From Bacteroidia bacterium (GTDB lineage: Bacteria > Bacteroidota > Bacteroidia > Bacteroidales > Azobacteroidaceae), in the NCBI GenBank assembly GCA_026000155.1, contig BNYG01000002.1, forward strand, positions 62,001-126,000: a stretch of DNA of 64,000 nt, read 5' to 3'. The position numbers and the translations under genes are program-made. The notes beneath the pieces are model-generated. The model had not been told where the DNA came from and searched no databases. It saw only the letters and a list, made by a program, of their open reading frames with translations. This document shows, piece after piece, positions 1-64,000 of the stretch; positions within the stretch are counted from its first letter, which is position 1, and each line of letters opens with the position of its first letter.

Positions 1-2
1 AC

Positions 3-1220
3 CCGCACAACCAGGAAATTGACTATTATTATCCGACCAACGATTTGGTTACAGGTCCCGATATTATTTTCTTCTGGGTAGCCCGCATGATTATGTCGGG
101 TTACGAATTGCGGGAAAAACCCTGTTTTCACAATGTTTATTTTACCGGAATTGTCCGGGATAAACAGGGTCGCAAAATGAGTAAATCCTTGGGTAATTCA
201 CCCGAACCCTTGGATTTGATTGCCAAATACGGTGCGGACGGCGTACGTATGGGATTGATGTTGTCGGCGCCTGCGGGAAATGATATTTTGTTTGATGAAA
301 CGCTTTGCGAACAGGGGCGGAATTTCAATAATAAAATCTGGAATGCCTTCCGTTTGGTCAAAGGCTGGGAAGTAGCTGCTATTCCTCAACCCGAATCATC
401 GGCAATTGCTATTCGTTGGTTTGAAGCGCAATTAAGTAAAACTATCGAAAGCATCAACGATTTGTTTGACAAATATCGCATTTCGGAAACGCTGATGGAA
501 GTTTACAAACTGTTCTGGGACGAATTTTCTTCCTGGTACCTGGAAATGATTAAACCGGGATATCAGCAACCGGTTGACCGGAAAACCTACGAAGCGACTT
601 TGGGTTTCTTCGATGCGCTACTGAGGTTGTTGCATCCGTTTATGCCGTTCATTACGGAAGAATTGTGGCAGGCGTTGGAAACACGGAAAGAAGGGGAAAG
701 CATTATGGTGGTAACAATGCCGGTGTCGCAACGTAGAGACAAGGCATGCCTTGTCTCTACAACCGAACAATTATTGTTGGGCATGGAAGAAACCAAAGAA
801 ATTATTTCCAATATTCGTACCATACGGTTGCAAAAAAATATTCCCGGCAAAGAGCCTTTATCCTTACAGGTTTTGGGAGAATACAAGGCGGATTATAATT
901 CCGTTATTGCCAAAATGGCGAATCTTTCAAGTATTGAAAAAGTCCGGGAAAAAGCGCCCGGCGCCGTGTCTTTCTTGGTGAAAACCACGGAATTGGCCAT
1001 TCCGGTGGGTAATGCTATTAATATAGAAGAAGAATTGGCGAAATTAGAAACGGATTTACACTATCAACGCGGCTTTTTAAAGTCCGTTTTGGGTAAATTG
1101 AGTAATGAGAACTTTGTTTCCAAAGCGCCCGCCCCAGTCATTGAAGCGGAACGGAAGAAACAAGCCGATGCGGAAAGTAAAATTAAATCATTGGAAGAAA
1201 GTATTGCTGCATTAAAATGA
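3..1220 (+). CDS. valS: Valyl-tRNA synthetase, C-terminal 405 residues (5' end outside window)
   Basis: This is the C-terminal part of cytoplasmic valyl-tRNA synthetase, which charges tRNA-Val with valine. The frame is open from the first bases. It contains the class I segment [12 protein letters not shown] and the ATP-binding KMSKS loop (RKMSKSLGN), then the helical anticodon-binding domain ([17 protein letters not shown]) and a C-terminal coiled coil ([10 protein letters not shown] onward) that normally contacts the tRNA. The stop codon overlaps the start of the next gene by four bases (ATGA), so the two are probably cotranscribed. One oddity is a 28-bp palindrome that adds about nine extra residues between the anticodon-binding region and the C-terminal segment without breaking the frame. 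Identity is very secure; only the missing N-terminus is unknown. Confidence 0.97.
733..760. repeat. 28-bp perfect palindrome inside valS
   Basis: The two 14-bp arms (GTAGAGACAAGGCA and its exact reverse complement) abut with no loop. It is read through in frame as [10 protein letters not shown]. It has the same 28-bp length and the same GTAGAGAC/GTCTCTAC ends as the palindrome in the sigma factor gene near 15.98 kb, so both look like copies of one short mobile palindromic repeat class. Confidence 0.85.
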
Positions 1221-2290
1221 ATAAGTGTTTAACGGACATCATGGGATGGCGGGTCAAGCCCGCCATGACAGGGCTTATCTTTATTATTTTTCTGTCTTCT
1301 TGCGCCTCCACGCATCAAATGACGATTGAAGTGCAGGAACCGGCGAATATTACCTTTCCGGCGGATATAAACACGCTTTTGGTTGTCAATAATGCTGCCA
1401 AACAACCCGGGCATTCGGGCATTACCCGGACGTACAATGGAACAGTCGTAAAAGATCCTGAACTGGATTTGGATTCCGCGGCTTGGATTTCCACCTTTTC
1501 CCTTCTGTCGCGTATCAAGGAAACGCAATTTTTTGAAGAAGTTTCACTTTGTGCCGAAGCATTACGGGAAGATGATGAATGGTTGGTGGCCGCACCTTTG
1601 TCCAAAAAATTCCGGGAAGAAATTTTTGAAACACAAGACGGAATTATTTCCATTGACCGTCTCTTAATTAATCTGGACGAACTGGTAACTGCCAATGATA
1701 TAAAACAATCGGCAGGGGTTAGAGTAGAGGCTAAACTTACGTGCAGTATTTATGTGTATGACCGGGAAAAACCGTTAACAGCTTTTACTGTTTCCGATAC
1801 CTTAGTTTTCTCGGAAATTTTCTATGAGAACAAAGATAGTGTGGGTGTATTGAAATACCTGCCCGAATATCTGATTGACGAATTGGCTTACAGCATCGGT
1901 GAAAAATTAGCGTATTATTTTACTCCTTCCTGGACATTGAAAGACCGTACGCTTTATTCCGGTTCCAATGCCCGGCTGCAGGAAGCATTTAGTTTTGCAA
2001 GAGCCGGCAAATGGGACCGGGCAGAAACGGTCTGGAAGAACGAATATGATCAAAAATCCAAACCTTCGGATCAAGGAAAATTGGCAAATAACATTGCCGT
2101 TGCCAACGAAATGCAGGATAAATTGGAAATTGCCCTTCAATGGGCGCTCAGTGCGAAAGAAAATTTCAAAGCCGGCTCTTCCAATATCACAGCCGGTGAA
2201 TTGTTACAAATCAATACCTACGTCAACGATTTACAAAAACGAATTCAAGATAACCCACTGCTGGATTTACAATGGGGAGAAAGAAACTGA
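1217..2290 (+). CDS. Lipoprotein with TPR-like C-terminus (resembles DUF6340)
   Basis: A 357-residue secreted lipoprotein of unknown function. A hydrophobic stretch ([12 protein letters not shown]) ends in a lipobox cysteine near residue 29. The first third has the [20 protein letters not shown] pattern that I associate with the DUF6340 family; the last 110 residues are helical and TPR-like ([19 protein letters not shown]). The ATG at the start overlaps the valS stop. Residues 3-18 are encoded by an interspersed repeat also found at 9.27 and 63.8 kb, so the ancestral start was probably the internal Met at residue 17, directly before the signal sequence. Family assignment is from memory and moderate; the lipoprotein call is firm. 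Confidence 0.75.
1224..1270 (+). repeat. REP-like interspersed repeat, copy 1
   Basis: A copy of a roughly 47-bp repeat: AGTGTTTAACGG, a short variable part, then the palindrome GGCGGGTCAAGCCCGCC and ATGACA. Nearly identical copies lie at 9197-9313 (two, inverted) and 63779-63869 (two, inverted). Here the core palindrome carries compensating changes (GGCGGG/CCCGCC instead of TGCGGG/CCCGCA), which keeps the stem paired. The copy lies in the 5' end of the lipoprotein gene and is translated. Confidence 0.85.
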
Positions 2291-2321
2291 CAACAGAATT
2301 CATATTTGAAAATTATTACTT

Positions 2322-2329
2322 AACTTTGT
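2322..2329 (+). promoter_or_regulatory. Candidate -7 box for leuS
   Basis: TAACTTTG matches the Bacteroidota -7 consensus TAnnTTTG and sits 32 bp before the leuS start codon. No clear TTTG -33 box stands at the usual 19-21 bp spacing, so the assignment is moderate. Confidence 0.45.
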
Positions 2330-2361
2330 GCCTTAATTGTTTAGACAGAAAAATAAAAATT

Positions 2362-3963
2362 ATGGAATACAATTTCAACGAAATCGAGAAAAAGTGGCAG
2401 GAATATTGGAAAGAAAACCACACTTACCGGGTACAAAAAGATAAAAACAAACCGAAATATTACGTTTTGGACATGTTCCCCTACCCTTCCGGCGCCGGCT
2501 TGCATGTCGGGCATCCGCTCGGTTACATTGCCTCCGATATTTATGCGCGATACAAACGCCTGAAAGGTTTTAACGTCTTGCATCCAATGGGTTACGATGC
2601 CTACGGACTTCCTGCGGAACAATATGCCATTCAAACCGGACAACATCCTGCGGTGACTACGGAACAAAACATCAACCGTTACCGCGAACAATTGGATAAA
2701 ATCGGCTTCAGTTTCGACTGGAATCGCGAAGTGCGCACTTGCGATCCGGAATACTACAAATGGACCCAATGGGCCTTTGTCAAAATGTTCAATTCTGTTT
2801 TCTGCAACATCTGCAAAAAAGCCTTGCCAATGGAAAACATCATCGAAGCGTTTGAAGAAAGCGGTACAGAAGGTTTGGATTTAGCTTGTACCGAACCGAT
2901 GACGTTTACTGCCGAAGATTGGAAAGCCAAATCGGAAAAGGAAAAACAGGAAATCCTGATGAATTACCGCCTGGCATATTTGGCGGATACAATGGTAAAT
3001 TGGTGTTCCGCTTTGGGAACCGTCTTGGCGAATGACGAAGTGAGCGAAGGCGTTTCGGTTCGCGGAGGTCATCCGGTAGAACAACGGAAAATGCGCCAAT
3101 GGAGCCTGCGCGTTTCAGCCTATTCCCAACGCTTATTGGACGGATTGGATAAATTGGAATGGACGGAATCGTTGAAAGAAACGCAACGCAATTGGATAGG
3201 ACGGAGCGAAGGTGCGGAATTGGATTTTCAAATCAAGGATTTGGATGTAAAATTTACAGTTTTTACAACAAGAGCCGATACTATTTATGGTGTTACTTTC
3301 ATGGTGTTGGCACCCGAATCGGAATATGTTTCTCAAGTTGTTACCACTGAACAAAAAGAAGAAGTAGCAGCTTATTTGGATGCCGTAAAACGCCGTACCG
3401 AACGCGAACGCATTGCCGACCGGCGCGTAACCGGCGTATTTACCGGCTCGTATGCCGTCAATCCGGTGAATGGAGAAGCTATTCCCATCTGGATTTCCGA
3501 TTATGTATTAGCAGGATACGGAACAGGCGCCATCATGGCAGTTCCGGCGCACGACAGCCGCGACTACGCTTTTGCCAAACACTTCAACCTGCCGATTATT
3601 CCGTTGATTGAAGGTGCTGATGTAAGCGAAGAAAGTTTCGATGCAAAAGAAGGAATCATGATGAATTCGGGCTTTTTGAATGGATTGACCGTAAAAGAAG
3701 CGATTCAAAAGGCAAAAGAATATATTGCAGAAAACAAATTAGGCAAAGTAAAAGTCAATTACCGTCTGCGCGATGCGATTTTCAGTCGCCAACGATACTG
3801 GGGCGAACCTTTCCCGATTTATTACAAAGATGGAATGCCTTATACGGTCGCAATCAAAGACTTGCCGATTGAATTGCCGGAAGTGGATAAGTTTTTGCCG
3901 ACGGAGACGGGGGAGCCGCCGCTGGGGAGGGCGAAGGATTGGGTGTATCGAGAGAGAAAGTAA
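2362..3963 (+). CDS. leuS: Leucyl-tRNA synthetase, N-terminal half (split gene)
   Basis: The first 533 residues of leucyl-tRNA synthetase. The HIGH-type signature is in [12 protein letters not shown] (His48-His51). The CP1 editing domain follows, with [18 protein letters not shown], then the post-editing segment [20 protein letters not shown]. The protein stops after [17 protein letters not shown], just before the [14 protein letters not shown] segment that resumes at 6.45 kb. The start chosen is the ATG giving [16 protein letters not shown], the normal N-terminus; a longer frame upstream has no family support. The half lacks KMSKS and the anticodon-binding domain and cannot be active alone. 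Whether it works with the second half as a two-subunit enzyme or is dead is not visible from sequence; both halves look uneroded. Confidence 0.93.
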
Positions 3964-3998
3964 TTTGCATGAAATATTTGAGACTAATGGGACAATTA

Positions 3999-4041
3999 GG
4001 GACTTTTTGGGACACACGTCCCTAATGTCCCAAAAAGTCCC
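3999..4041. repeat. 15-bp perfect inverted repeat at the left edge of the leuS insert
   Basis: GGGACTTTTTGGGAC at 3999-4013 and its exact complement at 4027-4041 flank a 13-base loop; the flanks add further GGGAC/GTCCC units. It starts 36 bp after the leuS N-half stop and 31 bp before the four-helix-bundle gene. It could be a hairpin terminator-like or boundary element of the inserted DNA. Confidence 0.8.
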
Positions 4042-4071
4042 AAGAGTCCCAAAAAATAAAAAAGAGAAAAA

Positions 4072-4653
4072 ATGAACAACACCAACAACAACACCCAAAA
4101 CGGCGGTTTCATCCCCAAGCATGGCGGCTATAAAAACCTGATTAGTTTTCAGAAGGCGGAGATAATCTATGATGCCACAAAATATTTTACCAATCGCTTT
4201 TATCGCAAGCCTGACCGCACTATCGACCAAATGGTGCAGGCGGCGCGTAGCGGCAAACAAAATATTGCGGAAGCGAGTATGGCTTCGGCCATGTCGAAAC
4301 AAACCGAAATATTTTTGACCAATGTTGCCAAAGCGTCTTTAGAAGAATTGGAGCTTGATTATGAGGATTTTTTGCGTACCAATAAATTGCCTATTTGGGA
4401 AAAAACAAACCGTTTGGTTGTACGTTTCCGCGAAATAAACCGAACGCCTCACGCCAACTATCAAACCTACGTCAAAGCAATTGAAAATGAAAGCCCTGAA
4501 ATTTGTGCCAACTCAATGATTTGTCTGATAAAAATCGTTATCTATTTGTTGACAAAACAAATACAGCAACTTGAAAAAGACTTTTTGGCAAATGGCGGAA
4601 TAAAAGAACGAATGACAAAGGCGCGAATTGAGAATAGAAATAAACAAAAATAA
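4072..4653 (+). CDS. Four-helix-bundle protein (23S rRNA IVS-protein type, with suffix domain)
   Basis: A 193-residue, mostly helical protein. The segment FQKAEIIYDATKYFTNRFYR, with the following DQMVQAARSGKQNIAEA and TNVAKASLEELELDYEDFL, matches the four-helix-bundle family first seen in 23S rRNA intervening sequences. The longer C-terminal part (NSMICLIKIVIYLLTKQIQQLEKDF) fits the suffix-domain variant seen in Bacteroidota. The molecular function of the family is not established. It is the first gene of the DNA inserted into leuS, preceded by a perfect inverted repeat, and lies 4 bp from the next gene start. Family call is firm; any role in the insertion is inference. Confidence 0.85.
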   Translation: MNNTNNNTQNGGFIPKHGGYKNLISFQKAEIIYDATKYFTNRFYRKPDRTIDQMVQAARSGKQNIAEASMASAMSKQTEIFLTNVAKASLEELELDYEDFLRTNKLPIWEKTNRLVVRFREINRTPHANYQTYVKAIENESPEICANSMICLIKIVIYLLTKQIQQLEKDFLANGGIKERMTKARIENRNKQK

Positions 4654-4657
4654 AAAT

Positions 4658-5248
4658 ATGTCAACAGAATCATCAAACATAGAACATCACCCACTGACAC
4701 CCTTCCTCCCAAAGGATGCAAAGCTATTGATGTTAGGCAGTTTTCCGCCACCGCAAAAGCGTTGGTCAATGGATTTTTACTACCCAAATCTTAACAACGA
4801 TATGTGGCGTGTGATGGGTTTGATTTTTTTTAACGAAAAAAACTACTTTGTAGAAACGGCACACAAAGCTTTTTGCAAAGAGCGAATTGTCGATTTTGTG
4901 ACAGAAAAGGGCATCGCTTTGTTCGATACCGCTACTGTTGTACGCCGTTTGAAAGACAATGCATCCGACCAATTTCTCGAAATTGTGGAGGCGACCGATA
5001 TTCGGGCTTTATTGCAGCAACTTTCTAATTGCAAGGCAATTGCCGTTACCGGGCAAAAAGCGATGGACACATTGCGCACTCAACTGCAAGTAGAAGAACC
5101 GGCTGTGGGGACAAGTGTAGAATTTTTGTTTGAAAATCGTTCGATGCGGCTTTTTCGTATGCCTTCGACTTCGCGCGCTTACCCTCTGCCGTTGGAACGC
5201 AAAGCTGTAATGTACGAAACAATGTTGAAAACGATTGGAATTAGTTAA
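4658..5248 (+). CDS. Uracil-DNA-glycosylase-superfamily protein
   Basis: A 196-residue protein of the uracil-DNA glycosylase fold family, expected to act in base-excision repair or related base recognition. The active-site-like strand is LLMLGSFPPP (from residue 23), followed by FYYPNLNNDMWRVMG, and the C-terminal MPSTSRAYPLPLERKA corresponds to the substrate-binding loop. The start is the ATG giving MSTESSN; an upstream TTG in frame would overlap the previous gene and add nothing conserved. It is packed directly behind the four-helix-bundle gene, within the DNA that interrupts leuS. Substrate is unknown. Confidence 0.8.
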   Translation: MSTESSNIEHHPLTPFLPKDAKLLMLGSFPPPQKRWSMDFYYPNLNNDMWRVMGLIFFNEKNYFVETAHKAFCKERIVDFVTEKGIALFDTATVVRRLKDNASDQFLEIVEATDIRALLQQLSNCKAIAVTGQKAMDTLRTQLQVEEPAVGTSVEFLFENRSMRLFRMPSTSRAYPLPLERKAVMYETMLKTIGIS

Positions 5249-5262
5249 TTAGATAATCAGAT

Positions 5263-5577
5263 ATGACTGACAAAAATGAAATAGTCCTTTATCAACCCAA
5301 CAATTCCGTAAAATTGGAAGTCCGGCTTGAAAATGAAACGGTTTGGTTGAATCGTCAGCAGTTGGCATTACTTTTTGACCGAGATATAAAGACAATTGGC
5401 AAACATATCAACAATGCGTTAAAGGAAAGAGCTAATATTCACGATCGATTTCTGCTGATAGACAACGATATTTATCATATCGGCGCTTCGCTTAAAGATT
5501 TGGGGAAGAAACTTTTTGCTTTTACGAAGATGGGGATGAAGGCGGAGGAGTTGATGAGGAATATAAATTTTATATAA
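5263..5577 (+). pseudogene. Short RhuM/ORF6N-type chimera, probably a decayed gene
   Basis: Only 104 residues. The N-terminus (EIVLYQPNNSVKLEVRLENETVWLNR in part) matches the RhuM virulence-protein family, with a helix-turn-helix-like QQLALLFDRDIKTIGKHINNAL. From about residue 60 the sequence changes to a tail (DRFLLIDNDIYHIGASLKDLGK) that in other proteins ends ORF6N-type virulence proteins. RhuM proteins are usually about 330 residues, so this looks like an in-frame fusion of two truncated genes. It may still be translated; no function can be assigned. Confidence 0.6.
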
Positions 5578-5585
5578 AACAAAAA

Positions 5586-6125
5586 ATGGAAAATATCTTT
5601 ATAGGAATCTACACAATAATAATAGGAGTCATTGTGTATCTGATTAAAAAAATATTTGAAAATCAAATTGATTTAAGGAAAGATATACTTATACATCGAT
5701 TTAGTGCAATTTATACTGAAAAACTTTCTCTAATGAAAGAAATATATCGAAAAGTTGTAGTTGCAGAAAAATCATTAGAACATGTAATGCGCCCAATCAA
5801 ACTGAATGATAATAGGTCAACAGAAGAACTCGAAAAGGAGGCTGTAGATAATATCAATGCACTTTTTAATTATTTTGACGAAAATGAGATAATTTTTAAT
5901 GATAAAACAGTAACTTTAATTAGACAGTTGCAAACCAATTTTCATAAGGCATGGAAATCTTATAATGGAATAAGTTTTTTCACAAGAAACAGTGACGCTT
6001 GGAATAAAGCTATTAATGAATCTATTGATGTCTATAATACAACAGTAGCTAAAGATATTCCTGCATTAAAACAAGAATTAAAAGAAGATTTTCAAAATCA
6101 ACTTAGAATACTTGAAAAAAATTAA
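5586..6125 (+). CDS. Small membrane-anchored protein of unknown function
   Basis: A 179-residue protein with one N-terminal transmembrane helix (IFIGIYTIIIGVIVYLI) followed by a basic turn and a long helical cytoplasmic part with coiled-coil character (KLSLMKEIYRKVVVAEKSLE; AWKSYNGISFF). No family recognised. It starts 8 bp after the RhuM-like remnant. It is noticeably richer in A and T than leuS or valS, in keeping with a different origin. It is the last gene of the leuS insert. Confidence 0.6.
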   Translation: MENIFIGIYTIIIGVIVYLIKKIFENQIDLRKDILIHRFSAIYTEKLSLMKEIYRKVVVAEKSLEHVMRPIKLNDNRSTEELEKEAVDNINALFNYFDENEIIFNDKTVTLIRQLQTNFHKAWKSYNGISFFTRNSDAWNKAINESIDVYNTTVAKDIPALKQELKEDFQNQLRILEKN

Positions 6126-6185
6126 CGAATATGTCAAACGAAAAAGTGCAATTATTTCGATGCGCTTTATGGAACAAAAACTCAA

Positions 6186-6390
6186 TATCCCGCAGGGATA
6201 GCACTTTATTAACCGTAGGCTTTAGCCTACGGTATAGAAATGCCTGACATGCCCAAGTCCCGCATGGGACGGTACATAAAAAGGGTGCAATTGGCAGCAA
6301 TGTGTCGTCCCTGCGGGACTTGGGAAGGAGTGTACAGTCATGTCCGTAGGCTAAAGCCTACGGTTAATAAAGTGTTGTCCTTGCAGGACA
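6186..6390. mobile_element. MITE-like element, about 205 bp with long imperfect inverted arms
   Basis: Two arms of roughly 85 bp are imperfect inverted copies of each other. Each arm contains a 20-bp palindrome (CCGTAGGCTTTAGCCTACGG at 6213-6232; its complement form at 6344-6363) next to CACTTTATTAAC or its complement, and a TCCCGCAGGGA-type or GTCCCTGCGGGAC-type palindrome. There is no coding capacity. It occupies most of the 326-bp gap between the last insert gene and the second leuS half, which otherwise holds only the presumed promoter of that half. Confidence 0.8.
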
Positions 6391-6451
6391 ATGCGTAAAT
6401 TACATAAAAACGTTTGCAACAGAAATAAAAATTTATTAACTTTACAAAAAT

Positions 6452-7645
6452 ATGGACAGTAACAAAAAAACAGCAGAAAACACGTATCCACTTGAGTTGG
6501 CAACCATGCCGGGATTTGCCGGTTCTTCCGCTTATTATTTGCGCTACGAAGACCCGCACAACAGCGAGCGTTTGGTAAGTAAAGAGGATAACGACTATTG
6601 GCGCAATGTCGATTTGTATATCGGTGGCACGGAACATGCTACCGGTCACTTGATTTATTCGCGTTTTTGGAATAAATTCTTGTTTGACAGGGGAGTAATC
6701 GTGGAAGATGAACCGTTCAAGAAACTAATTAACCAGGGAATGATTCAGGGACGAAGCAACTTTGTTTACCGCATCAAAAACACCAATACATTCGTTTCTT
6801 TCGGATTGAAAGACCAATACGATGTGACGCCTATTCATGTGAATGTCAATTTTGTTTCCAATGATGTTCTTGATTTGGAAGCATTTAAAAATTGGAATCC
6901 CGAATATAAAACGGCCGAATTTATTTTGGAAGACGGTAAATATGTTTGCGGTTGGGCAGTGGAAAAAATGTCAAAATCCATGTTCAATGTCGTGAATCCC
7001 GATGATATTGTGGAAAAATTCGGAGCCGATACGTTACGTTTGTACGAAATGTTTTTAGGACCCTTGGAACAATCCAAACCTTGGGATACGAATGGAATTG
7101 ACGGCGTTTCGCGTTTTTTGCGCAAACTGTGGAATCTGTTCTTCCAAGGCGATGAATTTGTTGTTTCCGATGGGCAGCCGACTGCCGACGAATTAAAATC
7201 TATTCATAAATTAATCAAGAAAGTGGGACAGGATATTGAGAATTTCTCATTTAATACTTCGGTCGCAGCTTTCATGATTTGTGCCAACGAATTGACAGCT
7301 TTGAAATGTAACAAACGGGCAATTTTAGCCGATTTCATCGTTGTTTTATCGCCTTTCGCCCCTCATATCGCTGAAGAATTGTGGCACCGGTTGGGACACA
7401 AAACCACCGTTTGCGATGCTAAATTTCCTGATTACAACGAGGAATATTTGAAAGAAAGCAATGTAAAATACACCGTTTCTTTCAATGGAAAAGCGCGTTT
7501 TACCTTGGATTTCCCGATAGATACGGCAAAAGAAGAAGTCGAAAAAACCGTATTGGCTAACGAAAGCACTCAAAAATGGACGGAAGGCAAAGCGCCGAAA
7601 AAAGTGATTGTCGTACCCAATAAAATTGTCAATATTGTAACATAA
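6452..7645 (+). CDS. leuS: Leucyl-tRNA synthetase, C-terminal half (split gene)
   Basis: 397 residues covering the second half of leucyl-tRNA synthetase: [19 protein letters not shown], the long [20 protein letters not shown] segment, the KMSKS loop ([18 protein letters not shown]), the anticodon-binding helices ([17 protein letters not shown]) and the C-terminal domain ending [14 protein letters not shown]. The first ten residues ([10 protein letters not shown]) do not belong to the family and look like a new start acquired at the junction; an in-frame stop lies upstream, so it is not simply a read-through of the first half. TTAACTTTAC just upstream resembles a weak -7 box. There is no sign of decay. 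Confidence 0.93.
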
Positions 7646-7667
7646 TAAAAATAAAAAACGCATCAAC

Positions 7668-9185
7668 ATGTCTATTTCGATCGAATCCTTGCTATTATTT
7701 CTGTCAGTCCTGTTTTTAATCAGTCTGTTTGCTACAAAAGCAGGCTCGCGTTTTGGTGTGCCGGTTTTGTTGCTGTTTCTCGCTATCGGAATGTTGTTTG
7801 GCGTAGATGGTTTGGGATTTGAATTTCAAAATTACAAAATAGCGCAGACCATTGGTACGGTGGCGCTTTGTATTATTTTGTTTTCGGGGGGATTAGACAC
7901 CAAAATTCAAGACATCAAGCCGGTAGCCGGACAAGGGATTATCCTGGCTACTTTTGGGGTATTGTTAATGACTTTCATTACCGGCATTTTCATCTATTAT
8001 GTAAGCAATTACCTGTTTGAAGCCATTAATTTGTCTTTCCTTGAATCCTTATTGTTGGCGGCTGTCATGTCTTCGACCGATTCGGCATCGGTTTTCTCCA
8101 TTTTACGAGGGAAAGGCGTCCGGTTAAAGAAACAATTGAAGCCTTTGCTGGAATTTGAAAGCGGGAGTAACGACCCAATGGCTTATATGTTAACGATCAT
8201 TTTAATCCAATTAATCGGCAGTACAGGAGAGGGAAGTCCGGAATACGGCAAGGCGGTTTTGGATTTTTTCATGCAATTTATCATTGGCGGTTTGTTGGGA
8301 TTTGGTCTGGGAAAATTGGTGGGTTATGTCGTCAATAAGATTAATCTGGATAACGATTCCTTGTATCCGATATTGGTTTTTACCAGCGCCCTGTTCATTT
8401 TTTCGGCTACGTATTTTTTAAAAGGCAATGGTTACCTCGCTGTCTATATCGGCGGATTGGTAATCGGAAATACCAAAATGATACACAAACGCTCGTCAAT
8501 GCGTTTTTTCGATGGTTTGGCTTGGATCAGTCAAATAATGATGTTCCTCACGCTGGGTTTATTGATCAATCCGAAAGACCTTGGGCCTGTAGCCGGTGTA
8601 GGGCTGTTAATCGGAACATTTATGATTATCGGAGCCAGACCTTTAACCGTATTTATTTCTTTATTGCCTTTCCCAAAAATGCGATTTAAAGAAAAACTGT
8701 TTGTTTCGTGGGTGGGATTACGCGGCGCCGTACCCATTATTTTTGCGATTTTACCTTTAGCTGCCGGTTTGAAGGATGCCCATTTGATGTTTAATATTGT
8801 CTTTTTCATTACCCTGCTTTCCCTTTTAATACAAGGCACTTCGCTTTCCATGGTGGCGGATTGGCTGGGTTTGAGTAATAAAGGAGAAGACCCCACCGCC
8901 TTTCAGGATTTTGATGTGGAATTTTCGGAAGATATTAAATCGACCATGACCGAGATTACGTTGAATAAGAATATATTAGCCCAAGGAAACCGGTTGATGG
9001 ATATGCCTCTTCCCGACCATACTTTAGCCGTAATGATCAAACGGGGAAATAAATATTTTATTCCCAAAGGAAAGACGGAGTTGTTTCCGGGCGACAAACT
9101 ATTAGTCATCACCAACAATGAAAACGCTTTGGTGGAAACGTATAAAAATCTGGGTATCAAGAATTATCGTTTGCGCCGGAACTAA
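7668..9185 (+). CDS. K+/H+ antiporter, CPA1 family, NhaP2/CvrA type
   Basis: A 505-residue inner-membrane cation/proton antiporter with about 12 transmembrane helices. The core has ILFSGGLDT, SSTDSASVFSIL and FESGSNDPMAYML (the ND-type ion-binding helix), and VSWVGLRGAVPIIFA. The last about 100 residues form a cytoplasmic TrkA-C/RCK-C domain (MPLPDHTLAVMIKRGNKYFIP; ELFPGDKLLVIT). This architecture fits potassium/proton antiporters of the NhaP2 group, involved in ion and turgor control. Its start lies 22 bp after leuS, so it may share a transcript. Confidence 0.92.
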   Translation: MSISIESLLLFLSVLFLISLFATKAGSRFGVPVLLLFLAIGMLFGVDGLGFEFQNYKIAQTIGTVALCIILFSGGLDTKIQDIKPVAGQGIILATFGVLLMTFITGIFIYYVSNYLFEAINLSFLESLLLAAVMSSTDSASVFSILRGKGVRLKKQLKPLLEFESGSNDPMAYMLTIILIQLIGSTGEGSPEYGKAVLDFFMQFIIGGLLGFGLGKLVGYVVNKINLDNDSLYPILVFTSALFIFSATYFLKGNGYLAVYIGGLVIGNTKMIHKRSSMRFFDGLAWISQIMMFLTLGLLINPKDLGPVAGVGLLIGTFMIIGARPLTVFISLLPFPKMRFKEKLFVSWVGLRGAVPIIFAILPLAAGLKDAHLMFNIVFFITLLSLLIQGTSLSMVADWLGLSNKGEDPTAFQDFDVEFSEDIKSTMTEITLNKNILAQGNRLMDMPLPDHTLAVMIKRGNKYFIPKGKTELFPGDKLLVITNNENALVETYKNLGIKNYRLRRN

Positions 9186-9196
9186 TATCGCTAATC

Positions 9197-9313
9197 TGTC
9201 ATTGCGGGCTTGACCCGCAATCTCATGAAAATCGTTAATCACTATTATTCAACACCTTGCATCATTAGAGTTTAACGGACATCATGGGATTGCGGGTCAA
9301 GCCCGCAATGACA
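9197..9313. repeat. REP-like repeats, two copies in inverted orientation (copies 2 and 3)
   Basis: TGTCATTGCGGGCTTGACCC at the left end and its complement ending in CAATGACA at the right end bound a 117-bp unit, with AACGGACATCATGGGATTG in the right copy matching the copy at 1224. The arrangement is like a bacterial interspersed mosaic element or small MITE. Its right end overlaps and forms the last codons of the ABC-F gene on the minus strand. Confidence 0.88.
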
Positions 9314-9893
9314 AAAGGCTTAATGTTCCGGTTATTCCGATTTCCCGGACAAAATAATCGTCGTGGGAAATCACCAGCAAACTGCCTTGATAATTTTTGA
9401 TGGTTTGTGTCAGCACTTGTAAACTGGAAATATCCAAGTTATTGGTCGGTTCATCCAATATGATTAAATCGGGCATTTGATTGCTAATCATCAGACAGCA
9501 AAGGTATAAGCGCATTTTTTCGCCGCCGCTCAAGGCTTTGCAGGACTTGTCCAAAGTATCGGAAGAAAACAGGAAACGGTTCAAGCGCAACCGGACTTCG
9601 TGCTCTTTCAAGTTTTGAATGTTGTATTTTTCCGTCAATTGCCTGACCGTACAATCCACATCCACTTGCGTGTAATCCTGGTCTAAATAAATCCACTGGA
9701 AGTCCGCCCGTTTGATTTGTCCGCAAGAAGGTGTAAGCGAGCCGGTTAGCAATTGGATAAATGTCGTTTTCCCGGCGCCGTTATCACCGACGATAGCTAC
9801 TTTTTCGGAGGATGCTACCGAAAAATTCAAACGTTCAAATAAGGGATGTTGATTGGGATAGTGAAAAGATAAATCACTGATTATAATACTCAT
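9297..9893 (-). CDS. ABC-F type ATPase, single-domain (shortened)
   Basis: A 198-residue ATPase with one ABC domain: Walker A GDNGAGKTT (near residue 37), signature LSGGEKMRL, Walker B LIILDEPTNNLD and the switch SHDDYF. ABC-F proteins (ribosome-associated translation or antibiotic-protection factors) normally have two such domains in about 500 residues. The N-terminus (MSIIISDLSFHYPNQHPLF) looks like the start of a first domain, whereas the middle and end look like a second domain, so an internal deletion joining the two P-loops is likely. The last residues (SLLSLRA) and the stop come from a REP-like repeat. The start is the ATG at 9893, not an upstream TTG. Function is doubtful. Confidence 0.75.
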   Translation of the reverse strand: MSIIISDLSFHYPNQHPLFERLNFSVASSEKVAIVGDNGAGKTTFIQLLTGSLTPSCGQIKRADFQWIYLDQDYTQVDVDCTVRQLTEKYNIQNLKEHEVRLRLNRFLFSSDTLDKSCKALSGGEKMRLYLCCLMISNQMPDLIILDEPTNNLDISSLQVLTQTIKNYQGSLLVISHDDYFVREIGITGTLSLLSLRA

Positions 9894-10104
9894 AGAATAC
9901 AATTAATAGTTGCCTGCCAAGAGGCGATTAAACCAAAACTTATTAAATCCGACCTATTAATTGTTAATTTTCATTGGAGTATTTATAAATTTAGACTGCA
10001 AAGATAGTTATTTTTTTGTTAATTATTGTTTTCTGATGTTTAAAAATAATTTACCGAAAAATAGAAAACGGAGAACAGAATGCTTAACGCCCGGTTTTGA
10101 GAAT

Positions 10105-10135
10105 TTTGGTTTTTGTAAAATAAATTGTAACTTTG
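10105..10135 (+). promoter_or_regulatory. Promoter for the VapBC-type pair
   Basis: TTTG at 10105-10108 and TAACTTTG at 10128-10135 are separated by 19 bp, an exact fit to the Bacteroidota -33/-7 pattern. It lies 28 bp before the antitoxin start. The 210 bp upstream, back to the ABC-F start, is A+T-rich and shows nothing else. Confidence 0.75.
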
Positions 10136-10163
10136 CTATAATTTTTTTAATAAAATTATCCTT

Positions 10164-10412
10164 ATGGAAATGCAAGCACATATTGGTTATCATCAAGTAT
10201 TGGAAATGGTGTACCAACTTCCGCAAGAGGAAGTAAGTAAACTTTTGAAAAAATTGCAGTCAGACGTAGCTCACTCGAAAAATCAGGTTGGAACACAGAA
10301 ATATAAATTGACCAAAATGCAAAAATTATTATTGCAAGCTCCAACTTGGTCTGATGAAGAATATAAGAGCTATTTAGAAGCAAATGAACACTTTAATGCT
10401 TGGAGAGGATGA
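10164..10412 (+). CDS. Antitoxin of a PIN-domain toxin-antitoxin pair
   Basis: An 82-residue, mostly helical protein (HQVLEMVYQLPQEEVSKLLKKL) directly upstream of and overlapping a PIN-domain toxin gene by four bases (ATGA). Size, order and coupling fit a VapB-type antitoxin, which would bind the toxin and autoregulate the operon. No DNA-binding motif is obvious by eye; the C-terminal QAPTWSDEEYKSYLEANEHF is the likely toxin-binding part. A well-formed promoter precedes it. Confidence 0.75.
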   Translation: MEMQAHIGYHQVLEMVYQLPQEEVSKLLKKLQSDVAHSKNQVGTQKYKLTKMQKLLLQAPTWSDEEYKSYLEANEHFNAWRG

Positions 10413-10804
10413 CATTATTAGATACATCTGTTTTGATAGAACTGTTTCGTTTTAAGGATAAATCAAAAACGCTTTTCTTTCAACTATCGGCAAAAGAAGA
10501 AATATTTGCGGTTTCTGCATTAACTCATTATGAAACATTTATTGGCGCTCACATTGCTCAAACTGACTTTTGGACAAATTTTTTTAAGCAAATTAAAATC
10601 ATTCCATTTGACGAACAATGTTCATACGAAGCAGTTCAAATTTATAAAGATTTGAAAGTCCAAAACAAATTGATAGCATTGCCCGACTTATTGATTGCTG
10701 CAACTGCTCTTGCTCATGATTTTTCATTAGCAACTCTTAATGTGAAGCATTTTGAAAGAGTAACCGGATTGACGATAAAAACAACAAGTTCGCGTAGCTA
10801 CTAA
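10409..10804 (+). CDS. vapC: PIN-domain ribonuclease toxin (VapC type)
   Basis: A 131-residue PIN-domain protein. Acidic residues in LLDTSVLIELF (Asp5), HYETFIGAH and LPDLLIAATAL fit the metal-binding site of VapC toxins, which cleave tRNA or rRNA and stop growth until neutralised by the antitoxin. The start is the ATG overlapping the antitoxin stop; an upstream TTG is less likely. The gene appears intact. Confidence 0.88.
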   Translation: MTLLDTSVLIELFRFKDKSKTLFFQLSAKEEIFAVSALTHYETFIGAHIAQTDFWTNFFKQIKIIPFDEQCSYEAVQIYKDLKVQNKLIALPDLLIAATALAHDFSLATLNVKHFERVTGLTIKTTSSRSY

Positions 10805-10842
10805 TCGCTTTCAACGTTATTAATTGCAGAAATTGATGCATT

Positions 10843-11754
10843 TTATCCAAATCCTTGCAGGATAAAGAACCAAACGGTGGAGGTAAAGAATCCCATAACA
10901 ATTCCCAGCCCGACGACTAACGAGCAATAGCGCGGATTAAGATTGTATTGACTTGCCAGCAGGCTGACGGTAATGTGGGACGACATGCCGGCTTCGAAAA
11001 CACTTATCCGGCCCAGATTGCCTGTGGAATGCAGAGCCAATGCCAAAAGTAAAACCAAACAGGGCGCCAGAATTAATTTATAGAGTATTCCTGCCGATAA
11101 TAAACGCCATTCGTGTTTTATTTCTCCCAGTTTCAATTGCAATCCGATGGAAAATAAAGCCAGGGGCGACATGGTGGCTACTAACTTGTCCAACAATGGA
11201 TTCGCTATGGAAATGTCGATAAACCGGGGCAAAATCAAAGCAGTCAGGCAACCGAGAAAAGGAGGAAACCGGAACACTTTCTTGACAAAATACAGCAAAT
11301 TCAAATCGCCGGACTTTTCGGAAGAAGTTTTTATGACCGTTATGACCCCCAAGGTGGCAAAAAGAATGAATGTCACCTGGTCGAAAACTACGGCATGATG
11401 GATTTCCGATTCACCGTAAAAAGCCGATATCATGGGAAAACCGAGAAAAGCGGTATTCCCCAATCCGCAAGTAACGAACAAGGCTGTGCGCGAACCGGGC
11501 GACAAGCATTTTTTGAAATCATAGAGCTGCACAAACACCCAAGCTCCGAGCCAGATAACAAAAGGTCCGATGAACGGCAGCAACAATTGGGCGCTCCATT
11601 CGATTTCGGGAATAAATCGCAACGAAAGCGACGGCAACGCGACATACAATACCCAGGCATTAACGCTTTTGTAAGCATCGGCAGGCAATATCTTCAATCT
11701 TGACAAAAGGACTCCTGCCGAAACACACAGGAAAATGAGAATAAAATTCGTCAC
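10843..11754 (-). CDS. AEC-family permease (auxin-efflux-carrier type)
   Basis: A 303-residue membrane protein with about ten transmembrane helices, N-terminal FILIFLCVSAGVLLSRL and the AEC pattern LNPRYCSLVVGLGIVMGF near the end. AEC permeases export small carboxylates or similar solutes; the substrate cannot be told here. Translation starts at GTG, since no ATG fits the N-terminal helix. It is monocistronic, convergent with vapC and divergent from queD. Confidence 0.85.
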   Translation of the reverse strand: MTNFILIFLCVSAGVLLSRLKILPADAYKSVNAWVLYVALPSLSLRFIPEIEWSAQLLLPFIGPFVIWLGAWVFVQLYDFKKCLSPGSRTALFVTCGLGNTAFLGFPMISAFYGESEIHHAVVFDQVTFILFATLGVITVIKTSSEKSGDLNLLYFVKKVFRFPPFLGCLTALILPRFIDISIANPLLDKLVATMSPLALFSIGLQLKLGEIKHEWRLLSAGILYKLILAPCLVLLLALALHSTGNLGRISVFEAGMSSHITVSLLASQYNLNPRYCSLVVGLGIVMGFFTSTVWFFILQGFG

Positions 11755-11829
11755 GTTTTATATAAATATAAATTATACCAAATTGGGCATAAATGTACGA
11801 ATATTTTTTAAAATCGAATAAAAATACCG

Positions 11830-11837
11830 TATATTTG
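11830..11837 (+). promoter_or_regulatory. -7 box for queD-queE-rnz
   Basis: TATATTTG matches TAnnTTTG and lies 21 bp before the queD start. A T-rich run (ATATTTTTTA at 11801-11810) stands where a -33 box would be. Confidence 0.6.
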
Positions 11838-11858
11838 CATTATTCAAAAAAAAGGCAA

Positions 11859-12212
11859 ATGTATAAAATAAGTAAAGATTTTTCGTTTTCCGCTTCTCAT
11901 GTATTGGATCTTTTAGGAAAAGATCATCCATGTGCACGAATGCATGGACATAATTACGTGATTACGGTTCACTTGAAATCGGAAACATTGGATGGGTATG
12001 GTTTCGTAAAAGATTATAAATCATTGAAAATCGTAAAACAATATATTGACGAAACCTTAGACCATCGCCATTTGAATGAGGTAATTCCGGGACATCCGAC
12101 TTCGGAAAATATCGCCCGGTTTATTTACGACCGGTTCAAACCGGAAATCCCCGAAATCTACGCGGTAGCAGTCAGTGAAACCCCTCAAACTTCCTGTATT
12201 TATGAACCTTAA
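11859..12212 (+). CDS. queD: 6-carboxytetrahydropterin synthase family protein
   Basis: A 117-residue QueD/PTPS-family enzyme, which converts dihydroneopterin triphosphate to 6-carboxytetrahydropterin in the preQ0/queuosine pathway. The zinc-binding histidines are visible as SASH (His14) and MHGH (His29, His31), with the catalytic Cys25 in HPCARMHGH; DETLDHRHLNE carries the catalytic Asp/His region and SETPQTSCIYEP the C-terminal Glu. The start is the ATG giving MYKISKDFSF, which matches family length. Its stop overlaps the queE start by 11 bp, consistent with one pathway operon. Confidence 0.93.
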   Translation: MYKISKDFSFSASHVLDLLGKDHPCARMHGHNYVITVHLKSETLDGYGFVKDYKSLKIVKQYIDETLDHRHLNEVIPGHPTSENIARFIYDRFKPEIPEIYAVAVSETPQTSCIYEP

Positions 12213-12786
12213 TGTAAAAGAAATATTTTATTCCCTGCAAGGAGAAGGCGGACGCCAAGGAGAAGCTTCCATCTTTATCCGGTTGACGGGATGCAACCTG
12301 AAATGTAAGTTTTGCGATACCGATTTTGACGGAGGAAGAGATATGAATTTCGGACAAATCATGGCTGTCATTAAACAATTTTCCTGCAAATGGATTGTGT
12401 GGACGGGCGGCGAACCGAGCTTGCAATTGACGGACGAAATCTTGTTGTTCTTCAAAAAACAAGGCTATTTGCAGGCCATCGAAAGCAACGGACACAAGAA
12501 ATTGTCTGATTTGCTGGATTATACCGTTGTCAGCCCGAAAGGCAATCCTGCTTACGCCAAGGAACAAAATCCGGAAGTGGATGAGGTGCGTTTACCGGTT
12601 AAAAAAGGCATGGCTATTCCTCCGCTCGATATATTGCCTGCGGCGAAATATTATTTTTTGAGTCCTATTTTCACCACCGGCATGCAGTCAACGAACGCCA
12701 ATCTTTATTATTGCGTCAAATACATTAAACTCCATCCGGAATGGCGTTTAAGCGTACAACTGCACAAATTAATAGGTATAGACTAA
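12202..12786 (+). CDS. queE: 7-carboxy-7-deazaguanine synthase (radical SAM)
   Basis: A 194-residue radical SAM enzyme that converts 6-carboxytetrahydropterin to 7-carboxy-7-deazaguanine, the step after QueD. The cluster-binding motif is CNLKCKFC (Cys31, Cys35, Cys38), with SLQGEGGRQGEASIFIRL before it and WTGGEPSLQ as the SAM-binding GGE motif. The length is normal. The stop codon shares one base with the start of rnz. The rest of the pathway (queC, queF) is not in the window. Confidence 0.94.
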   Translation: MNLNVKEIFYSLQGEGGRQGEASIFIRLTGCNLKCKFCDTDFDGGRDMNFGQIMAVIKQFSCKWIVWTGGEPSLQLTDEILLFFKKQGYLQAIESNGHKKLSDLLDYTVVSPKGNPAYAKEQNPEVDEVRLPVKKGMAIPPLDILPAAKYYFLSPIFTTGMQSTNANLYYCVKYIKLHPEWRLSVQLHKLIGID

Positions 12787-13706
12787 TGGAACGGTTTGAA
12801 GTAAATATATTGGGTTGCGGATCAGCGCTTCCTACCACCAAGCATTTTTTAAGCTCACAAGTCGTCAATCTCCGGGACAAACTCTACATGATTGATTGCG
12901 GGGAAGGAAGCCAATTGCAATTCCGTGCTATGAAACTGAAATTCCAGCGTTTGAACCATATCTTTATCTCCCATTTGCATGGCGACCACTGTTTCGGTTT
13001 GCCGGGACTGATTTCTACTTTGGGATTGTTGGGAAGAACATCCGATTTGCATATTTATGCCCAACCGGATGCTCCAATTGTATTCCAGCCTTTGCTGGAT
13101 TATTTTTGTAAACAATTGCCTTACAAGGTTATTTTTCATCCGTTCCATCCTGCCCGGAACGAATTGATTTTTGAAGACCGCACGTTGAAAGTTTCTACCA
13201 TTCCGTTGAAACACCGGGTTCCCAGCGCCGGATTCCTGTTGGAGGAAAAGCCGAAAAGTCCCCATATCATCCGGGAAATGATTGACTTTTACCAAGTTCC
13301 GGTCAGCCGTATCCATGCCATCAAAAACGGGATGGATTATATTACGCCCGAAGGAGAAATTATTCCCCATCAACGTTTGACCCGTCCGGCAGAACCGGCT
13401 CATAGATACGCTTATTGTTCGGATACAGCTTATTACGAAAAAATCATTCCGATTATTGAAGGAGTGGATGTCCTTTATCACGAAGCCACTTTCGGGGAAG
13501 AAGATTTAGCCCGCGCCAAGGAAACGTTCCATTCATCGGCCCGGCAAGCGGCGAGCATTGCCAAAGCAGCCAATGTCAAGAAATTGGTATTGGGACATTT
13601 TTCGGCGCGTTATCCCGATGAAACGATTTTGTTGAACGAGGCCAGGGAAATATTCCCTAATACGATTCTGGCAAACGAAAAGTTGTTAATAAATCTTTCC
13701 ATTTAG
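12786..13706 (+). CDS. rnz: Ribonuclease Z
   Basis: A 306-residue metallo-beta-lactamase-fold endonuclease that removes the 3' trailer of tRNA precursors. The signature SHLHGDHCFGLPG (His63, His65, Asp67, His68), the N-terminal LGCGSALPTTKH, the YCSDTAYYE strand, HEATF and the late LGHFSARY all match tRNase Z short form. The start ATG overlaps the queE stop by one base. Coupling to queuosine genes groups two tRNA-maturation functions. Confidence 0.95.
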   Translation: MERFEVNILGCGSALPTTKHFLSSQVVNLRDKLYMIDCGEGSQLQFRAMKLKFQRLNHIFISHLHGDHCFGLPGLISTLGLLGRTSDLHIYAQPDAPIVFQPLLDYFCKQLPYKVIFHPFHPARNELIFEDRTLKVSTIPLKHRVPSAGFLLEEKPKSPHIIREMIDFYQVPVSRIHAIKNGMDYITPEGEIIPHQRLTRPAEPAHRYAYCSDTAYYEKIIPIIEGVDVLYHEATFGEEDLARAKETFHSSARQAASIAKAANVKKLVLGHFSARYPDETILLNEAREIFPNTILANEKLLINLSI

Positions 13707-13749
13707 GATTATTTAAGATATTCTAACGCCTGTCTTTCAAATTTTACCC

Positions 13750-13757
13750 TATCTTTG
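13750..13757 (+). promoter_or_regulatory. -7 box for the small secreted protein
   Basis: TATCTTTG matches TAnnTTTG, 37 bp before the start codon. The -33 box is not clear. Confidence 0.5.
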
Positions 13758-13794
13758 TGTCCAGATTTATCAATTTAATTTATAGAATAAGTGT

Positions 13795-14007
13795 ATGAAA
13801 AAAATCTTACTTTCTTTATTTATGTTGTCTGCCATGACATGGGCTGTTAGTGCCCAGAATGTACAAAAAGCGTCTCACGAGGCAACAAAAAAAGAATCGA
13901 GCGAAGGGAAAAAAGAGAAAAAAGAAAGTTGTTGCACTGAAAAGAAAGCAGACTCTAAAGACAAAAAAGAAGCCACAGCAGAAACAAAATCCTGCGGAAA
14001 GAAATAA
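13795..14007 (+). CDS. Small secreted Lys/Glu-rich protein
   Basis: 70 residues: a signal peptide (KKILLSLFMLSAMTWAVSAQ, cleavage after about residue 20) and a mature part of about 50 residues made almost wholly of Lys, Glu, Ser and Ala with three cysteines (CC and a late C). No family recognised. Such low-complexity periplasmic proteins could bind metal or be structural, but the sequence does not decide. It has its own promoter box and is followed by a clear terminator hairpin, so it is a single-gene unit. Confidence 0.7.
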   Translation: MKKILLSLFMLSAMTWAVSAQNVQKASHEATKKESSEGKKEKKESCCTEKKADSKDKKEATAETKSCGKK

Positions 14008-14024
14008 TTTAGTGCAATTTATTG

Positions 14025-14057
14025 AGCCTCATAGCGAAAGAGCTATGGGGCTTTTTT
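14025..14057 (+). terminator. Rho-independent terminator
   Basis: An 11-bp stem (AGCCTCATAGC at 14025-14035 with GCTATGGGGCT at 14042-14052, one G-U pair) is followed by a T run. It follows the small secreted protein gene by 17 bp. Confidence 0.85.
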
Positions 14058-14132
14058 ATTTTAAAATATTTTTTCTTCCCGTTTGTCTTCATAAACAGAG
14101 AGAGCAATTTCAATTTTTTTACACAAGGAAAT

Positions 14133-14420
14133 ATGGGATATTATATTATAGGTGCAATAGTTGCGCTTTGGTTTATTGGCGGAGTTTATCGTCATTTGCA
14201 AGGAAAAAACAAGGTAGTCCACGTTGTCGAAGGCAAGTGTACCGGATGTAAGCGATGCGTGACGAACGTGAGGAAGTGCAAACACAACGTATTAGAGTTG
14301 GTAAGCGATGAAAGCGGACAACATATCGTAGTTAAATATCCCGATAAATGTACTGCTTGCGGCGATTGTGTAAGTATATGCAAATTTAATGCACTTGAAT
14401 TAGTGAAACTGACAAAATAA
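14133..14420 (+). CDS. Membrane-anchored ferredoxin-like 4Fe-4S protein
   Basis: 95 residues: an N-terminal transmembrane helix (YYIIGAIVALWFIGGVY) and a two-cluster ferredoxin domain. The second cluster motif is normal (CTACGDCVSICKF, C-x2-C-x2-C-x3-C). The first, CTGCKRCVTNVRKC, has six residues before the fourth cysteine instead of the usual three and lacks the following proline, so this cluster may be altered. The likely role is electron transfer at the membrane. The start is the ATG giving MGYYIIGA. Confidence 0.82.
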   Translation: MGYYIIGAIVALWFIGGVYRHLQGKNKVVHVVEGKCTGCKRCVTNVRKCKHNVLELVSDESGQHIVVKYPDKCTACGDCVSICKFNALELVKLTK

Positions 14421-14473
14421 CCCCTTCTAAAATATCTTATTGAATGACGGTCGCATCGTGAAAGATCTCATCT

Positions 14474-15127
14474 TCATAACCGCAGGTTTTTGACCTGCGG
14501 AGCTTTCGACGCAATTTTCAACAACAACCTCAATTCCCCTTTCTTCCTTCCCACCTCAGCACATTGTCGAATTATATCCAAATCAAAATTCCGAACAGCC
14601 GAAAAATCAATCCGCAAATCGTCTTCCAAATATTTTTGCATTTCCTTAACAGATCGAATCTGCAAATTTTGTGTGACAACAATCTTGTCGCACAACGCCT
14701 TTTCGGGCGAAGCAATGAGAAATGCGTTGGAATTGTCTATAATTTCCCGACTGATTCCAATCGGGTAATATTGAGCAGACATTACTACATATTCAAAATG
14801 TCCAAGCGGCGTGTAGTAATGCTTATGCCACTTTGCAGTAACCGAACGCATCGTATGCACCTTTTCGGAAATCAAACCGTAATACGAAAGGGCAGATTCG
14901 AACGAAACATAAGACGGTCCGTATAAATGATTTGCCACCAATTCGCGTGAGATTTTCTGATTATGAATTTTTGGCGAAATGGCATACAAACTCCGCTTTA
15001 CCCTAATTATAAGCCCTTTTCGCTCTAATTCGGATATTTTGTCTTGGGGTTGTTTCAAATCATCGTATAACGAGTATAAAACATTCTTATTCACTAATAT
15101 AGTTCCTAATTTCTTTAATCGTTCCAT
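14474..15127 (-). CDS. AbiEi-type antitoxin (type IV toxin-antitoxin), orphan
   Basis: 217 residues with an N-terminal winged-helix part (ISELERKGLIIRVKRSLYAI) and the body ANHLYGPSYVSFESALSYYGL ... SPEKALCDKIV typical of AbiEi-type antitoxins, which repress their operon and counter an AbiEii nucleotidyltransferase toxin. No AbiEii gene follows: the next downstream sequence is the convergent ferredoxin gene, so the antitoxin is an orphan. The last residues (APQVKNLRL) are encoded by a palindromic repeat, suggesting that the 3' end was replaced when the partner was lost. Confidence 0.75.
   Translation of the reverse strand: MERLKKLGTILVNKNVLYSLYDDLKQPQDKISELERKGLIIRVKRSLYAISPKIHNQKISRELVANHLYGPSYVSFESALSYYGLISEKVHTMRSVTAKWHKHYYTPLGHFEYVVMSAQYYPIGISREIIDNSNAFLIASPEKALCDKIVVTQNLQIRSVKEMQKYLEDDLRIDFSAVRNFDLDIIRQCAEVGRKKGELRLLLKIASKAPQVKNLRL
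14480..14500. repeat. 21-bp palindromic repeat forming the end of the AbiEi gene
   Basis: CCGCAGGT and ACCTGCGG flank a 5-base loop. It resembles in design the CCGTAGGC/GCCTACGG palindromes at 6.2-6.4 kb and supplies the final codons of the antitoxin gene. Confidence 0.7.
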
Positions 15128-15239
15128 TGTTTATATAACTACAATCTGCTGTAAAAATAGTGAAATTCTGATAGATAATCGAAAAAAAGTAGAATAACTA
15201 TTAAAATTCCGCTATTCTCTCCATAAAATATTTTTTGAT

Positions 15240-15247
15240 TACATTTG
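15240..15247 (+). promoter_or_regulatory. -7 box for the membrane protein/sigma factor pair
   Basis: TACATTTG matches TAnnTTTG, 43 bp before the start of the small membrane protein gene. The upstream -33 region is unclear. Confidence 0.5.
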
Positions 15248-15290
15248 TCTTGATAAATAGAAAGTAATAACAATTTAAAATTAAATAAAG

Positions 15291-15668
15291 ATGAAAAAGC
15301 ACATTTTGTGGCACGTAATTGCAGGATTGGCAATCGTTGCCGGATTCAGTGCAGTCGTTATGCTGCTGTGGAACTTCGCCGTTCCAAGTATTTTTGGGCT
15401 TACAGCCATCAATTTTTGGCAAGCTTTAGTATTGCTTGCATTGGCACGCATTCTCTTTGGCAGGTTCGGCAGGAGAATGGCATTGGCCGGACATGGAAGA
15501 CATGGTGGATTCGGAAAAAATCCGATTCGCGAAAAATGGATGAAAATGACGCCCGAAGAAAGAAAAGAGTTTATGAAAAAAAGGCACTTCGGACACGGCT
15601 TTGGAGGATGCAACTTTGGAGATGAGTTATTCAACGACGAATCAAAAGAAGAAAATCCGCGTGGCTGA
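15291..15668 (+). CDS. Small membrane protein with charged His/Gly-rich tail
   Basis: 125 residues with two transmembrane helices (WHVIAGLAIVAGFSAVVMLLW and NFWQALVLLALARILF) and a cytoplasmic tail rich in Gly, His, Arg and Lys (GRHGGFGKNPI; MTPEERKEFMKKRHFGHGFGG). The last 47 bases overlap the start of the ECF sigma factor gene, indicating translational coupling. It could act as a membrane partner or anti-sigma-like regulator, or sense a cation through its His-rich tail; this is inference from position only. Confidence 0.7.
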   Translation: MKKHILWHVIAGLAIVAGFSAVVMLLWNFAVPSIFGLTAINFWQALVLLALARILFGRFGRRMALAGHGRHGGFGKNPIREKWMKMTPEERKEFMKKRHFGHGFGGCNFGDELFNDESKEENPRG

Positions 15669-16236
15669 GTCAAAAAAAAGTGTCAGTGAACTGATTGTAG
15701 AATATCAACCGCGCCTGAGGTCCTTTATCCGGCAACAGGTTCCAAACAAGGAAGAGGCGGAAGATATTCTGCAGGATGTGTTTTATCAATTGGTCAAAGC
15801 GGCCGAAAACACGCTGAATCCGATTGAACAAGTGTCGGCGTGGCTGTACAAGGTGACCAAGAACACGATTATCAATCATGGCATAAAAAAACGGGAAGAA
15901 CCGATGCCGGTTTATTCTAATGACGAAAGCGATGAGGCGGTGTTGCAAGATTTTTCCGAAATTTTATTCGGTAGAGACGCGACTAATCGCGTCCCTACAC
16001 CCGAAACGGAATACCTGCGCTCGCTGGTCTGGACGGAATTGGAAACCGCCCTCGCAGAACTTCCGCCCGAACAGCGCGAGATATTCGAACTGACGGAATT
16101 AGAAGGCATTCCCATGAAAGAAATTTCCGAAACAGCGGGAGTTTCCGTCAATACCTTGTTATCGAGAAAACATTATGCAGTGGTGCATCTTCGCAAACGC
16201 TTGGTCGGATTGTATGAAGATATTCTTTTTGCGTAA
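15622..16236 (+). CDS. ECF-type RNA polymerase sigma factor
   Basis: 204 residues with sigma region 2 (LIVEYQPRLRSFIRQQV ... AEDILQDVFYQLVKA ... WLYKVTKNTIINH) and region 4 (LPPEQREIFELTELEGIPMKEISETAGVSVNTLLSRKHYAV). It should direct RNA polymerase to a dedicated promoter set. The start is the ATG preceded by GGAG; it lies inside the previous gene. The linker between regions 2 and 4 holds an in-frame 28-bp palindrome (residues FGRDATNRVPT), where length variation is tolerated. Confidence 0.92.
   Translation: MSYSTTNQKKKIRVAESKKSVSELIVEYQPRLRSFIRQQVPNKEEAEDILQDVFYQLVKAAENTLNPIEQVSAWLYKVTKNTIINHGIKKREEPMPVYSNDESDEAVLQDFSEILFGRDATNRVPTPETEYLRSLVWTELETALAELPPEQREIFELTELEGIPMKEISETAGVSVNTLLSRKHYAVVHLRKRLVGLYEDILFA
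15971..15998. repeat. 28-bp near-perfect palindrome inside the sigma factor gene
   Basis: Arms GTAGAGACGCGA and TCGCGTCCCTAC (one mismatch) flank four bases. Length and ends match the palindrome at 733-760 in valS; the inner arm sequences differ (GCGA versus AAGGCA). Both insertions keep the reading frame. Confidence 0.85.
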
Positions 16237-16248
16237 ACAGATTATGGG

Positions 16249-16485
16249 TTATTCAAAAGTGAATTTTCCTTCACCTTCATAAGCATAAGCCATGATATCT
16301 GAATTATAGATATCATAATAAACAAATACTTTAGACTCATAATCAGGATATTTACTATTCCCTGTTTCTACAGCAGTATAAAAGGTATGAATTTTGATAA
16401 TAGCTTCTTTTGGTTCCGGTTCTTCAATATGATTATCGCAACCGATAAAAGCTAAAAGTAAAAAGAGATATATTAACTTTTTCAT
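16249..16485 (-). CDS. Small lipoprotein
   Basis: A 78-residue lipoprotein: KKLIYLFLLLAFIGC gives a signal sequence and a lipobox cysteine at residue 16, followed by an acidic linker (EEPEPKEA) and a short beta-rich domain (AIIKIHTFYTAVETG; SKVFVYYDIYNSDIMAYAY). No family recognised. It is convergent with the sigma factor gene, 12 bp apart. Confidence 0.65.
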   Translation of the reverse strand: MKKLIYLFLLLAFIGCDNHIEEPEPKEAIIKIHTFYTAVETGNSKYPDYESKVFVYYDIYNSDIMAYAYEGEGKFTFE

Positions 16486-16527
16486 TGTTCGTAATTTTTT
16501 CTGTAAAAATACATAAAAATTTTATAT

Positions 16528-16785
16528 TACTACACCCAGAGCAAGGCAAAAATAACGGATGCTTTCATGGTGGGGATGGCACAGGAGTATCGGTATATTA
16601 AGATGCAAGGACAAACCGATGAAGAAAAAATTTACTGCTTGGAAAATCAATTCAAACAGAAAGACAGCATCAAAATCATTCGTAAACAGGTGGAGAAATA
16701 GGAAGAACTGTTGAGAGAACAGATAGAGAAGATTGAAAGAGCGAAGAAGAACACGCAAGACGCTGAAATACTAAGGAATCTTTGA
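16528..16785 (+). pseudogene. Gene 3' fragment with coiled coil and one nonsense codon
   Basis: A reading frame with no start of its own reads KITDAFMVGMAQEYRYIKMQ, then CLENQFKQKDSIKIIRKQVEK, a TAG at 16699-16701, then EELLREQIEKIERAKKNTQD and a final TGA. The helical, heptad-like pattern continues across the TAG, which suggests one decayed coding sequence. The parent family was not recognised. Confidence 0.45.
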
Positions 16786-16880
16786 AGAAGAGTAAATAAA
16801 ATCTTCTGTTTTCTTTATATCAAAAAAATGGATTATGCAAATTTTTTGATGTGTTTTTTCCGCAATGTTAATTTATTCAG

Positions 16881-16888
16881 TATATTTG
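16881..16888 (+). promoter_or_regulatory. -7 box for the structured RNA candidate
   Basis: TATATTTG matches TAnnTTTG. A T-run (TTTTTTC) ends 20 bp upstream and could serve as -33. No start codon with a credible protein follows for more than 400 bp. Confidence 0.55.
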
Positions 16889-16895
16889 CATCGAA

Positions 16896-17123
16896 TAATT
16901 TTATTAACAAATTTTTCGAACATGACATAAAAGAAAATAATGTGCTAACAAGTACAAAATAAGACATATAAAAAATAGCGTTTTGCTATATTCTTCTATT
17001 GAAAATTCGACACTTTCAAAGTAAATTAAGAATAAGTGAACGTTCGCAGAAATGCGGACTTACTTATTTGAATTTACGGGTTGTCGAATACCTCAATAGC
17101 GGATAGTGTAAGTCCGCTTTTTT
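16896..17123 (+). ncRNA. Candidate structured RNA ending in a terminator-like stem
   Basis: Downstream of a good -7 box lies about 230 bp without a gene that folds into a rod. Nested pairings are ATTCGACA with TGTCGAAT, GTAAATT with AATTTAC, AATAAGT with ACTTATT, and TCGCA with TGCGG around a GAAA loop (about 17003-17088). A competing stem pairs GCGGACTTAC (17053-17062) with GTAAGTCCGC (17108-17117), which is followed by TTTTTTATT. An upstream ATAGC/GCTAT hairpin is also present. Size, promoter and terminator fit the 6S-like RNA of Bacteroidales, or an attenuator leader. The class is unproven. Confidence 0.5.
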
Positions 17124-17324
17124 ATTGTCAAAATTTGAAAATAAGACGACGGGCAAACCGCCACCACATATGAAACCGCATCGTAACTGTTCCTAAAAAA
17201 ACGCGAAGTGAAACTGTAAAAACACTCAAATCATATTGCAGCGAGAGCAGATAACTCGTAAAAACGGGCAAGACCTGCGAAGCCATATCAGAAGGGGAAA
17301 TAAATTATTTATTTTGTTAGTTTT

Positions 17325-17564
17325 ATGAGAATAACAATAACTTTTGAGTATCGTCAGCAAGCAAGAAATTTCGCTGGCTTCATTCATTCCAATCGTGGTG
17401 ACAGTAATGAGTATAATTACTTTGGACTTGGAGAACTCGCAACTATCGATTGGGCTTTGGGTACCACCGAACACACTTATGTCTATATTGACCGTAATCG
17501 TGTTAAGAATTTTGCCCGACTTGCTCAGGACATAGCAATGTTTGGCGGCAAAATTCACAGTTAA
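17325..17564 (+). CDS. Small protein of unknown function
   Basis: 79 residues with ordinary amino-acid composition: a beta-rich start (MRITITFEYRQQARNFAGFI), a glycine/aromatic stretch (NEYNYFGLGELATIDWAL) and a helical end (VKNFARLAQDIAMFGG). No family recognised. It follows the structured RNA candidate by 200 bp; that gap shows no further features. Coding is plausible because the composition differs from chance frames, but support is limited. Confidence 0.45.
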   Translation: MRITITFEYRQQARNFAGFIHSNRGDSNEYNYFGLGELATIDWALGTTEHTYVYIDRNRVKNFARLAQDIAMFGGKIHS

Positions 17565-17696
17565 CCTCACAAACGAATACTTGAAATTGTAATGGGAAAA
17601 GCATCAGATAGATGAAGACACCAGCGTATAGCTTTCGCAAATAGTACGAAAAATCACTTTTTGGCTCATAGTAAGTTTCGTAATCTAAAAATTCAA

Positions 17697-17738
17697 TTTG
17701 GCGGTAACTATTATTTTTTATACCTTTACCGCTAATTT
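17697..17738. repeat. Left flanking repeat of the AAA ATPase gene
   Basis: TTTGGCGGTAAC, a T-rich centre, then CCTTTACCGCTAA: an imperfect palindrome. A second copy lies immediately after the gene at 19168-19208 in the same orientation (GGCGGTAAC ... CCTTACCGCC). Confidence 0.75.
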
Positions 17739-17752
17739 GAAAACAAATTAGC
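17731..17752 (+). promoter_or_regulatory. 9-bp perfect hairpin abutting the ATPase start codon
   Basis: GCTAATTTG and CAAATTAGC pair around an AAAA loop; the last base of the stem touches the ATG at 17753. In RNA this would bury the ribosome-binding region, so it may control translation. Confidence 0.65.
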
Positions 17753-19168
17753 ATGAATAAAATTGTCGGCAGAAAAAAGGAAATAGAACTGTTACAGCGC
17801 ATTGTTGAATCGGGCGAACCGGAATTTGTTGCTGTTTACGGGCGGCGCAGGGTCGGTAAAACATTCTTAATCAAGGAGTTTTTTAATAACAATTTTACTT
17901 TTTATTTTTCAGGAAGTGAAAATGCAAGCATGAAGGCGCAATTGGAAAATTTCCAAATCGCTTTTCAAAATTATTTTAATACGACAATACCCACACCGAG
18001 AAGTTGGACCATTGCATTTGAATGGTTACGAAAAGGTATTAGTAACTCAAAAAAACGGGGAAGAAAAGTGATTTTCATTGATGAAATGCCTTGGATGGCA
18101 ACAATGGGTTCAAATTTTATTCAAGCCTTTGAGTATTGGTGGAACACTTATGCTTCGTCAAATCCGGATATTTTGCTGATTATTTGCGGCTCTTCAACTT
18201 CTTGGATGCTTACTAAAATTATTAAAAATCGGGGCGGTTTGCATAACCGGGTTACTCGTCAGATTCCGCTTCAACCCTTTACACTAAAAGAATGTGAGGA
18301 ATTTGCTACAAAACAAAAAGCGCTGATAGATACGAATCAAATACTGGATTATTATATGATTTTAGGCGGAGTTCCCTATTATTGGAAACATCTGGATAAA
18401 TCAAAAGGATTGCCGCAAAATATTGATAATCTTTTCTTTAACAATGATGCAGCCCTGAAAGAGGAATTTGCCGAAATGTTCAATTCTCTATTTAAGCACT
18501 CCGAAAAATACATGACGCTTGTAATTACACTGGGCGAAAAGCGGATGGGACTTACAAGAGAAGAAATTGTGGATTTATCTAATTTATCCGACGGCGGTTC
18601 CATTACAAAAATGCTGGAAGAATTGGAACAATGTGGTTTTATTCGTTCTTATTATGGTTTCGGGAAAAAACAACGCGACAAAATTTTTCAGTTAATTGAC
18701 TTATTTTCATTGTTTTATCTTAATTTCATTCACGGAAAAAGAAATAATGATGAGCAATATTGGACGAATAATTTCAGTACTTCAAAACACAATACATGGC
18801 GGGGTTATGCTTTTGAGCAAGTGTGTTTGTGGCATATACCGCAAATAAAACACAAACTGGGCATTTCCGGCGTATCAACCAATTATTCTTCATGGAGAAG
18901 CATGGAAAATGCTGCACAAATAGACCTCGTAATTGACCGGAATGATCGTATAATAAATCTCTGCGAAATGAAGTATTCCAAAGACGAATACACCATTACA
19001 AAGGAATACAACGACGTTCTTCGCAAAAGATACGCTCTGTTTACAGACGAGACAAAAACCCGTAAAACCGTTCATACAACAATGATTACAACTTTGGGTG
19101 TGAAGCATAATATGTACCGTGGAAATATCCAAAGCGAAGTGATATTAGACGATTTGTTTGCGATTTGA
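17753..19168 (+). CDS. AAA ATPase with C-terminal DUF234-like PD-(D/E)XK domain
   Basis: A 471-residue archaeal-type AAA ATPase. Walker A is YGRRRVGKTFLIKEFF (near residue 30), Walker B KVIFIDEMPWM, sensor ICGSSTSWM. A winged-helix segment (TREEIVDLSNLSDGGSITKMLEEL) follows, and the last 130 residues form a DUF234-type nuclease-like domain with the QIDLVIDRN ... NLCEMKY acidic/lysine motif. Proteins of this kind are common multicopy accessory ATPases of unclear role, sometimes linked to mobile DNA. Here the gene is flanked on both sides by copies of one palindromic repeat, so it may be a mobile cassette. Confidence 0.88.
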   Translation: MNKIVGRKKEIELLQRIVESGEPEFVAVYGRRRVGKTFLIKEFFNNNFTFYFSGSENASMKAQLENFQIAFQNYFNTTIPTPRSWTIAFEWLRKGISNSKKRGRKVIFIDEMPWMATMGSNFIQAFEYWWNTYASSNPDILLIICGSSTSWMLTKIIKNRGGLHNRVTRQIPLQPFTLKECEEFATKQKALIDTNQILDYYMILGGVPYYWKHLDKSKGLPQNIDNLFFNNDAALKEEFAEMFNSLFKHSEKYMTLVITLGEKRMGLTREEIVDLSNLSDGGSITKMLEELEQCGFIRSYYGFGKKQRDKIFQLIDLFSLFYLNFIHGKRNNDEQYWTNNFSTSKHNTWRGYAFEQVCLWHIPQIKHKLGISGVSTNYSSWRSMENAAQIDLVIDRNDRIINLCEMKYSKDEYTITKEYNDVLRKRYALFTDETKTRKTVHTTMITTLGVKHNMYRGNIQSEVILDDLFAI

Positions 19169-19208
19169 TTTGGCGGTAACGATGTATTTTAGATGCCTTA
19201 CCGCCAAT
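19168..19208. repeat. Right flanking repeat of the AAA ATPase gene
   Basis: A copy of the 17697-17738 element in direct orientation: TTTGGCGGTAACG, an AT-rich centre and GCCTTACCGCCAATC, with a better palindrome than the left copy. It begins at the stop codon and could also act as a weak terminator. The remaining gap to 19366 shows nothing further. Confidence 0.75.
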
Positions 19209-19366
19209 CGTTTCCCATTGTTGGCATTTACAGCTTCTCTTTTCCATTGCTGTTATTATAAAGACAATACAAAGGTAAAAGTATTATTTGTAAGCAATTC
19301 AAGTAACAAAAATAGATAATAAATTAAATAGATGCAAATAATATTTTTTGTCTTTAAAATAACGAA

Positions 19367-20104
19367 TTAATTGACTTTAGTGATATCCCCTGAACCAGCC
19401 ACCTGAGTATTCACCGATTCCGGATCCCCTTTATATTGTATATCCCCGGATCCCGAAACAGTAGCATTGAGCTTTTTATAAACGGAGGCTCTTATATCGC
19501 CGGAACCGGCAACCTGACAATCCAATTGCTGTACTAAATAATCAAAAGCGCTGATAGCGCCGGAACCGGTAACTTTAAAATCGGCACGATTGGCAGCGCC
19601 TTTCATCTCCACATCCCCGGAGCCTGCTACGAGCACTCGGATTGTTTCACAATACAAGCTGTCGGTTTTGACATTTCCCGAGCCGGTAACGGAAATTTCC
19701 ATATCCCCGGCATTCACCGCTTTTTCCAACAGCACATCGCCGGAACCTTTTACATTCACTTTGCTCAAATGCTTTGAATTGGTATAAATGACCAACCGGG
19801 AAGGATGCAAGTTGGAATCATTCTTTTGCGTAATGACCAATTGCCTGCCTTGAACACCAATTTCCAAAGAAGGAAGAATATTGTCATCGACCGTCACTTG
19901 CAAGAAGGGTTCTTCTTGTGAAATCTGCCTGTAAATCACCGTAGCCGGAAGGTCCAACAAAATTTCGTCATAATCGCTGATAGCTATTTTTTCCGTAACA
20001 ATCTGATAATTTCCTTTTACTTCTTTCCAATTATTAACTACACAAGAATGAAAAAAAGGAAAAATGATAAAACACAGGATGAATAAAGAGGTAAATCGTT
20101 TCAT
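19367..20104 (-). CDS. Head-GIN (DUF2807) lipoprotein
   Basis: A 245-residue envelope protein. KRFTSLFILCFIIFPFFHSC gives a lipoprotein signal with the lipobox Cys near residue 20. The mature part is a beta-solenoid-like head-GIN domain with repeated GSGDV/GSGNV/GSGDI turns (VKGSGDVLLE, VTGSGNVKTD, VAGSGDVEMK, VSGSGDIQYK, VAGSGDITKV). The molecular role of this family is unknown; it is common in Bacteroidota. The start ATG overlaps the stop of the MBL hydrolase gene by three bases, so the two are coupled. Confidence 0.9.
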   Translation of the reverse strand: MKRFTSLFILCFIIFPFFHSCVVNNWKEVKGNYQIVTEKIAISDYDEILLDLPATVIYRQISQEEPFLQVTVDDNILPSLEIGVQGRQLVITQKNDSNLHPSRLVIYTNSKHLSKVNVKGSGDVLLEKAVNAGDMEISVTGSGNVKTDSLYCETIRVLVAGSGDVEMKGAANRADFKVTGSGAISAFDYLVQQLDCQVAGSGDIRASVYKKLNATVSGSGDIQYKGDPESVNTQVAGSGDITKVN

Positions 20105-20895
20105 TTGGATGGATATTTCATGGATTGACAATAAGTATCGTGATAAAAAAACAGCCGGGCGCGATTTTCCCGCATTTTCTTTTTAAGTCTTATTTTTGCG
20201 GCTAAGGAATTGAGAGGATGGGTATCGTAGGCCGAAATCCAGTCGTCGGAAAGATGCGCCTTGGTGGGAATGACATCCCCGGCGAAAATACAGTTCCCTT
20301 CGTCCGAGTCAAACACAGTCACCAATTGCCCGGTCGTATGTCCTTTGTATAGAAACAGTTGAAAGCCTTCGGCCAATTCAAAATAATTGAATTCCGCCAA
20401 TTGAAGCAATCCGGCCTCAGCTACAGGCCACATATCGGCGGGACGGAAAGAATCTTTTTCCAAGCCATTCGGGTGCAAATAATTATCCCATTGGCGTTGT
20501 CCGACCCAATGTTTGGCATTTGGAAAAGTGACTTTCAAATTTCCCGCTTTATCGAAATAGGTACAGCCTCCGCAATGGTCGAAATGCAAATGGGAAAGAA
20601 TAACGTCGGTTACCTGTTCCGGTTCAAATCCGCTTTCGCGCACCAAACCGGCAATATCACGGGTGTCATAAAAACGATAATAGGAAAGTTTCTCGAAACC
20701 TTTGGTTCCGACTCCGGTATCCAGCAAAATAATTTTTTCCTCATTCCATACCAAAAGACAATTCATGGCCAATATACAGCAATTTTCTTCATCCGCCGGA
20801 TATTTCCTGCTCCATGCCTTTTTGGGTATGGCGCCGAACATAGCGCCGCCATCTGCATGAAAAAAACCGGTTACTAAAACTTTATATTGCCACAT
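20101..20895 (-). CDS. Metallo-beta-lactamase-fold hydrolase
   Basis: A 264-residue MBL-fold protein. The metal site is visible in VILSHLHFDHCGG, YKGHTTGQL, IFAGDVIP and the late FFYHDTYC. The N-terminal part has the long insertion seen in quorum-quenching lactonase-like and related MBL hydrolases (CCILAMNCLLVWNEEKIILLDTG). The substrate is unknown. The start is the ATG giving MWQYKVLVTGFF. It is first in a two-gene unit with the head-GIN lipoprotein and divergent from rfbD. Confidence 0.88.
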   Translation of the reverse strand: MWQYKVLVTGFFHADGGAMFGAIPKKAWSRKYPADEENCCILAMNCLLVWNEEKIILLDTGVGTKGFEKLSYYRFYDTRDIAGLVRESGFEPEQVTDVILSHLHFDHCGGCTYFDKAGNLKVTFPNAKHWVGQRQWDNYLHPNGLEKDSFRPADMWPVAEAGLLQLAEFNYFELAEGFQLFLYKGHTTGQLVTVFDSDEGNCIFAGDVIPTKAHLSDDWISAYDTHPLNSLAAKIRLKKKMRENRARLFFYHDTYCQSMKYPSK

Positions 20896-20901
20896 ATTTC
20901 G

Positions 20902-20909
20902 TACTTTTG
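20902..20909 (+). promoter_or_regulatory. -7 box for rfbD
   Basis: TACTTTTG matches TAnnTTTG, 17 bp before the rfbD start, within the short divergent gap to the MBL gene. Confidence 0.6.
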
Positions 20910-20926
20910 CACAAAAATACAAAATT

Positions 20927-21793
20927 ATGCCGATAAATATTCTAATTACAGGAGCAAAAGGACAATTAGGGAGCGAATTACAAGAAATTCAGGCAAAATA
21001 TCCCGAATTTAACTTTATTCCTACTGATGTGGACGAATTGGATTTGACAAAAAAAGAAGCTGTTGCAACATTTATAGACACTCATAAAATTAACTATATC
21101 ATCAATTGCGCCGCCTATACCGCTGTGGACAAAGCTGAAGACGATGTGGAATTGTGTTACAAAATCAACCGCGATGCCGTGAACAACCTGGCGGAAGCTG
21201 CCAACGGAAAAGCGAAAATCATCCATATTTCCACCGATTATGTTTTTGACGGAAAAACGACTGCGCCTTACAAAACAACAGATGCAACTCATCCGCAATC
21301 GGTTTATGGGAAAAGTAAACTCGCCGGGGAAGACGTTTTATTGGCAGCTTGTCCCGAAAGCATCATCATCCGCACCGCTTGGTTATATTCCATTTATGGC
21401 AACAATTTTGTAAAAACCATGCTTCGTCTGGGCAAAGAGCGCACGAAATTGAATGTGGTGTACGACCAAAAAGGAACGCCCACGTATGCTGCCGATTTAG
21501 CGCAAGCCATTCTCTCCGTGATTGTTCATTCGGAAAAAACACAGATTTTTCCTGCCGGAATTTACCATTACAGCAACGAAGGAGTAACGACCTGGTTCGA
21601 TTTTACGGAAAAAATCTTTCAATTAGCCGGCATAACTACTTGTACGGTACATCCGGTTACTACCGGGCAGTATCCGACGAAAGCCGCCCGCCCGCAGTAC
21701 AGCGTTTTGGATAAAACGAAAATCAAGAAAACATTTGAGATTATTGTCCCGGAATGGGAACACAGTTTAGAAAAGTGTATTGCTCGTTTGTAA
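20927..21793 (+). CDS. rfbD: dTDP-4-dehydrorhamnose reductase
   Basis: A 288-residue SDR-fold enzyme that reduces dTDP-4-keto-L-rhamnose to dTDP-L-rhamnose for surface polysaccharide. The NAD(P)-binding motif is ILITGAKGQLGSEL; the catalytic set appears as STDYVFDG and YGKSKLAGE (Tyr-x3-Lys), with RTAWLYS and the substrate loop YDQKGTPTYAADLA. Full length. The other rhamnose genes (rfbA, B, C) are not adjacent, so the gene is separate from its pathway partners here. Confidence 0.95.
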   Translation: MPINILITGAKGQLGSELQEIQAKYPEFNFIPTDVDELDLTKKEAVATFIDTHKINYIINCAAYTAVDKAEDDVELCYKINRDAVNNLAEAANGKAKIIHISTDYVFDGKTTAPYKTTDATHPQSVYGKSKLAGEDVLLAACPESIIIRTAWLYSIYGNNFVKTMLRLGKERTKLNVVYDQKGTPTYAADLAQAILSVIVHSEKTQIFPAGIYHYSNEGVTTWFDFTEKIFQLAGITTCTVHPVTTGQYPTKAARPQYSVLDKTKIKKTFEIIVPEWEHSLEKCIARL

Positions 21794-21833
21794 TCCGGTA
21801 TTTGAATTCTTTACACGATATTAAATTAGGAAA

Positions 21834-21965
21834 TTACTCCGGCTTTACAGCTACAATTTTATTGTCGCGAAGAATAATTAACTCGCTATTCTTTGCCTTT
21901 TTATCGACAAGAAGTTTTTCGTAAGCGATTTCAAGTCCCTTTAGGATTTTATCAATGCGTTTCAA
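21834..21965 (-). pseudogene. Remnant of the small zeta-partner gene
   Basis: The minus strand reads LKRIDKILKGLEIAYEKLLV followed by DKKAKNSELIILRDNKIVAV and KPE then stop, almost identical to the intact 50-residue protein at 45721-45873. The start and the first residues are missing; upstream sequence in frame belongs to no recognised gene. It sits just after the end of the AAA/PD-(D/E)XK gene. Confidence 0.75.
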
Positions 21966-21987
21966 TATATTAAGAAACGGATGATAA

Positions 21988-23577
21988 CTACGCGGTTTTC
22001 CACTCCTTGATATTGCGGGTAGCCGTGTCGAACACCACACCGATTTTCACAATCTTGCGTTTTTCGTTGGGGTCGGTTTCAAAAGGTTTTGCATAGCCCT
22101 TTGCTTCGATTTGGGCAAGCGCTTCATCGACTGTACCGGCGGAGGTTACCTTAAATTCAAACAGGTAGACCGTATCATCGGTTTTGATGATAGCGTCCGC
22201 CCGGCCGATGTTTCCGCGCACTTCTGCAAACGTAAACTCACCGAGGAGCGTCATCAGAACATAGAAAACATATTGGTACTCTTTCTCATTGCTTGTGTCG
22301 TTATGCAAATCATAAGGCAAAGCAGCAAAGAAAGAGGTCAGGCGGTTGAAAAAAGATTCCAGGTCGCCTTTGTAGAGATCGTCACTGAATCGGGTGTACT
22401 CATAGCTTGATTTATTTTGAACCGGTCGAGCGTATGAAGTAAGTAAAGACTCGGAAAAACCGCGCTGCACTTCCCCGTTTGGAAAACCTAATACATAAGA
22501 ATTGGATGTTTCACGATAGCCTTTGATCGTGAGATATCCGGTTTGAAAAAGCATAGGCGTTGCATTACCGCTTTCCCTGCGATAATCATTGATGGCGGCG
22601 GCTGAAATAGCGATTCCTTTTTCAAAGTCCAGAATATCGAATTTATTTTGCACCAATTCGTTTACTAAAAATGTCGGGGTGCCGGTTTCGTACCAATAAT
22701 CGCCAAATTTGCTCTTTGCCAAAACATTAATCGTACTAAAAGGATTATAAACACTCTGTGCGCCCGCTGAAAAGTGGTAGCCATTATATTCTTCTTTCAT
22801 CTTTTCGAGTGCTTCTCCGTAGGAACGCCCCGTTTCCTCTGCTAAAGTTTCTATTTCCGGCACAAAATTAGCCTCTAACTCCATCTGTGTAATACCGCAA
22901 ATAGTGGCATATTTTTTATTCAAAGAAATGTCATTTAACTGATTGAGGTCTGAAAATATACTGACTTTCGAGAATTTGGTCACGCCGGTCAGCAGGGCAA
23001 AGCGGATATATCTGTCGGCTCCTTTTAGTACCGAGAAAAAACCTTTTAACAGATCTCGCACCTGCTTGTTGAGTTCCGGATTGTCCATCGTTTGTGTCAG
23101 CGCCCGGTCATATTCATCAATCAGGATGACTACATTTTTACCGGTTTGCACAGCTGCCCGCTCGATGAGACCTGAAAATCGTTGTCCCAAAGACTCCTCT
23201 GTTGCGACTTTTCCCCATACATTCTCAAGTTTAGAGAGCCGGTCATTAAGAAAAGACTCTACCTGTGAAACATCGTTTGTGTAGGTGTCATTAACAAAAT
23301 CAAAAATAAACACCGGATATTTCACCCACTCCGCTTCCAATTTCTCCATTGCCAAACCGTTAAACAGCTCTTTATCCCCACGGAAATAGGCCGCGAGTGT
23401 AGATACAAGCAAACTCTTGCCAAACCTGCGCGGGCGAGAGAGGAAATTGTGGGTAGCATCATTCGCCAATTCGTAAACCAACGCTGTTTTATCCACATAG
23501 ACCCACTTCTCTAAAACCATCTTATCAAAAGTCTGTATGCCAATCGGCATCTTACGGCGGATATTCTTGTTGTTCAT
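21988..23577 (-). CDS. AAA-ATPase-like/PD-(D/E)XK nuclease-like protein
   Basis: 529 residues with the common Bacteroidota architecture AAA-ATPase_like plus C-terminal PDDEXK-type domain. KMPIGIQTFDKMVLEKWVYV opens the protein; RPRRFGKSLL is the P-loop-like motif; VVILIDEYD is Walker B; LLTGVTKFSK is the sensor. The C-terminal nuclease-like motif is GRADAIIKTDDTVYLFEFK. These genes occur in many copies per genome and have no settled function. The start is the ATG giving MNNKNIRRK; an upstream TTG is less likely. It ends next to a gene remnant and could belong to a mobile set. Confidence 0.9.
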   Translation of the reverse strand: MNNKNIRRKMPIGIQTFDKMVLEKWVYVDKTALVYELANDATHNFLSRPRRFGKSLLVSTLAAYFRGDKELFNGLAMEKLEAEWVKYPVFIFDFVNDTYTNDVSQVESFLNDRLSKLENVWGKVATEESLGQRFSGLIERAAVQTGKNVVILIDEYDRALTQTMDNPELNKQVRDLLKGFFSVLKGADRYIRFALLTGVTKFSKVSIFSDLNQLNDISLNKKYATICGITQMELEANFVPEIETLAEETGRSYGEALEKMKEEYNGYHFSAGAQSVYNPFSTINVLAKSKFGDYWYETGTPTFLVNELVQNKFDILDFEKGIAISAAAINDYRRESGNATPMLFQTGYLTIKGYRETSNSYVLGFPNGEVQRGFSESLLTSYARPVQNKSSYEYTRFSDDLYKGDLESFFNRLTSFFAALPYDLHNDTSNEKEYQYVFYVLMTLLGEFTFAEVRGNIGRADAIIKTDDTVYLFEFKVTSAGTVDEALAQIEAKGYAKPFETDPNEKRKIVKIGVVFDTATRNIKEWKTA

Positions 23578-23703
23578 TTTTCTTGAAATATTGATTACAA
23601 GCAAAGATACGTGAAAAATCTCTAATACACAAGTGGATGCAATTCATAGCTTGTTATATAACTGTTTTTTTTTAACAAAATACACATTTTCAGTAAACAA
23701 TTT

Positions 23704-23750
23704 TAGATTTGTATTGTTATCTCAAAAAGACTCTATCTACGGATAGAGTC
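23704..23750 (+). promoter_or_regulatory. Promoter and leader hairpin of the surface-protein operon
   Basis: TAGATTTG (23704-23711) matches the -7 consensus. Just downstream, GACTCTATC (23729-23737) pairs perfectly with GATAGAGTC (23742-23750) around TACG. The hairpin would lie at the 5' end of the transcript, 47 bp before the first start codon. A leader stem at this place may stabilise the long mRNA. Confidence 0.6.
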
Positions 23751-23797
23751 CTTCTGTGTGCACGACAAATTTTGATAAACATTAAAACTAAATTTAT

Positions 23798-26700
23798 ATG
23801 AGAGTATCAATTAAATTTCTACTTTCCTCCATACTGTTTTTAAGCAGTTGGTTTTGTGCGCCCAACCTTTGGGCTGATGATTTTTATTGGCTAAAAAGAC
23901 CACTGAACGGCAATTTCAACGATCCTGCCAACTGGTCTTCTACAGCTGCCGGTGCAGAAAATAATGATAATGACGTAGATCGTTACCCCAGTACCGCCAC
24001 CGATAATGTGTTTTTTATTACAGAGTCAAATACAGTTAATCTGAACGCAACAACAGGAACGGTTACGATTCATGACATTACCTGTACAGCACCGGTGGGG
24101 ACTGTCTATAATTTATCATCGAATATTACATACAATATCAATGGAAGTATTCAATCCAATGGAAATCTGACTATCACCAATGGTACCATTAATATGATTG
24201 GAGCTGAAGATGTTACCGTTGATTTGGGGACAAGTAATCCGATTGCTTTTGGAAATACTTTTACCGTTAATAAAGCTAATACACCCACACAAGCCAAGGT
24301 AACCTTAATAAATAATGATTTCAAACGAACGGGTAGCCTTTCGCTGCAAAATGGTAGCTTTAATAATAGCTACAACAAAGATATTACGGCTACTTCCACT
24401 ACTTTTCAAAGACCGGACGGAACCTACGACCATATCACCATTAATTTGGGTGCTTCTACCTTGACTCTAACATCAGGGAAACTTACCCTTTACGGGCAGC
24501 AGCTACATCCAACGTGTGACGTGAATCTCAATGATGCACTTGACCTTGTCAGTCCTAACTATTACGGTACGGATACCATTCAATTCAAATCCCTTACATT
24601 GGGAAGTGCCGTGCGCACAATGAATATTCAATCCAGTACAGTAACCCTTACTTTAGAAAATTTGACTGTCAATACCCCGTCGCTTACCATTATCAGCCCA
24701 AGCGGAGGTTATTTCAAAACAGTTAACATTTCCGATACATTGACATTCAATCAGCCGACTGATATGATAGTCAATTCCATGGGTGGAGGGTCTTATGGAT
24801 TGGCTTATTATTATTCCGAATATGGTAATAACACTTCAATATGGAATATTTACAATTTTGTATTTCCAAGCACTACCGATTGCACACAGCGCAGTTCCAT
24901 TATCGGTTTTACCCCGGTTACGCTGAATATAACGGGAACTGCTCTCACAACACAAAATATTATCTACAAAAATATTACGGCAACCGGTATGGGGATAACC
25001 GCTTCCTCAACAGAAGATGGCGGCTTAAACAGCGGTATCACTTTTACGGGGCCGGCTATATCTAAAGATTACTATTGGATTGGCGGTAATGGTTATTGGG
25101 ACGATCCGGACCATTGGTCCAACACTTCGAATGGAGCACCCGGAAATTGTGTCCCTACGGCCATTGACAATGTTTATTTTAATACAAACTCATTTAGCGC
25201 TACCGGTCAAGCAGCCACCTTGAGCAGGCCTGCATTTTGTAAAAACATCAATTGGGTGGATGCCGGTAAAGAAGGAAGTTTGAATGTTTCGGATTATAAT
25301 ACTTATCAGCCTTCCGGTAATTCGCTTACCATTCATGGTAATGCGGATTTCTCGGGTGCAAAAGTAGTGCAACCCGGTTTATATTTTTTGGGCGCCGGCG
25401 ATCAAACGCTTAATTCAGGCACGGATCCTGTATATATCTCGCCTTATATCTATTTTCAGGCGGGCGCAGGTACTTATACCCTGACAAGTGATTTGATTAT
25501 GTCAGACGCCTGGCCTGCTCGTTATCACAAAAACCCAATCGTTCATACTTCCGGAACACTTAACTCGGGTGGTTATACGCTGGATATCGGCAGTTTTTTC
25601 TCCAAACTCCAACTACCTGCCGGGAGTTCGCGTTCAATAGATTTTTCAAATTCAAAGATATATGTTGATATTTATGGAGAAAGTTCGAGTCTTCCCAGTA
25701 TAGATTTGTTGAATGACGGTGCTGGAGCCTATCAATTTACCGGCTCTCAATTATTTATGAACAACACACAACCTACATGGGGTAACGGAGACACCCGGAA
25801 CGTATTCAGGGCATCCGGACTGTTTGATTTTAATGATATTACGTTTGCCGACGGCAGACAAGGACGGGTCGTTTTCGATAATGCCAATACTCAAGTACGT
25901 AAATTAACGTTCAATGGCCCTGTAGAAGCCAACGAATATGGCTCTTGTATTGTTGACAGTCTGATTCTTACCCCGTATAAAGAGTATGATTTTTATACGA
26001 GTACAATTACAATTAACGATGGATTGGATGCCCGTACCAGCGGTTGTCAAACCATTACGATTGGTAATCCAAACAGTTATGTCTCTACTTTTGTAAACAA
26101 TACATCCGAAGAGATGATCATTAATGGAGCTATTATCAAGAATACCAACTATAATGCGGGTACAAGTGGCTATTCTATGTTGCAAGTACCTAACGGTGTG
26201 AACCAAGGCAACAATACAAATGTCAATGTGACTCCTGCTACTCCCCGTGATTTTTATTGGGTAGGAGGCACGGGCAACTGGTCTGATGCCAACCATTGGA
26301 GTTTTACACCCGGAGGCCCAGGTAACGGGATGTGTTTGCCGGCATTGAATGATGATGTCTATTTTGACCAAAATTCTTTCTCCGCAAACAATCAGGTGGT
26401 GACCGTGGATCAAAGCATTGTTACTATCCACAGCATGATATGGCAACCGGGCGCCGGTACAAAAACACCAACATTGACCATGGGCTCTGCCGAGCTCCAT
26501 TTATACGGCTCGCTTGAATTGGCATCCGGTATGCTGGTAGATTACGGAAGTATTACCTTTAAAGGAACCGGTACTGACGAGGATTCACAAACAATCCGTA
26601 CCAATAACGTATCCATGTCCGACATTACATTAGGTTTTGATTCTAACGGTCGGTTTGATTTATATGGTAATCTTATTGTATCTAATATTTATCATCGCAA

Positions 26701-29293
26701 CGGCGGGTTCGTTACACATAACTATAATGTGACCGCACCTAATACGTTCTGGCTCAGTACAACGAGTGGCCTGCCACTTGATTTAGGAACCTCTACTCTT
26801 ACGGGACCTTTCAATTGGAATATTCGTAGCAATGGCTCTTCTTTGAATACTGCCGATGCGCGGTTGATATCAACTTGGTATAATGTTTATATAACCCACG
26901 ATCAAGATGTTTATTTCAAATCAATAGAATTTAATGGTAGTAACGGTAATCTGATCGGTTCAACATCGGAAAATTATGCGATTCATACTGAAAAGCTTAC
27001 CTTTAGTCCACCTGCCGATGCCACCAACTATTCTACCATCGATGGTAATTTTGTTGCAGATACATTAGTTATATCTGCAACAGCTCCTTTCATGAAGCTT
27101 ACGCCGGGTAGGACCCTGACCATCAATGAAGAAACTATCTTGGAAAACGGTACGCCCTGTAATTATTTCTACATCGAATCGGCTACGCTTAACTCGCCTG
27201 CAAAGATAAAATTCAATCATTGCAACCCCACCTTGTACTACGTGAGTTTACAAGATATTGATGTGGATTGCTCCGGAGCAACCGATTGTGAGGAAGGGGT
27301 TCCTAACTCAAGACTTACCGTATATGGTTCGGCAGCGGAAGAAAGGGTCACCGGTGATGTGACTATTACAGGTCCCGGAAGGCCGGCCATCATCAACTTG
27401 GCGCCGGTATTATCAGGCTGTTTGCCGTATAATTTCTTGGTTCCAGGTAAAATCACTTCATACAATTTGGTAAAAAAAGAAGGTGGCAGCGAAACGACCG
27501 TAATAGCCAATGGAACGGCTCGCTTTATACCTATTTACGAATCGGGCGATTATAAGCTGGATGCCAATTACGAAGGTGAAAATTGTAAAGGGGAGATTAC
27601 TCAAACCATCACCATCAAGGCCTACCGCACCTGGACGGCTATGGGCACACCCAACGATTGGAACGACATTGCCAACTGGGATATTGATCTTCTTCCCGAT
27701 CCTTGTTCCTACGTCATTATTCCCGGAGACTTGCCCCATTATCCGATAATAAACAAGTTGGATTCTGCCGTTTGCGACATCATTGATTTCAAATTTGGCG
27801 GCGAAGTAAAAAACACGCATCTCCTTACTTACAATGCAGCCAAAGTGGAGATGAATCTCAACAGTAAACAATGGTACATGCTTTCGGCGCCGCTGGGAGA
27901 CCTGTATTCGGGCGACTTTTATGTGACCGACCCGAATCCGTTTATAGACGGTTATAAAATTTACGCCATGCTCTTCAATGCAGAAAATCCGCAATCCCAT
28001 AAAACAGTGGAAGCCACCTGGACAGGCACTTTCAACACGGCCAACCAGCTCCTGACCAAAGGAACCGGTATGACCATCTGGGCGGAAAATGAGGATGTGC
28101 CGCAAATGACCACCAACTTTACGTTTCCCAAGCCGGATGCATCCTACAATTATTATTCTGTCAACGGCAATGTATCGGAAACAACCGGACCGATTTCAAG
28201 AACAAACAGCAGCCGGTTTGCCTACGAACCAATTGACACAGCTGTTACAACAAAAATCACCTTGCCGTTCCCGACCGTTCGTGCCGGGGAGGCTTTCATG
28301 GTGGGCAATCCGTTTATGACGCACTTGGATTTTGAAGCGTTCTATAATGAAAACCAGACATCCATACTCAATGAATACAGTGTGGCGACCGGAGTTTCCA
28401 CTTTCGACCCCAGAGCAATCAGTCCATTTTCCACTTACATAGTGGGAGGAACCACTACGGGACCGGTCGTACTGACGAAAGACATCGCACCCATGCAGTC
28501 GTTTATCGTCAAATCGAAAGTAAACGGTCCGAACCTGCAAGCGGATGTGGAATCTCATACGGTGACGTCGGTGACGGTACCAAACACACTCCGCAGCAGT
28601 GCGGAAATCTACCGTCCGGATTATACATTGGAAATCACATCCGAAAGGGAACAAAAACCATCCAGCCGGATTTTAGTAAGCTATGCCGGAAACGCTTCTC
28701 CCGAATATGTGCCGGAAGAAGACAGCTATACTTTGTTTTCGTCCAATTCGCTGACACCGGTTATCCTCTACACGCGATCGGCCGATGGCTATGCCTTGAA
28801 TGTCAATGCCACCAACGATTTGGGACGCATCGTTCCGCTGGGCATCCGTACCTCCCAAACGGGCGAAATTCATTTGAAGTTTGCAGGCCTGGAAAGTTTC
28901 AAAAACGAAGTGAAAATCTATCTGCACGATACCCAACTCAACCGGGTGATGGATTTGGATGCAACCGCTGAATATGTATTCAACAAAGAAGAGGAAGCCT
29001 TGTATTCGGAAGACCGTTTCTTCCTGAGTTTCCGCAGCGCCACCGGCATCGGGCAGCTCAATGCCACCACCGGACTCATCGTTCGCCGGACAGCGCCGCT
29101 GACCATCGAAGTGAGCAGCAGTGACGGAAGTGTGCTGACCCATCTGCAAATCACAAATCAGCAAGGACAAAATCCGGTTAAAGCAACTAACGTACCCTCC
29201 GGTTCCACCTATCGGGTACATACGCCGGGAGTGTATATTGTCCGGGCTACGGGAAAAGATTATACGCAGGTGGAAAAAATAGTAGTGTATTGA
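23798..29293 (+). CDS. Large secreted T9SS cargo protein, 1831 residues
   Basis: A signal peptide (VSIKFLLSSILFLSSWFC, cleavage near residue 26) leads a very long extracellular protein. A module beginning with an aromatic-rich motif recurs: DDFYWLKRPLNGNFNDPANW (near 27), DYYWIGGNGYWDDPDHW (near 424), DFYWVGGTGNWSDANHW (near 818) and TWTAMGTPNDWNDIANW (near 1278). Between them lie beta-strand-rich, Asn/Thr/Ser-rich solenoid-like repeats. The end (TPGVYIVRATGKDYTQVEKIVVY) is a type A-like C-terminal sorting domain for type IX secretion. It is probably surface-attached; binding target unknown. It is first in an apparent operon with the next two genes. Confidence 0.85.
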   Translation: MRVSIKFLLSSILFLSSWFCAPNLWADDFYWLKRPLNGNFNDPANWSSTAAGAENNDNDVDRYPSTATDNVFFITESNTVNLNATTGTVTIHDITCTAPVGTVYNLSSNITYNINGSIQSNGNLTITNGTINMIGAEDVTVDLGTSNPIAFGNTFTVNKANTPTQAKVTLINNDFKRTGSLSLQNGSFNNSYNKDITATSTTFQRPDGTYDHITINLGASTLTLTSGKLTLYGQQLHPTCDVNLNDALDLVSPNYYGTDTIQFKSLTLGSAVRTMNIQSSTVTLTLENLTVNTPSLTIISPSGGYFKTVNISDTLTFNQPTDMIVNSMGGGSYGLAYYYSEYGNNTSIWNIYNFVFPSTTDCTQRSSIIGFTPVTLNITGTALTTQNIIYKNITATGMGITASSTEDGGLNSGITFTGPAISKDYYWIGGNGYWDDPDHWSNTSNGAPGNCVPTAIDNVYFNTNSFSATGQAATLSRPAFCKNINWVDAGKEGSLNVSDYNTYQPSGNSLTIHGNADFSGAKVVQPGLYFLGAGDQTLNSGTDPVYISPYIYFQAGAGTYTLTSDLIMSDAWPARYHKNPIVHTSGTLNSGGYTLDIGSFFSKLQLPAGSSRSIDFSNSKIYVDIYGESSSLPSIDLLNDGAGAYQFTGSQLFMNNTQPTWGNGDTRNVFRASGLFDFNDITFADGRQGRVVFDNANTQVRKLTFNGPVEANEYGSCIVDSLILTPYKEYDFYTSTITINDGLDARTSGCQTITIGNPNSYVSTFVNNTSEEMIINGAIIKNTNYNAGTSGYSMLQVPNGVNQGNNTNVNVTPATPRDFYWVGGTGNWSDANHWSFTPGGPGNGMCLPALNDDVYFDQNSFSANNQVVTVDQSIVTIHSMIWQPGAGTKTPTLTMGSAELHLYGSLELASGMLVDYGSITFKGTGTDEDSQTIRTNNVSMSDITLGFDSNGRFDLYGNLIVSNIYHRNGGFVTHNYNVTAPNTFWLSTTSGLPLDLGTSTLTGPFNWNIRSNGSSLNTADARLISTWYNVYITHDQDVYFKSIEFNGSNGNLIGSTSENYAIHTEKLTFSPPADATNYSTIDGNFVADTLVISATAPFMKLTPGRTLTINEETILENGTPCNYFYIESATLNSPAKIKFNHCNPTLYYVSLQDIDVDCSGATDCEEGVPNSRLTVYGSAAEERVTGDVTITGPGRPAIINLAPVLSGCLPYNFLVPGKITSYNLVKKEGGSETTVIANGTARFIPIYESGDYKLDANYEGENCKGEITQTITIKAYRTWTAMGTPNDWNDIANWDIDLLPDPCSYVIIPGDLPHYPIINKLDSAVCDIIDFKFGGEVKNTHLLTYNAAKVEMNLNSKQWYMLSAPLGDLYSGDFYVTDPNPFIDGYKIYAMLFNAENPQSHKTVEATWTGTFNTANQLLTKGTGMTIWAENEDVPQMTTNFTFPKPDASYNYYSVNGNVSETTGPISRTNSSRFAYEPIDTAVTTKITLPFPTVRAGEAFMVGNPFMTHLDFEAFYNENQTSILNEYSVATGVSTFDPRAISPFSTYIVGGTTTGPVVLTKDIAPMQSFIVKSKVNGPNLQADVESHTVTSVTVPNTLRSSAEIYRPDYTLEITSEREQKPSSRILVSYAGNASPEYVPEEDSYTLFSSNSLTPVILYTRSADGYALNVNATNDLGRIVPLGIRTSQTGEIHLKFAGLESFKNEVKIYLHDTQLNRVMDLDATAEYVFNKEEEALYSEDRFFLSFRSATGIGQLNATTGLIVRRTAPLTIEVSSSDGSVLTHLQITNQQGQNPVKATNVPSGSTYRVHTPGVYIVRATGKDYTQVEKIVVY

Positions 29294-29316
29294 AGTAAAA
29301 TAAAAAATAAATAATT

Positions 29317-32300
29317 ATGGCGACTTTTAATTCCGCTTTACGGCGTTTGCTCGTGTCGGCTTTACTGCTGACAACCGGCATTTCGGCACAGGCAACGACC
29401 TATTACGTGAAACATTATGACGGTGATCCCTGGGTGAAACAAGGGGGTACCACTTTTGGTGTCGGCGAAGATGCCGCTGCAAATCTGGCTGCCTTGGCTG
29501 CTACTTCATGGGAAACAGCTATCGGCGACCTGCAGGCAGTAATCAACGTGGCCGTTGACGGTGACATTATTTTTGTGGCAGCGGGTACTTACAAACCCGT
29601 GCGATCCGCTTGGCCGGGATCGTCATCCGTCAGTCTCATCAACAATGGTCTCGATCGCGAAAACGCCTTCCTGCTGAAAACAGGTGTGAAAATCTATGGC
29701 GGATTTGTAGGTATTGACGAAGCATCCATTGATGACCGGGAGTTCGCAGTGGTGAACGGCATTGAGACACCGGTACATCCGACGATACTCAGCGGAGAAC
29801 TGCAAAACGATGGGATTCAAACGAATAATGCCCACCATGTAGTGCTGGCAAATTCCATTAACAATAGCGTGCTGGATGGATTTACCATCAGTGACGGTTA
29901 TGGAACTAACTCCCTAAATAGAGCTGTGGTAGGCGCCGGATTATACATTGACAATTCCACACTGACGGCAACGCATCTTACTATCCGAAAGAATACAGCT
30001 ACGGATGGCGGTACGGGTGCCGGAATCTGTGTTGAGGGCGCATCCAATGTGACGTTAACACAGTCAACTATTCAAGAGAATACTTCCGACGGCGATGGTG
30101 GCGGTATAGCTGTTACCGGCGGTTCTAATGCTGCCGTAACAGCAACCTATATAATTGTTAGTGGAAATAAGACCACCGGTCGTTCCGGAGGTGGAATAGG
30201 TATCGGTGGCGGCACGTTCAACCTGAGCAATTCGCTTGTCAGCGGAAATACAGCCAATACCAATGGCGGCGGACTACAAAATGCAGGCACAACGACCTTA
30301 ACCAACGTAACGGTTGCCGGAAACTACGCAATTAACGGCGGCGGATGGGCCGGCGATATGATACTCCGGAATACCATCGTTTGGGGCAATTCCGCTCCTG
30401 CAAATCCGAATGTAAACGGAACTTATACTCCTTATAATAGCTTGGTAGAAGGCAAAAACGATACCGCAAATAACAGCTTGGACGGTACTGACGCTGCCAA
30501 CACGCCGCCATTCAGGAATCCGGTGAAGGCCACAGCCGGAAAGCCTACTACCGCCGGCGATTATCGCTTGGTTCCCGGCAGCAATTTCCTTCTGGAAGAC
30601 AGGGGAAACAATGGCTATAACACTGTATCTGTCGATTTGGAGGGTAACACCCGTATTCAGGGATGCGCCATCGACTTGGGCGCCTACGAGAATGCTTCGT
30701 CCATCGCACCGGATATGCAAGGAATCGTGCATGTAAAAAAAGGAGCCACCGGCAACGGTTCTTCCTGGAACAATGCTTATCCCGAATTGGCAAACGTCTT
30801 GCTAAAGGCAAAAATAACTCCCGGTTGTATCACCGAAATTTGGGTAGCTGAAGGAACCTTTTATCCACTCTACACCACCAACGGTTCAACCGACCCGCGT
30901 GACAAATCTTTTGATTTGGTGAGCAATATCAAAGTCTATGGTGGATTTGCGGGCTATGAAACGCATATTGATGATCGTAAATTGAACGAACACGAAACCA
31001 TCCTTAGCGGTGAATTGCAAGGCGACAGTAATGACAGCAATAATGCCCGGCATATAGTCACGGCTTCTGCTGTGAATAACGCACAGCTGGATGGATTCAC
31101 CATCACCAGAGGCTATGCCGATGGAACGGCTAACACAGGTGGTGGAATATACAGCGCCAACTCTTCAGTGAATCTGGTTCGTCTGAATATTCGTGCCAAT
31201 ACTGCCACCGGCAATGGGGGTGGTATATGGATTTCCGGTTCACCCGCATTAACCGATATACTTGTCAGCGGAAACGTAGCCAACGGTGAAGGCGGCGGTA
31301 TCTATAATCAAGGCGCTGTCACTTTTATTAATGTGACGGTTGCAGGTAATAAAACAGGATTAAGTACAGGCGGAATCTATAATTCCGGTTCCTCCAATAC
31401 CCTTAAAAACAGTATTATCTGGGGTAATTCCGGCAGAGCCACCAATGGTGGTACGGATAATTACAACAACTTGATACAAGGCAGCGGCGGAAGTGTGAAC
31501 TGGAAAACGGCTTTCGGCGCCGATAGCGGCAATAACCTGGATGTCGATCCGCTTTTCGTCAATCCATCCGATGCAATCAGCGCACCTACCGCTTTGGGCG
31601 ACTACCGTTTACAAACGTGTAGCCCTGCCATTGATGCAGGAGATGAATCTTTCATCCCTGCAGGAATCAGCACGGACCTGGACGGCAGGTTGCGCGATGA
31701 TGGTTTGGCTGATATGGGCGCGTATGAATTTTATACTGCCGGCAAAGTCAAACGCCCAACGGCAACTCCTTCAGTGACGGGAGTTAAAGCAATAGTGTTG
31801 GGTGACGGCGTTGATTTATATGCACTTACCGGAACAGCTCCTTGGGAAGTGACCTATAATTATACGGATAATAAAGGCAATTCTCAAGTCAAAACGTCCT
31901 CCGGTATTCAAACGTCGCCTTTCAGGTTCGTACCGGAAGAAACAGGTACCTATCGTTTCACTTTGCTGAGTGTAGAAAATGCGGTCTGCAAAACGGATAT
32001 ACCCGGGTCTCCTGAAATTATAGTGATCGTGAGTGAGAATTTGGGACTGAAAGCAACAGCCACAGTCACCACCGGTACGGTTTGTGTAAGCAGTCCGTTT
32101 GATTTCAATATAGCAACTACCAATAAGGATGGATCGGCTGTTACGCCGGATTCCTATATAGCGGCATTAATCAGCGGAACAGATATTCTGAATGGTTATG
32201 CTATTGTAGATGGAGTCAACCAACCGGTTGCTGCCAAAGCAGGCGCCGCGATTTATAGTGTTACTCCTGTTTATAACAATGTGCAAGGAATACCTGCCGT

Positions 32301-35300
32301 TGTTTCACTCGAAGCACGCGCACTATTAACAGCCAATCATATCAGCAACTTGACCTATGAAAATGGCGATCAAGTACCTGTCATTGATTTAACGGCTAAC
32401 TTACCTGCCAATACAGTCATTACCTGGACGGCAGATAACACAGCCATTGGTATTTCTGCCAATGGTTCGGGATACATTCCTGCCTTCAATGCAGTAAATA
32501 CCGGAACAGGCAATGTTTCTGCAACAATCAATTATACGGTAGCTTATGCTGACGGTCAAGGATGTAGTGCGACCGGTTCATTTACGATTACCGTTACACC
32601 CAAAACGAATGTCGATTCGGATTTGGTTGCCTCTACCGATGCTGATGCCAGTGATATTGCTTGTCTTGGAGATGTGTTCCAAACAATCAATTTCTCTGCA
32701 ACGGATAAAAAAGGTCATACGGGAAATATAGAATACCGGATAGAGTTTGTCAGCGGTGTAAATGTAGCGGGTACGGTTCCACCGGCAAGCACAGCCGCCA
32801 GCTGGACTCCAACTGCCAATGTGGTGGGTACCGGTATTTATCGGGTGGTTCCGGTTGTGGACAATCGCGAAGGGGTAGCTGCGCTGTTCACACTTGAATC
32901 CCGCGCATCATTAGCCGGGAATCATATCAATGACTTGGTTTATGAAAATAAAGATCAGGTGCCGACTATTAACTTGACCGGAAATTTACCGACCAATACA
33001 ATAGTTACCTGGACGGCAAATGATCCCGGTAAGATTGGCATTTCAGCGAGCGGTACAGGAGTCATTCCTGCTTTCAACGCAGTAAATACCGGAACAGGCA
33101 ATGTTTCTGCAACCATCAATTATACGGTAGCTTATGCTGACGGTAAAGGTTGTAGTGTGACCGGTTCTTTCACGATTACCGTTACACCTAAAACAAACGT
33201 GGATTCGGATTTAATAGCTGAAACGGATGCCGATGCAGGTGAAATTACTTGTCTTGGCGATGTTTTCACTCCGGTCAATTTCTCCGTAACGGATAAAAAA
33301 GGTCATACGGGAGATGTAGAATACCGGATAGAGTTTGTCGGCGGTGTAAATGTAGCAGGGACGATTCCATCGGCAAGCACAGCCACCAGCTGGACTCCAA
33401 CCGCCAATGTGGTGGGTACCGGTACTTATCGGGTGGTTCCGGTTGTGGACAATCGCGAAGGGGTAGCTGCCCTGTTCACTTTGGAAGTTCGCGCTCCATT
33501 AGCAGGCGAACATGTAAGTGACCTGAACTATCAAAATCAAGATCGAGTGCCGGCTATCAGTTTGACCGGTGATTTACCGACAAACACCGTAGTAACCTGG
33601 ACGGCAGTTGACCCTGATAGGATTGGTATTTCTGCCGGCGGTACCGGAAGTATTCCGGCATTCACCGCAGTAAATACAGGAACAAGCAATGTAACGGCAA
33701 CCATCAATTATACGGTAGCTTATGCCGACGGTAAAGGATGTAGTGTGACCGGTTCATTTACGATTACGGTCGCACCCAAAACGAATGTGGATTCGGATTT
33801 AATTGCTGAAACGGATGCTGCAAGCGAAGTAGCTTGTCTTGGAGCTGTGTTCCAAACAATCAATTTCTCTGCAACGGATAAAATCTCTCATACAGGCGAT
33901 ATAGAATATAGAATCGAATTTGTCAGTGGTGTAAATGTAGCGGGTACGGTTCCCTCAGCAAGCACAGCCACCAGCTGGACTCCAATCGCCAATGTGGTGG
34001 GTACCGGTATTTATCGGGTGGTTCCGGTTGTGAACAATCGCGAAGGGGTAGCTGCGCTGTTCACACTTGAATCCCGCGCATCATTAGCCGGGAATCATAT
34101 CAGTGACTTGGTTTATGAAAATAAAGATCAGGTGCCGACTATTAACTTGACCGGAAATTTACCGACCAATACAATAGTTACCTGGACGGCAAATGATCCC
34201 GGTAAGATTGGCATTTCAGCGAGCGGCGCCGGAGTCATTCCTGCTTTCACCGCAGTAAATACGGGAACAAGCAATGTTTCTGCAACCATCAATTATACGG
34301 TAGCTTATGCAGACGGTAAAGGTTGTAGTGTGACCGGTTCTTTCACGATTACCGTTACACCTAAAACAAACGTGGATTCGGATTTAATAGCTGAAACGGA
34401 TGCCGATGCAGGTGAAATTACTTGTCTTGGCGATGTTTTCACTCCGATCAATTTCTCCGTAACGGATAAAAAAGGTCATACGGGAAATGTAGAATACCGG
34501 ATAGAATTTGTCAGCGGTGTAAATGTAGCAGGTACGATTCCATCGGCAAGCACGGCCGCCAGCTGGACTCCAACCGCCAATGTGGTGGGTACCGGTACTT
34601 ATCGGGTGGTTCCGGTTGTGGACAATCGCGAAGGGGTAGCTGCTGTATTTACTTTGGAAGTTCGCACACCATTAACGGCCAATCATATCAGTGATTTGAC
34701 GTATCAAAACAGAGACCAGGTACCCAATATCAATCTGACAGCCAACTTACCTGCTAATACAGTAGTTACCTGGACAGCAGATAATCTAAACATGGGTATT
34801 TCAGCCGGCGGTTCCGGACATATTCCTGCTTTTAGCGCAGTAAATACCGGGACAAGCCCTGTAACGGCAACAATCAATTATACGGTAGCTTATGCCGATG
34901 GTAAAGGATGCTCGGACACTAACTCGTTCACCATTACCGTTCTACCCAAAACGATTGATGATTTGGACTTGGTGGCAAACGCCACCGTTACAACCGGTTT
35001 GGTTTGTCTGGGTGATCCTTTCGCCTTTAACTTGTCAACCACGCACTTTGGAAATCCTGTTTCACCTGTTTCTTACAAAGTAGAATTAGTTAGCGGAACA
35101 GACATTTTACCGGTTGGTACATCCTTTATCAATGGAGCCAACCAGTTGACTGCCGATAAGATTGGAAGTGGTATTTATCGTGTAACGCCTGTTTATCAGG
35201 ATAAAATGGGTGTTCCTGCGATTATAACACTCGAAGCGCGTACCAAAGTAACGATAACGCAACTCAATCTGACTTATCAAAATGGTGATTTAGCGCCTGC

Positions 35301-38300
35301 CATTGATTTGGTAAATAGCAATCCGAATCTCACAGTCACTTGGCAAGCCATTGACCCAAGTCGTATTGGCGTTGACGCTCAAGGTGTCGGAACAATTCCT
35401 GCTTTCAGAGCCATCAATACAGGTGCAAGCCCTGTGATAGCCACCATTCAATATACGATCGCTTATGTCGATGGTCAAGGTTGTAATGCAACCGGTTCAT
35501 TTACCATCACGGTAACGCCCAAAAACATTGAAGATATGGATTTGATCGCTTCTGCCAATGTATCGGTCGGTACGGTTTGTGAAGGCTATCCCATTTCGTT
35601 TAATTTATTGACTCGCCATCAGGGCAATGTGGTTACTCCGGTTGATTACCGTTACGAAATAATCAGCGGCGTGGACATTCTACCTGCAGGAATTACTTTT
35701 GTCAATGGATTCAACCAATTTGTTACTACGAAACCGGGACATGCGATTTACCGCATCACCCCTGTTTATAATAACAAGGAAGGGGTGCCAACCAGTATTT
35801 CGGTTGAAGCGCGTACCATTTTGAATGCCAACGATTATATTAAGTTAAACGGTAAAACGTTTAGCTATGCCAACGGCGATCAGGTGCCGACGATCACATT
35901 GACATCCAATCCATTACCGGTGGGCGCCATAGTCACCTGGAAATCAGACAATGTAGGTATCGGTATAGCAGCAGCCGGAGACGGTGAAATACCGGGCTTC
36001 CGGGCGATTTATACCAATAACGCAAACAATACGGCGGTCATCACTTATTCGATTTCGTATCCGGGAAGTGAAACGTGTAATTCAGGTCCTCTTTCGGGTT
36101 CGTTCACGATTACGGTCACTCCGAAAACGATTGAAGATTTGGATTTGATAGCTACTGCCGCAGTGACTACCGGCACCGCTTGTATCGGTGATCCGTTTGC
36201 CTTTACTTTGGCAGCCACGTATCATGGAACTCCTGTTACGCCGACTTCTTATCGCGTGGAATTGATCAACGGTACAGACATTTTGCCGGTTGGTTCCACC
36301 TTTGTGCATGGAAGCAACCATTTATTAGTGGCAGATAAGGTTGGAACTGCGATTTACCGTGTTATTCCAATTTATAACGGCAGACAAGGAGTGCCTGCGA
36401 GTGTTTCGCTCGAAGCTCGTGCTAAATTAACAGCCAATCAGATTAGCGACTTGACTTATCAACATGGCGATTACGTACCGGCTATTCGTTTGAATAATTC
36501 GTTACCGGCCAATACAGTAGTCACTTGGACAGCTATTAATCCCAATAATATTGGTATTTCTGCGAATGGTGTCGGCGAAATCCCCGCTTTCAAAATCGCT
36601 AATCCCGGAGACATCCCTGTGACGGCCACGATTAATTATACAATCGCATACGCTGACGGCAAAGGTTGTGCGGCAAACGGCTCATTTACCATTACCGTTC
36701 TGCCGGAAACAATTCAGGATTTGAAAGCTACTGCTACGGTCACGACCGGTACGGTTTGTTTAGGCGATCCATTTGTATTTAACCTGGCTACCACCTATCA
36801 GGGAAATGCAATTACGCCTACTTTCTATCACATAGAAATAATCAGCGGAATTGATATTTTGGCACCCGGTTATGTATTGGTTGACGGAGACAACCAAGTG
36901 TTTGCCGACAAAACAGGCAGCGGCATTTACCGGATAACGCCGGTGTATAATAATCAGCAAGGTATGCCCGCCACTGTTTCTTTAGAAGCGCGTGCGTCCC
37001 TGGCAGGCAATCACATTAGTGACTTGACTTTCCAAAACGGCGATCCGGTACCGGCTATTAGTTTGACGAGCAACTTACCGACCAACGCGGTAGTTACCTG
37101 GACAGCCGATGACCCATCTCAAATTGGTATTTCAGCCCAGGGAATCAGCATAATCCCTGCTTTTACCGCCACCAATAGCAGTACAGGCAATGTGACGGCA
37201 ACTGTTAATTATACGGTAGCTTACACTGACGGTAAAGCTTGTCAGGCAAGCGGTTCGTTTACCATTACCGTCACACCACGAACAAATGTGGATTTGGATT
37301 TGGTAGCTCATACGGATGCGAATGCCGGCGAAATTATCTGTCTGGGAGAAACGTTCAGTCCGGTTACTTTCTCGGCAACGGATAAAAAGAATCATACGGG
37401 ACAAATCGAATACCGGATCGAATTGGTAAGCGGTGTAAATGTAGCAGGCACTCTGCCGCCGACAAGTACCTCAACGACTTGGACACCTCAAGCCAATGTA
37501 GTGGGTAGCGGCATTTATCGTGTGATACCGAGTGTGGATAATCGCGAAGGAGTAGCAGCGCTGTTCACTTTGGAAGTGCGTCCGCCATTAGTGGAAAATC
37601 AGACAAGTAATTTGACGTATCAAAATGGCGACCGGGTGGCGAATATTAGTTTGACGAATAACTTACCGGCCAATACGGTAGTCACTTGGACTGTAACGGA
37701 TCCGGCGCATATTGGTATTCCGGCGCAAGGCACCGGAGATATTCCTGCTTTTACCGCAGTAAATACCGGTACAAGCAATGTAACAGCGACAGTTAATTAT
37801 ACAATCGCCTACTTGGACGGTAAAGGTTGTACCACGACCGGTTCGTTTACTGTTACGGTTGTACCGAAAACGAATGTAGATTTGGATTTGGTAGCTATTA
37901 CGGATGCGGATGCCAGCGAAATTATCTGTCTGGGCGAAACGTTCAGTCCGGTTACTTTCTCGGCAACCGATAAAGCAAGTCATACCGGACAAATCGAATA
38001 CCGGATCGAATTGGTAAGCGGTGTAAATGTAGCAGGCACTCTGCCGCCGACAAGTACCTCAACGACTTGGACTCCTCAAGCGAATGTAGTGGGTAGCGGT
38101 ATTTATCGTGTGGTACCAACTGTTGACAACCGCGAAGGTGTCGCTGCACTGTTCACTTTAGAAGTGCGTACACCGTTAACAGCCAATCATATCAGCGACT
38201 TGACCTATCAAAACAGCGATCCGGTACCGGCAATCAGCTTGACAGCTAATTTACCGGCCAATACGGTTGTCACCTGGACGGCTGTTGATCCGAATAAAAT

Positions 38301-41292
38301 TGGTATTTCAGCGAGTGGTTCCGGTTCTATTCCTGCTTTCAGTGCAGTAAATACCGGTACGGGCAATGTAACGGCAACCGTTAATTATTCGGTAGCTTAT
38401 ACTGACGGTAAAGCTTGTAAGGCAAGCGGTTCGTTTACCATTACAGTCACACCACGAACAAATGTGGATTTGGATTTGGTAGCTCATACGGATGCGGATG
38501 CCGGCGAAATTATTTGCCTGGGCGAAACGTTCAGTCCGGTTACTTTCTCGGCAACGGATAAAGCAAGTCATACCGGACAAATCGAATACCGGATAGAATT
38601 GGTAAGCGGTGTAAATGTAGCAGGCACTCTTCCGGCAGCAAGCACAGCAACGACCTGGACACCTCAAGCGAATGTAGTGGGTAGCGGTATTTACCGGGTG
38701 GTACCAATTGTGGATAACCGTGAAGGTGTCGCTGCACTGTTCACTTTAGAAGTGCGTACACCATTAACAGCCAATCATATCAGCGACTTGACGTATCAAA
38801 ACAGTGATCAGGTGCCGACAATCAGTTTGACAGCTAATTTACCTGCCAATACGGTTATTACCTGGACGGCCATTGACCCGAATAAGATTGGTATTTCAGC
38901 CGGCGGTTCCGGTGCTATTCCAGCTTTCAGCGCAGTAAATACCGGTACAAGCAATGTAACGGCAACGGTTAATTATACAATCGCCTATTTGGACGGTAAA
39001 GGTTGTACGGCAACCGGTTCATTCACGATTACGGTTACACCAAGAACAAATGTGGATTTGGATTTGGTAGCTCAAACGGATGCGAATGCCGGCGAAATTA
39101 TTTGTCTGGGAGAAACGTTCAGTCCGATTACGTTCTCGGCAACGGATAAAAAGAGTCATACCGGACAAATCGAATACCGGATAGAATTGGTAAGCGGTGT
39201 GAATGTAGCGGGTACTATTCCGGCAGCAAGCACGGCAACGACTTGGACTCCTCAAGCAAATGTGGTGGGTAGCGGTATTTACCGGGTGGTGCCGATTGTG
39301 GATAACCGCGAAGGTATTGCTGCACTGTTCACGTTGGAAGTGCGTACGCCGTTAGCAGGCAATCATATCAGTGATTTGACGTATCAAAACAGCGATCAGG
39401 TGCCGGCAATTCATTTGACGAGCAACTTACCGGCCAATGTAGTAGTCACCTGGACGGCCATTGACCCGAATAAAATTGGTGTTTCAGCGAGTGGTTCCGG
39501 TTCTATTCCTGCTTTCAGTGCAGTAAATACAGGTACAAGCAATGTGACGGCAACGGTTAATTATACAATCGCCTACCTGGATGGTAAAGGCTGTGATGCA
39601 ACCGGTTCGTTCACTATTACGGTTACACCAAGAACAAATGTGGATTTGGATTTGGTAGCTCAAACGGATGCGAATGCCGGCGAAATTATTTGTCTGGGAG
39701 AAACGTTCAGTCCGATTACGTTCTCGGCAACGGATAAAAAGAATCATACGGGACAAATCGAATACCGGATAGAATTGGTAAGCGGTGTGAATGTAGCGGG
39801 TACTATTCCGGCAGCAAGCACGGCAACGACCTGGACTCCTCAAGCAAATGTAGTGGGTAGCGGCATTTATCGCGTAGTACCAATTGTGGATAACCGCGAA
39901 GGTGTCGCTGCACTGTTCACTTTGGAAGTGCGCACGCCATTAACCGGCACTCAGATAAGTAATTTGACTTATCAAAACGGAGACCGCGTACCGGCTATCA
40001 GTTTGACGAGCAACTTACCGGCCAATACGGTTATAACCTGGACGGCTGTTGATCCGAATAAGACAGGTGTTCCGGCACAAGGCACAGGAGATATTCCTGC
40101 ATTCACCGCACTTAATTTCGGTACAAGCAGTGTGACGGCGACCATCAATTATTCGATTGCTTTCGCCGACGGTAAAGGCTGTGCTGCAAACGGTTCGTTC
40201 ACGATTAAGGTTCTGCCGAAAGCATTGGATGAAGCTGATTTCTACATTATTCCGGTTGAAAATCAAACGATTTGCTATGGCAATACATTTGCCGACATTC
40301 ATCTCAAAGCGGAATTTCGTTTCGATGCTGCATTTGCGGAAGCTACCGATTTCCGTTGGGAATTGGTGGATGGAACGGATATATTGGGCTTAGGCACTCT
40401 GGGACATATTCAGTCGAACGACAATACTGCGGTATGGACCATCAGTGTCAATCCGAAGCAGCTTGTAACGGGTTCTGCCGGCTATCGCATCACCCCGTAT
40501 TGGAACAATAACAAGGGAGCTTCCACCACGTTTACACTGACTCGTTTGCCGCTGTCAAACACGGATAAAAGTGAAGTCATTGATCTGGTTTATTGTGGTA
40601 GTGAAACCGTTGTTTTGGATGCTGAATTAGCAGGTACTGCCTACCAGTGGTATAGAAACGGCAACGCAATTGACGGAGCCACCCATTCTACTTATACCAT
40701 CACATCCGATTTTTCGGGTAGCTATTACGCTCAGGTAACAACCGAATGCGGTATCTATAAATCAACGGTTTATAATCTGATAACGACCCCGGATTTGGTA
40801 GCTCAACGTTGGGATGACGTCCTGGCTTTACATACCAATCCTGCAGAAAACGGCGGATTTGAATTTGTGAGCTATCAGTGGTATTCAATCAACAATGGCG
40901 AGGAAACGCAACTGTTTGGAGAGAATGCATCCTATTTGTATGTTCCGGATGGAGCGAATACATCTGCAACCTATTTTGTGAAAGCGGTCATGAAAGACGG
41001 AACAATCTTCCAATCATGTCCCGTTGCCTTCCAACCGGTTTTAAGCTCCGGAATAACGATTTATCCCAACCCGGTACGTAAAGGCGAGTTGATAACGGTA
41101 GATATAACACCGAACTTGTTTGTGCCGGATCAGACGCTCATTCAGGTGCTTAGCATAAGTAACGGTTTGATAAGCAATGTAAAAGCTTCCGAAGCCAAAT
41201 CACAAGTGAGAATGCCGAATACAGCAGGCGTTTATATTCTGCGGGTACAAACGGGAGGGATTTCCAAATCATTTAAAATTATTATAGAATAA
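29317..41292 (+). CDS. Giant T9SS surface protein with 14 tandem repeats, 3991 residues
   Basis: A signal peptide (LLVSALLLTTGISAQA) is followed by two right-handed beta-helix regions (about residues 28-460 and 470-810; GGFVGIDEASIDDRE, NNAHHVVLA, LDGFTISDGYG, GGGIYSAN). Then come 14 tandem Ig/cadherin-like repeats of about 195 residues (about 908-3630), an Ig-like domain (YQWYRNGNAIDGATHSTY) and a C-terminal type A sorting domain (GITIYPNPVRKGELI ... GVYILRVQTGG). Each repeat ends in SFTITV and contains a CLGD/CLGE cysteine motif. The likely role is a long surface stalk with a beta-helix head, for adhesion or polysaccharide binding. It lies 23 bp after the previous gene. Confidence 0.88.
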   Translation: MATFNSALRRLLVSALLLTTGISAQATTYYVKHYDGDPWVKQGGTTFGVGEDAAANLAALAATSWETAIGDLQAVINVAVDGDIIFVAAGTYKPVRSAWPGSSSVSLINNGLDRENAFLLKTGVKIYGGFVGIDEASIDDREFAVVNGIETPVHPTILSGELQNDGIQTNNAHHVVLANSINNSVLDGFTISDGYGTNSLNRAVVGAGLYIDNSTLTATHLTIRKNTATDGGTGAGICVEGASNVTLTQSTIQENTSDGDGGGIAVTGGSNAAVTATYIIVSGNKTTGRSGGGIGIGGGTFNLSNSLVSGNTANTNGGGLQNAGTTTLTNVTVAGNYAINGGGWAGDMILRNTIVWGNSAPANPNVNGTYTPYNSLVEGKNDTANNSLDGTDAANTPPFRNPVKATAGKPTTAGDYRLVPGSNFLLEDRGNNGYNTVSVDLEGNTRIQGCAIDLGAYENASSIAPDMQGIVHVKKGATGNGSSWNNAYPELANVLLKAKITPGCITEIWVAEGTFYPLYTTNGSTDPRDKSFDLVSNIKVYGGFAGYETHIDDRKLNEHETILSGELQGDSNDSNNARHIVTASAVNNAQLDGFTITRGYADGTANTGGGIYSANSSVNLVRLNIRANTATGNGGGIWISGSPALTDILVSGNVANGEGGGIYNQGAVTFINVTVAGNKTGLSTGGIYNSGSSNTLKNSIIWGNSGRATNGGTDNYNNLIQGSGGSVNWKTAFGADSGNNLDVDPLFVNPSDAISAPTALGDYRLQTCSPAIDAGDESFIPAGISTDLDGRLRDDGLADMGAYEFYTAGKVKRPTATPSVTGVKAIVLGDGVDLYALTGTAPWEVTYNYTDNKGNSQVKTSSGIQTSPFRFVPEETGTYRFTLLSVENAVCKTDIPGSPEIIVIVSENLGLKATATVTTGTVCVSSPFDFNIATTNKDGSAVTPDSYIAALISGTDILNGYAIVDGVNQPVAAKAGAAIYSVTPVYNNVQGIPAVVSLEARALLTANHISNLTYENGDQVPVIDLTANLPANTVITWTADNTAIGISANGSGYIPAFNAVNTGTGNVSATINYTVAYADGQGCSATGSFTITVTPKTNVDSDLVASTDADASDIACLGDVFQTINFSATDKKGHTGNIEYRIEFVSGVNVAGTVPPASTAASWTPTANVVGTGIYRVVPVVDNREGVAALFTLESRASLAGNHINDLVYENKDQVPTINLTGNLPTNTIVTWTANDPGKIGISASGTGVIPAFNAVNTGTGNVSATINYTVAYADGKGCSVTGSFTITVTPKTNVDSDLIAETDADAGEITCLGDVFTPVNFSVTDKKGHTGDVEYRIEFVGGVNVAGTIPSASTATSWTPTANVVGTGTYRVVPVVDNREGVAALFTLEVRAPLAGEHVSDLNYQNQDRVPAISLTGDLPTNTVVTWTAVDPDRIGISAGGTGSIPAFTAVNTGTSNVTATINYTVAYADGKGCSVTGSFTITVAPKTNVDSDLIAETDAASEVACLGAVFQTINFSATDKISHTGDIEYRIEFVSGVNVAGTVPSASTATSWTPIANVVGTGIYRVVPVVNNREGVAALFTLESRASLAGNHISDLVYENKDQVPTINLTGNLPTNTIVTWTANDPGKIGISASGAGVIPAFTAVNTGTSNVSATINYTVAYADGKGCSVTGSFTITVTPKTNVDSDLIAETDADAGEITCLGDVFTPINFSVTDKKGHTGNVEYRIEFVSGVNVAGTIPSASTAASWTPTANVVGTGTYRVVPVVDNREGVAAVFTLEVRTPLTANHISDLTYQNRDQVPNINLTANLPANTVVTWTADNLNMGISAGGSGHIPAFSAVNTGTSPVTATINYTVAYADGKGCSDTNSFTITVLPKTIDDLDLVANATVTTGLVCLGDPFAFNLSTTHFGNPVSPVSYKVELVSGTDILPVGTSFINGANQLTADKIGSGIYRVTPVYQDKMGVPAIITLEARTKVTITQLNLTYQNGDLAPAIDLVNSNPNLTVTWQAIDPSRIGVDAQGVGTIPAFRAINTGASPVIATIQYTIAYVDGQGCNATGSFTITVTPKNIEDMDLIASANVSVGTVCEGYPISFNLLTRHQGNVVTPVDYRYEIISGVDILPAGITFVNGFNQFVTTKPGHAIYRITPVYNNKEGVPTSISVEARTILNANDYIKLNGKTFSYANGDQVPTITLTSNPLPVGAIVTWKSDNVGIGIAAAGDGEIPGFRAIYTNNANNTAVITYSISYPGSETCNSGPLSGSFTITVTPKTIEDLDLIATAAVTTGTACIGDPFAFTLAATYHGTPVTPTSYRVELINGTDILPVGSTFVHGSNHLLVADKVGTAIYRVIPIYNGRQGVPASVSLEARAKLTANQISDLTYQHGDYVPAIRLNNSLPANTVVTWTAINPNNIGISANGVGEIPAFKIANPGDIPVTATINYTIAYADGKGCAANGSFTITVLPETIQDLKATATVTTGTVCLGDPFVFNLATTYQGNAITPTFYHIEIISGIDILAPGYVLVDGDNQVFADKTGSGIYRITPVYNNQQGMPATVSLEARASLAGNHISDLTFQNGDPVPAISLTSNLPTNAVVTWTADDPSQIGISAQGISIIPAFTATNSSTGNVTATVNYTVAYTDGKACQASGSFTITVTPRTNVDLDLVAHTDANAGEIICLGETFSPVTFSATDKKNHTGQIEYRIELVSGVNVAGTLPPTSTSTTWTPQANVVGSGIYRVIPSVDNREGVAALFTLEVRPPLVENQTSNLTYQNGDRVANISLTNNLPANTVVTWTVTDPAHIGIPAQGTGDIPAFTAVNTGTSNVTATVNYTIAYLDGKGCTTTGSFTVTVVPKTNVDLDLVAITDADASEIICLGETFSPVTFSATDKASHTGQIEYRIELVSGVNVAGTLPPTSTSTTWTPQANVVGSGIYRVVPTVDNREGVAALFTLEVRTPLTANHISDLTYQNSDPVPAISLTANLPANTVVTWTAVDPNKIGISASGSGSIPAFSAVNTGTGNVTATVNYSVAYTDGKACKASGSFTITVTPRTNVDLDLVAHTDADAGEIICLGETFSPVTFSATDKASHTGQIEYRIELVSGVNVAGTLPAASTATTWTPQANVVGSGIYRVVPIVDNREGVAALFTLEVRTPLTANHISDLTYQNSDQVPTISLTANLPANTVITWTAIDPNKIGISAGGSGAIPAFSAVNTGTSNVTATVNYTIAYLDGKGCTATGSFTITVTPRTNVDLDLVAQTDANAGEIICLGETFSPITFSATDKKSHTGQIEYRIELVSGVNVAGTIPAASTATTWTPQANVVGSGIYRVVPIVDNREGIAALFTLEVRTPLAGNHISDLTYQNSDQVPAIHLTSNLPANVVVTWTAIDPNKIGVSASGSGSIPAFSAVNTGTSNVTATVNYTIAYLDGKGCDATGSFTITVTPRTNVDLDLVAQTDANAGEIICLGETFSPITFSATDKKNHTGQIEYRIELVSGVNVAGTIPAASTATTWTPQANVVGSGIYRVVPIVDNREGVAALFTLEVRTPLTGTQISNLTYQNGDRVPAISLTSNLPANTVITWTAVDPNKTGVPAQGTGDIPAFTALNFGTSSVTATINYSIAFADGKGCAANGSFTIKVLPKALDEADFYIIPVENQTICYGNTFADIHLKAEFRFDAAFAEATDFRWELVDGTDILGLGTLGHIQSNDNTAVWTISVNPKQLVTGSAGYRITPYWNNNKGASTTFTLTRLPLSNTDKSEVIDLVYCGSETVVLDAELAGTAYQWYRNGNAIDGATHSTYTITSDFSGSYYAQVTTECGIYKSTVYNLITTPDLVAQRWDDVLALHTNPAENGGFEFVSYQWYSINNGEETQLFGENASYLYVPDGANTSATYFVKAVMKDGTIFQSCPVAFQPVLSSGITIYPNPVRKGELITVDITPNLFVPDQTLIQVLSISNGLISNVKASEAKSQVRMPNTAGVYILRVQTGGISKSFKIIIE
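32040..40215 (+). repeat. 14 tandem coding repeats of about 585 bp
   Basis: Each unit runs from a VTTGTVC or DADAGEI-CLG segment to SFTITV. The first four and units 9-13 are very alike at DNA level, and units 5-8 are more diverged. Segments around 32.89 and 34.06 kb are nearly identical over more than 300 bp, about 1.17 kb (two units) apart, which indicates duplication of unit pairs and recent recombination. Confidence 0.9.
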
Positions 41293-41303
41293 ATAAAGCA
41301 CAG

Positions 41304-42821
41304 ATGAAAAAAAGTATAATAATCGGATTAATCGGATTGTATTCGGTGGCAATGTATGGGCAAGAATCGCTCAACAAGCATGAAATTTCGGTTTGGGGAG
41401 CAGGAGGGTTAACAACCCTCCTCTCCAACCCCGTTGTGGGTAGTAATATCGCCGGACTGGGCGGACAAGTGGGTTTGGGTTACAATTATTCTTTCAATCC
41501 GCATTGGAGTCTGGGCGCCGGAGTAGAATATTTCATTCTGAACGGCGGGACGAAAATGTCGCTGTTTACAGATACTTATCTGACTCCCAGCGAAACCGGT
41601 GAATACATCTACCGGATTCAGACTGAAGGAAATGGTGTCAAACAGAAATATTCCGCTGCCTATTTTAATATTCCGGTATCGGTAAAATACCAGACGGATC
41701 CAAACGCAAAAGGGCGCCGGTGGTATGTTGCGGGTGGAGCCAAGTTGGGTATTCCCACCAGCGGCAGTTACAAGACCGACGGCACCATGACGACGAAAGG
41801 TTGGGAAATAGATGCCAACGGCAATCCACATTCCAGCGACCCGTATATCAATATGCCTCATCATGGCTTTGGTACGTATGAATTGAGTAATGTAAAGCAA
41901 GATTTCAAATTTGAAATGAATCTCGCAGCATTCCTTGAAACAGGTATCAAATGGCGCCTTTCATCGAGTGACAGAACATTTCTTTACACAGGTTTATTTG
42001 TCGATTACGGCCTTTTGGATGTACATAAAGGAGGTGGTGAAAATCGTTTTTACCAATACAATCCGCAGGAGCCGTCCCGGTATATTGAAAGTTCTATTTT
42101 TACGTCAAAGTACAACAATGGAACGCAACCCTACGTGGATAAAATCAATACTTTGGCGGCGGGAATAAAAGTGGCGCTGGCTTTTTCGGTAGGTGGTCAC
42201 AAAAACGGGTCGAATGCAAGTAATGGACAAGTTAACGCCCAACCGGTACAACCGGGTAATGTGTGGTCGATACGACCGGATAATATTTTGACGGAACACC
42301 CGGATTATGTTTCTACAGTACCCCTTTTAGAACGGCAGGCAGCTCTTATGGGAAGATTGGATGCTATCGAAGCGGAGCACGAAATCTATCTTGCAGCAGC
42401 AGAGGAACGCCGCCGGCAGTACGAAGAAGCCCTTCTGGCAGCAGAAGATGAGCGTCAGCAGCAATATATGGAATTACTGCAAAGTAGTCAGGGGATAGAG
42501 CTGGACAATTACGACTTGGCTCGTGTAACGCTTACACCGGAACAGAAACTTGCCTTGGAACAATATGTTGATCTGATGAAAAGAGATCCGGATTGTTCGT
42601 TGTACATCACCGGGCACACTTGTAATCTGGGATCGGAACAACTCAATATGCGTATAGGACAAGAAAGAGCGGACCTGGCAAAAGATTTTCTGGTCGAAAA
42701 CGGTATTGCTCCCTCTCGCATACACACGTTCAGTAAAGGTGAATTGAATCCTCTTTATCCAAATGATAACGAGGTGGATAGACGGAAAAACAGACGCTTG
42801 GAACTTACAATAAGAGAATAA
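41304..42821 (+). CDS. Outer-membrane barrel protein with OmpA peptidoglycan-binding domain
   Basis: 505 residues: a signal peptide (KKSIIIGLIGLYSVAMYGQ), a beta-barrel-like region of about 280 residues (VGLGYNYSFNPHWSLGAGVEYF), a linker, a charged coiled coil (AEERRRQYEEALLAAEDERQQ), and a C-terminal OmpA-like domain (YITGHTCNLGSEQLNMRIGQ ... ERADLAKDFL ... DRRKNRRLEL). The domain binds peptidoglycan and the barrel sits in the outer membrane. It starts 11 bp after the giant T9SS protein gene, so it probably serves the same surface assembly, perhaps as an anchor. Confidence 0.9.
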   Translation: MKKSIIIGLIGLYSVAMYGQESLNKHEISVWGAGGLTTLLSNPVVGSNIAGLGGQVGLGYNYSFNPHWSLGAGVEYFILNGGTKMSLFTDTYLTPSETGEYIYRIQTEGNGVKQKYSAAYFNIPVSVKYQTDPNAKGRRWYVAGGAKLGIPTSGSYKTDGTMTTKGWEIDANGNPHSSDPYINMPHHGFGTYELSNVKQDFKFEMNLAAFLETGIKWRLSSSDRTFLYTGLFVDYGLLDVHKGGGENRFYQYNPQEPSRYIESSIFTSKYNNGTQPYVDKINTLAAGIKVALAFSVGGHKNGSNASNGQVNAQPVQPGNVWSIRPDNILTEHPDYVSTVPLLERQAALMGRLDAIEAEHEIYLAAAEERRRQYEEALLAAEDERQQQYMELLQSSQGIELDNYDLARVTLTPEQKLALEQYVDLMKRDPDCSLYITGHTCNLGSEQLNMRIGQERADLAKDFLVENGIAPSRIHTFSKGELNPLYPNDNEVDRRKNRRLELTIRE

Positions 42822-42829
42822 AAGTTATC

Positions 42830-42936
42830 CGTCATTTCGAAGCATAGCGAGAAATCTACTACTCAGTCGTAGGGTCTATGGAACAGAGTAGATTTCTCGC
42901 TTCTCAGATTGACATTCAGACTATCGGGATGACAGG
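42830..42936. repeat. MITE-like repeat after the OmpA gene
   Basis: GTCATTTCGAAGCATAGCGA with GAAATCTACT on the left pairs with AGTAGATTTC, TCGC and a terminal GGGATGACAG on the right. The unit is about 107 bp, has no coding capacity and begins 9 bp after the OmpA stop codon; the hairpin may double as a transcription terminator. Confidence 0.75.
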
Positions 42937-43099
42937 GCAAACGCATTTAAAATTCGAGCAATTTATCCCGGTATTCGGTATTAAGTAGAGCTTTCATTCT
43001 TTTTCGATTAAGACTGAGTTTTAGCATCTTATCATTAGAGAGCAAAGAGAGCGCAACTTTTTAGTATAACATTTTATTATTTATATCACCGAAAATTTT

Positions 43100-43284
43100 C
43101 TGGTTGAAGACGTCATTTTGTCGTTCGATAAATACGATGGTAACTATTTAAAATCTTTGCCTTCGCATCACGCCCGATTTCATCATGGAAATTCTTTCGC
43201 GCAGCACTTCGCTGAAAGTCATTCAACCGGATGCGTTGCGGGAACAAGTCTGCTATATTTGCCAATCCGCAATGCAAAGGAATA
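43100..43284 (+). pseudogene. 3' remnant of a WYL-domain regulator gene
   Basis: One frame reads VILSFDKYDGNYLKSLPSHH; after a shift another reads MEILSRSTSLKVIQPDALRE and QVCYICQSAMQRNK to a stop. Together they match the C-terminal end of WYL-domain proteins. The frameshift and lack of upstream coding mark it as a remnant. A second copy of the tail lies at 45612-45702. Confidence 0.65.
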
Positions 43285-43369
43285 AAAAAATAACATTTCC
43301 TTAACCAAATAATTTGACAGAACGTCAGATAAAGATTGTGGTTTGAGGTTGCTTATAAACGATGTATAA

Positions 43370-43523
43370 TCAATCCGGCTTTACAGCAACAATTTTTGCA
43401 AGCTTTTCAACCTGCTCAAGATTCGTTGTAGCATAAAATCCTTCCCCAAAGTCAATTCCTCGAGGCTGTACAACCAATTTAGGCTGCTCGACTAACACAT
43501 CTCTGCCGTGATAGAGTATCATA
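43370..43523 (-). pseudogene. DUF3990-like remnant with a frameshift
   Basis: The start reads MILYHGR, then after a one-base shift NVLVEQPKLVVQPRGIDFGE and GFYATTNLEQVEKLAKIVAV, ending KPD. LYHG and IDFGEGFY are typical of DUF3990 proteins, but those are normally about 150 residues, so only the N-terminal part remains. The last residues match the tail of the 50-residue protein at 45.8 kb. Confidence 0.6.
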
Positions 43524-43574
43524 ATAATACTTCTTTTTAAAATAATTCAGAGGGTAAAAGTATATAATTTTCCT

Positions 43575-43663
43575 TTATTTCAAAAACTCCACAACCGTTA
43601 TTCCTGTTCCGCCGAATTGTACATGCTCATCCTGAAAATGTTGGATTCCCGGAACGATTTTCA
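43575..43663 (-). pseudogene. Smr/MutS2-type 3' remnant
   Basis: The minus strand reads LKIVPGIQHFQDEHVQFGGT and GITVVEFLK then stop. DEHVQFGGTGITVVE matches the end of Smr-domain proteins such as MutS2. No upstream part is present. Confidence 0.5.
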
Positions 43664-43675
43664 AATAAACTAAAC

Positions 43676-43754
43676 ATTATAGTTATTTAACTAAGTTGAA
43701 AAATATTTTAACTATAAAACATAGTTTATAAACTAAATATTATAGTTATATTTG
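43676..43754 (+). promoter_or_regulatory. Operator/promoter region of blaI-blaR
   Basis: TATATTTG (43747-43754) is a -7 box 28 bp before blaI. Around it are several AACTATAA/TTATAGTT half-sites, including AACTATAAAACATAGTTT and AAACTAAATATTATAGTT, forming overlapping dyads. These are likely BlaI-type operators, implying autoregulation. Confidence 0.7.
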
Positions 43755-43782
43755 CAGTCTAATTTCATTAAAAACAAAAAAT

Positions 43783-44145
43783 ATGAAGCAATTGACTGCA
43801 AAAGAAGAAAAAATTATGGGCATTTTCTGGGAAAAAGGCGCCTTATTCGTCAAACAACTGATGGAAGAGTTTGAAGAACCTAAACCGCACTACAATACGC
43901 TCTCAACCTTTGTTCGGAGTTTGGAAGAAAAAGGATACATTGGATACAATGCTTACGGGAACACCTATCAATATTATGCTTTGGTTTCGAAAGAAGATTA
44001 CCACCAAAAAACATTGAAAAACGTGGTTGCCAAATATTTCGACAATTCCTACACGCGATTGGTGTCGGCAATGATTGAAGAAGAAGATATTTCGATTGAT
44101 GAATTGCAAAATTTAATCCAACAAGTTAAAAATCAACCCAAATAA
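43783..44145 (+). CDS. blaI: BlaI/MecI/CopY-family repressor
   Basis: A 120-residue winged-helix repressor: LTAKEEKIMGIFWEKGALFV, then the recognition region PKPHYNTLSTFVRSLEEKGYI and a C-terminal dimer helix (TRLVSAMIEEEDISIDELQ). In this family the repressor is cleaved after signalling by a membrane M56 peptidase, which is encoded next. The stop shares one base with the blaR start. Dyads of ACTATAA-type sequence lie upstream. What it controls besides itself is unknown; no beta-lactamase gene is adjacent. Confidence 0.92.
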   Translation: MKQLTAKEEKIMGIFWEKGALFVKQLMEEFEEPKPHYNTLSTFVRSLEEKGYIGYNAYGNTYQYYALVSKEDYHQKTLKNVVAKYFDNSYTRLVSAMIEEEDISIDELQNLIQQVKNQPK

Positions 44146-45605
44146 TGGAAACATTCTTTTTATATCTTATCAAATCGGCGATTTGTTTGGCGCTGTTCTA
44201 CATTGGCTATAAATTGCTGTTGAGCAAAGAAACATTTTTCCGTTTTAACCGGTTTGTATTGTTAATTGGGATAAGTCTTTGCGCCATTCTTCCGCTGATA
44301 AGTTTCCCAATCACAGCCAAAATGCCGTTTCATCAACCGATTGCCGAAATCGAAAATTTTATTTGGAGAAATCAACAGAAATTACCCGATGAAGTATTGC
44401 CTGAAATATTCAATAAGGAATTAAGCGAAACGCTTGTTCCCGAACAACAAACAGTTGTATCAAGGGTTGTGGAACAAGCCGGCAACTCTCATTTTTCATT
44501 CATTCGGTCGATTGGCTTACTTTATGGAATGGGTTGCTGCATGGCATTTATCACATTGATTATTTCCATTATCAAGATGATTTCGCTTTTGAGAAGCGGA
44601 AAGAAAATTAACTTGGGAAAAGAAACGATTGTTATTGTAAAAGAAAAAATAGTTCCTTTCAGTTTCGGAAAATTGATTGCACTTTCGGAAAGCGATTATC
44701 AGCAGAATTTCAGCGCTATACTGACGCACGAAAAAGTGCATATTAGAAAAAATCACTCATTGGATTTGCTGTTTGCAGAGGTTTTTATTATCCTGCAATG
44801 GTTTAATCCTGCAATGTGGTTGTTGAAACGGGAAATGAAAAATATTCACGAATACGAAGTCGATCAAAATGTAATTCAATCAGGCATTGATGCAATACAA
44901 TATCAATTATTATTAATCCAAAAAGCCGTTGGCGGAAAGTCGTACGCTTTGGCTAACAGCTTTAATCACAGTAAAATTAAAAACAGAATTACCATGATGT
45001 TAAAAAAGAAATCAACGCATGGAGCACGGTTGAAAACATTGCTTTTCGTACCGTTGGCAGCAGTCGGACTGCTAGCCTTTGCTCATCCGGAAATAACCCG
45101 GAATGAAGAAAAATCGCTGAACAGCGAAAGTGCAAACCTCATTCAACAAGAAACGCCACAAGCGACAGAAAATGTTGAAGATACGGCTAACATAAAACAG
45201 CAAAAAGCGCCAGTAGTGATGTTTCCTCCACCCATCATACATTGGTATATGGAAGCCTCTTCTGTTACAGAAGAAAAAAGAGAGGTGGCAGTCTATCAAC
45301 CAAAGAAAGATACAAAGAAATACGTTATTGTCGATATTGAAATTAATCATGACAAGACGGAAAATGGCAAAATCTTCCCTAACTGGATATCCAATGGAAC
45401 TACTGTAAAAACGGACACTATCGTGTATCATGATTATTTAAATACTCAGTCTTTTATTGTAATGAATGGCGACACATTAGAATTAATCCAACCAATTCAA
45501 GATAAATACAAGAATTACATTAAAATGACGAGTAAATACAAAGAAATGAAAGTTAAAAATGGTGGTGGTCCGATTTTACAAATTATCCATAGACGAGACC
45601 AGTAA
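44145..45605 (+). CDS. BlaR1/MecR1-type M56 membrane metallopeptidase
   Basis: A 486-residue sensor protease with N-terminal transmembrane helices (YLIKSAICLALFYIGYKLLL, RFVLLIGISLCAILPLISF, a third near 120-140) and a zinc protease motif LTHEKVHIRKNHS (His195-Glu-Lys-Val-His199), with EYEVDQ as the likely third ligand region. A last transmembrane helix (TLLFVPLAAVGLLAFAHP) precedes a periplasmic tail of about 160 residues that is not a penicillin-binding domain, so the sensed signal is probably not a beta-lactam. It should cleave BlaI. Confidence 0.88.
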   Translation: METFFLYLIKSAICLALFYIGYKLLLSKETFFRFNRFVLLIGISLCAILPLISFPITAKMPFHQPIAEIENFIWRNQQKLPDEVLPEIFNKELSETLVPEQQTVVSRVVEQAGNSHFSFIRSIGLLYGMGCCMAFITLIISIIKMISLLRSGKKINLGKETIVIVKEKIVPFSFGKLIALSESDYQQNFSAILTHEKVHIRKNHSLDLLFAEVFIILQWFNPAMWLLKREMKNIHEYEVDQNVIQSGIDAIQYQLLLIQKAVGGKSYALANSFNHSKIKNRITMMLKKKSTHGARLKTLLFVPLAAVGLLAFAHPEITRNEEKSLNSESANLIQQETPQATENVEDTANIKQQKAPVVMFPPPIIHWYMEASSVTEEKREVAVYQPKKDTKKYVIVDIEINHDKTENGKIFPNWISNGTTVKTDTIVYHDYLNTQSFIVMNGDTLELIQPIQDKYKNYIKMTSKYKEMKVKNGGGPILQIIHRRDQ

Positions 45606-45611
45606 ATACTT

Positions 45612-45702
45612 TCCCGCAGCACTTAGCTGAAAGTCATTCAACCGGGTGCGTTGCGGGAACGGATTTATGAGATTTGCCGTTCGGCAATAAAGCGGAATAA
45701 AC
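45612..45702 (+). pseudogene. Second WYL-domain 3' remnant
   Basis: Reads LSRST, a TAG, then LKVIQPGALRERIYEICRSA and IKRNKQ to a stop; it is closely related to the remnant at 43.2 kb. The two remnants flank the blaI-blaR pair. Confidence 0.65.
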
Positions 45703-45720
45703 AATAAAGATTAAGAATGA

Positions 45721-45873
45721 TTACGGCTTTACAGCAACAATTTGATTGTCGCAAAGAATAATTAACTCACTGTTCTTTGCCTTTTTATCGACAAGGAGTT
45801 TTTCGTAAGTGATTTCAAGTCCTTTTAGGATTTTGTCCACTCGCTTTATACTTTCTTTATCTTTGGCTGTCAT
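45721..45873 (-). CDS. 50-residue partner of the zeta-type kinase
   Basis: A small basic helical protein: MTAKDKESIKRVDKILKGLE, then ITYEKLLVDKKAKNSELIIL and RDNQIVAVKP. Its start lies inside the end of the zeta-type kinase gene (17-bp overlap), so translation is coupled. Position and size suggest an antitoxin or accessory protein, although in classical epsilon-zeta systems the antitoxin gene is upstream. A nearly identical C-terminal part survives as a remnant at 21.8-22.0 kb, so the gene belongs to a repeated family. Confidence 0.65.
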   Translation of the reverse strand: MTAKDKESIKRVDKILKGLEITYEKLLVDKKAKNSELIILCDNQIVAVKP

Positions 45874-46441
45874 AATACTTTTTTATAAGATTGAATTTAA
45901 CATTATTAAGAATAGATAGTCCTAAATTATTTATTTTCTTTGCAATCAATTCATGCCTGCCTTCCGAATTGTCGAAAATCAATACCTCATCTGCAATGGG
46001 AAAATAAATCTCAAATAAATTGATAATTCCGTTTATATATCGCCTTTCTATTACCCTTTCATCAATATTGTGTCCGCCCTCAGATACCCGTTTTTTTACT
46101 CTTGCCTTTGCCAAATCTACTGTTTGCAACCAAAAAAACAACAAAGTAACATTATAGCCTGCTACTTTGGCTCGTAAAATGGTATTTTTATACGTTTTTG
46201 TCGCCAAGGTAGTTTCAAAGGCAAAATTAGCATTTTCGGTCAGTAGCTCATCTAACCGATGCAGCATTATTCGACCTGCTTCAATGGCGACCTTCTCCGG
46301 TTGAAAAGGCGATAAACCCCTTGCTATTTCATCTGCATTCACAAATTCCTTACAATCTAATATATCAGGCAAAATGGTAAACGATGCGGTGGTTTTCCCT
46401 GCACCGTTACATCCGGCTATGATATACAGATTTTTATTCAT
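45857..46441 (-). CDS. Zeta-toxin-like P-loop kinase
   Basis: 194 residues with Walker A IAGCNGAGKTTAS (near residue 8), the zeta/AK-like FVNADEIARGLSPF segment, an FAFETTLATKTY motif and the lid RVSEGGHNIDERVIERRY. Zeta-family toxins phosphorylate UDP-sugar precursors of peptidoglycan; many chromosomal relatives are uncharacterised. A 50-residue protein is encoded downstream with overlap. The promoter was not identified with confidence. Confidence 0.85.
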   Translation of the reverse strand: MNKNLYIIAGCNGAGKTTASFTILPDILDCKEFVNADEIARGLSPFQPEKVAIEAGRIMLHRLDELLTENANFAFETTLATKTYKNTILRAKVAGYNVTLLFFWLQTVDLAKARVKKRVSEGGHNIDERVIERRYINGIINLFEIYFPIADEVLIFDNSEGRHELIAKKINNLGLSILNNVKFNLIKKYYDSQR

Positions 46442-46662
46442 TGATTGCTTTTTGAAATTAATGTCTTAATCAAGGCAAAGATAGTGGTTTTTCTTGTAAT
46501 TGCATAACCCTATTTTAATCGAATTTGATTTGGATAATATTAATTTTTCAACTACATTTACACCTGTTTCATTCCGATTATGTGATAAAAATCACATTTA
46601 AAGAAATGGCTGGATATGGCATTAAAGATTCCTACTCATAAAGAATTTTTATAATTTTTGCG

Positions 46663-46670
46663 TACATTTG
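46663..46670 (+). promoter_or_regulatory. -7 box for prfC
   Basis: TACATTTG matches TAnnTTTG, 19 bp before the prfC start codon. The remaining upstream gap (46442-46660) shows no other feature. Confidence 0.6.
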
Positions 46671-46689
46671 CACCAAAATTAAAAAATAA

Positions 46690-48270
46690 ATGAGCGAACT
46701 AACAAACGAGATACAGCGCCGCCGTACTTTTGCCATCATCTCCCACCCCGATGCGGGAAAAACGACATTGACCGAAAAACTCCTGCTTTTTGGGGGGGCT
46801 ATTCACGTGGCGGGCGCTGTCAAATCCAATAAAATCAAGAAAACAGCCACTTCCGACTGGATGGAAATCGAAAAACAACGCGGTATTTCCGTGGCCACTT
46901 CCGTAATGGGTTTTGATTATGACGACTATAAAATCAACATCTTGGACACGCCCGGACACCAGGATTTTGCGGAAGATACTTACCGTACTTTAACCGCAGT
47001 CGATAGTGTGATTATTGTGGTCGATATTGCCAAAGGCGTGGAAGCCCAAACCCGTAAGCTGATGGAAGTCTGCCGGATGCGCAAAACGCCGGTCATGATT
47101 TTTGTCAATAAAATGGACAGGGACGGACAAGATCCTTTCGATTTATTGGACGAATTGGAACAGGAACTCAAAATTCATGTCCGCCCCTTGAGTTGGCCGA
47201 TAGAAATGGGCGTCAAATTCAAAGGCGTTTACAATATTTACGAACAAAAACTGGATTTATATACCCCGAGCAAACAAACCATCACCGAATCGGTGCAAAT
47301 CAAAGACATCAGCAGTCCCGAACTGGAAAAACAAATCGGGGATGATTTGGCGAAAAAATTGCGCGCAGACCTCGAATTAATCGAAGGTGTTTATCCGACT
47401 TTTGATGTAGCAACCTATTTGAAAGGGGATTTGGCGCCGGTCTTTTTCGGTTCGGCTTTGAATAATTTCGGTGTAAAAGAATTACTGGATTGTTTTGTTC
47501 GGATTGCCCCCTCGCCGCGCGTGGTGGTAGCCGAAGAAAGAGCGGTGGATCCCGAGAAAGACCCGTTTTCCGGATTTGTCTTTAAGATTCATGCCAATAT
47601 GGATCCGAATCACCGGAGTTGCATTGCTTTCCTGAAAATCTGTTCCGGCAAATTTGAACGCAATGCCAATTACAAGCACGTCCGGTTTGATAAGATGATG
47701 AAATTTTCGCAGGCCACGGCTTTCATGGCACAGAAAAAAGAAACGGTCGATGAGGCTTATGCGGGTGATATCATTGGTCTGCCGGATACCGGAAATTTCA
47801 AAATCGGCGACACGCTGACTTCCGGTGAAAGCTTGCATTTCAAAGGCTTGCCGAGTTTTTCGCCGGAAATGTTCAAGTACATCGAAAATGCCGACCCGAT
47901 GAAAGCCAAGCAATTGAACAAAGGCATTGACCAATTGATGGATGAAGGCGTGGCACAACTTTTCGTCAACCAATTCAACGGACGGAAAATCATCGGAACA
48001 GTCGGACAATTGCAGTTTGAAGTCATCCAATACCGTTTATTGCACGAATACGGCGCCCAATGCAAATGGGAACCGATTCATCTATACAAAGCTTGCTGGA
48101 TTGAAAGCGATGCGCCGGAAGCTTTGGAAAATTTCAAGAAACGAAAATACCAATACATGGCGTTGGATAAACAAGGGCGGGATGTCTTTTTGGCAGATTC
48201 GGCTTATGTGCTGCAAATGGCGCAACAGGATTTTCCAGATATTCGTTTTCATTTTAGTTCGGAATTTTAA
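46690..48270 (+). CDS. prfC: Peptide chain release factor 3
   Basis: A 526-residue translational GTPase that recycles release factors 1 and 2 after termination. G1 is [16 protein letters not shown]3 DTPGHQDF and G4 NKMDRDG, with RF3-specific [23 protein letters not shown] sequence (here [12 protein letters not shown]), followed by domain II ([18 protein letters not shown]) and the C-terminal [10 protein letters not shown]. Full length. Monocistronic with its own promoter box. Confidence 0.96.
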
Positions 48271-48333
48271 AGCGAAAAATCAAAATATATTTCTTTTATT
48301 ATCATTTGTATCAAAAAATTTACGATATTTGCA

Positions 48334-48375
48334 TTACGTAAATTATGTAACGTAAAACATGTAACGTAAATTATG
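48334..48375 (+). repeat. Three tandem 14-bp repeats ending at a start codon
   Basis: TTACGTAAATTATG, TAACGTAAAACATG and TAACGTAAATTATG follow one another without gap; the ATG of the third unit is the start of the ATPase gene. Each unit contains an ATG. The repeats may be operator sites or a slippage-prone start region. Confidence 0.8.
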
Positions 48376-49401
48376 AAACAAGCAGTAGTAAATCCATTCT
48401 TATTGACCGGATATGAGGGTCCTGAGTATTTCTGTGACAGGAAGTTAGAAACTCAAAAAATAACGGAAGCGCTCACAAACGGGCGAAATATAACGTTAAT
48501 CAGTCCTCGCCGTATAGGAAAAACAGGTCTGATTCACCATGTTTTTCATACTTTGGAGGAACAGCAAGATTCTTCCTGCTTCTATTTGGATATTTATCAC
48601 ACCCATTCTCTTCATGATTTTGTACAGGTGTTTGCCGAAACAGTAATCGGTTCGCTTGATACCAAATCGCAAAAGTTTGACAAAACGGAGGAATCGCTGA
48701 AAGAAATTTTTGCTTATTTGGTTGATTCGGGGAAAGTATGTTATATCGCTATGGATGAATTTCAACAAATAACCAACTATCCGGAAAAAGGAGTGGAAGC
48801 CTTATTACGTTCCTACATACAGCAATTGACCTCGGTTCATTTTATCTTTTCCGGAAGCCAAAAGCATGTCATGGAAACGTTGTTTACCTCTGCTTCCCGT
48901 CCCTTCTACCAAAGTACCCAAATGCTGCAATTAAAAGAGATTGACTTGACCGATTATCAATCATTTGTATTGAAACTTTTTGAAAAAGGGAAAAAGGCCA
49001 TAACGACAGGAGCTATTGATTGGGCTTATCAGATAGTCCATGGGCATACCTGGTACGTGCAAGTGCTCTTTAATCGAGCCTACTCACTAAGAGATACATT
49101 AGTTGATGTTATTCAAGTTGAAAATGTATTAACGGAAATATTGGAGGAAAACGAGGTAACCTATCTCACCTATTGCAATTTAGTCACCGGCAAACAGTTA
49201 GCACTGCTAAAAGCCATTGCAAAAGAAGGGCAAGTGACGGAACCGACTGCCTCGTCTTTTATCCGTGAACATAATCTGGGTGCGGCAAGTACGGTCAGCA
49301 CCTCTTTGAAAAGCTTACTTGCGAAAGAATTGTTGTTTAATAACAAGGGAAATTATTTTATTTACGACCGTTTTTTTTCACTATGGTTGAAAAAAATTTG
49401 A
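48373..49401 (+). CDS. AAA-type ATPase (archaeal ATPase-like)
   Basis: 342 residues: NPFLLTGYEGPEYFCDRK at the start, Walker A ISPRRIGKTGLIHHV (near residue 45), Walker B CYIAMDEFQQI, sensor FIFSGSQKHVM and a C-terminal winged-helix region (GQVTEPTASSFIREHNLGAAS ... LLAKELLF). It lacks the nuclease-like end of the ATPase at 17.75 kb. Such ATPases are frequent accessory genes of unknown role. The start codon is part of a tandem repeat array. Confidence 0.85.
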   Translation: MKQAVVNPFLLTGYEGPEYFCDRKLETQKITEALTNGRNITLISPRRIGKTGLIHHVFHTLEEQQDSSCFYLDIYHTHSLHDFVQVFAETVIGSLDTKSQKFDKTEESLKEIFAYLVDSGKVCYIAMDEFQQITNYPEKGVEALLRSYIQQLTSVHFIFSGSQKHVMETLFTSASRPFYQSTQMLQLKEIDLTDYQSFVLKLFEKGKKAITTGAIDWAYQIVHGHTWYVQVLFNRAYSLRDTLVDVIQVENVLTEILEENEVTYLTYCNLVTGKQLALLKAIAKEGQVTEPTASSFIREHNLGAASTVSTSLKSLLAKELLFNNKGNYFIYDRFFSLWLKKI

Positions 49402-49453
49402 ACTTTATTGCTGACCAAATAGTTATTATAATAAACATTTTAATATAGGGAAT

Positions 49454-49570
49454 ATGAAAAAGATAGCTTTTATTTCAGTGGCATTCATTGCCTGTATGGC
49501 TTGCGGATCGTTGAAACTCACAGAGGGAACCTATTTCTTTTTCAGGAGAGATGAAACTACCTTCCTGACT
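49454..49570 (+). pseudogene. Truncated lipoprotein gene
   Basis: KKIAFISVAFIACMACGSLK is a lipoprotein signal with a lipobox Cys, followed by TEGTYFFFRRDETTFLTFND. From about 49572 the frame runs through the antisense of the helicase gene and has no meaning. The mature domain has therefore been lost at a junction with the helicase gene end. Confidence 0.6.
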
Positions 49571-49571
49571 T

Positions 49572-51422
49572 TTAACGATTTTTTCCTTCAAACAGTTCCC
49601 GTCTTTTGGGAATCGTCAGTTCCAATTCCTCGGTCAAGGCGATATTATTGTACCTTACTTTTTTCATATTTTCCAAAAAAAGGATAATATCTTCTTCCGA
49701 TTGGATGATATTCTTGCGGAACGTTTTATTCTTTTTGGTCAATTTGAAACCATGAATATAGTTTTGCAAGGGGATTAATATCCTTGAAACCACATTCTGA
49801 TGATAGTATGCAACAGCTTTTTGGCAACGTTCTTTTAAAAGGGAAATATCGCTGTCGGTTTCTTCATTCCGGATAATCAGGATTAAGTGGTTTTGAAATT
49901 TCAGGGTCACATCTTCCAATTCCCGGACAATACTTTTATAATCGACCACCAGGGACTTGGCAATGCGGTATTCTTCCCCATCCTTGTCTTCCAACAATTT
50001 TTCCATGTCCCGGATAACGGTGTACATGGGTTTCCAATCGAAATACAATAACAGACGGTCTGTCCAAAACCGGCGTTTTCCTTGACGGAATAATTTCAAT
50101 AAATCCTGTTCCGTTTTTTCGTTGCGGCTGAATTCCACGGCATAATCGTCCGTCATGATGCAGTTGGGATGAATGCGGGAATAGAGGACAATTCCATTTA
50201 AAGAAGTGCAACGACTCAAGGCCACATAAGCTTGTCCCGCTGCAAACGAAGCGCCGATATCAATAATGGCTTTGTCAAACGTGAGCCCCTGGCTTTTGTG
50301 GATGGTAATGGCCCACGCCAAGCGCAAAGGGTATTGTGTGAAAGAACCTAATACCTCCTCTTCAATCTTGCCGGTTTCCTTGTTGAGCGTATAGCGCATA
50401 TTTTCCCACACTTCTTTCGTGACTAAAACATTTTCGTTGATATCGGAAAGATACACATAAATCTGGTCGGCAACGATTTGAGTGATGGTTCCGATTTTTC
50501 CATTATAATAGCGCCGGGGAGTTTCCGTATCGTTCCGTATAAACATGACCTGAGCGCCGGGTTTCAATTTCAAATGCAAATCGGTCGGCAGGGAATAATC
50601 GGGAAAATCGCCTTTTACTTCCCCGGTAAAAATCCGTTCATCACCCGGTAATTTGGCTAATTTGCCGTTGTTGATATTATCCGCTTTATAATTATGTGTT
50701 GTAAGAATAATATACTTATCGTCTTCGTCAGGAATGAAATTGCGGTTGTACAGGCTGTTTAAGGTTTGAATATCTTCATTCGTAATGATATTATTCCGTA
50801 CCCGGTTCAATAAATCGACAAAAACAGGCTCGCCTTGCCGGTAAATCTTTTTCAATTCCAGATAAATGGGTTTGGTTTGTTGGATAACGTGCGAATGAAA
50901 GAAAAATGTACTTTGATAATACTCTTTCAGCAAGTTCCATTCATCTTCTTTGGCCACCGGCGGTAATTGGAACATATCGCCGATATACAATACCTGAACG
51001 CCTCCGAAAGGTTTGGAATTATGCCGAAAACTGCGTAAGGAAACGTCTATCGCATCCAGCGTATCCGCCCGCAACATACTGACTTCGTCAATAATCAACA
51101 ATTCCAACTGTTTCAATAAATCAATTTTCTGTTTGGAAAAACGGAAAAAGTTTTTCTTCAACGCATTTCCGGAATAGCCGGGAATATAGGGTTCAAACGG
51201 TAACTGAAAAAGGGAATGCAGGGTAGTTCCTCCGGCATTAATCGCCGCTACGCCTGTCGGAGCCGCCACAATCGCATTTTTGTGCGTATGTTCCTTGATG
51301 TATTTTAAGAAAGTCGTTTTACCTGTTCCGGCTTTTCCGGTCAGGAACAGATGTTCGGAGGTTTGGTTCACAAAGTCCGAAGCCAACTGAAAAATACTGT
51401 TGTTTTCGTCGGGAGTAATCAT
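49572..51422 (-). CDS. Pif1/RecD-like SF1 DNA helicase
   Basis: A 616-residue superfamily 1B helicase. Walker A TGKAGTGKTTFLKYI (near residue 29), AAPTGVAAINAGGTTLHSLF, Walker B LLIIDEVSMLRADTLD, motif III YIGDMFQLPPV, and the C-terminal motifs AITIHKSQGLTFDKA and AYVALSRC. A C-terminal extension of about 170 residues is helical with no recognised domain. The likely role is DNA unwinding in repair or replication. Its ATG overlaps the MFS gene stop by four bases, so the two are cotranscribed. Confidence 0.93.
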   Translation of the reverse strand: MITPDENNSIFQLASDFVNQTSEHLFLTGKAGTGKTTFLKYIKEHTHKNAIVAAPTGVAAINAGGTTLHSLFQLPFEPYIPGYSGNALKKNFFRFSKQKIDLLKQLELLIIDEVSMLRADTLDAIDVSLRSFRHNSKPFGGVQVLYIGDMFQLPPVAKEDEWNLLKEYYQSTFFFHSHVIQQTKPIYLELKKIYRQGEPVFVDLLNRVRNNIITNEDIQTLNSLYNRNFIPDEDDKYIILTTHNYKADNINNGKLAKLPGDERIFTGEVKGDFPDYSLPTDLHLKLKPGAQVMFIRNDTETPRRYYNGKIGTITQIVADQIYVYLSDINENVLVTKEVWENMRYTLNKETGKIEEEVLGSFTQYPLRLAWAITIHKSQGLTFDKAIIDIGASFAAGQAYVALSRCTSLNGIVLYSRIHPNCIMTDDYAVEFSRNEKTEQDLLKLFRQGKRRFWTDRLLLYFDWKPMYTVIRDMEKLLEDKDGEEYRIAKSLVVDYKSIVRELEDVTLKFQNHLILIIRNEETDSDISLLKERCQKAVAYYHQNVVSRILIPLQNYIHGFKLTKKNKTFRKNIIQSEEDIILFLENMKKVRYNNIALTEELELTIPKRRELFEGKNR

Positions 51423-52591
51423 GGTTTCGTTTGTTCTTTTTTTCGGAATATAGTAGTTAAAAGTAACATAATCAGCGTTAAGCCAAAAACATAGAGAAAG
51501 GATACGCGCATATTATACGCATCGGCAATCATGCCGATTACAAACGGACCGAATAGAAATCCGGTTCCGCTAATCATATTGACCATCGCCAAACCTTCGC
51601 CCGGACTGACGTCTTTTTGGTTTCCTGCCAAACTGTAAATAACAGGAACTAAATACGATAAGCCGACTCCGGAAATGAATAATCCCGCAATGGCGAAATA
51701 AATTTGTGTGCCCGAAATCAAAATCAACAAGCCGGTTCCGGTCGTAATACAGCAAGCCAATAAAATAGCCGAACTGCCGTATCGTTTCCGGATGGAATCG
51801 CCAAAAAAACGTCCGAAAGCGATAAAAGCGGAATAAATCGCCAGTCCGACCGGCGCCACCGTTTCCGATAAATCAACTATCGTTTTCATATACACCGTAC
51901 TCCAATCGGAAATGCTCCCCTCGATGATGCGTCCGCAAAAAGCGATAAAGGCAATCAACAGCAAGATTCCTTTGGGAAACAGCACCCGGAATTTATCCTG
52001 CGAGCGGTCCTTACCGGGCGTTTCTTTCAGGAAATAATTTCGTATAATATAAAAGGTATTGAGCGCTAAAAAAGAGACAATAAACAAATGATACATCACC
52101 GGTATTTTAAACGCAAGAAACACAATACTTAATAATGCCCCGGAGCACATTCCGATATAAAACAGCGCATGGAACAAGGTAAGAATCGGACGGTGATACA
52201 CTTTTTCCACCAGGATTGAATTGGCATTAATCGCCACATCCGTCAGCGAAACCATTGCTCCGTAAATCATACACAAAGCGTACAAACAGTACAGATTAGG
52301 CATAAGAGTAAGAAACGGCAGAATAATAATATACACATAGCCCATTACCGACAGTCTTTTGCATCCGTATTTATGGACGAAAAAGGCGCAAAAAGGAGTC
52401 ATTCCCAACGAACCGATAGACATGCAAAAAGGAATCAAGCTCAATTGCCCGATGGATAAGTGGTACAATTCCTGCAATGACGGAAAGCGGGAGAGAAAAG
52501 ACGCAAAAATAAAACCCATCAAAAAAAATTGTACCAATAAGGCTCTTCTGGCGCGGACTTTTGTCCGTTGAAAAGGTAATTTAATAATCAT
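51419..52591 (-). CDS. MFS transporter
   Basis: 390 residues with 12 predicted membrane helices. FLMGFIFASFLSRFPSLQEL starts helix 1; the loop FFVHKYGCKRLSVMG is the MFS motif A region; FALYMIYGAM-like DVAINANSILVEK and EGSISDWSTVYM resemble the YbjJ/FucP-like branch. The substrate is unknown. It is the first gene of a two-gene unit with the helicase, separated from tolC by 69 bp. Confidence 0.88.
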   Translation of the reverse strand: MIIKLPFQRTKVRARRALLVQFFLMGFIFASFLSRFPSLQELYHLSIGQLSLIPFCMSIGSLGMTPFCAFFVHKYGCKRLSVMGYVYIIILPFLTLMPNLYCLYALCMIYGAMVSLTDVAINANSILVEKVYHRPILTLFHALFYIGMCSGALLSIVFLAFKIPVMYHLFIVSFLALNTFYIIRNYFLKETPGKDRSQDKFRVLFPKGILLLIAFIAFCGRIIEGSISDWSTVYMKTIVDLSETVAPVGLAIYSAFIAFGRFFGDSIRKRYGSSAILLACCITTGTGLLILISGTQIYFAIAGLFISGVGLSYLVPVIYSLAGNQKDVSPGEGLAMVNMISGTGFLFGPFVIGMIADAYNMRVSFLYVFGLTLIMLLLTTIFRKKEQTKP

Positions 52592-52660
52592 TGTTTCTCG
52601 TTTATGAGCGCAAAGATAGTGTTTTTTTATATTATGCTACACTTTTTTAGTGACAATATT

Positions 52661-54013
52661 TCATTCTAAATAGGAAGTAACCTGTCCGGATATTTGCAGC
52701 AAAGAAATCTCGCAAAGTTTGGTGTTGAATTGAGCATCCAATAGGCGTTCTTCGGCGCCTAATAAACTGTTTTGCGCTTCCCGCAGTTCAAGACCCGATA
52801 AATCGCCCAAGCGGTAACGCTCCATGGCAATTTCGTAATTTTCGCGAGCCGCTTCAAGATTTTCTTCTTCCAAATCACTTAATTCAAGATTATTTTGATA
52901 CGCCATCCACATATTGGCCAAATCGGCTTTTAAGGAAAGTTCCAAACGTTCATGTTCCAAATCGCGGTTTTGAATGGTGATGCGGGCATTTTTTTGTTCC
53001 CGCCGGCGATTGAATCCGTCAAAAAGGCTATACCCCAACGAAAAACCATAGTTAAAACCCAAATTATTTTGCCGATCGACATTCGAATTTTTTGTATCAT
53101 TCAAACTCAACGTATATCCGTAACCGGCATTCAACCGCAAATAGGGAAAATTACGCGATTGAAAAGCCTTCAAATCCAGTTCGCTGAGCGTTTTATTTTT
53201 TTCGGAAAGCAATAAACGGGAATTGGCTTCCAAAGTCTGTTCCCAGAGGGAAGATTCGTTCAGCAATTTATCTGTCGTAATCAAGGTATCGCATACCACC
53301 GGTTTTTGGGAAACATTATCCAATGCCATTAATTGGTTCAGTACAATAGCAGAAGTGTTAACTACTTCGTATTGTTTAATCAAGCTGGAACTGTCGGCAT
53401 TGAAATCGACCCGCGCCTGTTGCAAATCCAAACGCGACATGGAACCGATATTGTAACGCGCTTCCACAATCCGCAAACGTTCTTTCGATAATGAAACCGC
53501 ATATTTCAGGTTTTTCAAACGCAAATTTTGCTTGACATAATTATAATATTCGGAAGTGAGGTTGGCAATCAGATTTTCGATAGACAAGCGGGTATTGATT
53601 TCGCCCATTTTCTGAAACTCTTTCAAACGGCTATATTCGGTTTGCATCCGGAAGCCGTCAAAAACCGTCCAATTCAGGTTTAAACCAACATTCGCTCCCT
53701 GATTAAAAATATTGGAATAGTTTTTACTGGATTGGTCGGTCAATTTTTGGTCGATATCCGTAAGGGAACCGTTGTAACCGGCATTAATATCCACAGTCGG
53801 AAGAATTCCCGCATTCCCTAAAGTCGTATTATTATCAATAATCTGCTGATCATTGCGGATAATCCGAATGTCGTAATTACGCTCCAAACCTGTTTCCAAC
53901 ACCCGCTTTAAATCATAGACTTCTTGAGCGCGGACATTTGCACTTAATGAAAGAGAGATAAAAATAATGGCAATACAGGCAATACCCTGAAAATCAGTAT
54001 AGTGATGTTTCAT
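52661..54013 (-). CDS. TolC-family outer-membrane efflux protein
   Basis: 450 residues: a signal peptide (GIACIAIIFISLSLSANVRA) and two TolC halves, with GYNGSLTD-type strands and long coiled helices (SKERLRIVEARYNIGSMSRL; NYEIAMERYRLGDLSGLELR). It forms the outer-membrane channel of the RND pump encoded upstream in the same strand. The usual immediate junction with the permease gene is interrupted by about 850 bp holding three small genes, the last of which overlaps this start by 20 bp. Confidence 0.93.
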   Translation of the reverse strand: MKHHYTDFQGIACIAIIFISLSLSANVRAQEVYDLKRVLETGLERNYDIRIIRNDQQIIDNNTTLGNAGILPTVDINAGYNGSLTDIDQKLTDQSSKNYSNIFNQGANVGLNLNWTVFDGFRMQTEYSRLKEFQKMGEINTRLSIENLIANLTSEYYNYVKQNLRLKNLKYAVSLSKERLRIVEARYNIGSMSRLDLQQARVDFNADSSSLIKQYEVVNTSAIVLNQLMALDNVSQKPVVCDTLITTDKLLNESSLWEQTLEANSRLLLSEKNKTLSELDLKAFQSRNFPYLRLNAGYGYTLSLNDTKNSNVDRQNNLGFNYGFSLGYSLFDGFNRRREQKNARITIQNRDLEHERLELSLKADLANMWMAYQNNLELSDLEEENLEAARENYEIAMERYRLGDLSGLELREAQNSLLGAEERLLDAQFNTKLCEISLLQISGQVTSYLE

Positions 54014-54125
54014 ATTCTTCTTTTTCTCTTTCTATTCTTTTTTTCTTGAAAAATTCTTGAAAAAATATTGTATCTTCCTTTGTCCTCGGTATCCCTCCAA
54101 TGAAATCAATATTAATATGTTTCAT
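53994..54125 (-). CDS. Small protein, paralog of the preceding one
   Basis: 43 residues: MKHINIDFIGGIPRTKEDTI, then FFQEFFKKKRIEREKEEYET and SLY. The pattern (IDFIGGI ... basic helix ... KEEYET) is a shorter copy of the 53-residue protein next to it, showing tandem duplication. It overlaps the stop of that gene by 14 bp and the start of tolC by 20 bp, so ribosomes could couple all three. No known function. Confidence 0.5.
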   Translation of the reverse strand: MKHINIDFIGGIPRTKEDTIFFQEFFKKKRIEREKEEYETSLY

Positions 54126-54273
54126 ATTCTTTTTTACAAGTTGCTTTTAGTTTTTCTTTTTTCGCTCTTTCTGCTTTAAAATAATCATGAATTGCCTTAA
54201 AATCAGCCTCAGTTGGAGTGATGCCTCCAATGTAATCAACATCAAGATCAATATACCCTTTTTTTGTTTCCAT
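54112..54273 (-). CDS. Small protein downstream of the GNAT-like gene
   Basis: 53 residues: METKKGYIDLDVDYIGGITP, then TEADFKAIHDYFKAERAKKE and KLKATCKKEYETY. A short acidic beta part is followed by a basic helix. It starts 5 bp after the GNAT-like gene stop. Size and spacing suggest a two-gene toxin-antitoxin-like module; no family was recognised. Confidence 0.6.
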   Translation of the reverse strand: METKKGYIDLDVDYIGGITPTEADFKAIHDYFKAERAKKEKLKATCKKEYETY

Positions 54274-54278
54274 AAATA

Positions 54279-54806
54279 TTATTTATTAAAATACCTATCA
54301 ATGAGCTTTCTTGCAGCATTTTCATTAATAACCATTGTGTTATAGGAAATTAATTTTGCGCCTAACGTATCAATATAATGTTGTATCAATTTTGTTTTTG
54401 CAATAAAACACATATTTCCTTCAAATCCTTTTTTCCAAGAAAGATAGCAAGCATAAGCAACTAAATTACCCGGAACTCCAAAATAAGCTTTATTCCTTCC
54501 AATATTGAAATGGGCACTTTCAATAAGATGCATAAAAATGTGACCTTCCCTACTTTCTACACACATCAACCCTTGGATAATATCCGGCTCCCCGGCAATT
54601 GTTAATTTATAAACTGCTCTTTCGGGCAGCAAAAACTCCGCTTTCCAATCAAACTTCCATTTGTTCTTTTTAGTAACAGATTTTAAATCCTCTTTTGTAA
54701 CAAGTTTTACTTCTGTTTGAAAATTTTCTCCAGACAGAGAACTTTCTATTGAATTTGTCAACTTGTCAATGATAAATTCCAGTTCGTTAATGTTTTGCTT
54801 TTTCAT
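54279..54806 (-). CDS. GNAT-like protein of unknown function
   Basis: 175 residues. The C-terminal half resembles an acetyltransferase-fold (GNAT) core: IFMHLIESAHFNIGRNKAYF, GVPGNLVAYACYLSWKKGFE and GNMCFIAKTKLIQHYIDTLGA. A classical acetyl-CoA loop (R/Q-x-x-G-x-G/A) is not evident; NKAYFGVPGNLVA is the nearest. The N-terminal third is helical and charged. It lies 46 bp after the RND permease gene and is followed by a 53-residue gene. The start is the ATG giving MKKQNINEL. Confidence 0.6.
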   Translation of the reverse strand: MKKQNINELEFIIDKLTNSIESSLSGENFQTEVKLVTKEDLKSVTKKNKWKFDWKAEFLLPERAVYKLTIAGEPDIIQGLMCVESREGHIFMHLIESAHFNIGRNKAYFGVPGNLVAYACYLSWKKGFEGNMCFIAKTKLIQHYIDTLGAKLISYNTMVINENAARKLIDRYFNK

Positions 54807-54852
54807 AAAATTTATATCCAGATTTTTGTTCCGTAAAGGTACAAAAAATATT

Positions 54853-57800
54853 TCATTTTTTCTTGATTCTACTTGTCGAAAAATAACTGTAAACCGCCGG
54901 AACAATAAACAAAGTGAGGAAAGTAGAAACGATCATTCCTCCAATAACCGATACACCCATGGCGATGCGGCTGTTAGCTCCTTCCGCACTGGCGAACGCT
55001 AAAGGCAACAACCCCAGCACCGTACAAAAACTCGTCATCAAAATCGGGCGTAAGCGTTGGATGGCTGCGCCTTCAATCGCCTCCATCTTTTCAAACCCGC
55101 TTTCTTGCCGTTGATTGGCAAATTCCACAATCAGAATACCGTTTTTGGCCACCAAGCCAATCAGCATGATAATACCGATTTGACTGAATATATTCATTGT
55201 AATTCCGCCGAGTTGCATGAAAAGCAAGGCTCCCGCAATAGCCAACGGAACGGTAAACATGATGACAAACGGGTCTTTGAAACTTTCGAACTGTGCCGCC
55301 AAAATCAAGAAAATCAATATCAAAGCCAAGCCGAAGGCAAACATCAAACTCGAAGAACTTTCCCTGAATTCTTTCGATTCGCCCGATAAAGCCGTACGGA
55401 AACTTTCGTCCAATACCTCTTTGGCAATCTTGTCCATTTCGTCCAAACCTTCGCCAATCGTCACGCCTTTGGCCAATCCCGAACTGACGGTAGCCGAGTT
55501 AAAACGGTTGTAACGATACAGTTGCGGAGGCGATACACTTTCCGACAAATCCACCAGATTATCCAGCTGAATCATATCCGCCTGATTGTTTTTTACGTAG
55601 ATGGATTTCAAATCGAGCGGTTTGTTGCGCTGTTGCCGGTTGATTTCAGCCAATATTTGGTATTGTTTTCCATTCATATAAAAATAACCCATCCGTTGAC
55701 CGCTAAGCGCATATTGCAACGTTTGACCAATGTCGCGGGTGCTTACGCCCAGCAAAGCCGCCTTGTCGCGATTGATTTGCACACGTGTTTCGGGTTTGGT
55801 AAATTTCAGGTTGACATCCGCCATCTGAAATTTCGGATTTTCGGATACTTTATTCATAAACAGGGGAATAAACTCCTGCAATTTTTCCAAATTCGGCGCT
55901 TGCAACACATATTGAACCGGCATTCCTCCTCGCCGTCCGCCAAAAGTGGATTGTTGCTGTACAAAGGAACGCGCCTCTGTTTGTGTTCGCACCGCTGCCG
56001 AAATTTCGTCGGCTATTTCCATCTGACTTCTTTCCCGGTCTTTGATGTCGGGTAAAATAACCTGCACATTCCCCATTCCCGAGCGGATAAATTCGACGAT
56101 AGACAATCTTTCCGGTGCAAGGGCATCCGCAATCCCTGCGATTTTACTGCCATAATCCCTGTAAAATTCGTAGGTGGAACCTTCCGGCGCGCGCATATTG
56201 ATTGAAATCTGCGATCGGTCTTCCAAGGGCGCCATTTCGGACGGTATTTTTGCCCAAAGAATGGCGATTGCCACAAATGTAGCTCCAATAATCGGCCAAG
56301 TAACCCAACGATAGGACAGAAATTTATTCAGATATTTTCCATAACCCTTGGTCATGCCATCAAAGAAAGGCTCGGTTTTCAGGTAAAACCAGTTTTTGGT
56401 TTCCCGCTTTCGCAATATTTTAGTCGATAACATCGGGGTAAAAGTCAAAGCGACAAAAGCCGAAATCGCTACGGCTCCCGACACCACGATGCTGAATTCC
56501 TTGAACAAACGCCCGGTCATGCCCTCCATAAAGACAATCGGCACAAAAACAGCGACCAAGGTGATGGTTGTCGATACAATGGCGAAAAATATTTCTTTCG
56601 CACCTTCGATGCCCGCCTCTACCGGACTTTGCCCCCGCTCAATGCGCACATAGATGTTTTCGGCCATCACAATGGCATCGTCCACCACCAATCCCACCGA
56701 CAATACCACGGCCAACATGGATAAAACATTGATAGAGAAGCCTGCTATGTACATGATAAAAAAGGCGCCCACCAAAGAAACCGGAATCACCACCACCGGC
56801 ACCAGCGTTGCCCGCCAGTCGCGCAGGAAGAGGAAAATAATCACAATCACCAGGATAAAGGCAATGTAAATCGTCTCTTCCACCTCTTTGACACTTGCCC
56901 GGATAAATTTGGTATTGTCATACACAAAATCCAATTTCACATCTTCGGGAAGGTCTTTTTGCATTTGCTTGAGGCGCACCTGCACTTCGTCCGAAATCTC
57001 AATGTGATTGGCTCCCGGTTGTGGAATGACTACCACGCTGACCATCGGCACACCATTTTTACGCATAATACTGCGTTGATCTTCCGGCCCCAATTCAGCC
57101 ATTCCTATATCGCGAAACCGGACCACATTATAATTATTTTCCCTGATAATCAGATTATTGAATTCTTCGGGCGTTTTCATCAAACCCAACGTACGGATGG
57201 TCAATTCCATTTTATCCCCTTCGATACTTCCCGAAGGAAGTTCCACATTTTCTTTGTCGATGGCGCTCCGGATATCGATAGGCGTGATGCCGTAAGCCGC
57301 CATTTTAGCAGGATCTAACCACAGCCTCATCGCATAACGCTTTTCGCCCCAGATACTTACAGAACTCACATTGGGAATGGTCTGCAAACGCTCTTTAACC
57401 GTCAAATCGGCGATTTCACTCAGTTCAAGCAAATTGCGTTTTTCACTTTGAATGGATAGCTGCAAAATCGGTTGGTCGTCGGCATCCGCTTTGGAAACCG
57501 TAGGCGGGTCGCAATCGCGGGGAAGGAAACGCTGCGCACGCGAAACTTTATCGCGCACATCATTGGCGGCCGTTTCCATATCCACACTCAACTCAAATTC
57601 AACCGTAATGCGCGAGGAACCTTGACTGCTCGTACTCGACAAGGAGCGAATTCCCGGAATCCCGTTGATGTTCTGTTCCAAAGGCTCAGTAATCTGATTT
57701 TCAATAATATCGGCATTCGCACCCGGATAAGTTACGGATACGGTGATAATCGGATTATCCACACTCGGATATTCCCGCACACCCAGATAGGTATAACCGA

Positions 57801-57879
57801 TGATCCCGAAAATGAGGATTATCAACACAAAAACGGTTGCAAGAACCGGTCGCTTAATGCTTAATTCTGATATATTCAC
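54853..57879 (-). CDS. RND efflux permease (AcrB/MexB family)
   Basis: A 1008-residue inner-membrane proton-driven efflux pump, 12 transmembrane helices with two large periplasmic loops. Typical segments are RPVLATVFVLIILIFGIIGY at the start, VSVTYPGANADIIENQ, LSSTSSQGSSRITVEF, the charged transmembrane stretch LSVGLVVDDAIVMAENIYV and the late LIGLVAKNGILIVEFAN. It is full length. The stop lies 2 bp before the adaptor gene start in reverse order (adaptor first, then permease), as usual. Confidence 0.95.
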   Translation of the reverse strand: MNISELSIKRPVLATVFVLIILIFGIIGYTYLGVREYPSVDNPIITVSVTYPGANADIIENQITEPLEQNINGIPGIRSLSSTSSQGSSRITVEFELSVDMETAANDVRDKVSRAQRFLPRDCDPPTVSKADADDQPILQLSIQSEKRNLLELSEIADLTVKERLQTIPNVSSVSIWGEKRYAMRLWLDPAKMAAYGITPIDIRSAIDKENVELPSGSIEGDKMELTIRTLGLMKTPEEFNNLIIRENNYNVVRFRDIGMAELGPEDQRSIMRKNGVPMVSVVVIPQPGANHIEISDEVQVRLKQMQKDLPEDVKLDFVYDNTKFIRASVKEVEETIYIAFILVIVIIFLFLRDWRATLVPVVVIPVSLVGAFFIMYIAGFSINVLSMLAVVLSVGLVVDDAIVMAENIYVRIERGQSPVEAGIEGAKEIFFAIVSTTITLVAVFVPIVFMEGMTGRLFKEFSIVVSGAVAISAFVALTFTPMLSTKILRKRETKNWFYLKTEPFFDGMTKGYGKYLNKFLSYRWVTWPIIGATFVAIAILWAKIPSEMAPLEDRSQISINMRAPEGSTYEFYRDYGSKIAGIADALAPERLSIVEFIRSGMGNVQVILPDIKDRERSQMEIADEISAAVRTQTEARSFVQQQSTFGGRRGGMPVQYVLQAPNLEKLQEFIPLFMNKVSENPKFQMADVNLKFTKPETRVQINRDKAALLGVSTRDIGQTLQYALSGQRMGYFYMNGKQYQILAEINRQQRNKPLDLKSIYVKNNQADMIQLDNLVDLSESVSPPQLYRYNRFNSATVSSGLAKGVTIGEGLDEMDKIAKEVLDESFRTALSGESKEFRESSSSLMFAFGLALILIFLILAAQFESFKDPFVIMFTVPLAIAGALLFMQLGGITMNIFSQIGIIMLIGLVAKNGILIVEFANQRQESGFEKMEAIEGAAIQRLRPILMTSFCTVLGLLPLAFASAEGANSRIAMGVSVIGGMIVSTFLTLFIVPAVYSYFSTSRIKKK

Positions 57880-57881
57880 TG

Positions 57882-58973
57882 TTAATTTTCAATTATTACA
57901 GGTAGTCCATCTCTCAACTGCATGATTCCGCTGATAATCAATGTATCTCCCTTATTCAGTCCATCTACTATCTGTATGCTTGATTCCGTACGGAGTCCTT
58001 TTTTCAATTCCACTTGTTTCGCCTTGCCATTCGAATAAATGTAGGCAATATCCCGTCCCATTTCGGCAATAATGGCTTCGTTGGGCACAACAAGCGCATT
58101 TTTAATTTCGTTGGATAATATTTCAATGGAGGCCATCACGCCCGGTTTTAATTTCCCGTTTAAATTGGGATAGATGGCACGGGCTTTCAAGGTATGGGTG
58201 TTCACATCTACATGAGATTCAATCGCATAAATGGAAGCGCCATAGCTTGTTGCGTCCGAAGTTCTGAAAGTCAGATGCGTTCCGGGGACAATGACATTTA
58301 AATGTCGTTCGGGTATGGAAAATTCTATTTTTAACGGAATAATTTTAGTCAGAGAAGCTATAATGGTGGTGGGAGAAGCGTAACTTCCTTCGCTCACCTG
58401 CCGCAGACCAATCACCCCATCGAAAGGAGCGCGCAATTCGGTTTGGGCAATCCGGGCTTTCGCCAAGTCTATATCCGCATGCAGTTTTTCCAATTCGGTC
58501 GTCACCTGTTCGTAGGCCTCTTTACTAACGGCATCTTTTTCCAATAAAGCTTTTTGACGGAAAACGCGGTCTTCTGCCAACGGAATTTGCGCTTCTAATT
58601 TATTCAGTTCCGCTTGCAAAGGTTTATCATTTACTTTCGCCAATAATTCCCCTTTTTTCACGGCATGCCCTTCCTGAAAATAAAGATTGGTAATCTTGCC
58701 GGAGGTTTCAAATGTCAGATCCACATCCTCGTCCGGCATCAGATTACCGGTGGCGCGGATCATATCAATCAGATTTTCCGGTTCAATTACCTTGACATTG
58801 ACATTCAAGGGCGCGCCTTTTCCTCCGCCCATGGCAGGTGAAGCCGGAGCATGCGCTATTTCAGTGGATTCTTTTCCTGCTTTCATTCGCTTTGAAAGAG
58901 TGGGATAAATTGCCATCCCTACGATTAACAAAGCAATGATTGCGAAGAGAATGATGCGTGTTGTTTTATTCAT
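57882..58973 (-). CDS. RND efflux periplasmic adaptor (membrane fusion protein)
   Basis: 363 residues: one N-terminal membrane helix (TRIILFAIIALLIVGMAIYP), a lipoyl-like domain (GKITNLYFQEGHAVKKGELL ... RAPFDGVIGLRQVSEG), a coiled-coil hairpin (EAQIPLAEDRVFRQKALLEK) and beta-barrel domains. It links the permease to TolC. It is the first gene of the operon; the -7 candidate TATTTTTG lies 39 bp upstream. Confidence 0.95.
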   Translation of the reverse strand: MNKTTRIILFAIIALLIVGMAIYPTLSKRMKAGKESTEIAHAPASPAMGGGKGAPLNVNVKVIEPENLIDMIRATGNLMPDEDVDLTFETSGKITNLYFQEGHAVKKGELLAKVNDKPLQAELNKLEAQIPLAEDRVFRQKALLEKDAVSKEAYEQVTTELEKLHADIDLAKARIAQTELRAPFDGVIGLRQVSEGSYASPTTIIASLTKIIPLKIEFSIPERHLNVIVPGTHLTFRTSDATSYGASIYAIESHVDVNTHTLKARAIYPNLNGKLKPGVMASIEILSNEIKNALVVPNEAIIAEMGRDIAYIYSNGKAKQVELKKGLRTESSIQIVDGLNKGDTLIISGIMQLRDGLPVIIEN

Positions 58974-59011
58974 TAGAAATAAAAAATTAGATATATCGAA
59001 TCAAGCGACTA

Positions 59012-59019
59012 CAAAAATA
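59012..59019 (-). promoter_or_regulatory. -7 box for the efflux operon
   Basis: Read on the minus strand, TATTTTTG matches TAnnTTTG. The -33 box is not clear. Confidence 0.45.
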
Positions 59020-59151
59020 GAACTTTTATGTTAATTTGTAAGCTGAAATAAGGTTAATAAATCACAAAAATAAAAACAGAAAATATTTTTCTAAACACAA
59101 ATTTGTTTATTCTACGTTTTGGCGAATAAAAATGCTTTTTAAGTGCTTCAT

Positions 59152-59182
59152 TTTCGTTATTCTAAAATAATGCCTATATTTG
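59152..59182 (+). promoter_or_regulatory. Promoter of the two-component genes
   Basis: TTTC at 59152-59155 and TATATTTG at 59175-59182 are 19 bp apart, a good -33/-7 fit. It lies 43 bp before the response-regulator start and is divergent from the efflux promoter. Confidence 0.65.
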
Positions 59183-59225
59183 TCCTGGAATTTATACACA
59201 ACTCTCGGTTTTTTAAGTTTTAAGG

Positions 59226-60404
59226 ATGAAAATACTCATATTGGATGATGATATAACTCTTGGCCTAATGCTGAAAACATGGCTGACAAAAAAGGAATAT
59301 ACTGTTCAGACGGCTATCAGTGTGTCCTCTGCTAAAAAAGAGTTGGAACAATTCAACCCGGATTTGGTGATTTCCGATTTACGCCTCCCGGACGATAGCG
59401 GCCTCTCTTTCCTGAAATGGGCGAAGGAAAATTATCCGGAAATCGTATTTATCATGATGACCAGTTATGCGGATATCCAAACAGCGGTAGAATCCATTCG
59501 TTCCGGGGCTTATGATTATGTGGCGAAGCCGATTAATCCGGAAGAATTGCTTAAAAAAATCAAATCCGCCTTTTCCGGGGAACAAAAAGAAACCAAAGAA
59601 TACCAAAAACCAAAGCACGAACCGGAAGATTCCGAAAATCAGTTTGTAAAAGGACAATCATTAGAATATAAAAAGGTATATGACTATGTGGATTTGGTAG
59701 CTCCTACCCACCTGGCCGTATTTATCGAAGGCGATAGCGGCGTAGGCAAGGAACACATTGCCCGGATGATTCATGAAAAAAGCAAACGGGCCGGAGGACC
59801 TTTTATTCCGGTCGATTGCGGCGTGATGAACCGGGAATTATCGGCAAGCGATTTTTTCGGACATATCAAAGGCTCTTTTACAGGCGCTATCAGTAATAAA
59901 AAAGGTCATTTTGCCGAAGCGGACGGCGGAACCTTATTTTTGGATGAAATCGGAAACCTTTCTCCCGGTGTGCAAATGCAACTGCTTCGTGTTTTGCAGG
60001 AAAAGAAAATAAAACCGGTGGGCGCCAATAAAGAAATAGAGGTAGATGTGCGGATCGTTGTGGCAACGAACGAAGATATGGAACAGTCGGTGGCTACCGG
60101 AAAATTCCGCCGGGATTTGTATCACCGCCTGAACGAATTCCATATTAAAGTTCCTACCCTGAAAGAATGCAAAGACGACATATCGCTTTTTGCGCATCAT
60201 TTTTTGGCGAAAGCCAATCAAGAAATGGATAAAAACGTGATCGGAATTGATAAAGAAACGCTCCATTGCCTGAAAATGTACGATTGGCCCGGAAATATAA
60301 GGGAAATGCGGAACGTGATTTTCCGGATGGTGTTAATTGCACCGGCTGATACGCTTACGAAGGATTTATTACCGGATAATATAGTATGTTTAAAACAAAA
60401 ATAA
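59226..60404 (+). CDS. NtrC-type sigma-54 response regulator without DNA-binding domain
   Basis: 392 residues: a receiver domain (ILILDDD; phospho-acceptor Asp51 in LVISDLRLP; Lys in VAKPINP) and a sigma-54 AAA+ domain with Walker A EGDSGVGKEHIAR, the sigma-54 contact loop GSFTGA (usually GAFTGA), Walker B GGTLFLDEIGNL and the sensor region RRDLYHRLNEFHIKVPTL. It ends soon after the AAA+ C-terminal helices (WPGNIREMRNVIFRMVLI), so the usual Fis-type helix-turn-helix is missing. The next gene overlaps by 19 bp. Confidence 0.92.
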   Translation: MKILILDDDITLGLMLKTWLTKKEYTVQTAISVSSAKKELEQFNPDLVISDLRLPDDSGLSFLKWAKENYPEIVFIMMTSYADIQTAVESIRSGAYDYVAKPINPEELLKKIKSAFSGEQKETKEYQKPKHEPEDSENQFVKGQSLEYKKVYDYVDLVAPTHLAVFIEGDSGVGKEHIARMIHEKSKRAGGPFIPVDCGVMNRELSASDFFGHIKGSFTGAISNKKGHFAEADGGTLFLDEIGNLSPGVQMQLLRVLQEKKIKPVGANKEIEVDVRIVVATNEDMEQSVATGKFRRDLYHRLNEFHIKVPTLKECKDDISLFAHHFLAKANQEMDKNVIGIDKETLHCLKMYDWPGNIREMRNVIFRMVLIAPADTLTKDLLPDNIVCLKQK

Positions 60405-62821
60405 TTGTCATCATCGGATATGTTATTATGGTAGCCCTGTCCATATCCGGTATCGTGTGGATATATACGGAATGGTTGAATTTTACCAAAACTTCCGAAT
60501 CTCGTCCGCAACGACAAGAATTAGTTATTTTGAGCAATACCCTGGCGACCATGTATCACGCCGAAGGTACGGTAGGCCTTTTATCTTTGGTAACCGATCC
60601 CGGATTAAATGTAGAATATGATTCATTGATGACTACCGTTTTTCATCAAATAGATAACCTGAAAAAAAATTCCAAAGAACCGGCTTTGAATATGCATCTG
60701 GATAGTCTGAATATCCTGTTGTTACGAAAAAAAGAAAATACGGCCGAACTGGTTCAATTGGTAAAATCTTTTCAGGACAATACGGTAAAAGACATCACCA
60801 ATACCACCATACTGAACCGGAACGATTTGGATGCCTTGGATAAGTTGTTGTCCAATACGGTACATCAATCCGAAGATACCGCAACCATCATAGGAGAGAA
60901 AAAAGGATTTTTCCGGAGAATCGGAGATGCGATCAAATCCTCCAATCCGGATACTATGCGCCAGATCAATTCGCACTCCGCCACTACTCAACAGGAATTG
61001 GTGTTGCCGGCGATTAAAGATACGCTTGTCGAATTTATACAGGAAATCAATAAAACGGCACAAAAGAAAAATGCCGCGATTACGGTACAATTGATGCTGA
61101 AACAAAACGAATTATACAGCATGAATGAGCGTACCACCGCTCAAATCAACCAAATAATGGCAGAATTAGAAGCCTCCGAATACAACGATACGCTTAAATT
61201 ATCGTACGAAAGGACGGAAACCATCCGGCGTTCTTCGATTATTATGTCCATTATTGCTTTTTCTGCGATTATTGTAGCGCTCATTTTCATGTCCTGGATC
61301 CTGCATTCCCTGACGGTTAGTCAACGGCTCCACCGCCAGATTGAACGCGCCAAAAAGGACGTGGAGGAATTGCTAGCTTCCCGCGAACAATTGATGCTGA
61401 CGATTACGCATGATATTAAAGCGCCCGTCAGTTCGATTTTGGGCTATCTGGAATTGATGACGCAAGACAAACCTTCTTTCCAGGAGGGTTATTACATCGA
61501 AAATATGCAGCATTCCGCCACGCATATCCTGGATTTGGTACGGAATTTATTGGATTTTCATTCCTTGGAAAGCAGTCAACAAAAACCGGATCAATTGCCG
61601 TTTTCTCCCTATATCCTCTTATCCGATATTTACGAAAGTTTTATTCCCAATGCCCGGAAAAAAGAACTGCAATTTGAATTTCAACCGGATATGGATAAAG
61701 AAGCAAATTATGCGAATGATCCCTACCGCATCCGGCAAATCGTCAATAACATCCTTTCCAATGCGATTAAATATACTCCCGCCAAAGGTTCGGTCGTTTT
61801 ATCGGCGAAATTAATCCGGGACAAACAACCGGCCGAACTCTTGATTGCCGTCCGGGATACGGGACCGGGAATAAAGGAACAAGATAAAAAACAGATATTT
61901 GAGGCTTTCAAACGCTTGGATTATACCGGAGCCGGCATTGAAGGATTCGGATTGGGTTTGAATATTTCCACTAAAATGGCTCACCTGCTGGGCGGTTCTA
62001 TTTCCGTTGAATCCACTGTGGGTGAAGGTTCCGTTTTTACCATCACCCTGCCCTTGCATCCAATGAGTCCGGTCGTCACTCAACCGGTCAAAAAACGTCC
62101 GGATACACATCCGGTGAAAATATTATTCATTGACGACGACCCGATCCAATTGGACCTGGTGTCTAAAATAACGGAACGGGAAGGAATGCTTCCGCATACC
62201 TGTTCCCATTCGTTGGAGGCTTTGAGTTTGTTGCAAAAAAAACATTTTGACATTATTTTCTCCGATATTCAAATGCCGGACATGAACGGCTTTGAATTGG
62301 TGAAACGCATCCGCCAATCCGGTTTTGAAGGAGCGCCTACTATTCCCATTGTCGGCCTGTCTGCCAATTCGTATGCGTCTCAGGCCAAATACAAAGAGGC
62401 TGGTTTTACGTCGTTTTTGGTCAAACCGTTTAACTCCGGGCAACTGATTGAAACCATTTACCTCCATACTTCCGGAAGCGAAAATCCAACGGTTGCGGTA
62501 GCTCCGAAAGAAAATAAAGGTTTTGAAGCCTTGATGGAATTTGCGGGAGATGACCCGGAAGCCGGGAAATCAATTATCCGTTCCTTTGTAACCGAAACAG
62601 AAAAAAGTTACAAGTTGTTGGCTCGGGCATTTGCCGATAACGATTGGGAAAAGGTCCGGAATATTTCGCATAAAATGCTGCCGTTGATGAAAATGATATC
62701 TGCCGATCAATTGGTGTCCCTTTTAGAAAGTTATGCCGCCGGCGGTAAAGAAAAAAATAAAACCCTGTTATTGAAATTGATCCGGGAAAACATACAAGCA
62801 GCAGACCAATTTATAACTTAA
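60386..62821 (+). CDS. Hybrid histidine kinase with receiver and HPt-like end
   Basis: 811 residues. A transmembrane helix at the start (IIVIIGYVIMVALSISGIVW) and another near 285-308 (SIIMSIIAFSAIIVALIFMSW) enclose a periplasmic helical sensor. Then come a HisKA domain (LTITHDIKAPVSSILGYLEL, His342), HATPase (NNILSNAIKYTP; DTGPGIKEQ; GFGLGLNIS), a receiver (ILFIDDDPIQ; IIFSDIQMPDMNG) and a C-terminal HPt-like helix (NISHKMLPLMKM, His762). It probably signals through the NtrC-type regulator encoded just upstream. Position suggests control of the divergent efflux operon. Confidence 0.92.
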   Translation: MFKTKIIVIIGYVIMVALSISGIVWIYTEWLNFTKTSESRPQRQELVILSNTLATMYHAEGTVGLLSLVTDPGLNVEYDSLMTTVFHQIDNLKKNSKEPALNMHLDSLNILLLRKKENTAELVQLVKSFQDNTVKDITNTTILNRNDLDALDKLLSNTVHQSEDTATIIGEKKGFFRRIGDAIKSSNPDTMRQINSHSATTQQELVLPAIKDTLVEFIQEINKTAQKKNAAITVQLMLKQNELYSMNERTTAQINQIMAELEASEYNDTLKLSYERTETIRRSSIIMSIIAFSAIIVALIFMSWILHSLTVSQRLHRQIERAKKDVEELLASREQLMLTITHDIKAPVSSILGYLELMTQDKPSFQEGYYIENMQHSATHILDLVRNLLDFHSLESSQQKPDQLPFSPYILLSDIYESFIPNARKKELQFEFQPDMDKEANYANDPYRIRQIVNNILSNAIKYTPAKGSVVLSAKLIRDKQPAELLIAVRDTGPGIKEQDKKQIFEAFKRLDYTGAGIEGFGLGLNISTKMAHLLGGSISVESTVGEGSVFTITLPLHPMSPVVTQPVKKRPDTHPVKILFIDDDPIQLDLVSKITEREGMLPHTCSHSLEALSLLQKKHFDIIFSDIQMPDMNGFELVKRIRQSGFEGAPTIPIVGLSANSYASQAKYKEAGFTSFLVKPFNSGQLIETIYLHTSGSENPTVAVAPKENKGFEALMEFAGDDPEAGKSIIRSFVTETEKSYKLLARAFADNDWEKVRNISHKMLPLMKMISADQLVSLLESYAAGGKEKNKTLLLKLIRENIQAADQFIT

Positions 62822-62837
62822 TAAAATAAAATACAGT

Positions 62838-63758
62838 ATGAAAGTATTAATTCTTACAGAAAAACCTTTTGCCAAGGAAGCGGTGAAAGGAATTCAACAA
62901 GTGATCGAAGCCGCCGGGATGGAACCGGTTGTATTGGAAAAATATACGGAAAAATCCCAGGTATTGGATGCCGTAAAGGAGGTCGAAGCGATTATTATCC
63001 GCAGCGATATTGTGGATGCCGAAGTGCTGGATGCCGCCAAAAAGTTAAAAATCGTGGTTCGCGCCGGCGCCGGTTACGACAATGTAGATTTGGATGCAGC
63101 GACTGCCCATCAGGTAGTAGTCATGAATACGCCGGGGCAAAATTCCAATGCGGTAGCCGAATTGGCGCTGGGCTTGATGGTCTATGCCGCCCGTAATTTC
63201 TATGACGGAAGTTCGGGAACCGAATTATCGGGCAAGAAATTAGGTATTCATGCCTACGGAAATGTCGGCCGGAATGTAGCCCGTATCGCCAAAGGATTCG
63301 GAATGGAAATCTATGCTTACGATGCTTTTTGTCCTGCCGAAGTGATTGAGAAAGAAGGCGTCAAAGCGCTTTCCTCTGCTGAAGAATTGTATTCTACCTG
63401 TCAATATGTTTCCTTGCATATCCCGGCTACCGACGAAACCAAAAATTCGATTAATTACACTTTATTGGAACGGATGCCCGAAAAAGCGGTTCTAATCAAT
63501 ACTGCCAGGAAGGAAGTGATTAACGAAGCCGAGTTAGTTAAACTGATGGAAGCGCGTCCCGGATTTAAATACCTGACGGACATTATGCCGAAAAATCACG
63601 AGGAAATGGTGGAAAAGTTCCAGAAACGTTATTTCTCCACACCTAAAAAAATGGGGGCGCAAACAGCCGAGGCAAACAACAATGCCGGTATTGCCGCCGC
63701 TAACCAGATAGTGGATTATTTAGTAAATGGCAACACTAAATTTCAAGTAAATAAATAA
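62838..63758 (+). CDS. serA: D-3-phosphoglycerate dehydrogenase-type enzyme
   Basis: A 306-residue D-isomer-specific 2-hydroxyacid dehydrogenase that should oxidise 3-phosphoglycerate in serine synthesis. VVRAGAGYDNVDLDAA, the NAD-binding GKKLGIHAYGNVGRNVARIA, HIPATDETKNSIN and INTARKEVINEAEL are conserved. The usual catalytic His motif TPH is here TPKKMGAQTAEA, which I recall as the normal form in the Bacteroidota branch, and there is no ACT domain. serC is not adjacent. Confidence 0.88.
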   Translation: MKVLILTEKPFAKEAVKGIQQVIEAAGMEPVVLEKYTEKSQVLDAVKEVEAIIIRSDIVDAEVLDAAKKLKIVVRAGAGYDNVDLDAATAHQVVVMNTPGQNSNAVAELALGLMVYAARNFYDGSSGTELSGKKLGIHAYGNVGRNVARIAKGFGMEIYAYDAFCPAEVIEKEGVKALSSAEELYSTCQYVSLHIPATDETKNSINYTLLERMPEKAVLINTARKEVINEAELVKLMEARPGFKYLTDIMPKNHEEMVEKFQKRYFSTPKKMGAQTAEANNNAGIAAANQIVDYLVNGNTKFQVNK

Positions 63759-63778
63759 TAATAACAACAACACACACC

Positions 63779-63869
63779 TGTCATTGCGGGCTTGACCCGC
63801 AATCCCAAGAACACCGTTAAACACTCATTAACGATTAGCAGGGGATTGCGGGTCAAGCCCGCAATGACA
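63779..63869. repeat. REP-like repeats, two copies in inverted orientation (copies 4 and 5)
   Basis: TGTCATTGCGGGCTTGACCC at the left end and its complement at the right end bound 91 bp. The left copy includes CCGTTAAACACT, the complement of the AGTGTTTAACGG found in copy 1. The element sits between serA and the next gene. Confidence 0.88.
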
Positions 63870-63889
63870 GAAGATTTTTCAACATAATT

Positions 63890-64000
63890 ATGAGTCTAAA
63901 ACTTCGCTTGACCATTTTGCAGTTCCTCGAATTCTTTATTTGGGGATCGTGGTTGATTTCCTTTGGAAATTATATGTTCCATTTGGGTATGGGAGATAAA
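63890..64000 (+). CDS. MFS transporter, nucleoside-permease type (3' end outside window)
   Basis: Only the first 37 residues are present: MSLKLRLTILQFLEFFIWGS then WLISFGNYMFHLGMGDK. The FLEFFIWGSWLISFG start fits nucleoside/proton symporters of the NupG/XapB-type branch common in Bacteroidota. It starts 20 bp after the repeat pair. Confidence 0.6.
   Translation, partial: MSLKLRLTILQFLEFFIWGSWLISFGNYMFHLGMGDK

Follow-up and report, generated by a model that had tools for sequence, protein, structure and literature searches.

Leucyl-tRNA synthetase (LeuRS) is an essential enzyme, and the stretch of 64,000 nucleotides analyzed here (the window; Bacteroidia bacterium, family Azobacteroidaceae, contig BNYG01000002.1) raises the question of how it can be made from a leuS gene in which 2,488 bp of other DNA (positions 3964-6451) separate two halves. 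The division described in the earlier note was found as described: an N half of 533 amino acids (2362-3963, + strand) and a C half of 397 amino acids (6452-7645, + strand) each have their own start and stop codons (ATG 2362 and TAA 3961-3963; ATG 6452 and TAA 7643-7645). The open frame of the N half extends further upstream, and the family start, MEYNF, corresponds to position 2362. The N half includes the HIGH motif and the CP1 editing domain (PF13603, E 2e-63; PF00133) and reaches 624 bits with TIGR00396, above the cut-off of 548 bits. The C half, with KMSKS and the anticodon-binding domain (PF08264, E 1e-18), matches positions 483-841 of the TIGR00396 profile at 318 bits, which is below the cut-off when it is taken alone. 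Of the profile, positions 1-474 are covered by the N side and 483-842 by the C side, and HIGH, the CP1 editing residues and KMSKS were all found in the halves.

Inspection of the junction modified some of the details given before. The N half had been said to end after GRAKDW; its real end is six residues later, and these residues, VYRERK (3943-3960, + strand), form a tail at the break point after W-x-Y that the split genes share. The C half does resume at YPLEL, but the new N-terminus that precedes it is a leader of 11 residues (6452-6484, + strand) rather than ten. The sequence across the junction is W-x-Y-[KN]-G-YP[LM]EL in eleven of the 13 genomes of the genus that have leuS in one open frame. 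Therefore, a two-residue turn is the only family sequence lost, and the claim that almost none is missing agrees with the alignment to the one-frame relatives. A promoter -7-like box, TAACTTTG (2321-2328, + strand), is located 33 nt before the ATG of the N half. The promoter-like sequence noticed before the C half is present as TTTG-N20-TAACTTTA (6413-6444, + strand), 7 nt before the ATG and with one mismatch to TAnnTTTG. Of 17 C halves, seven are preceded by the exact TAnnTTTG box, against an expectation of 0.62. The N and C polypeptides are encoded separately and most likely also translated separately.

The genus belongs to the gut bacteria, and its 38 genomes comprise 21 with leuS split at the same residue, 13 with one open frame and 4 that were not assignable. 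Both halves could be followed up to the junction in 14 split genomes; G008 and G031 have a C half and an N piece cut by the contig end, and G010, G035, G024 and G029 yielded no C half. An order-wide search, in which shorter frames of G126 (719 aa) and G091 (823 aa) were left out, added at least one further split genome, G312, which belongs to another family of the same order and is split at the same residue. The halves are on separate contigs in G004, G026, G009, G007, G027 and G312, with 48.7, 30.0, 48.7, 25.0, 16.4 and 27.6 kb of facing sequence, respectively. The C halves of the window and G312 agree at 30 of their initial 36 nt and, judged from this alignment, the two leaders are homologous. 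Joints resembling re-fusions were seen in P0018 and G020, and G005 and G028, intact and scarless, are placed among split genomes in the LeuRS tree. No report of this split was found among the open-access literature matches listed.

The earlier note had posed the choice between halves that assemble and another copy of the gene. If the halves assemble, the N polypeptide would contribute the CP1 editing domain together with the half of the catalytic fold that contains HIGH, and the C polypeptide would supply KMSKS, the anticodon-binding domain and, presumably, the leucine-specific domain; association of the two would rebuild the active site. Otherwise, the halves could be relics, with the function supplied by an intact leuS outside the sampled sequence or by a copy on a plasmid, which might be missed in a source assembly (2.85 Mb, 282 contigs) that is 87.9% complete. 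However, a search of the whole assembly produced no second leuS: the LeuRS matches were the two halves and two other frames, which are valine-- and isoleucine--tRNA ligase according to NCBIfam. Intact leuS was also absent from all five split genomes of the genus with a completeness of at least 90%, and it was not found in G312 (93% complete). The dN/dS values were 0.035-0.094 on both halves in the eight split-split pairs where estimation was possible. A hidden intact gene is, in our judgment, very unlikely. The pN/pS medians of the split halves resemble those of intact LeuRS, and HIGH and KMSKS were found in split genomes wherever that segment is covered. The possibility that the halves are pseudogenes was ruled out by the same dN/dS range, which reflects purifying selection as in intact LeuRS. 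Because a second leuS is missing, the split is recurrent, intact copies are absent at 90% completeness or above and dN/dS is low, assembly of the halves is favored over another copy, and they most likely associate as a two-subunit LeuRS.

Two other explanations concern the junction itself. All genomes compared are draft bins, in which mis-binned contigs are possible, and the split was judged from assemblies without reads, such that an assembly join or a chimeric bin could be proposed. We give this proposal almost no credence, considering that the break residue is identical in 21 bins, that both halves of the window are within a single contig (C2) of at least 126 kb, and that stand-alone C halves (66 of 120 among the database matches listed) are found on many other contigs, one of them annotated Ca. 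Symbiothrix dinenymphae. The lack of loss at the junction would suit a mechanism in which RNA trans-splicing or protein splicing rejoins the halves into one chain. Nonetheless, no known RNA element from Rfam matched the window at gathering score, and P0018 retains an apparent C-half start Met within one frame. Furthermore, the N tails stop 2-8 residues past W-x-Y in 17 of 18 cases and the C leaders have 4-19 residues. Intein parts are larger; these tails and leaders are too short to be such parts, which argues against protein splicing. Rejoining by either route is highly improbable.

The genes in the gap had been called foreign-looking, and their identities bear this out: a four-helix-bundle gene of the intervening-sequence-protein type, a gene with weak similarity to glycosylases, a remnant of RhuM and one frame without a family name. 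An imperfect palindrome with GGGAC repeats (3988-4051) closely follows the N half, and a similar one is located after the N half of G024. The four-helix-bundle gene (4072-4653, + strand), similar to 23S rRNA intervening-sequence proteins (IVP), exceeds the cut-offs of TIGR04258 (77.5 bits; cut-off 40) and TIGR02436 (27.2 bits; cut-off 24), whereas its PF05635 score, 25.4, is below 33.8. It is a single-copy gene in the source genome, and an IVP remnant occupies the same position after the N half of G024. The gene or its remnant adjoins the break only in G000, the genome of the window, and G024, that is, at 2 of 18 N-half loci, some of which are on contigs that end soon after. The DNA-glycosylase-like gene (4658-5248, + strand) matches TIGR04274 weakly, at 46 bits against a cut-off of 80, and is also single-copy in the source genome; homologues are found in the G034 gap, before the G002 C half and after the G312 N half, where a RhuM gene is present too. 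The RhuM-like gene (5263-5577, + strand) has an internal deletion: of the 277-aa gene in G034, residues 1-52 and 228-276 are represented. Its best piece is 86-90% identical to RhuM in the gaps of G034, G002 and G026. RhuM is multi-copy in the source genome, with 10 matches besides the remnant in the window, and the nearest paralogue there is 64% identical to RhuM of G034. The remaining features are a 179-aa open frame (5586-6125, + strand) with no family above cut-off and an inverted repeat (6180-6396) with 73% identity over 233 columns.

The break aligned between residues 461 and 496 of T. thermophilus LeuRS. The length of the loop at this point varies naturally, and two intact LeuRS from other Bacteroidales, L126 and L167, have in-frame palindromic-repeat peptides at exactly the break loop. 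As far as such alignments tell, the break is in a surface loop tolerant of insertion. We hold with considerable confidence that leuS of the window encodes a natural two-subunit LeuRS, which most likely arose by one insertion followed by lateral spread with part of the cargo. Mobile DNA would have inserted once into the tolerant loop and split the gene; the split allele and part of its cargo would have moved between species by homologous recombination in the leuS halves, and recombination or deletion would sometimes have restored a single gene. One fission with lateral spread and occasional re-fusion is favored because of the shared cargo, the homologous leader of the G312 C half and mosaic tracts.

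A single vertical origin is opposed by the tests of one clade of split genes. The whole gene rejects this clade (AU p 0.002), as do the junction ±450 nt (p 0.0045) and four of five other 600-nt windows (p 0.0046, 3e-11, 0.0038, 0.0002 and 0.092, the last value corresponding to the last C window); it was not rejected for the junction ±300 nt (p 0.148). The LeuRS tree needs six changes between the split and intact states, of which the starred branches force four. The number of changes in sliding windows was 3-8, with no clean gradient, and that in the ±300 nt junction window was two by FastTree and three by IQ-TREE. Mosaic breakpoints were found in two genome pairs, picked after viewing 12 identity profiles. 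The clade rejections and the mosaic pairs were read as lateral exchange. A tree of rpoBC (quick method, 39 rows; G029, with two conflicting rpoB pieces, and G001, G004, G032, G043 and G044, which yielded no rpoB, were omitted) conflicts with the LeuRS tree, for example in G000 and G034; this conflict could also stem from mis-binning.

An extension of lateral spread, which we put forward tentatively and do not expect to hold in full, is that the leuS halves act as homology arms for the exchange of a defence-type gene island, even between families, and that each exchange splits or rejoins LeuRS, the founder being perhaps an IVS-like four-helix-bundle element. The contrasting explanation is repeated independent fission, in which the loop after W-x-Y would be a hot spot for palindromic or mobile elements and each pair of halves would work as two subunits. 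The number of state changes in the LeuRS tree and the rejection of one clade by the whole gene and by most windows point in this direction, as do the variable loop length and the repeat peptides of L126 and L167, and multi-copy RhuM could be acquired repeatedly. On the other hand, clades B and A both have a homologous single-copy IVP gene, or its remnant, after the N half, the single-copy glycosylase gene recurs in another family together with RhuM and a leader identical at 30 of 36 nt, and recombination can distort a full-length tree. Repeated fission was given more weight, and the spreading, island-exchanging allele less, because the C-half break between G000 and G034 runs the opposite way (identity of 0.77 near the gap and 0.94 beyond), G004 and G026 have no gap DNA in common after the N half, and RhuM is multi-copy. 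Still, repeated fission appears unlikely, and the evidence taken together suggests a single origin and lateral spread of the split leuS.

The intervening sequences of 23S rRNA are elements located in a loop of the rRNA, which then works in pieces. The window resembles them in having a four-helix-bundle gene and a palindrome directly after the break, and in that an essential molecule is interrupted at a loop and would also work in pieces. It differs in that the interrupted gene encodes a protein, the gap contains further cargo and the element is beside only those two N-half breaks. If leuS is a spreading allele with an IVS-like founder, it would parallel, at the level of a protein, the fragmentation of 23S rRNA.

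Few class I synthetases are split in nature, and for LeuRS the standard example is Aquifex. The alpha-beta LeuRS of Aquifex aeolicus, reportedly described by Xu et al. in 2002, likewise consists of two separately encoded chains, and the two open frames of the window provide for two chains at the level of the genes. The Aquifex split had been placed inside CP1; the title of Ma et al. 2006, said to include 'Split leucine-specific domain', locates it elsewhere. This domain, which we take to be at about residues 577-634 of T. thermophilus LeuRS, would be whole in the C half, which starts at about residue 496; the break in the window is upstream of it and that in Aquifex is within it. The lineage, the cargo in the gap and the patchy distribution also set the window apart. 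It represents another split LeuRS with a new break point, among close relatives in which leuS is intact, split into neighboring halves, split into distant halves or apparently re-fused. Such mixed states allow direct tests of the route from one essential enzyme chain to two subunits and of whether the split state is neutral or maintained, the same system can show whether a broken essential gene spreads by lateral transfer, and the break loop is a candidate site for dividing LeuRS in the laboratory. Another study assigns the Aquifex LeuRS split to a 'tRNA-binding domain site' and reports the split pheT gene of Altiarchaeales as a shared derived character (PMC4975002). The pheT case is similar in the fission of an aminoacyl-tRNA synthetase within a lineage, with halves on different contigs, almost all conserved residues retained and a break at the insertion site of relatives. 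It concerns another enzyme and another domain of life, whereas here intact, split and re-fused-looking states coexist.

The leuS gene of the window is in two parts, as the earlier note had described: an N half with the HIGH motif and the CP1 editing domain (2362-3963) and a C half with KMSKS and the anticodon-binding domain (6452-7645), read on the same strand. Sequence comparison showed that 11 of the 13 genomes of the genus with a one-frame leuS have W-x-Y-[KN]-G-YP[LM]EL across the junction, the break point after W-x-Y, and in the remaining two (genomes G020 and G032) the linker at this place is longer. The gene is thus broken in a two-residue turn and the family sequence is complete, with nothing missing in comparison with the one-frame relatives, in agreement with the expectation that little had been lost. 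The proposed search for a second leuS was run as a profile search of the genome's own contigs and recovered no other LeuRS. Two further matching frames were ruled out as a second leuS by their NCBIfam names, valine- and isoleucine--tRNA ligase.

The pairwise dN/dS values were 0.035-0.094 in the eight split-split pairs giving an estimate, the ninth pair (G007/G008) being saturated. The median pN/pS was 0.17 (N) and 0.147 (C) in the split genomes, and 0.169 and 0.161 for the corresponding parts in the intact genomes. The HIGH and KMSKS motifs were found in every genome whose sequence covers that segment; one complete N half, that of G035, had no match to the pattern used for the threonine-rich editing motif. 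TAnnTTTG, which we take to be the Bacteroidetes -7 promoter element, was found in its exact form at most 80 nt from the start of 15 of 17 N halves and 7 of 17 C halves, compared with 0.87 and 0.62 expected from shuffles. The C half of the window had been credited with a promoter-like sequence of its own; a TAnnTTTG-like box is present, with one mismatch, but the exact box is not. The simplest reading of these sequence data is that the halves constitute a putative two-subunit LeuRS.

The genus genomes (n = 38) were classified as split (21), with one open frame across the junction (13), or not classifiable (4; G006 and G036 are partial, and G011 and G018 had no match). One of the intact genomes, G003, is presumably Candidatus Azobacteroides pseudotrichonymphae, and we take the Candidatus Symbiothrix and 'Dysgonamonadaceae' lineages among these genomes to be termite and cockroach gut lineages. 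G002, G008, and G031 were counted as split because their C half has a start of its own; no N half was found in G002, and the other two have an N piece truncated at the contig end. In 14 split genomes both halves could be followed to the junction, and no C half was found in G010, G035, G024, or G029. The N half can be read as far as the junction in 18 of the 21 split genomes, and 17 of these stop 2-8 residues past W-x-Y. The other one, that of G034, continues in frame for about 206 non-LeuRS residues (locus L179, 2928-3548, no Pfam match) and is predicted to fuse the LeuRS N half with cargo, the genes lying in the gap between halves. A contig edge removes the first 94 residues of the G001 N half. 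When the junction was mapped against intact relatives, as had been proposed, the break was at one identical residue in every readable junction of the split genus genomes. An intact leuS was absent from all five split genomes at least 90% complete (G007, G009, G017, G027, and G034).

Where the halves share a contig, the distance between them is 39 nt (G033), 0.45 kb (G015), 1.2 kb (G030), 1.7 kb (G001), 2.5 kb (window), or 11.5 kb counted from the end of the run-on frame (G034). In eight genomes with both halves on separate contigs, the sequence 3′ of the N half and that 5′ of the C half were summed, giving 4.0 kb (G022), 9.6 kb (G019), 16.4 kb (G027), 25.0 kb (G007), 27.6 kb (G312, from another family of the order), 30.0 kb (G026), and 48.7 kb (both G004 and G009). 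The halves of G017 are on two contigs, the ends of which carry one identical gene piece. For halves placed like those of the eight genomes on separate contigs, joining by read-through or frameshifting is implausible.

Aligned to Thermus thermophilus LeuRS (1h3n), the window N half extends as far as residue 461 and the C half, from its residue 17 onward, corresponds to residue 496 onward; the junction falls between the two. The break presumably lies clear of the CP1 editing domain and ahead of the leucine-specific domain. The junction loop is of variable length in intact relatives, the shortest having two residues and the longest some 17 beyond that, and two intact LeuRS of other Bacteroidales (loci L126, near 7872, and L167, near 3126) have similar-looking in-frame palindromic-repeat peptides at exactly this loop. 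Separately, the N half of G024 (L188, 2307-2843) includes a DUF559 gene inserted in frame within the CP1 editing domain and bordered by palindromic arms (PSPQGRG ... PLPCGEG), with the open frame intact.

Among the intact loci inspected, only that of G014 combines a DUF362-like gene on the upstream side of leuS with a ychF-like gene on the downstream side, names that we assume for these neighbours. The DUF362-like gene adjoins the N half in split G034, G026, G031, G010, G017, and G024, and the ychF-like gene adjoins the C half in split G001 and G004. Because the flanking genes were kept beside their respective halves, the locus was opened from within in those genomes. The window flanks are unlike this arrangement. 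The earlier note called the genes between the window halves foreign-looking, which fits, and the gaps of split genomes contain defence-type or mobile genes: the G034 gap includes RhuM, YhcG/DUF1016, and DpdE/ZorD-like helicase genes, and in G009 the gene immediately 3′ of the N half encodes a Y1 (IS200-like) transposase (L195, 3062-3523). Part of the cargo has homologues in more than one LeuRS clade. A remnant of the window palindrome and IVP (four-helix-bundle) gene recurs in G024, RhuM is found again no more than about 3 kb 5′ of the C half in G034, G002, G004, and G026, and the glycosylase-like gene again in G034 and G002. The IVP and glycosylase-like genes are single copy in the window's genome, so that separate insertions of them at a single site become less probable. 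RhuM-like genes are multi-copy there (10 matches besides the window remnant); the closest paralogue in that genome and the RhuM of the G034 gap share 64% identity, and the window remnant is 67% and 90% identical to the G034 gene over its two pieces. At 6180-6396 an inverted repeat separates the cargo from the C half.

In pairs picked for a breakpoint test after inspection of 12 identity profiles, the third-position identity between G004 and G026 rose at N-half codon 177, from 0.62 before it to 0.92 on the gap side (p 0.001), and fell in the C half from 0.92 over the first 64 codons to 0.55 over the remainder (p 0.001). The 492 nt of gap immediately 5′ of their C halves are 98% identical; no common gap DNA was found 3′ of their N halves. 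Between the window's genome and G034, identity likewise rose toward the gap in the N half (from 0.50 to 0.80, p 0.001), and the C-half break was reversed, with 0.77 next to the gap and 0.94 farther away (p 0.001). Six of seven other pairs had no break, and the seventh (G016/G014) had one N-half break of opposite sense (p 0.003). The rpoBC tree was incongruent with the LeuRS tree. Taken together, the mosaic breaks, the near-identical gap DNA, and this incongruence suggest that recombination within the halves is how split alleles move, carrying part of the cargo. For the whole gene, a single clade of split genes was rejected (p 0.002), as it was for the junction ±450 nt (p 0.0045) and in four of five other 600-nt windows, which counts against a single origin. 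Such a clade was not rejected for the junction ±300 nt (p 0.148), where the short window may have lower power, or for the last C window (p 0.092).

Two one-frame sequences, the database protein P0018 and the LeuRS of G020, are candidates for re-fusion. P0018 resembles a fusion of an N half and a C half that retains the start Met of the latter inside the frame. The G020 junction reads YREKETTNTYPLEL, which corresponds to YRENET in the N tail and NTYPLEL in the C head of the split relative G001. Alternatively, G020 could be unsplit and have a long loop; the LeuRS tree, however, places it inside a split clade. The linker of G032 is long as well.

An order-wide search (393 genomes, 319 with a match) recovered at least one further stand-alone C half, in G312. 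The N half of this genome is a 545-aa frame, 81% identical to that of the window, that terminates PPLGHAKNWVYKP and is followed 3′ by homologues of the window RhuM and glycosylase genes, the latter with 84% nucleotide identity over 566 nt. Its C half starts MDNHKKATANTYPLEL, shares 30 of the first 36 nt with the window C half, and has 69% protein identity to it as a whole. The halves are therefore unequal in likeness to the window, which may reflect a mosaic gene or a mis-binned contig. In G061, from another family, LeuRS is spread over three consecutive open frames (L226, 1454-4094), which may reflect fission, frameshifts, or sequencing error. No report of split LeuRS in Bacteroidales was among the open-access literature matches listed. 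Among the best 120 of 7,595 database matches to the window C half, 66 are stand-alone C halves, whose leaders are short and rich in K/N/E; 64 of the 66 begin with Met. One of them, P0052 from Ca. Symbiothrix dinenymphae, is annotated 'leucyl-tRNA synthetase'.
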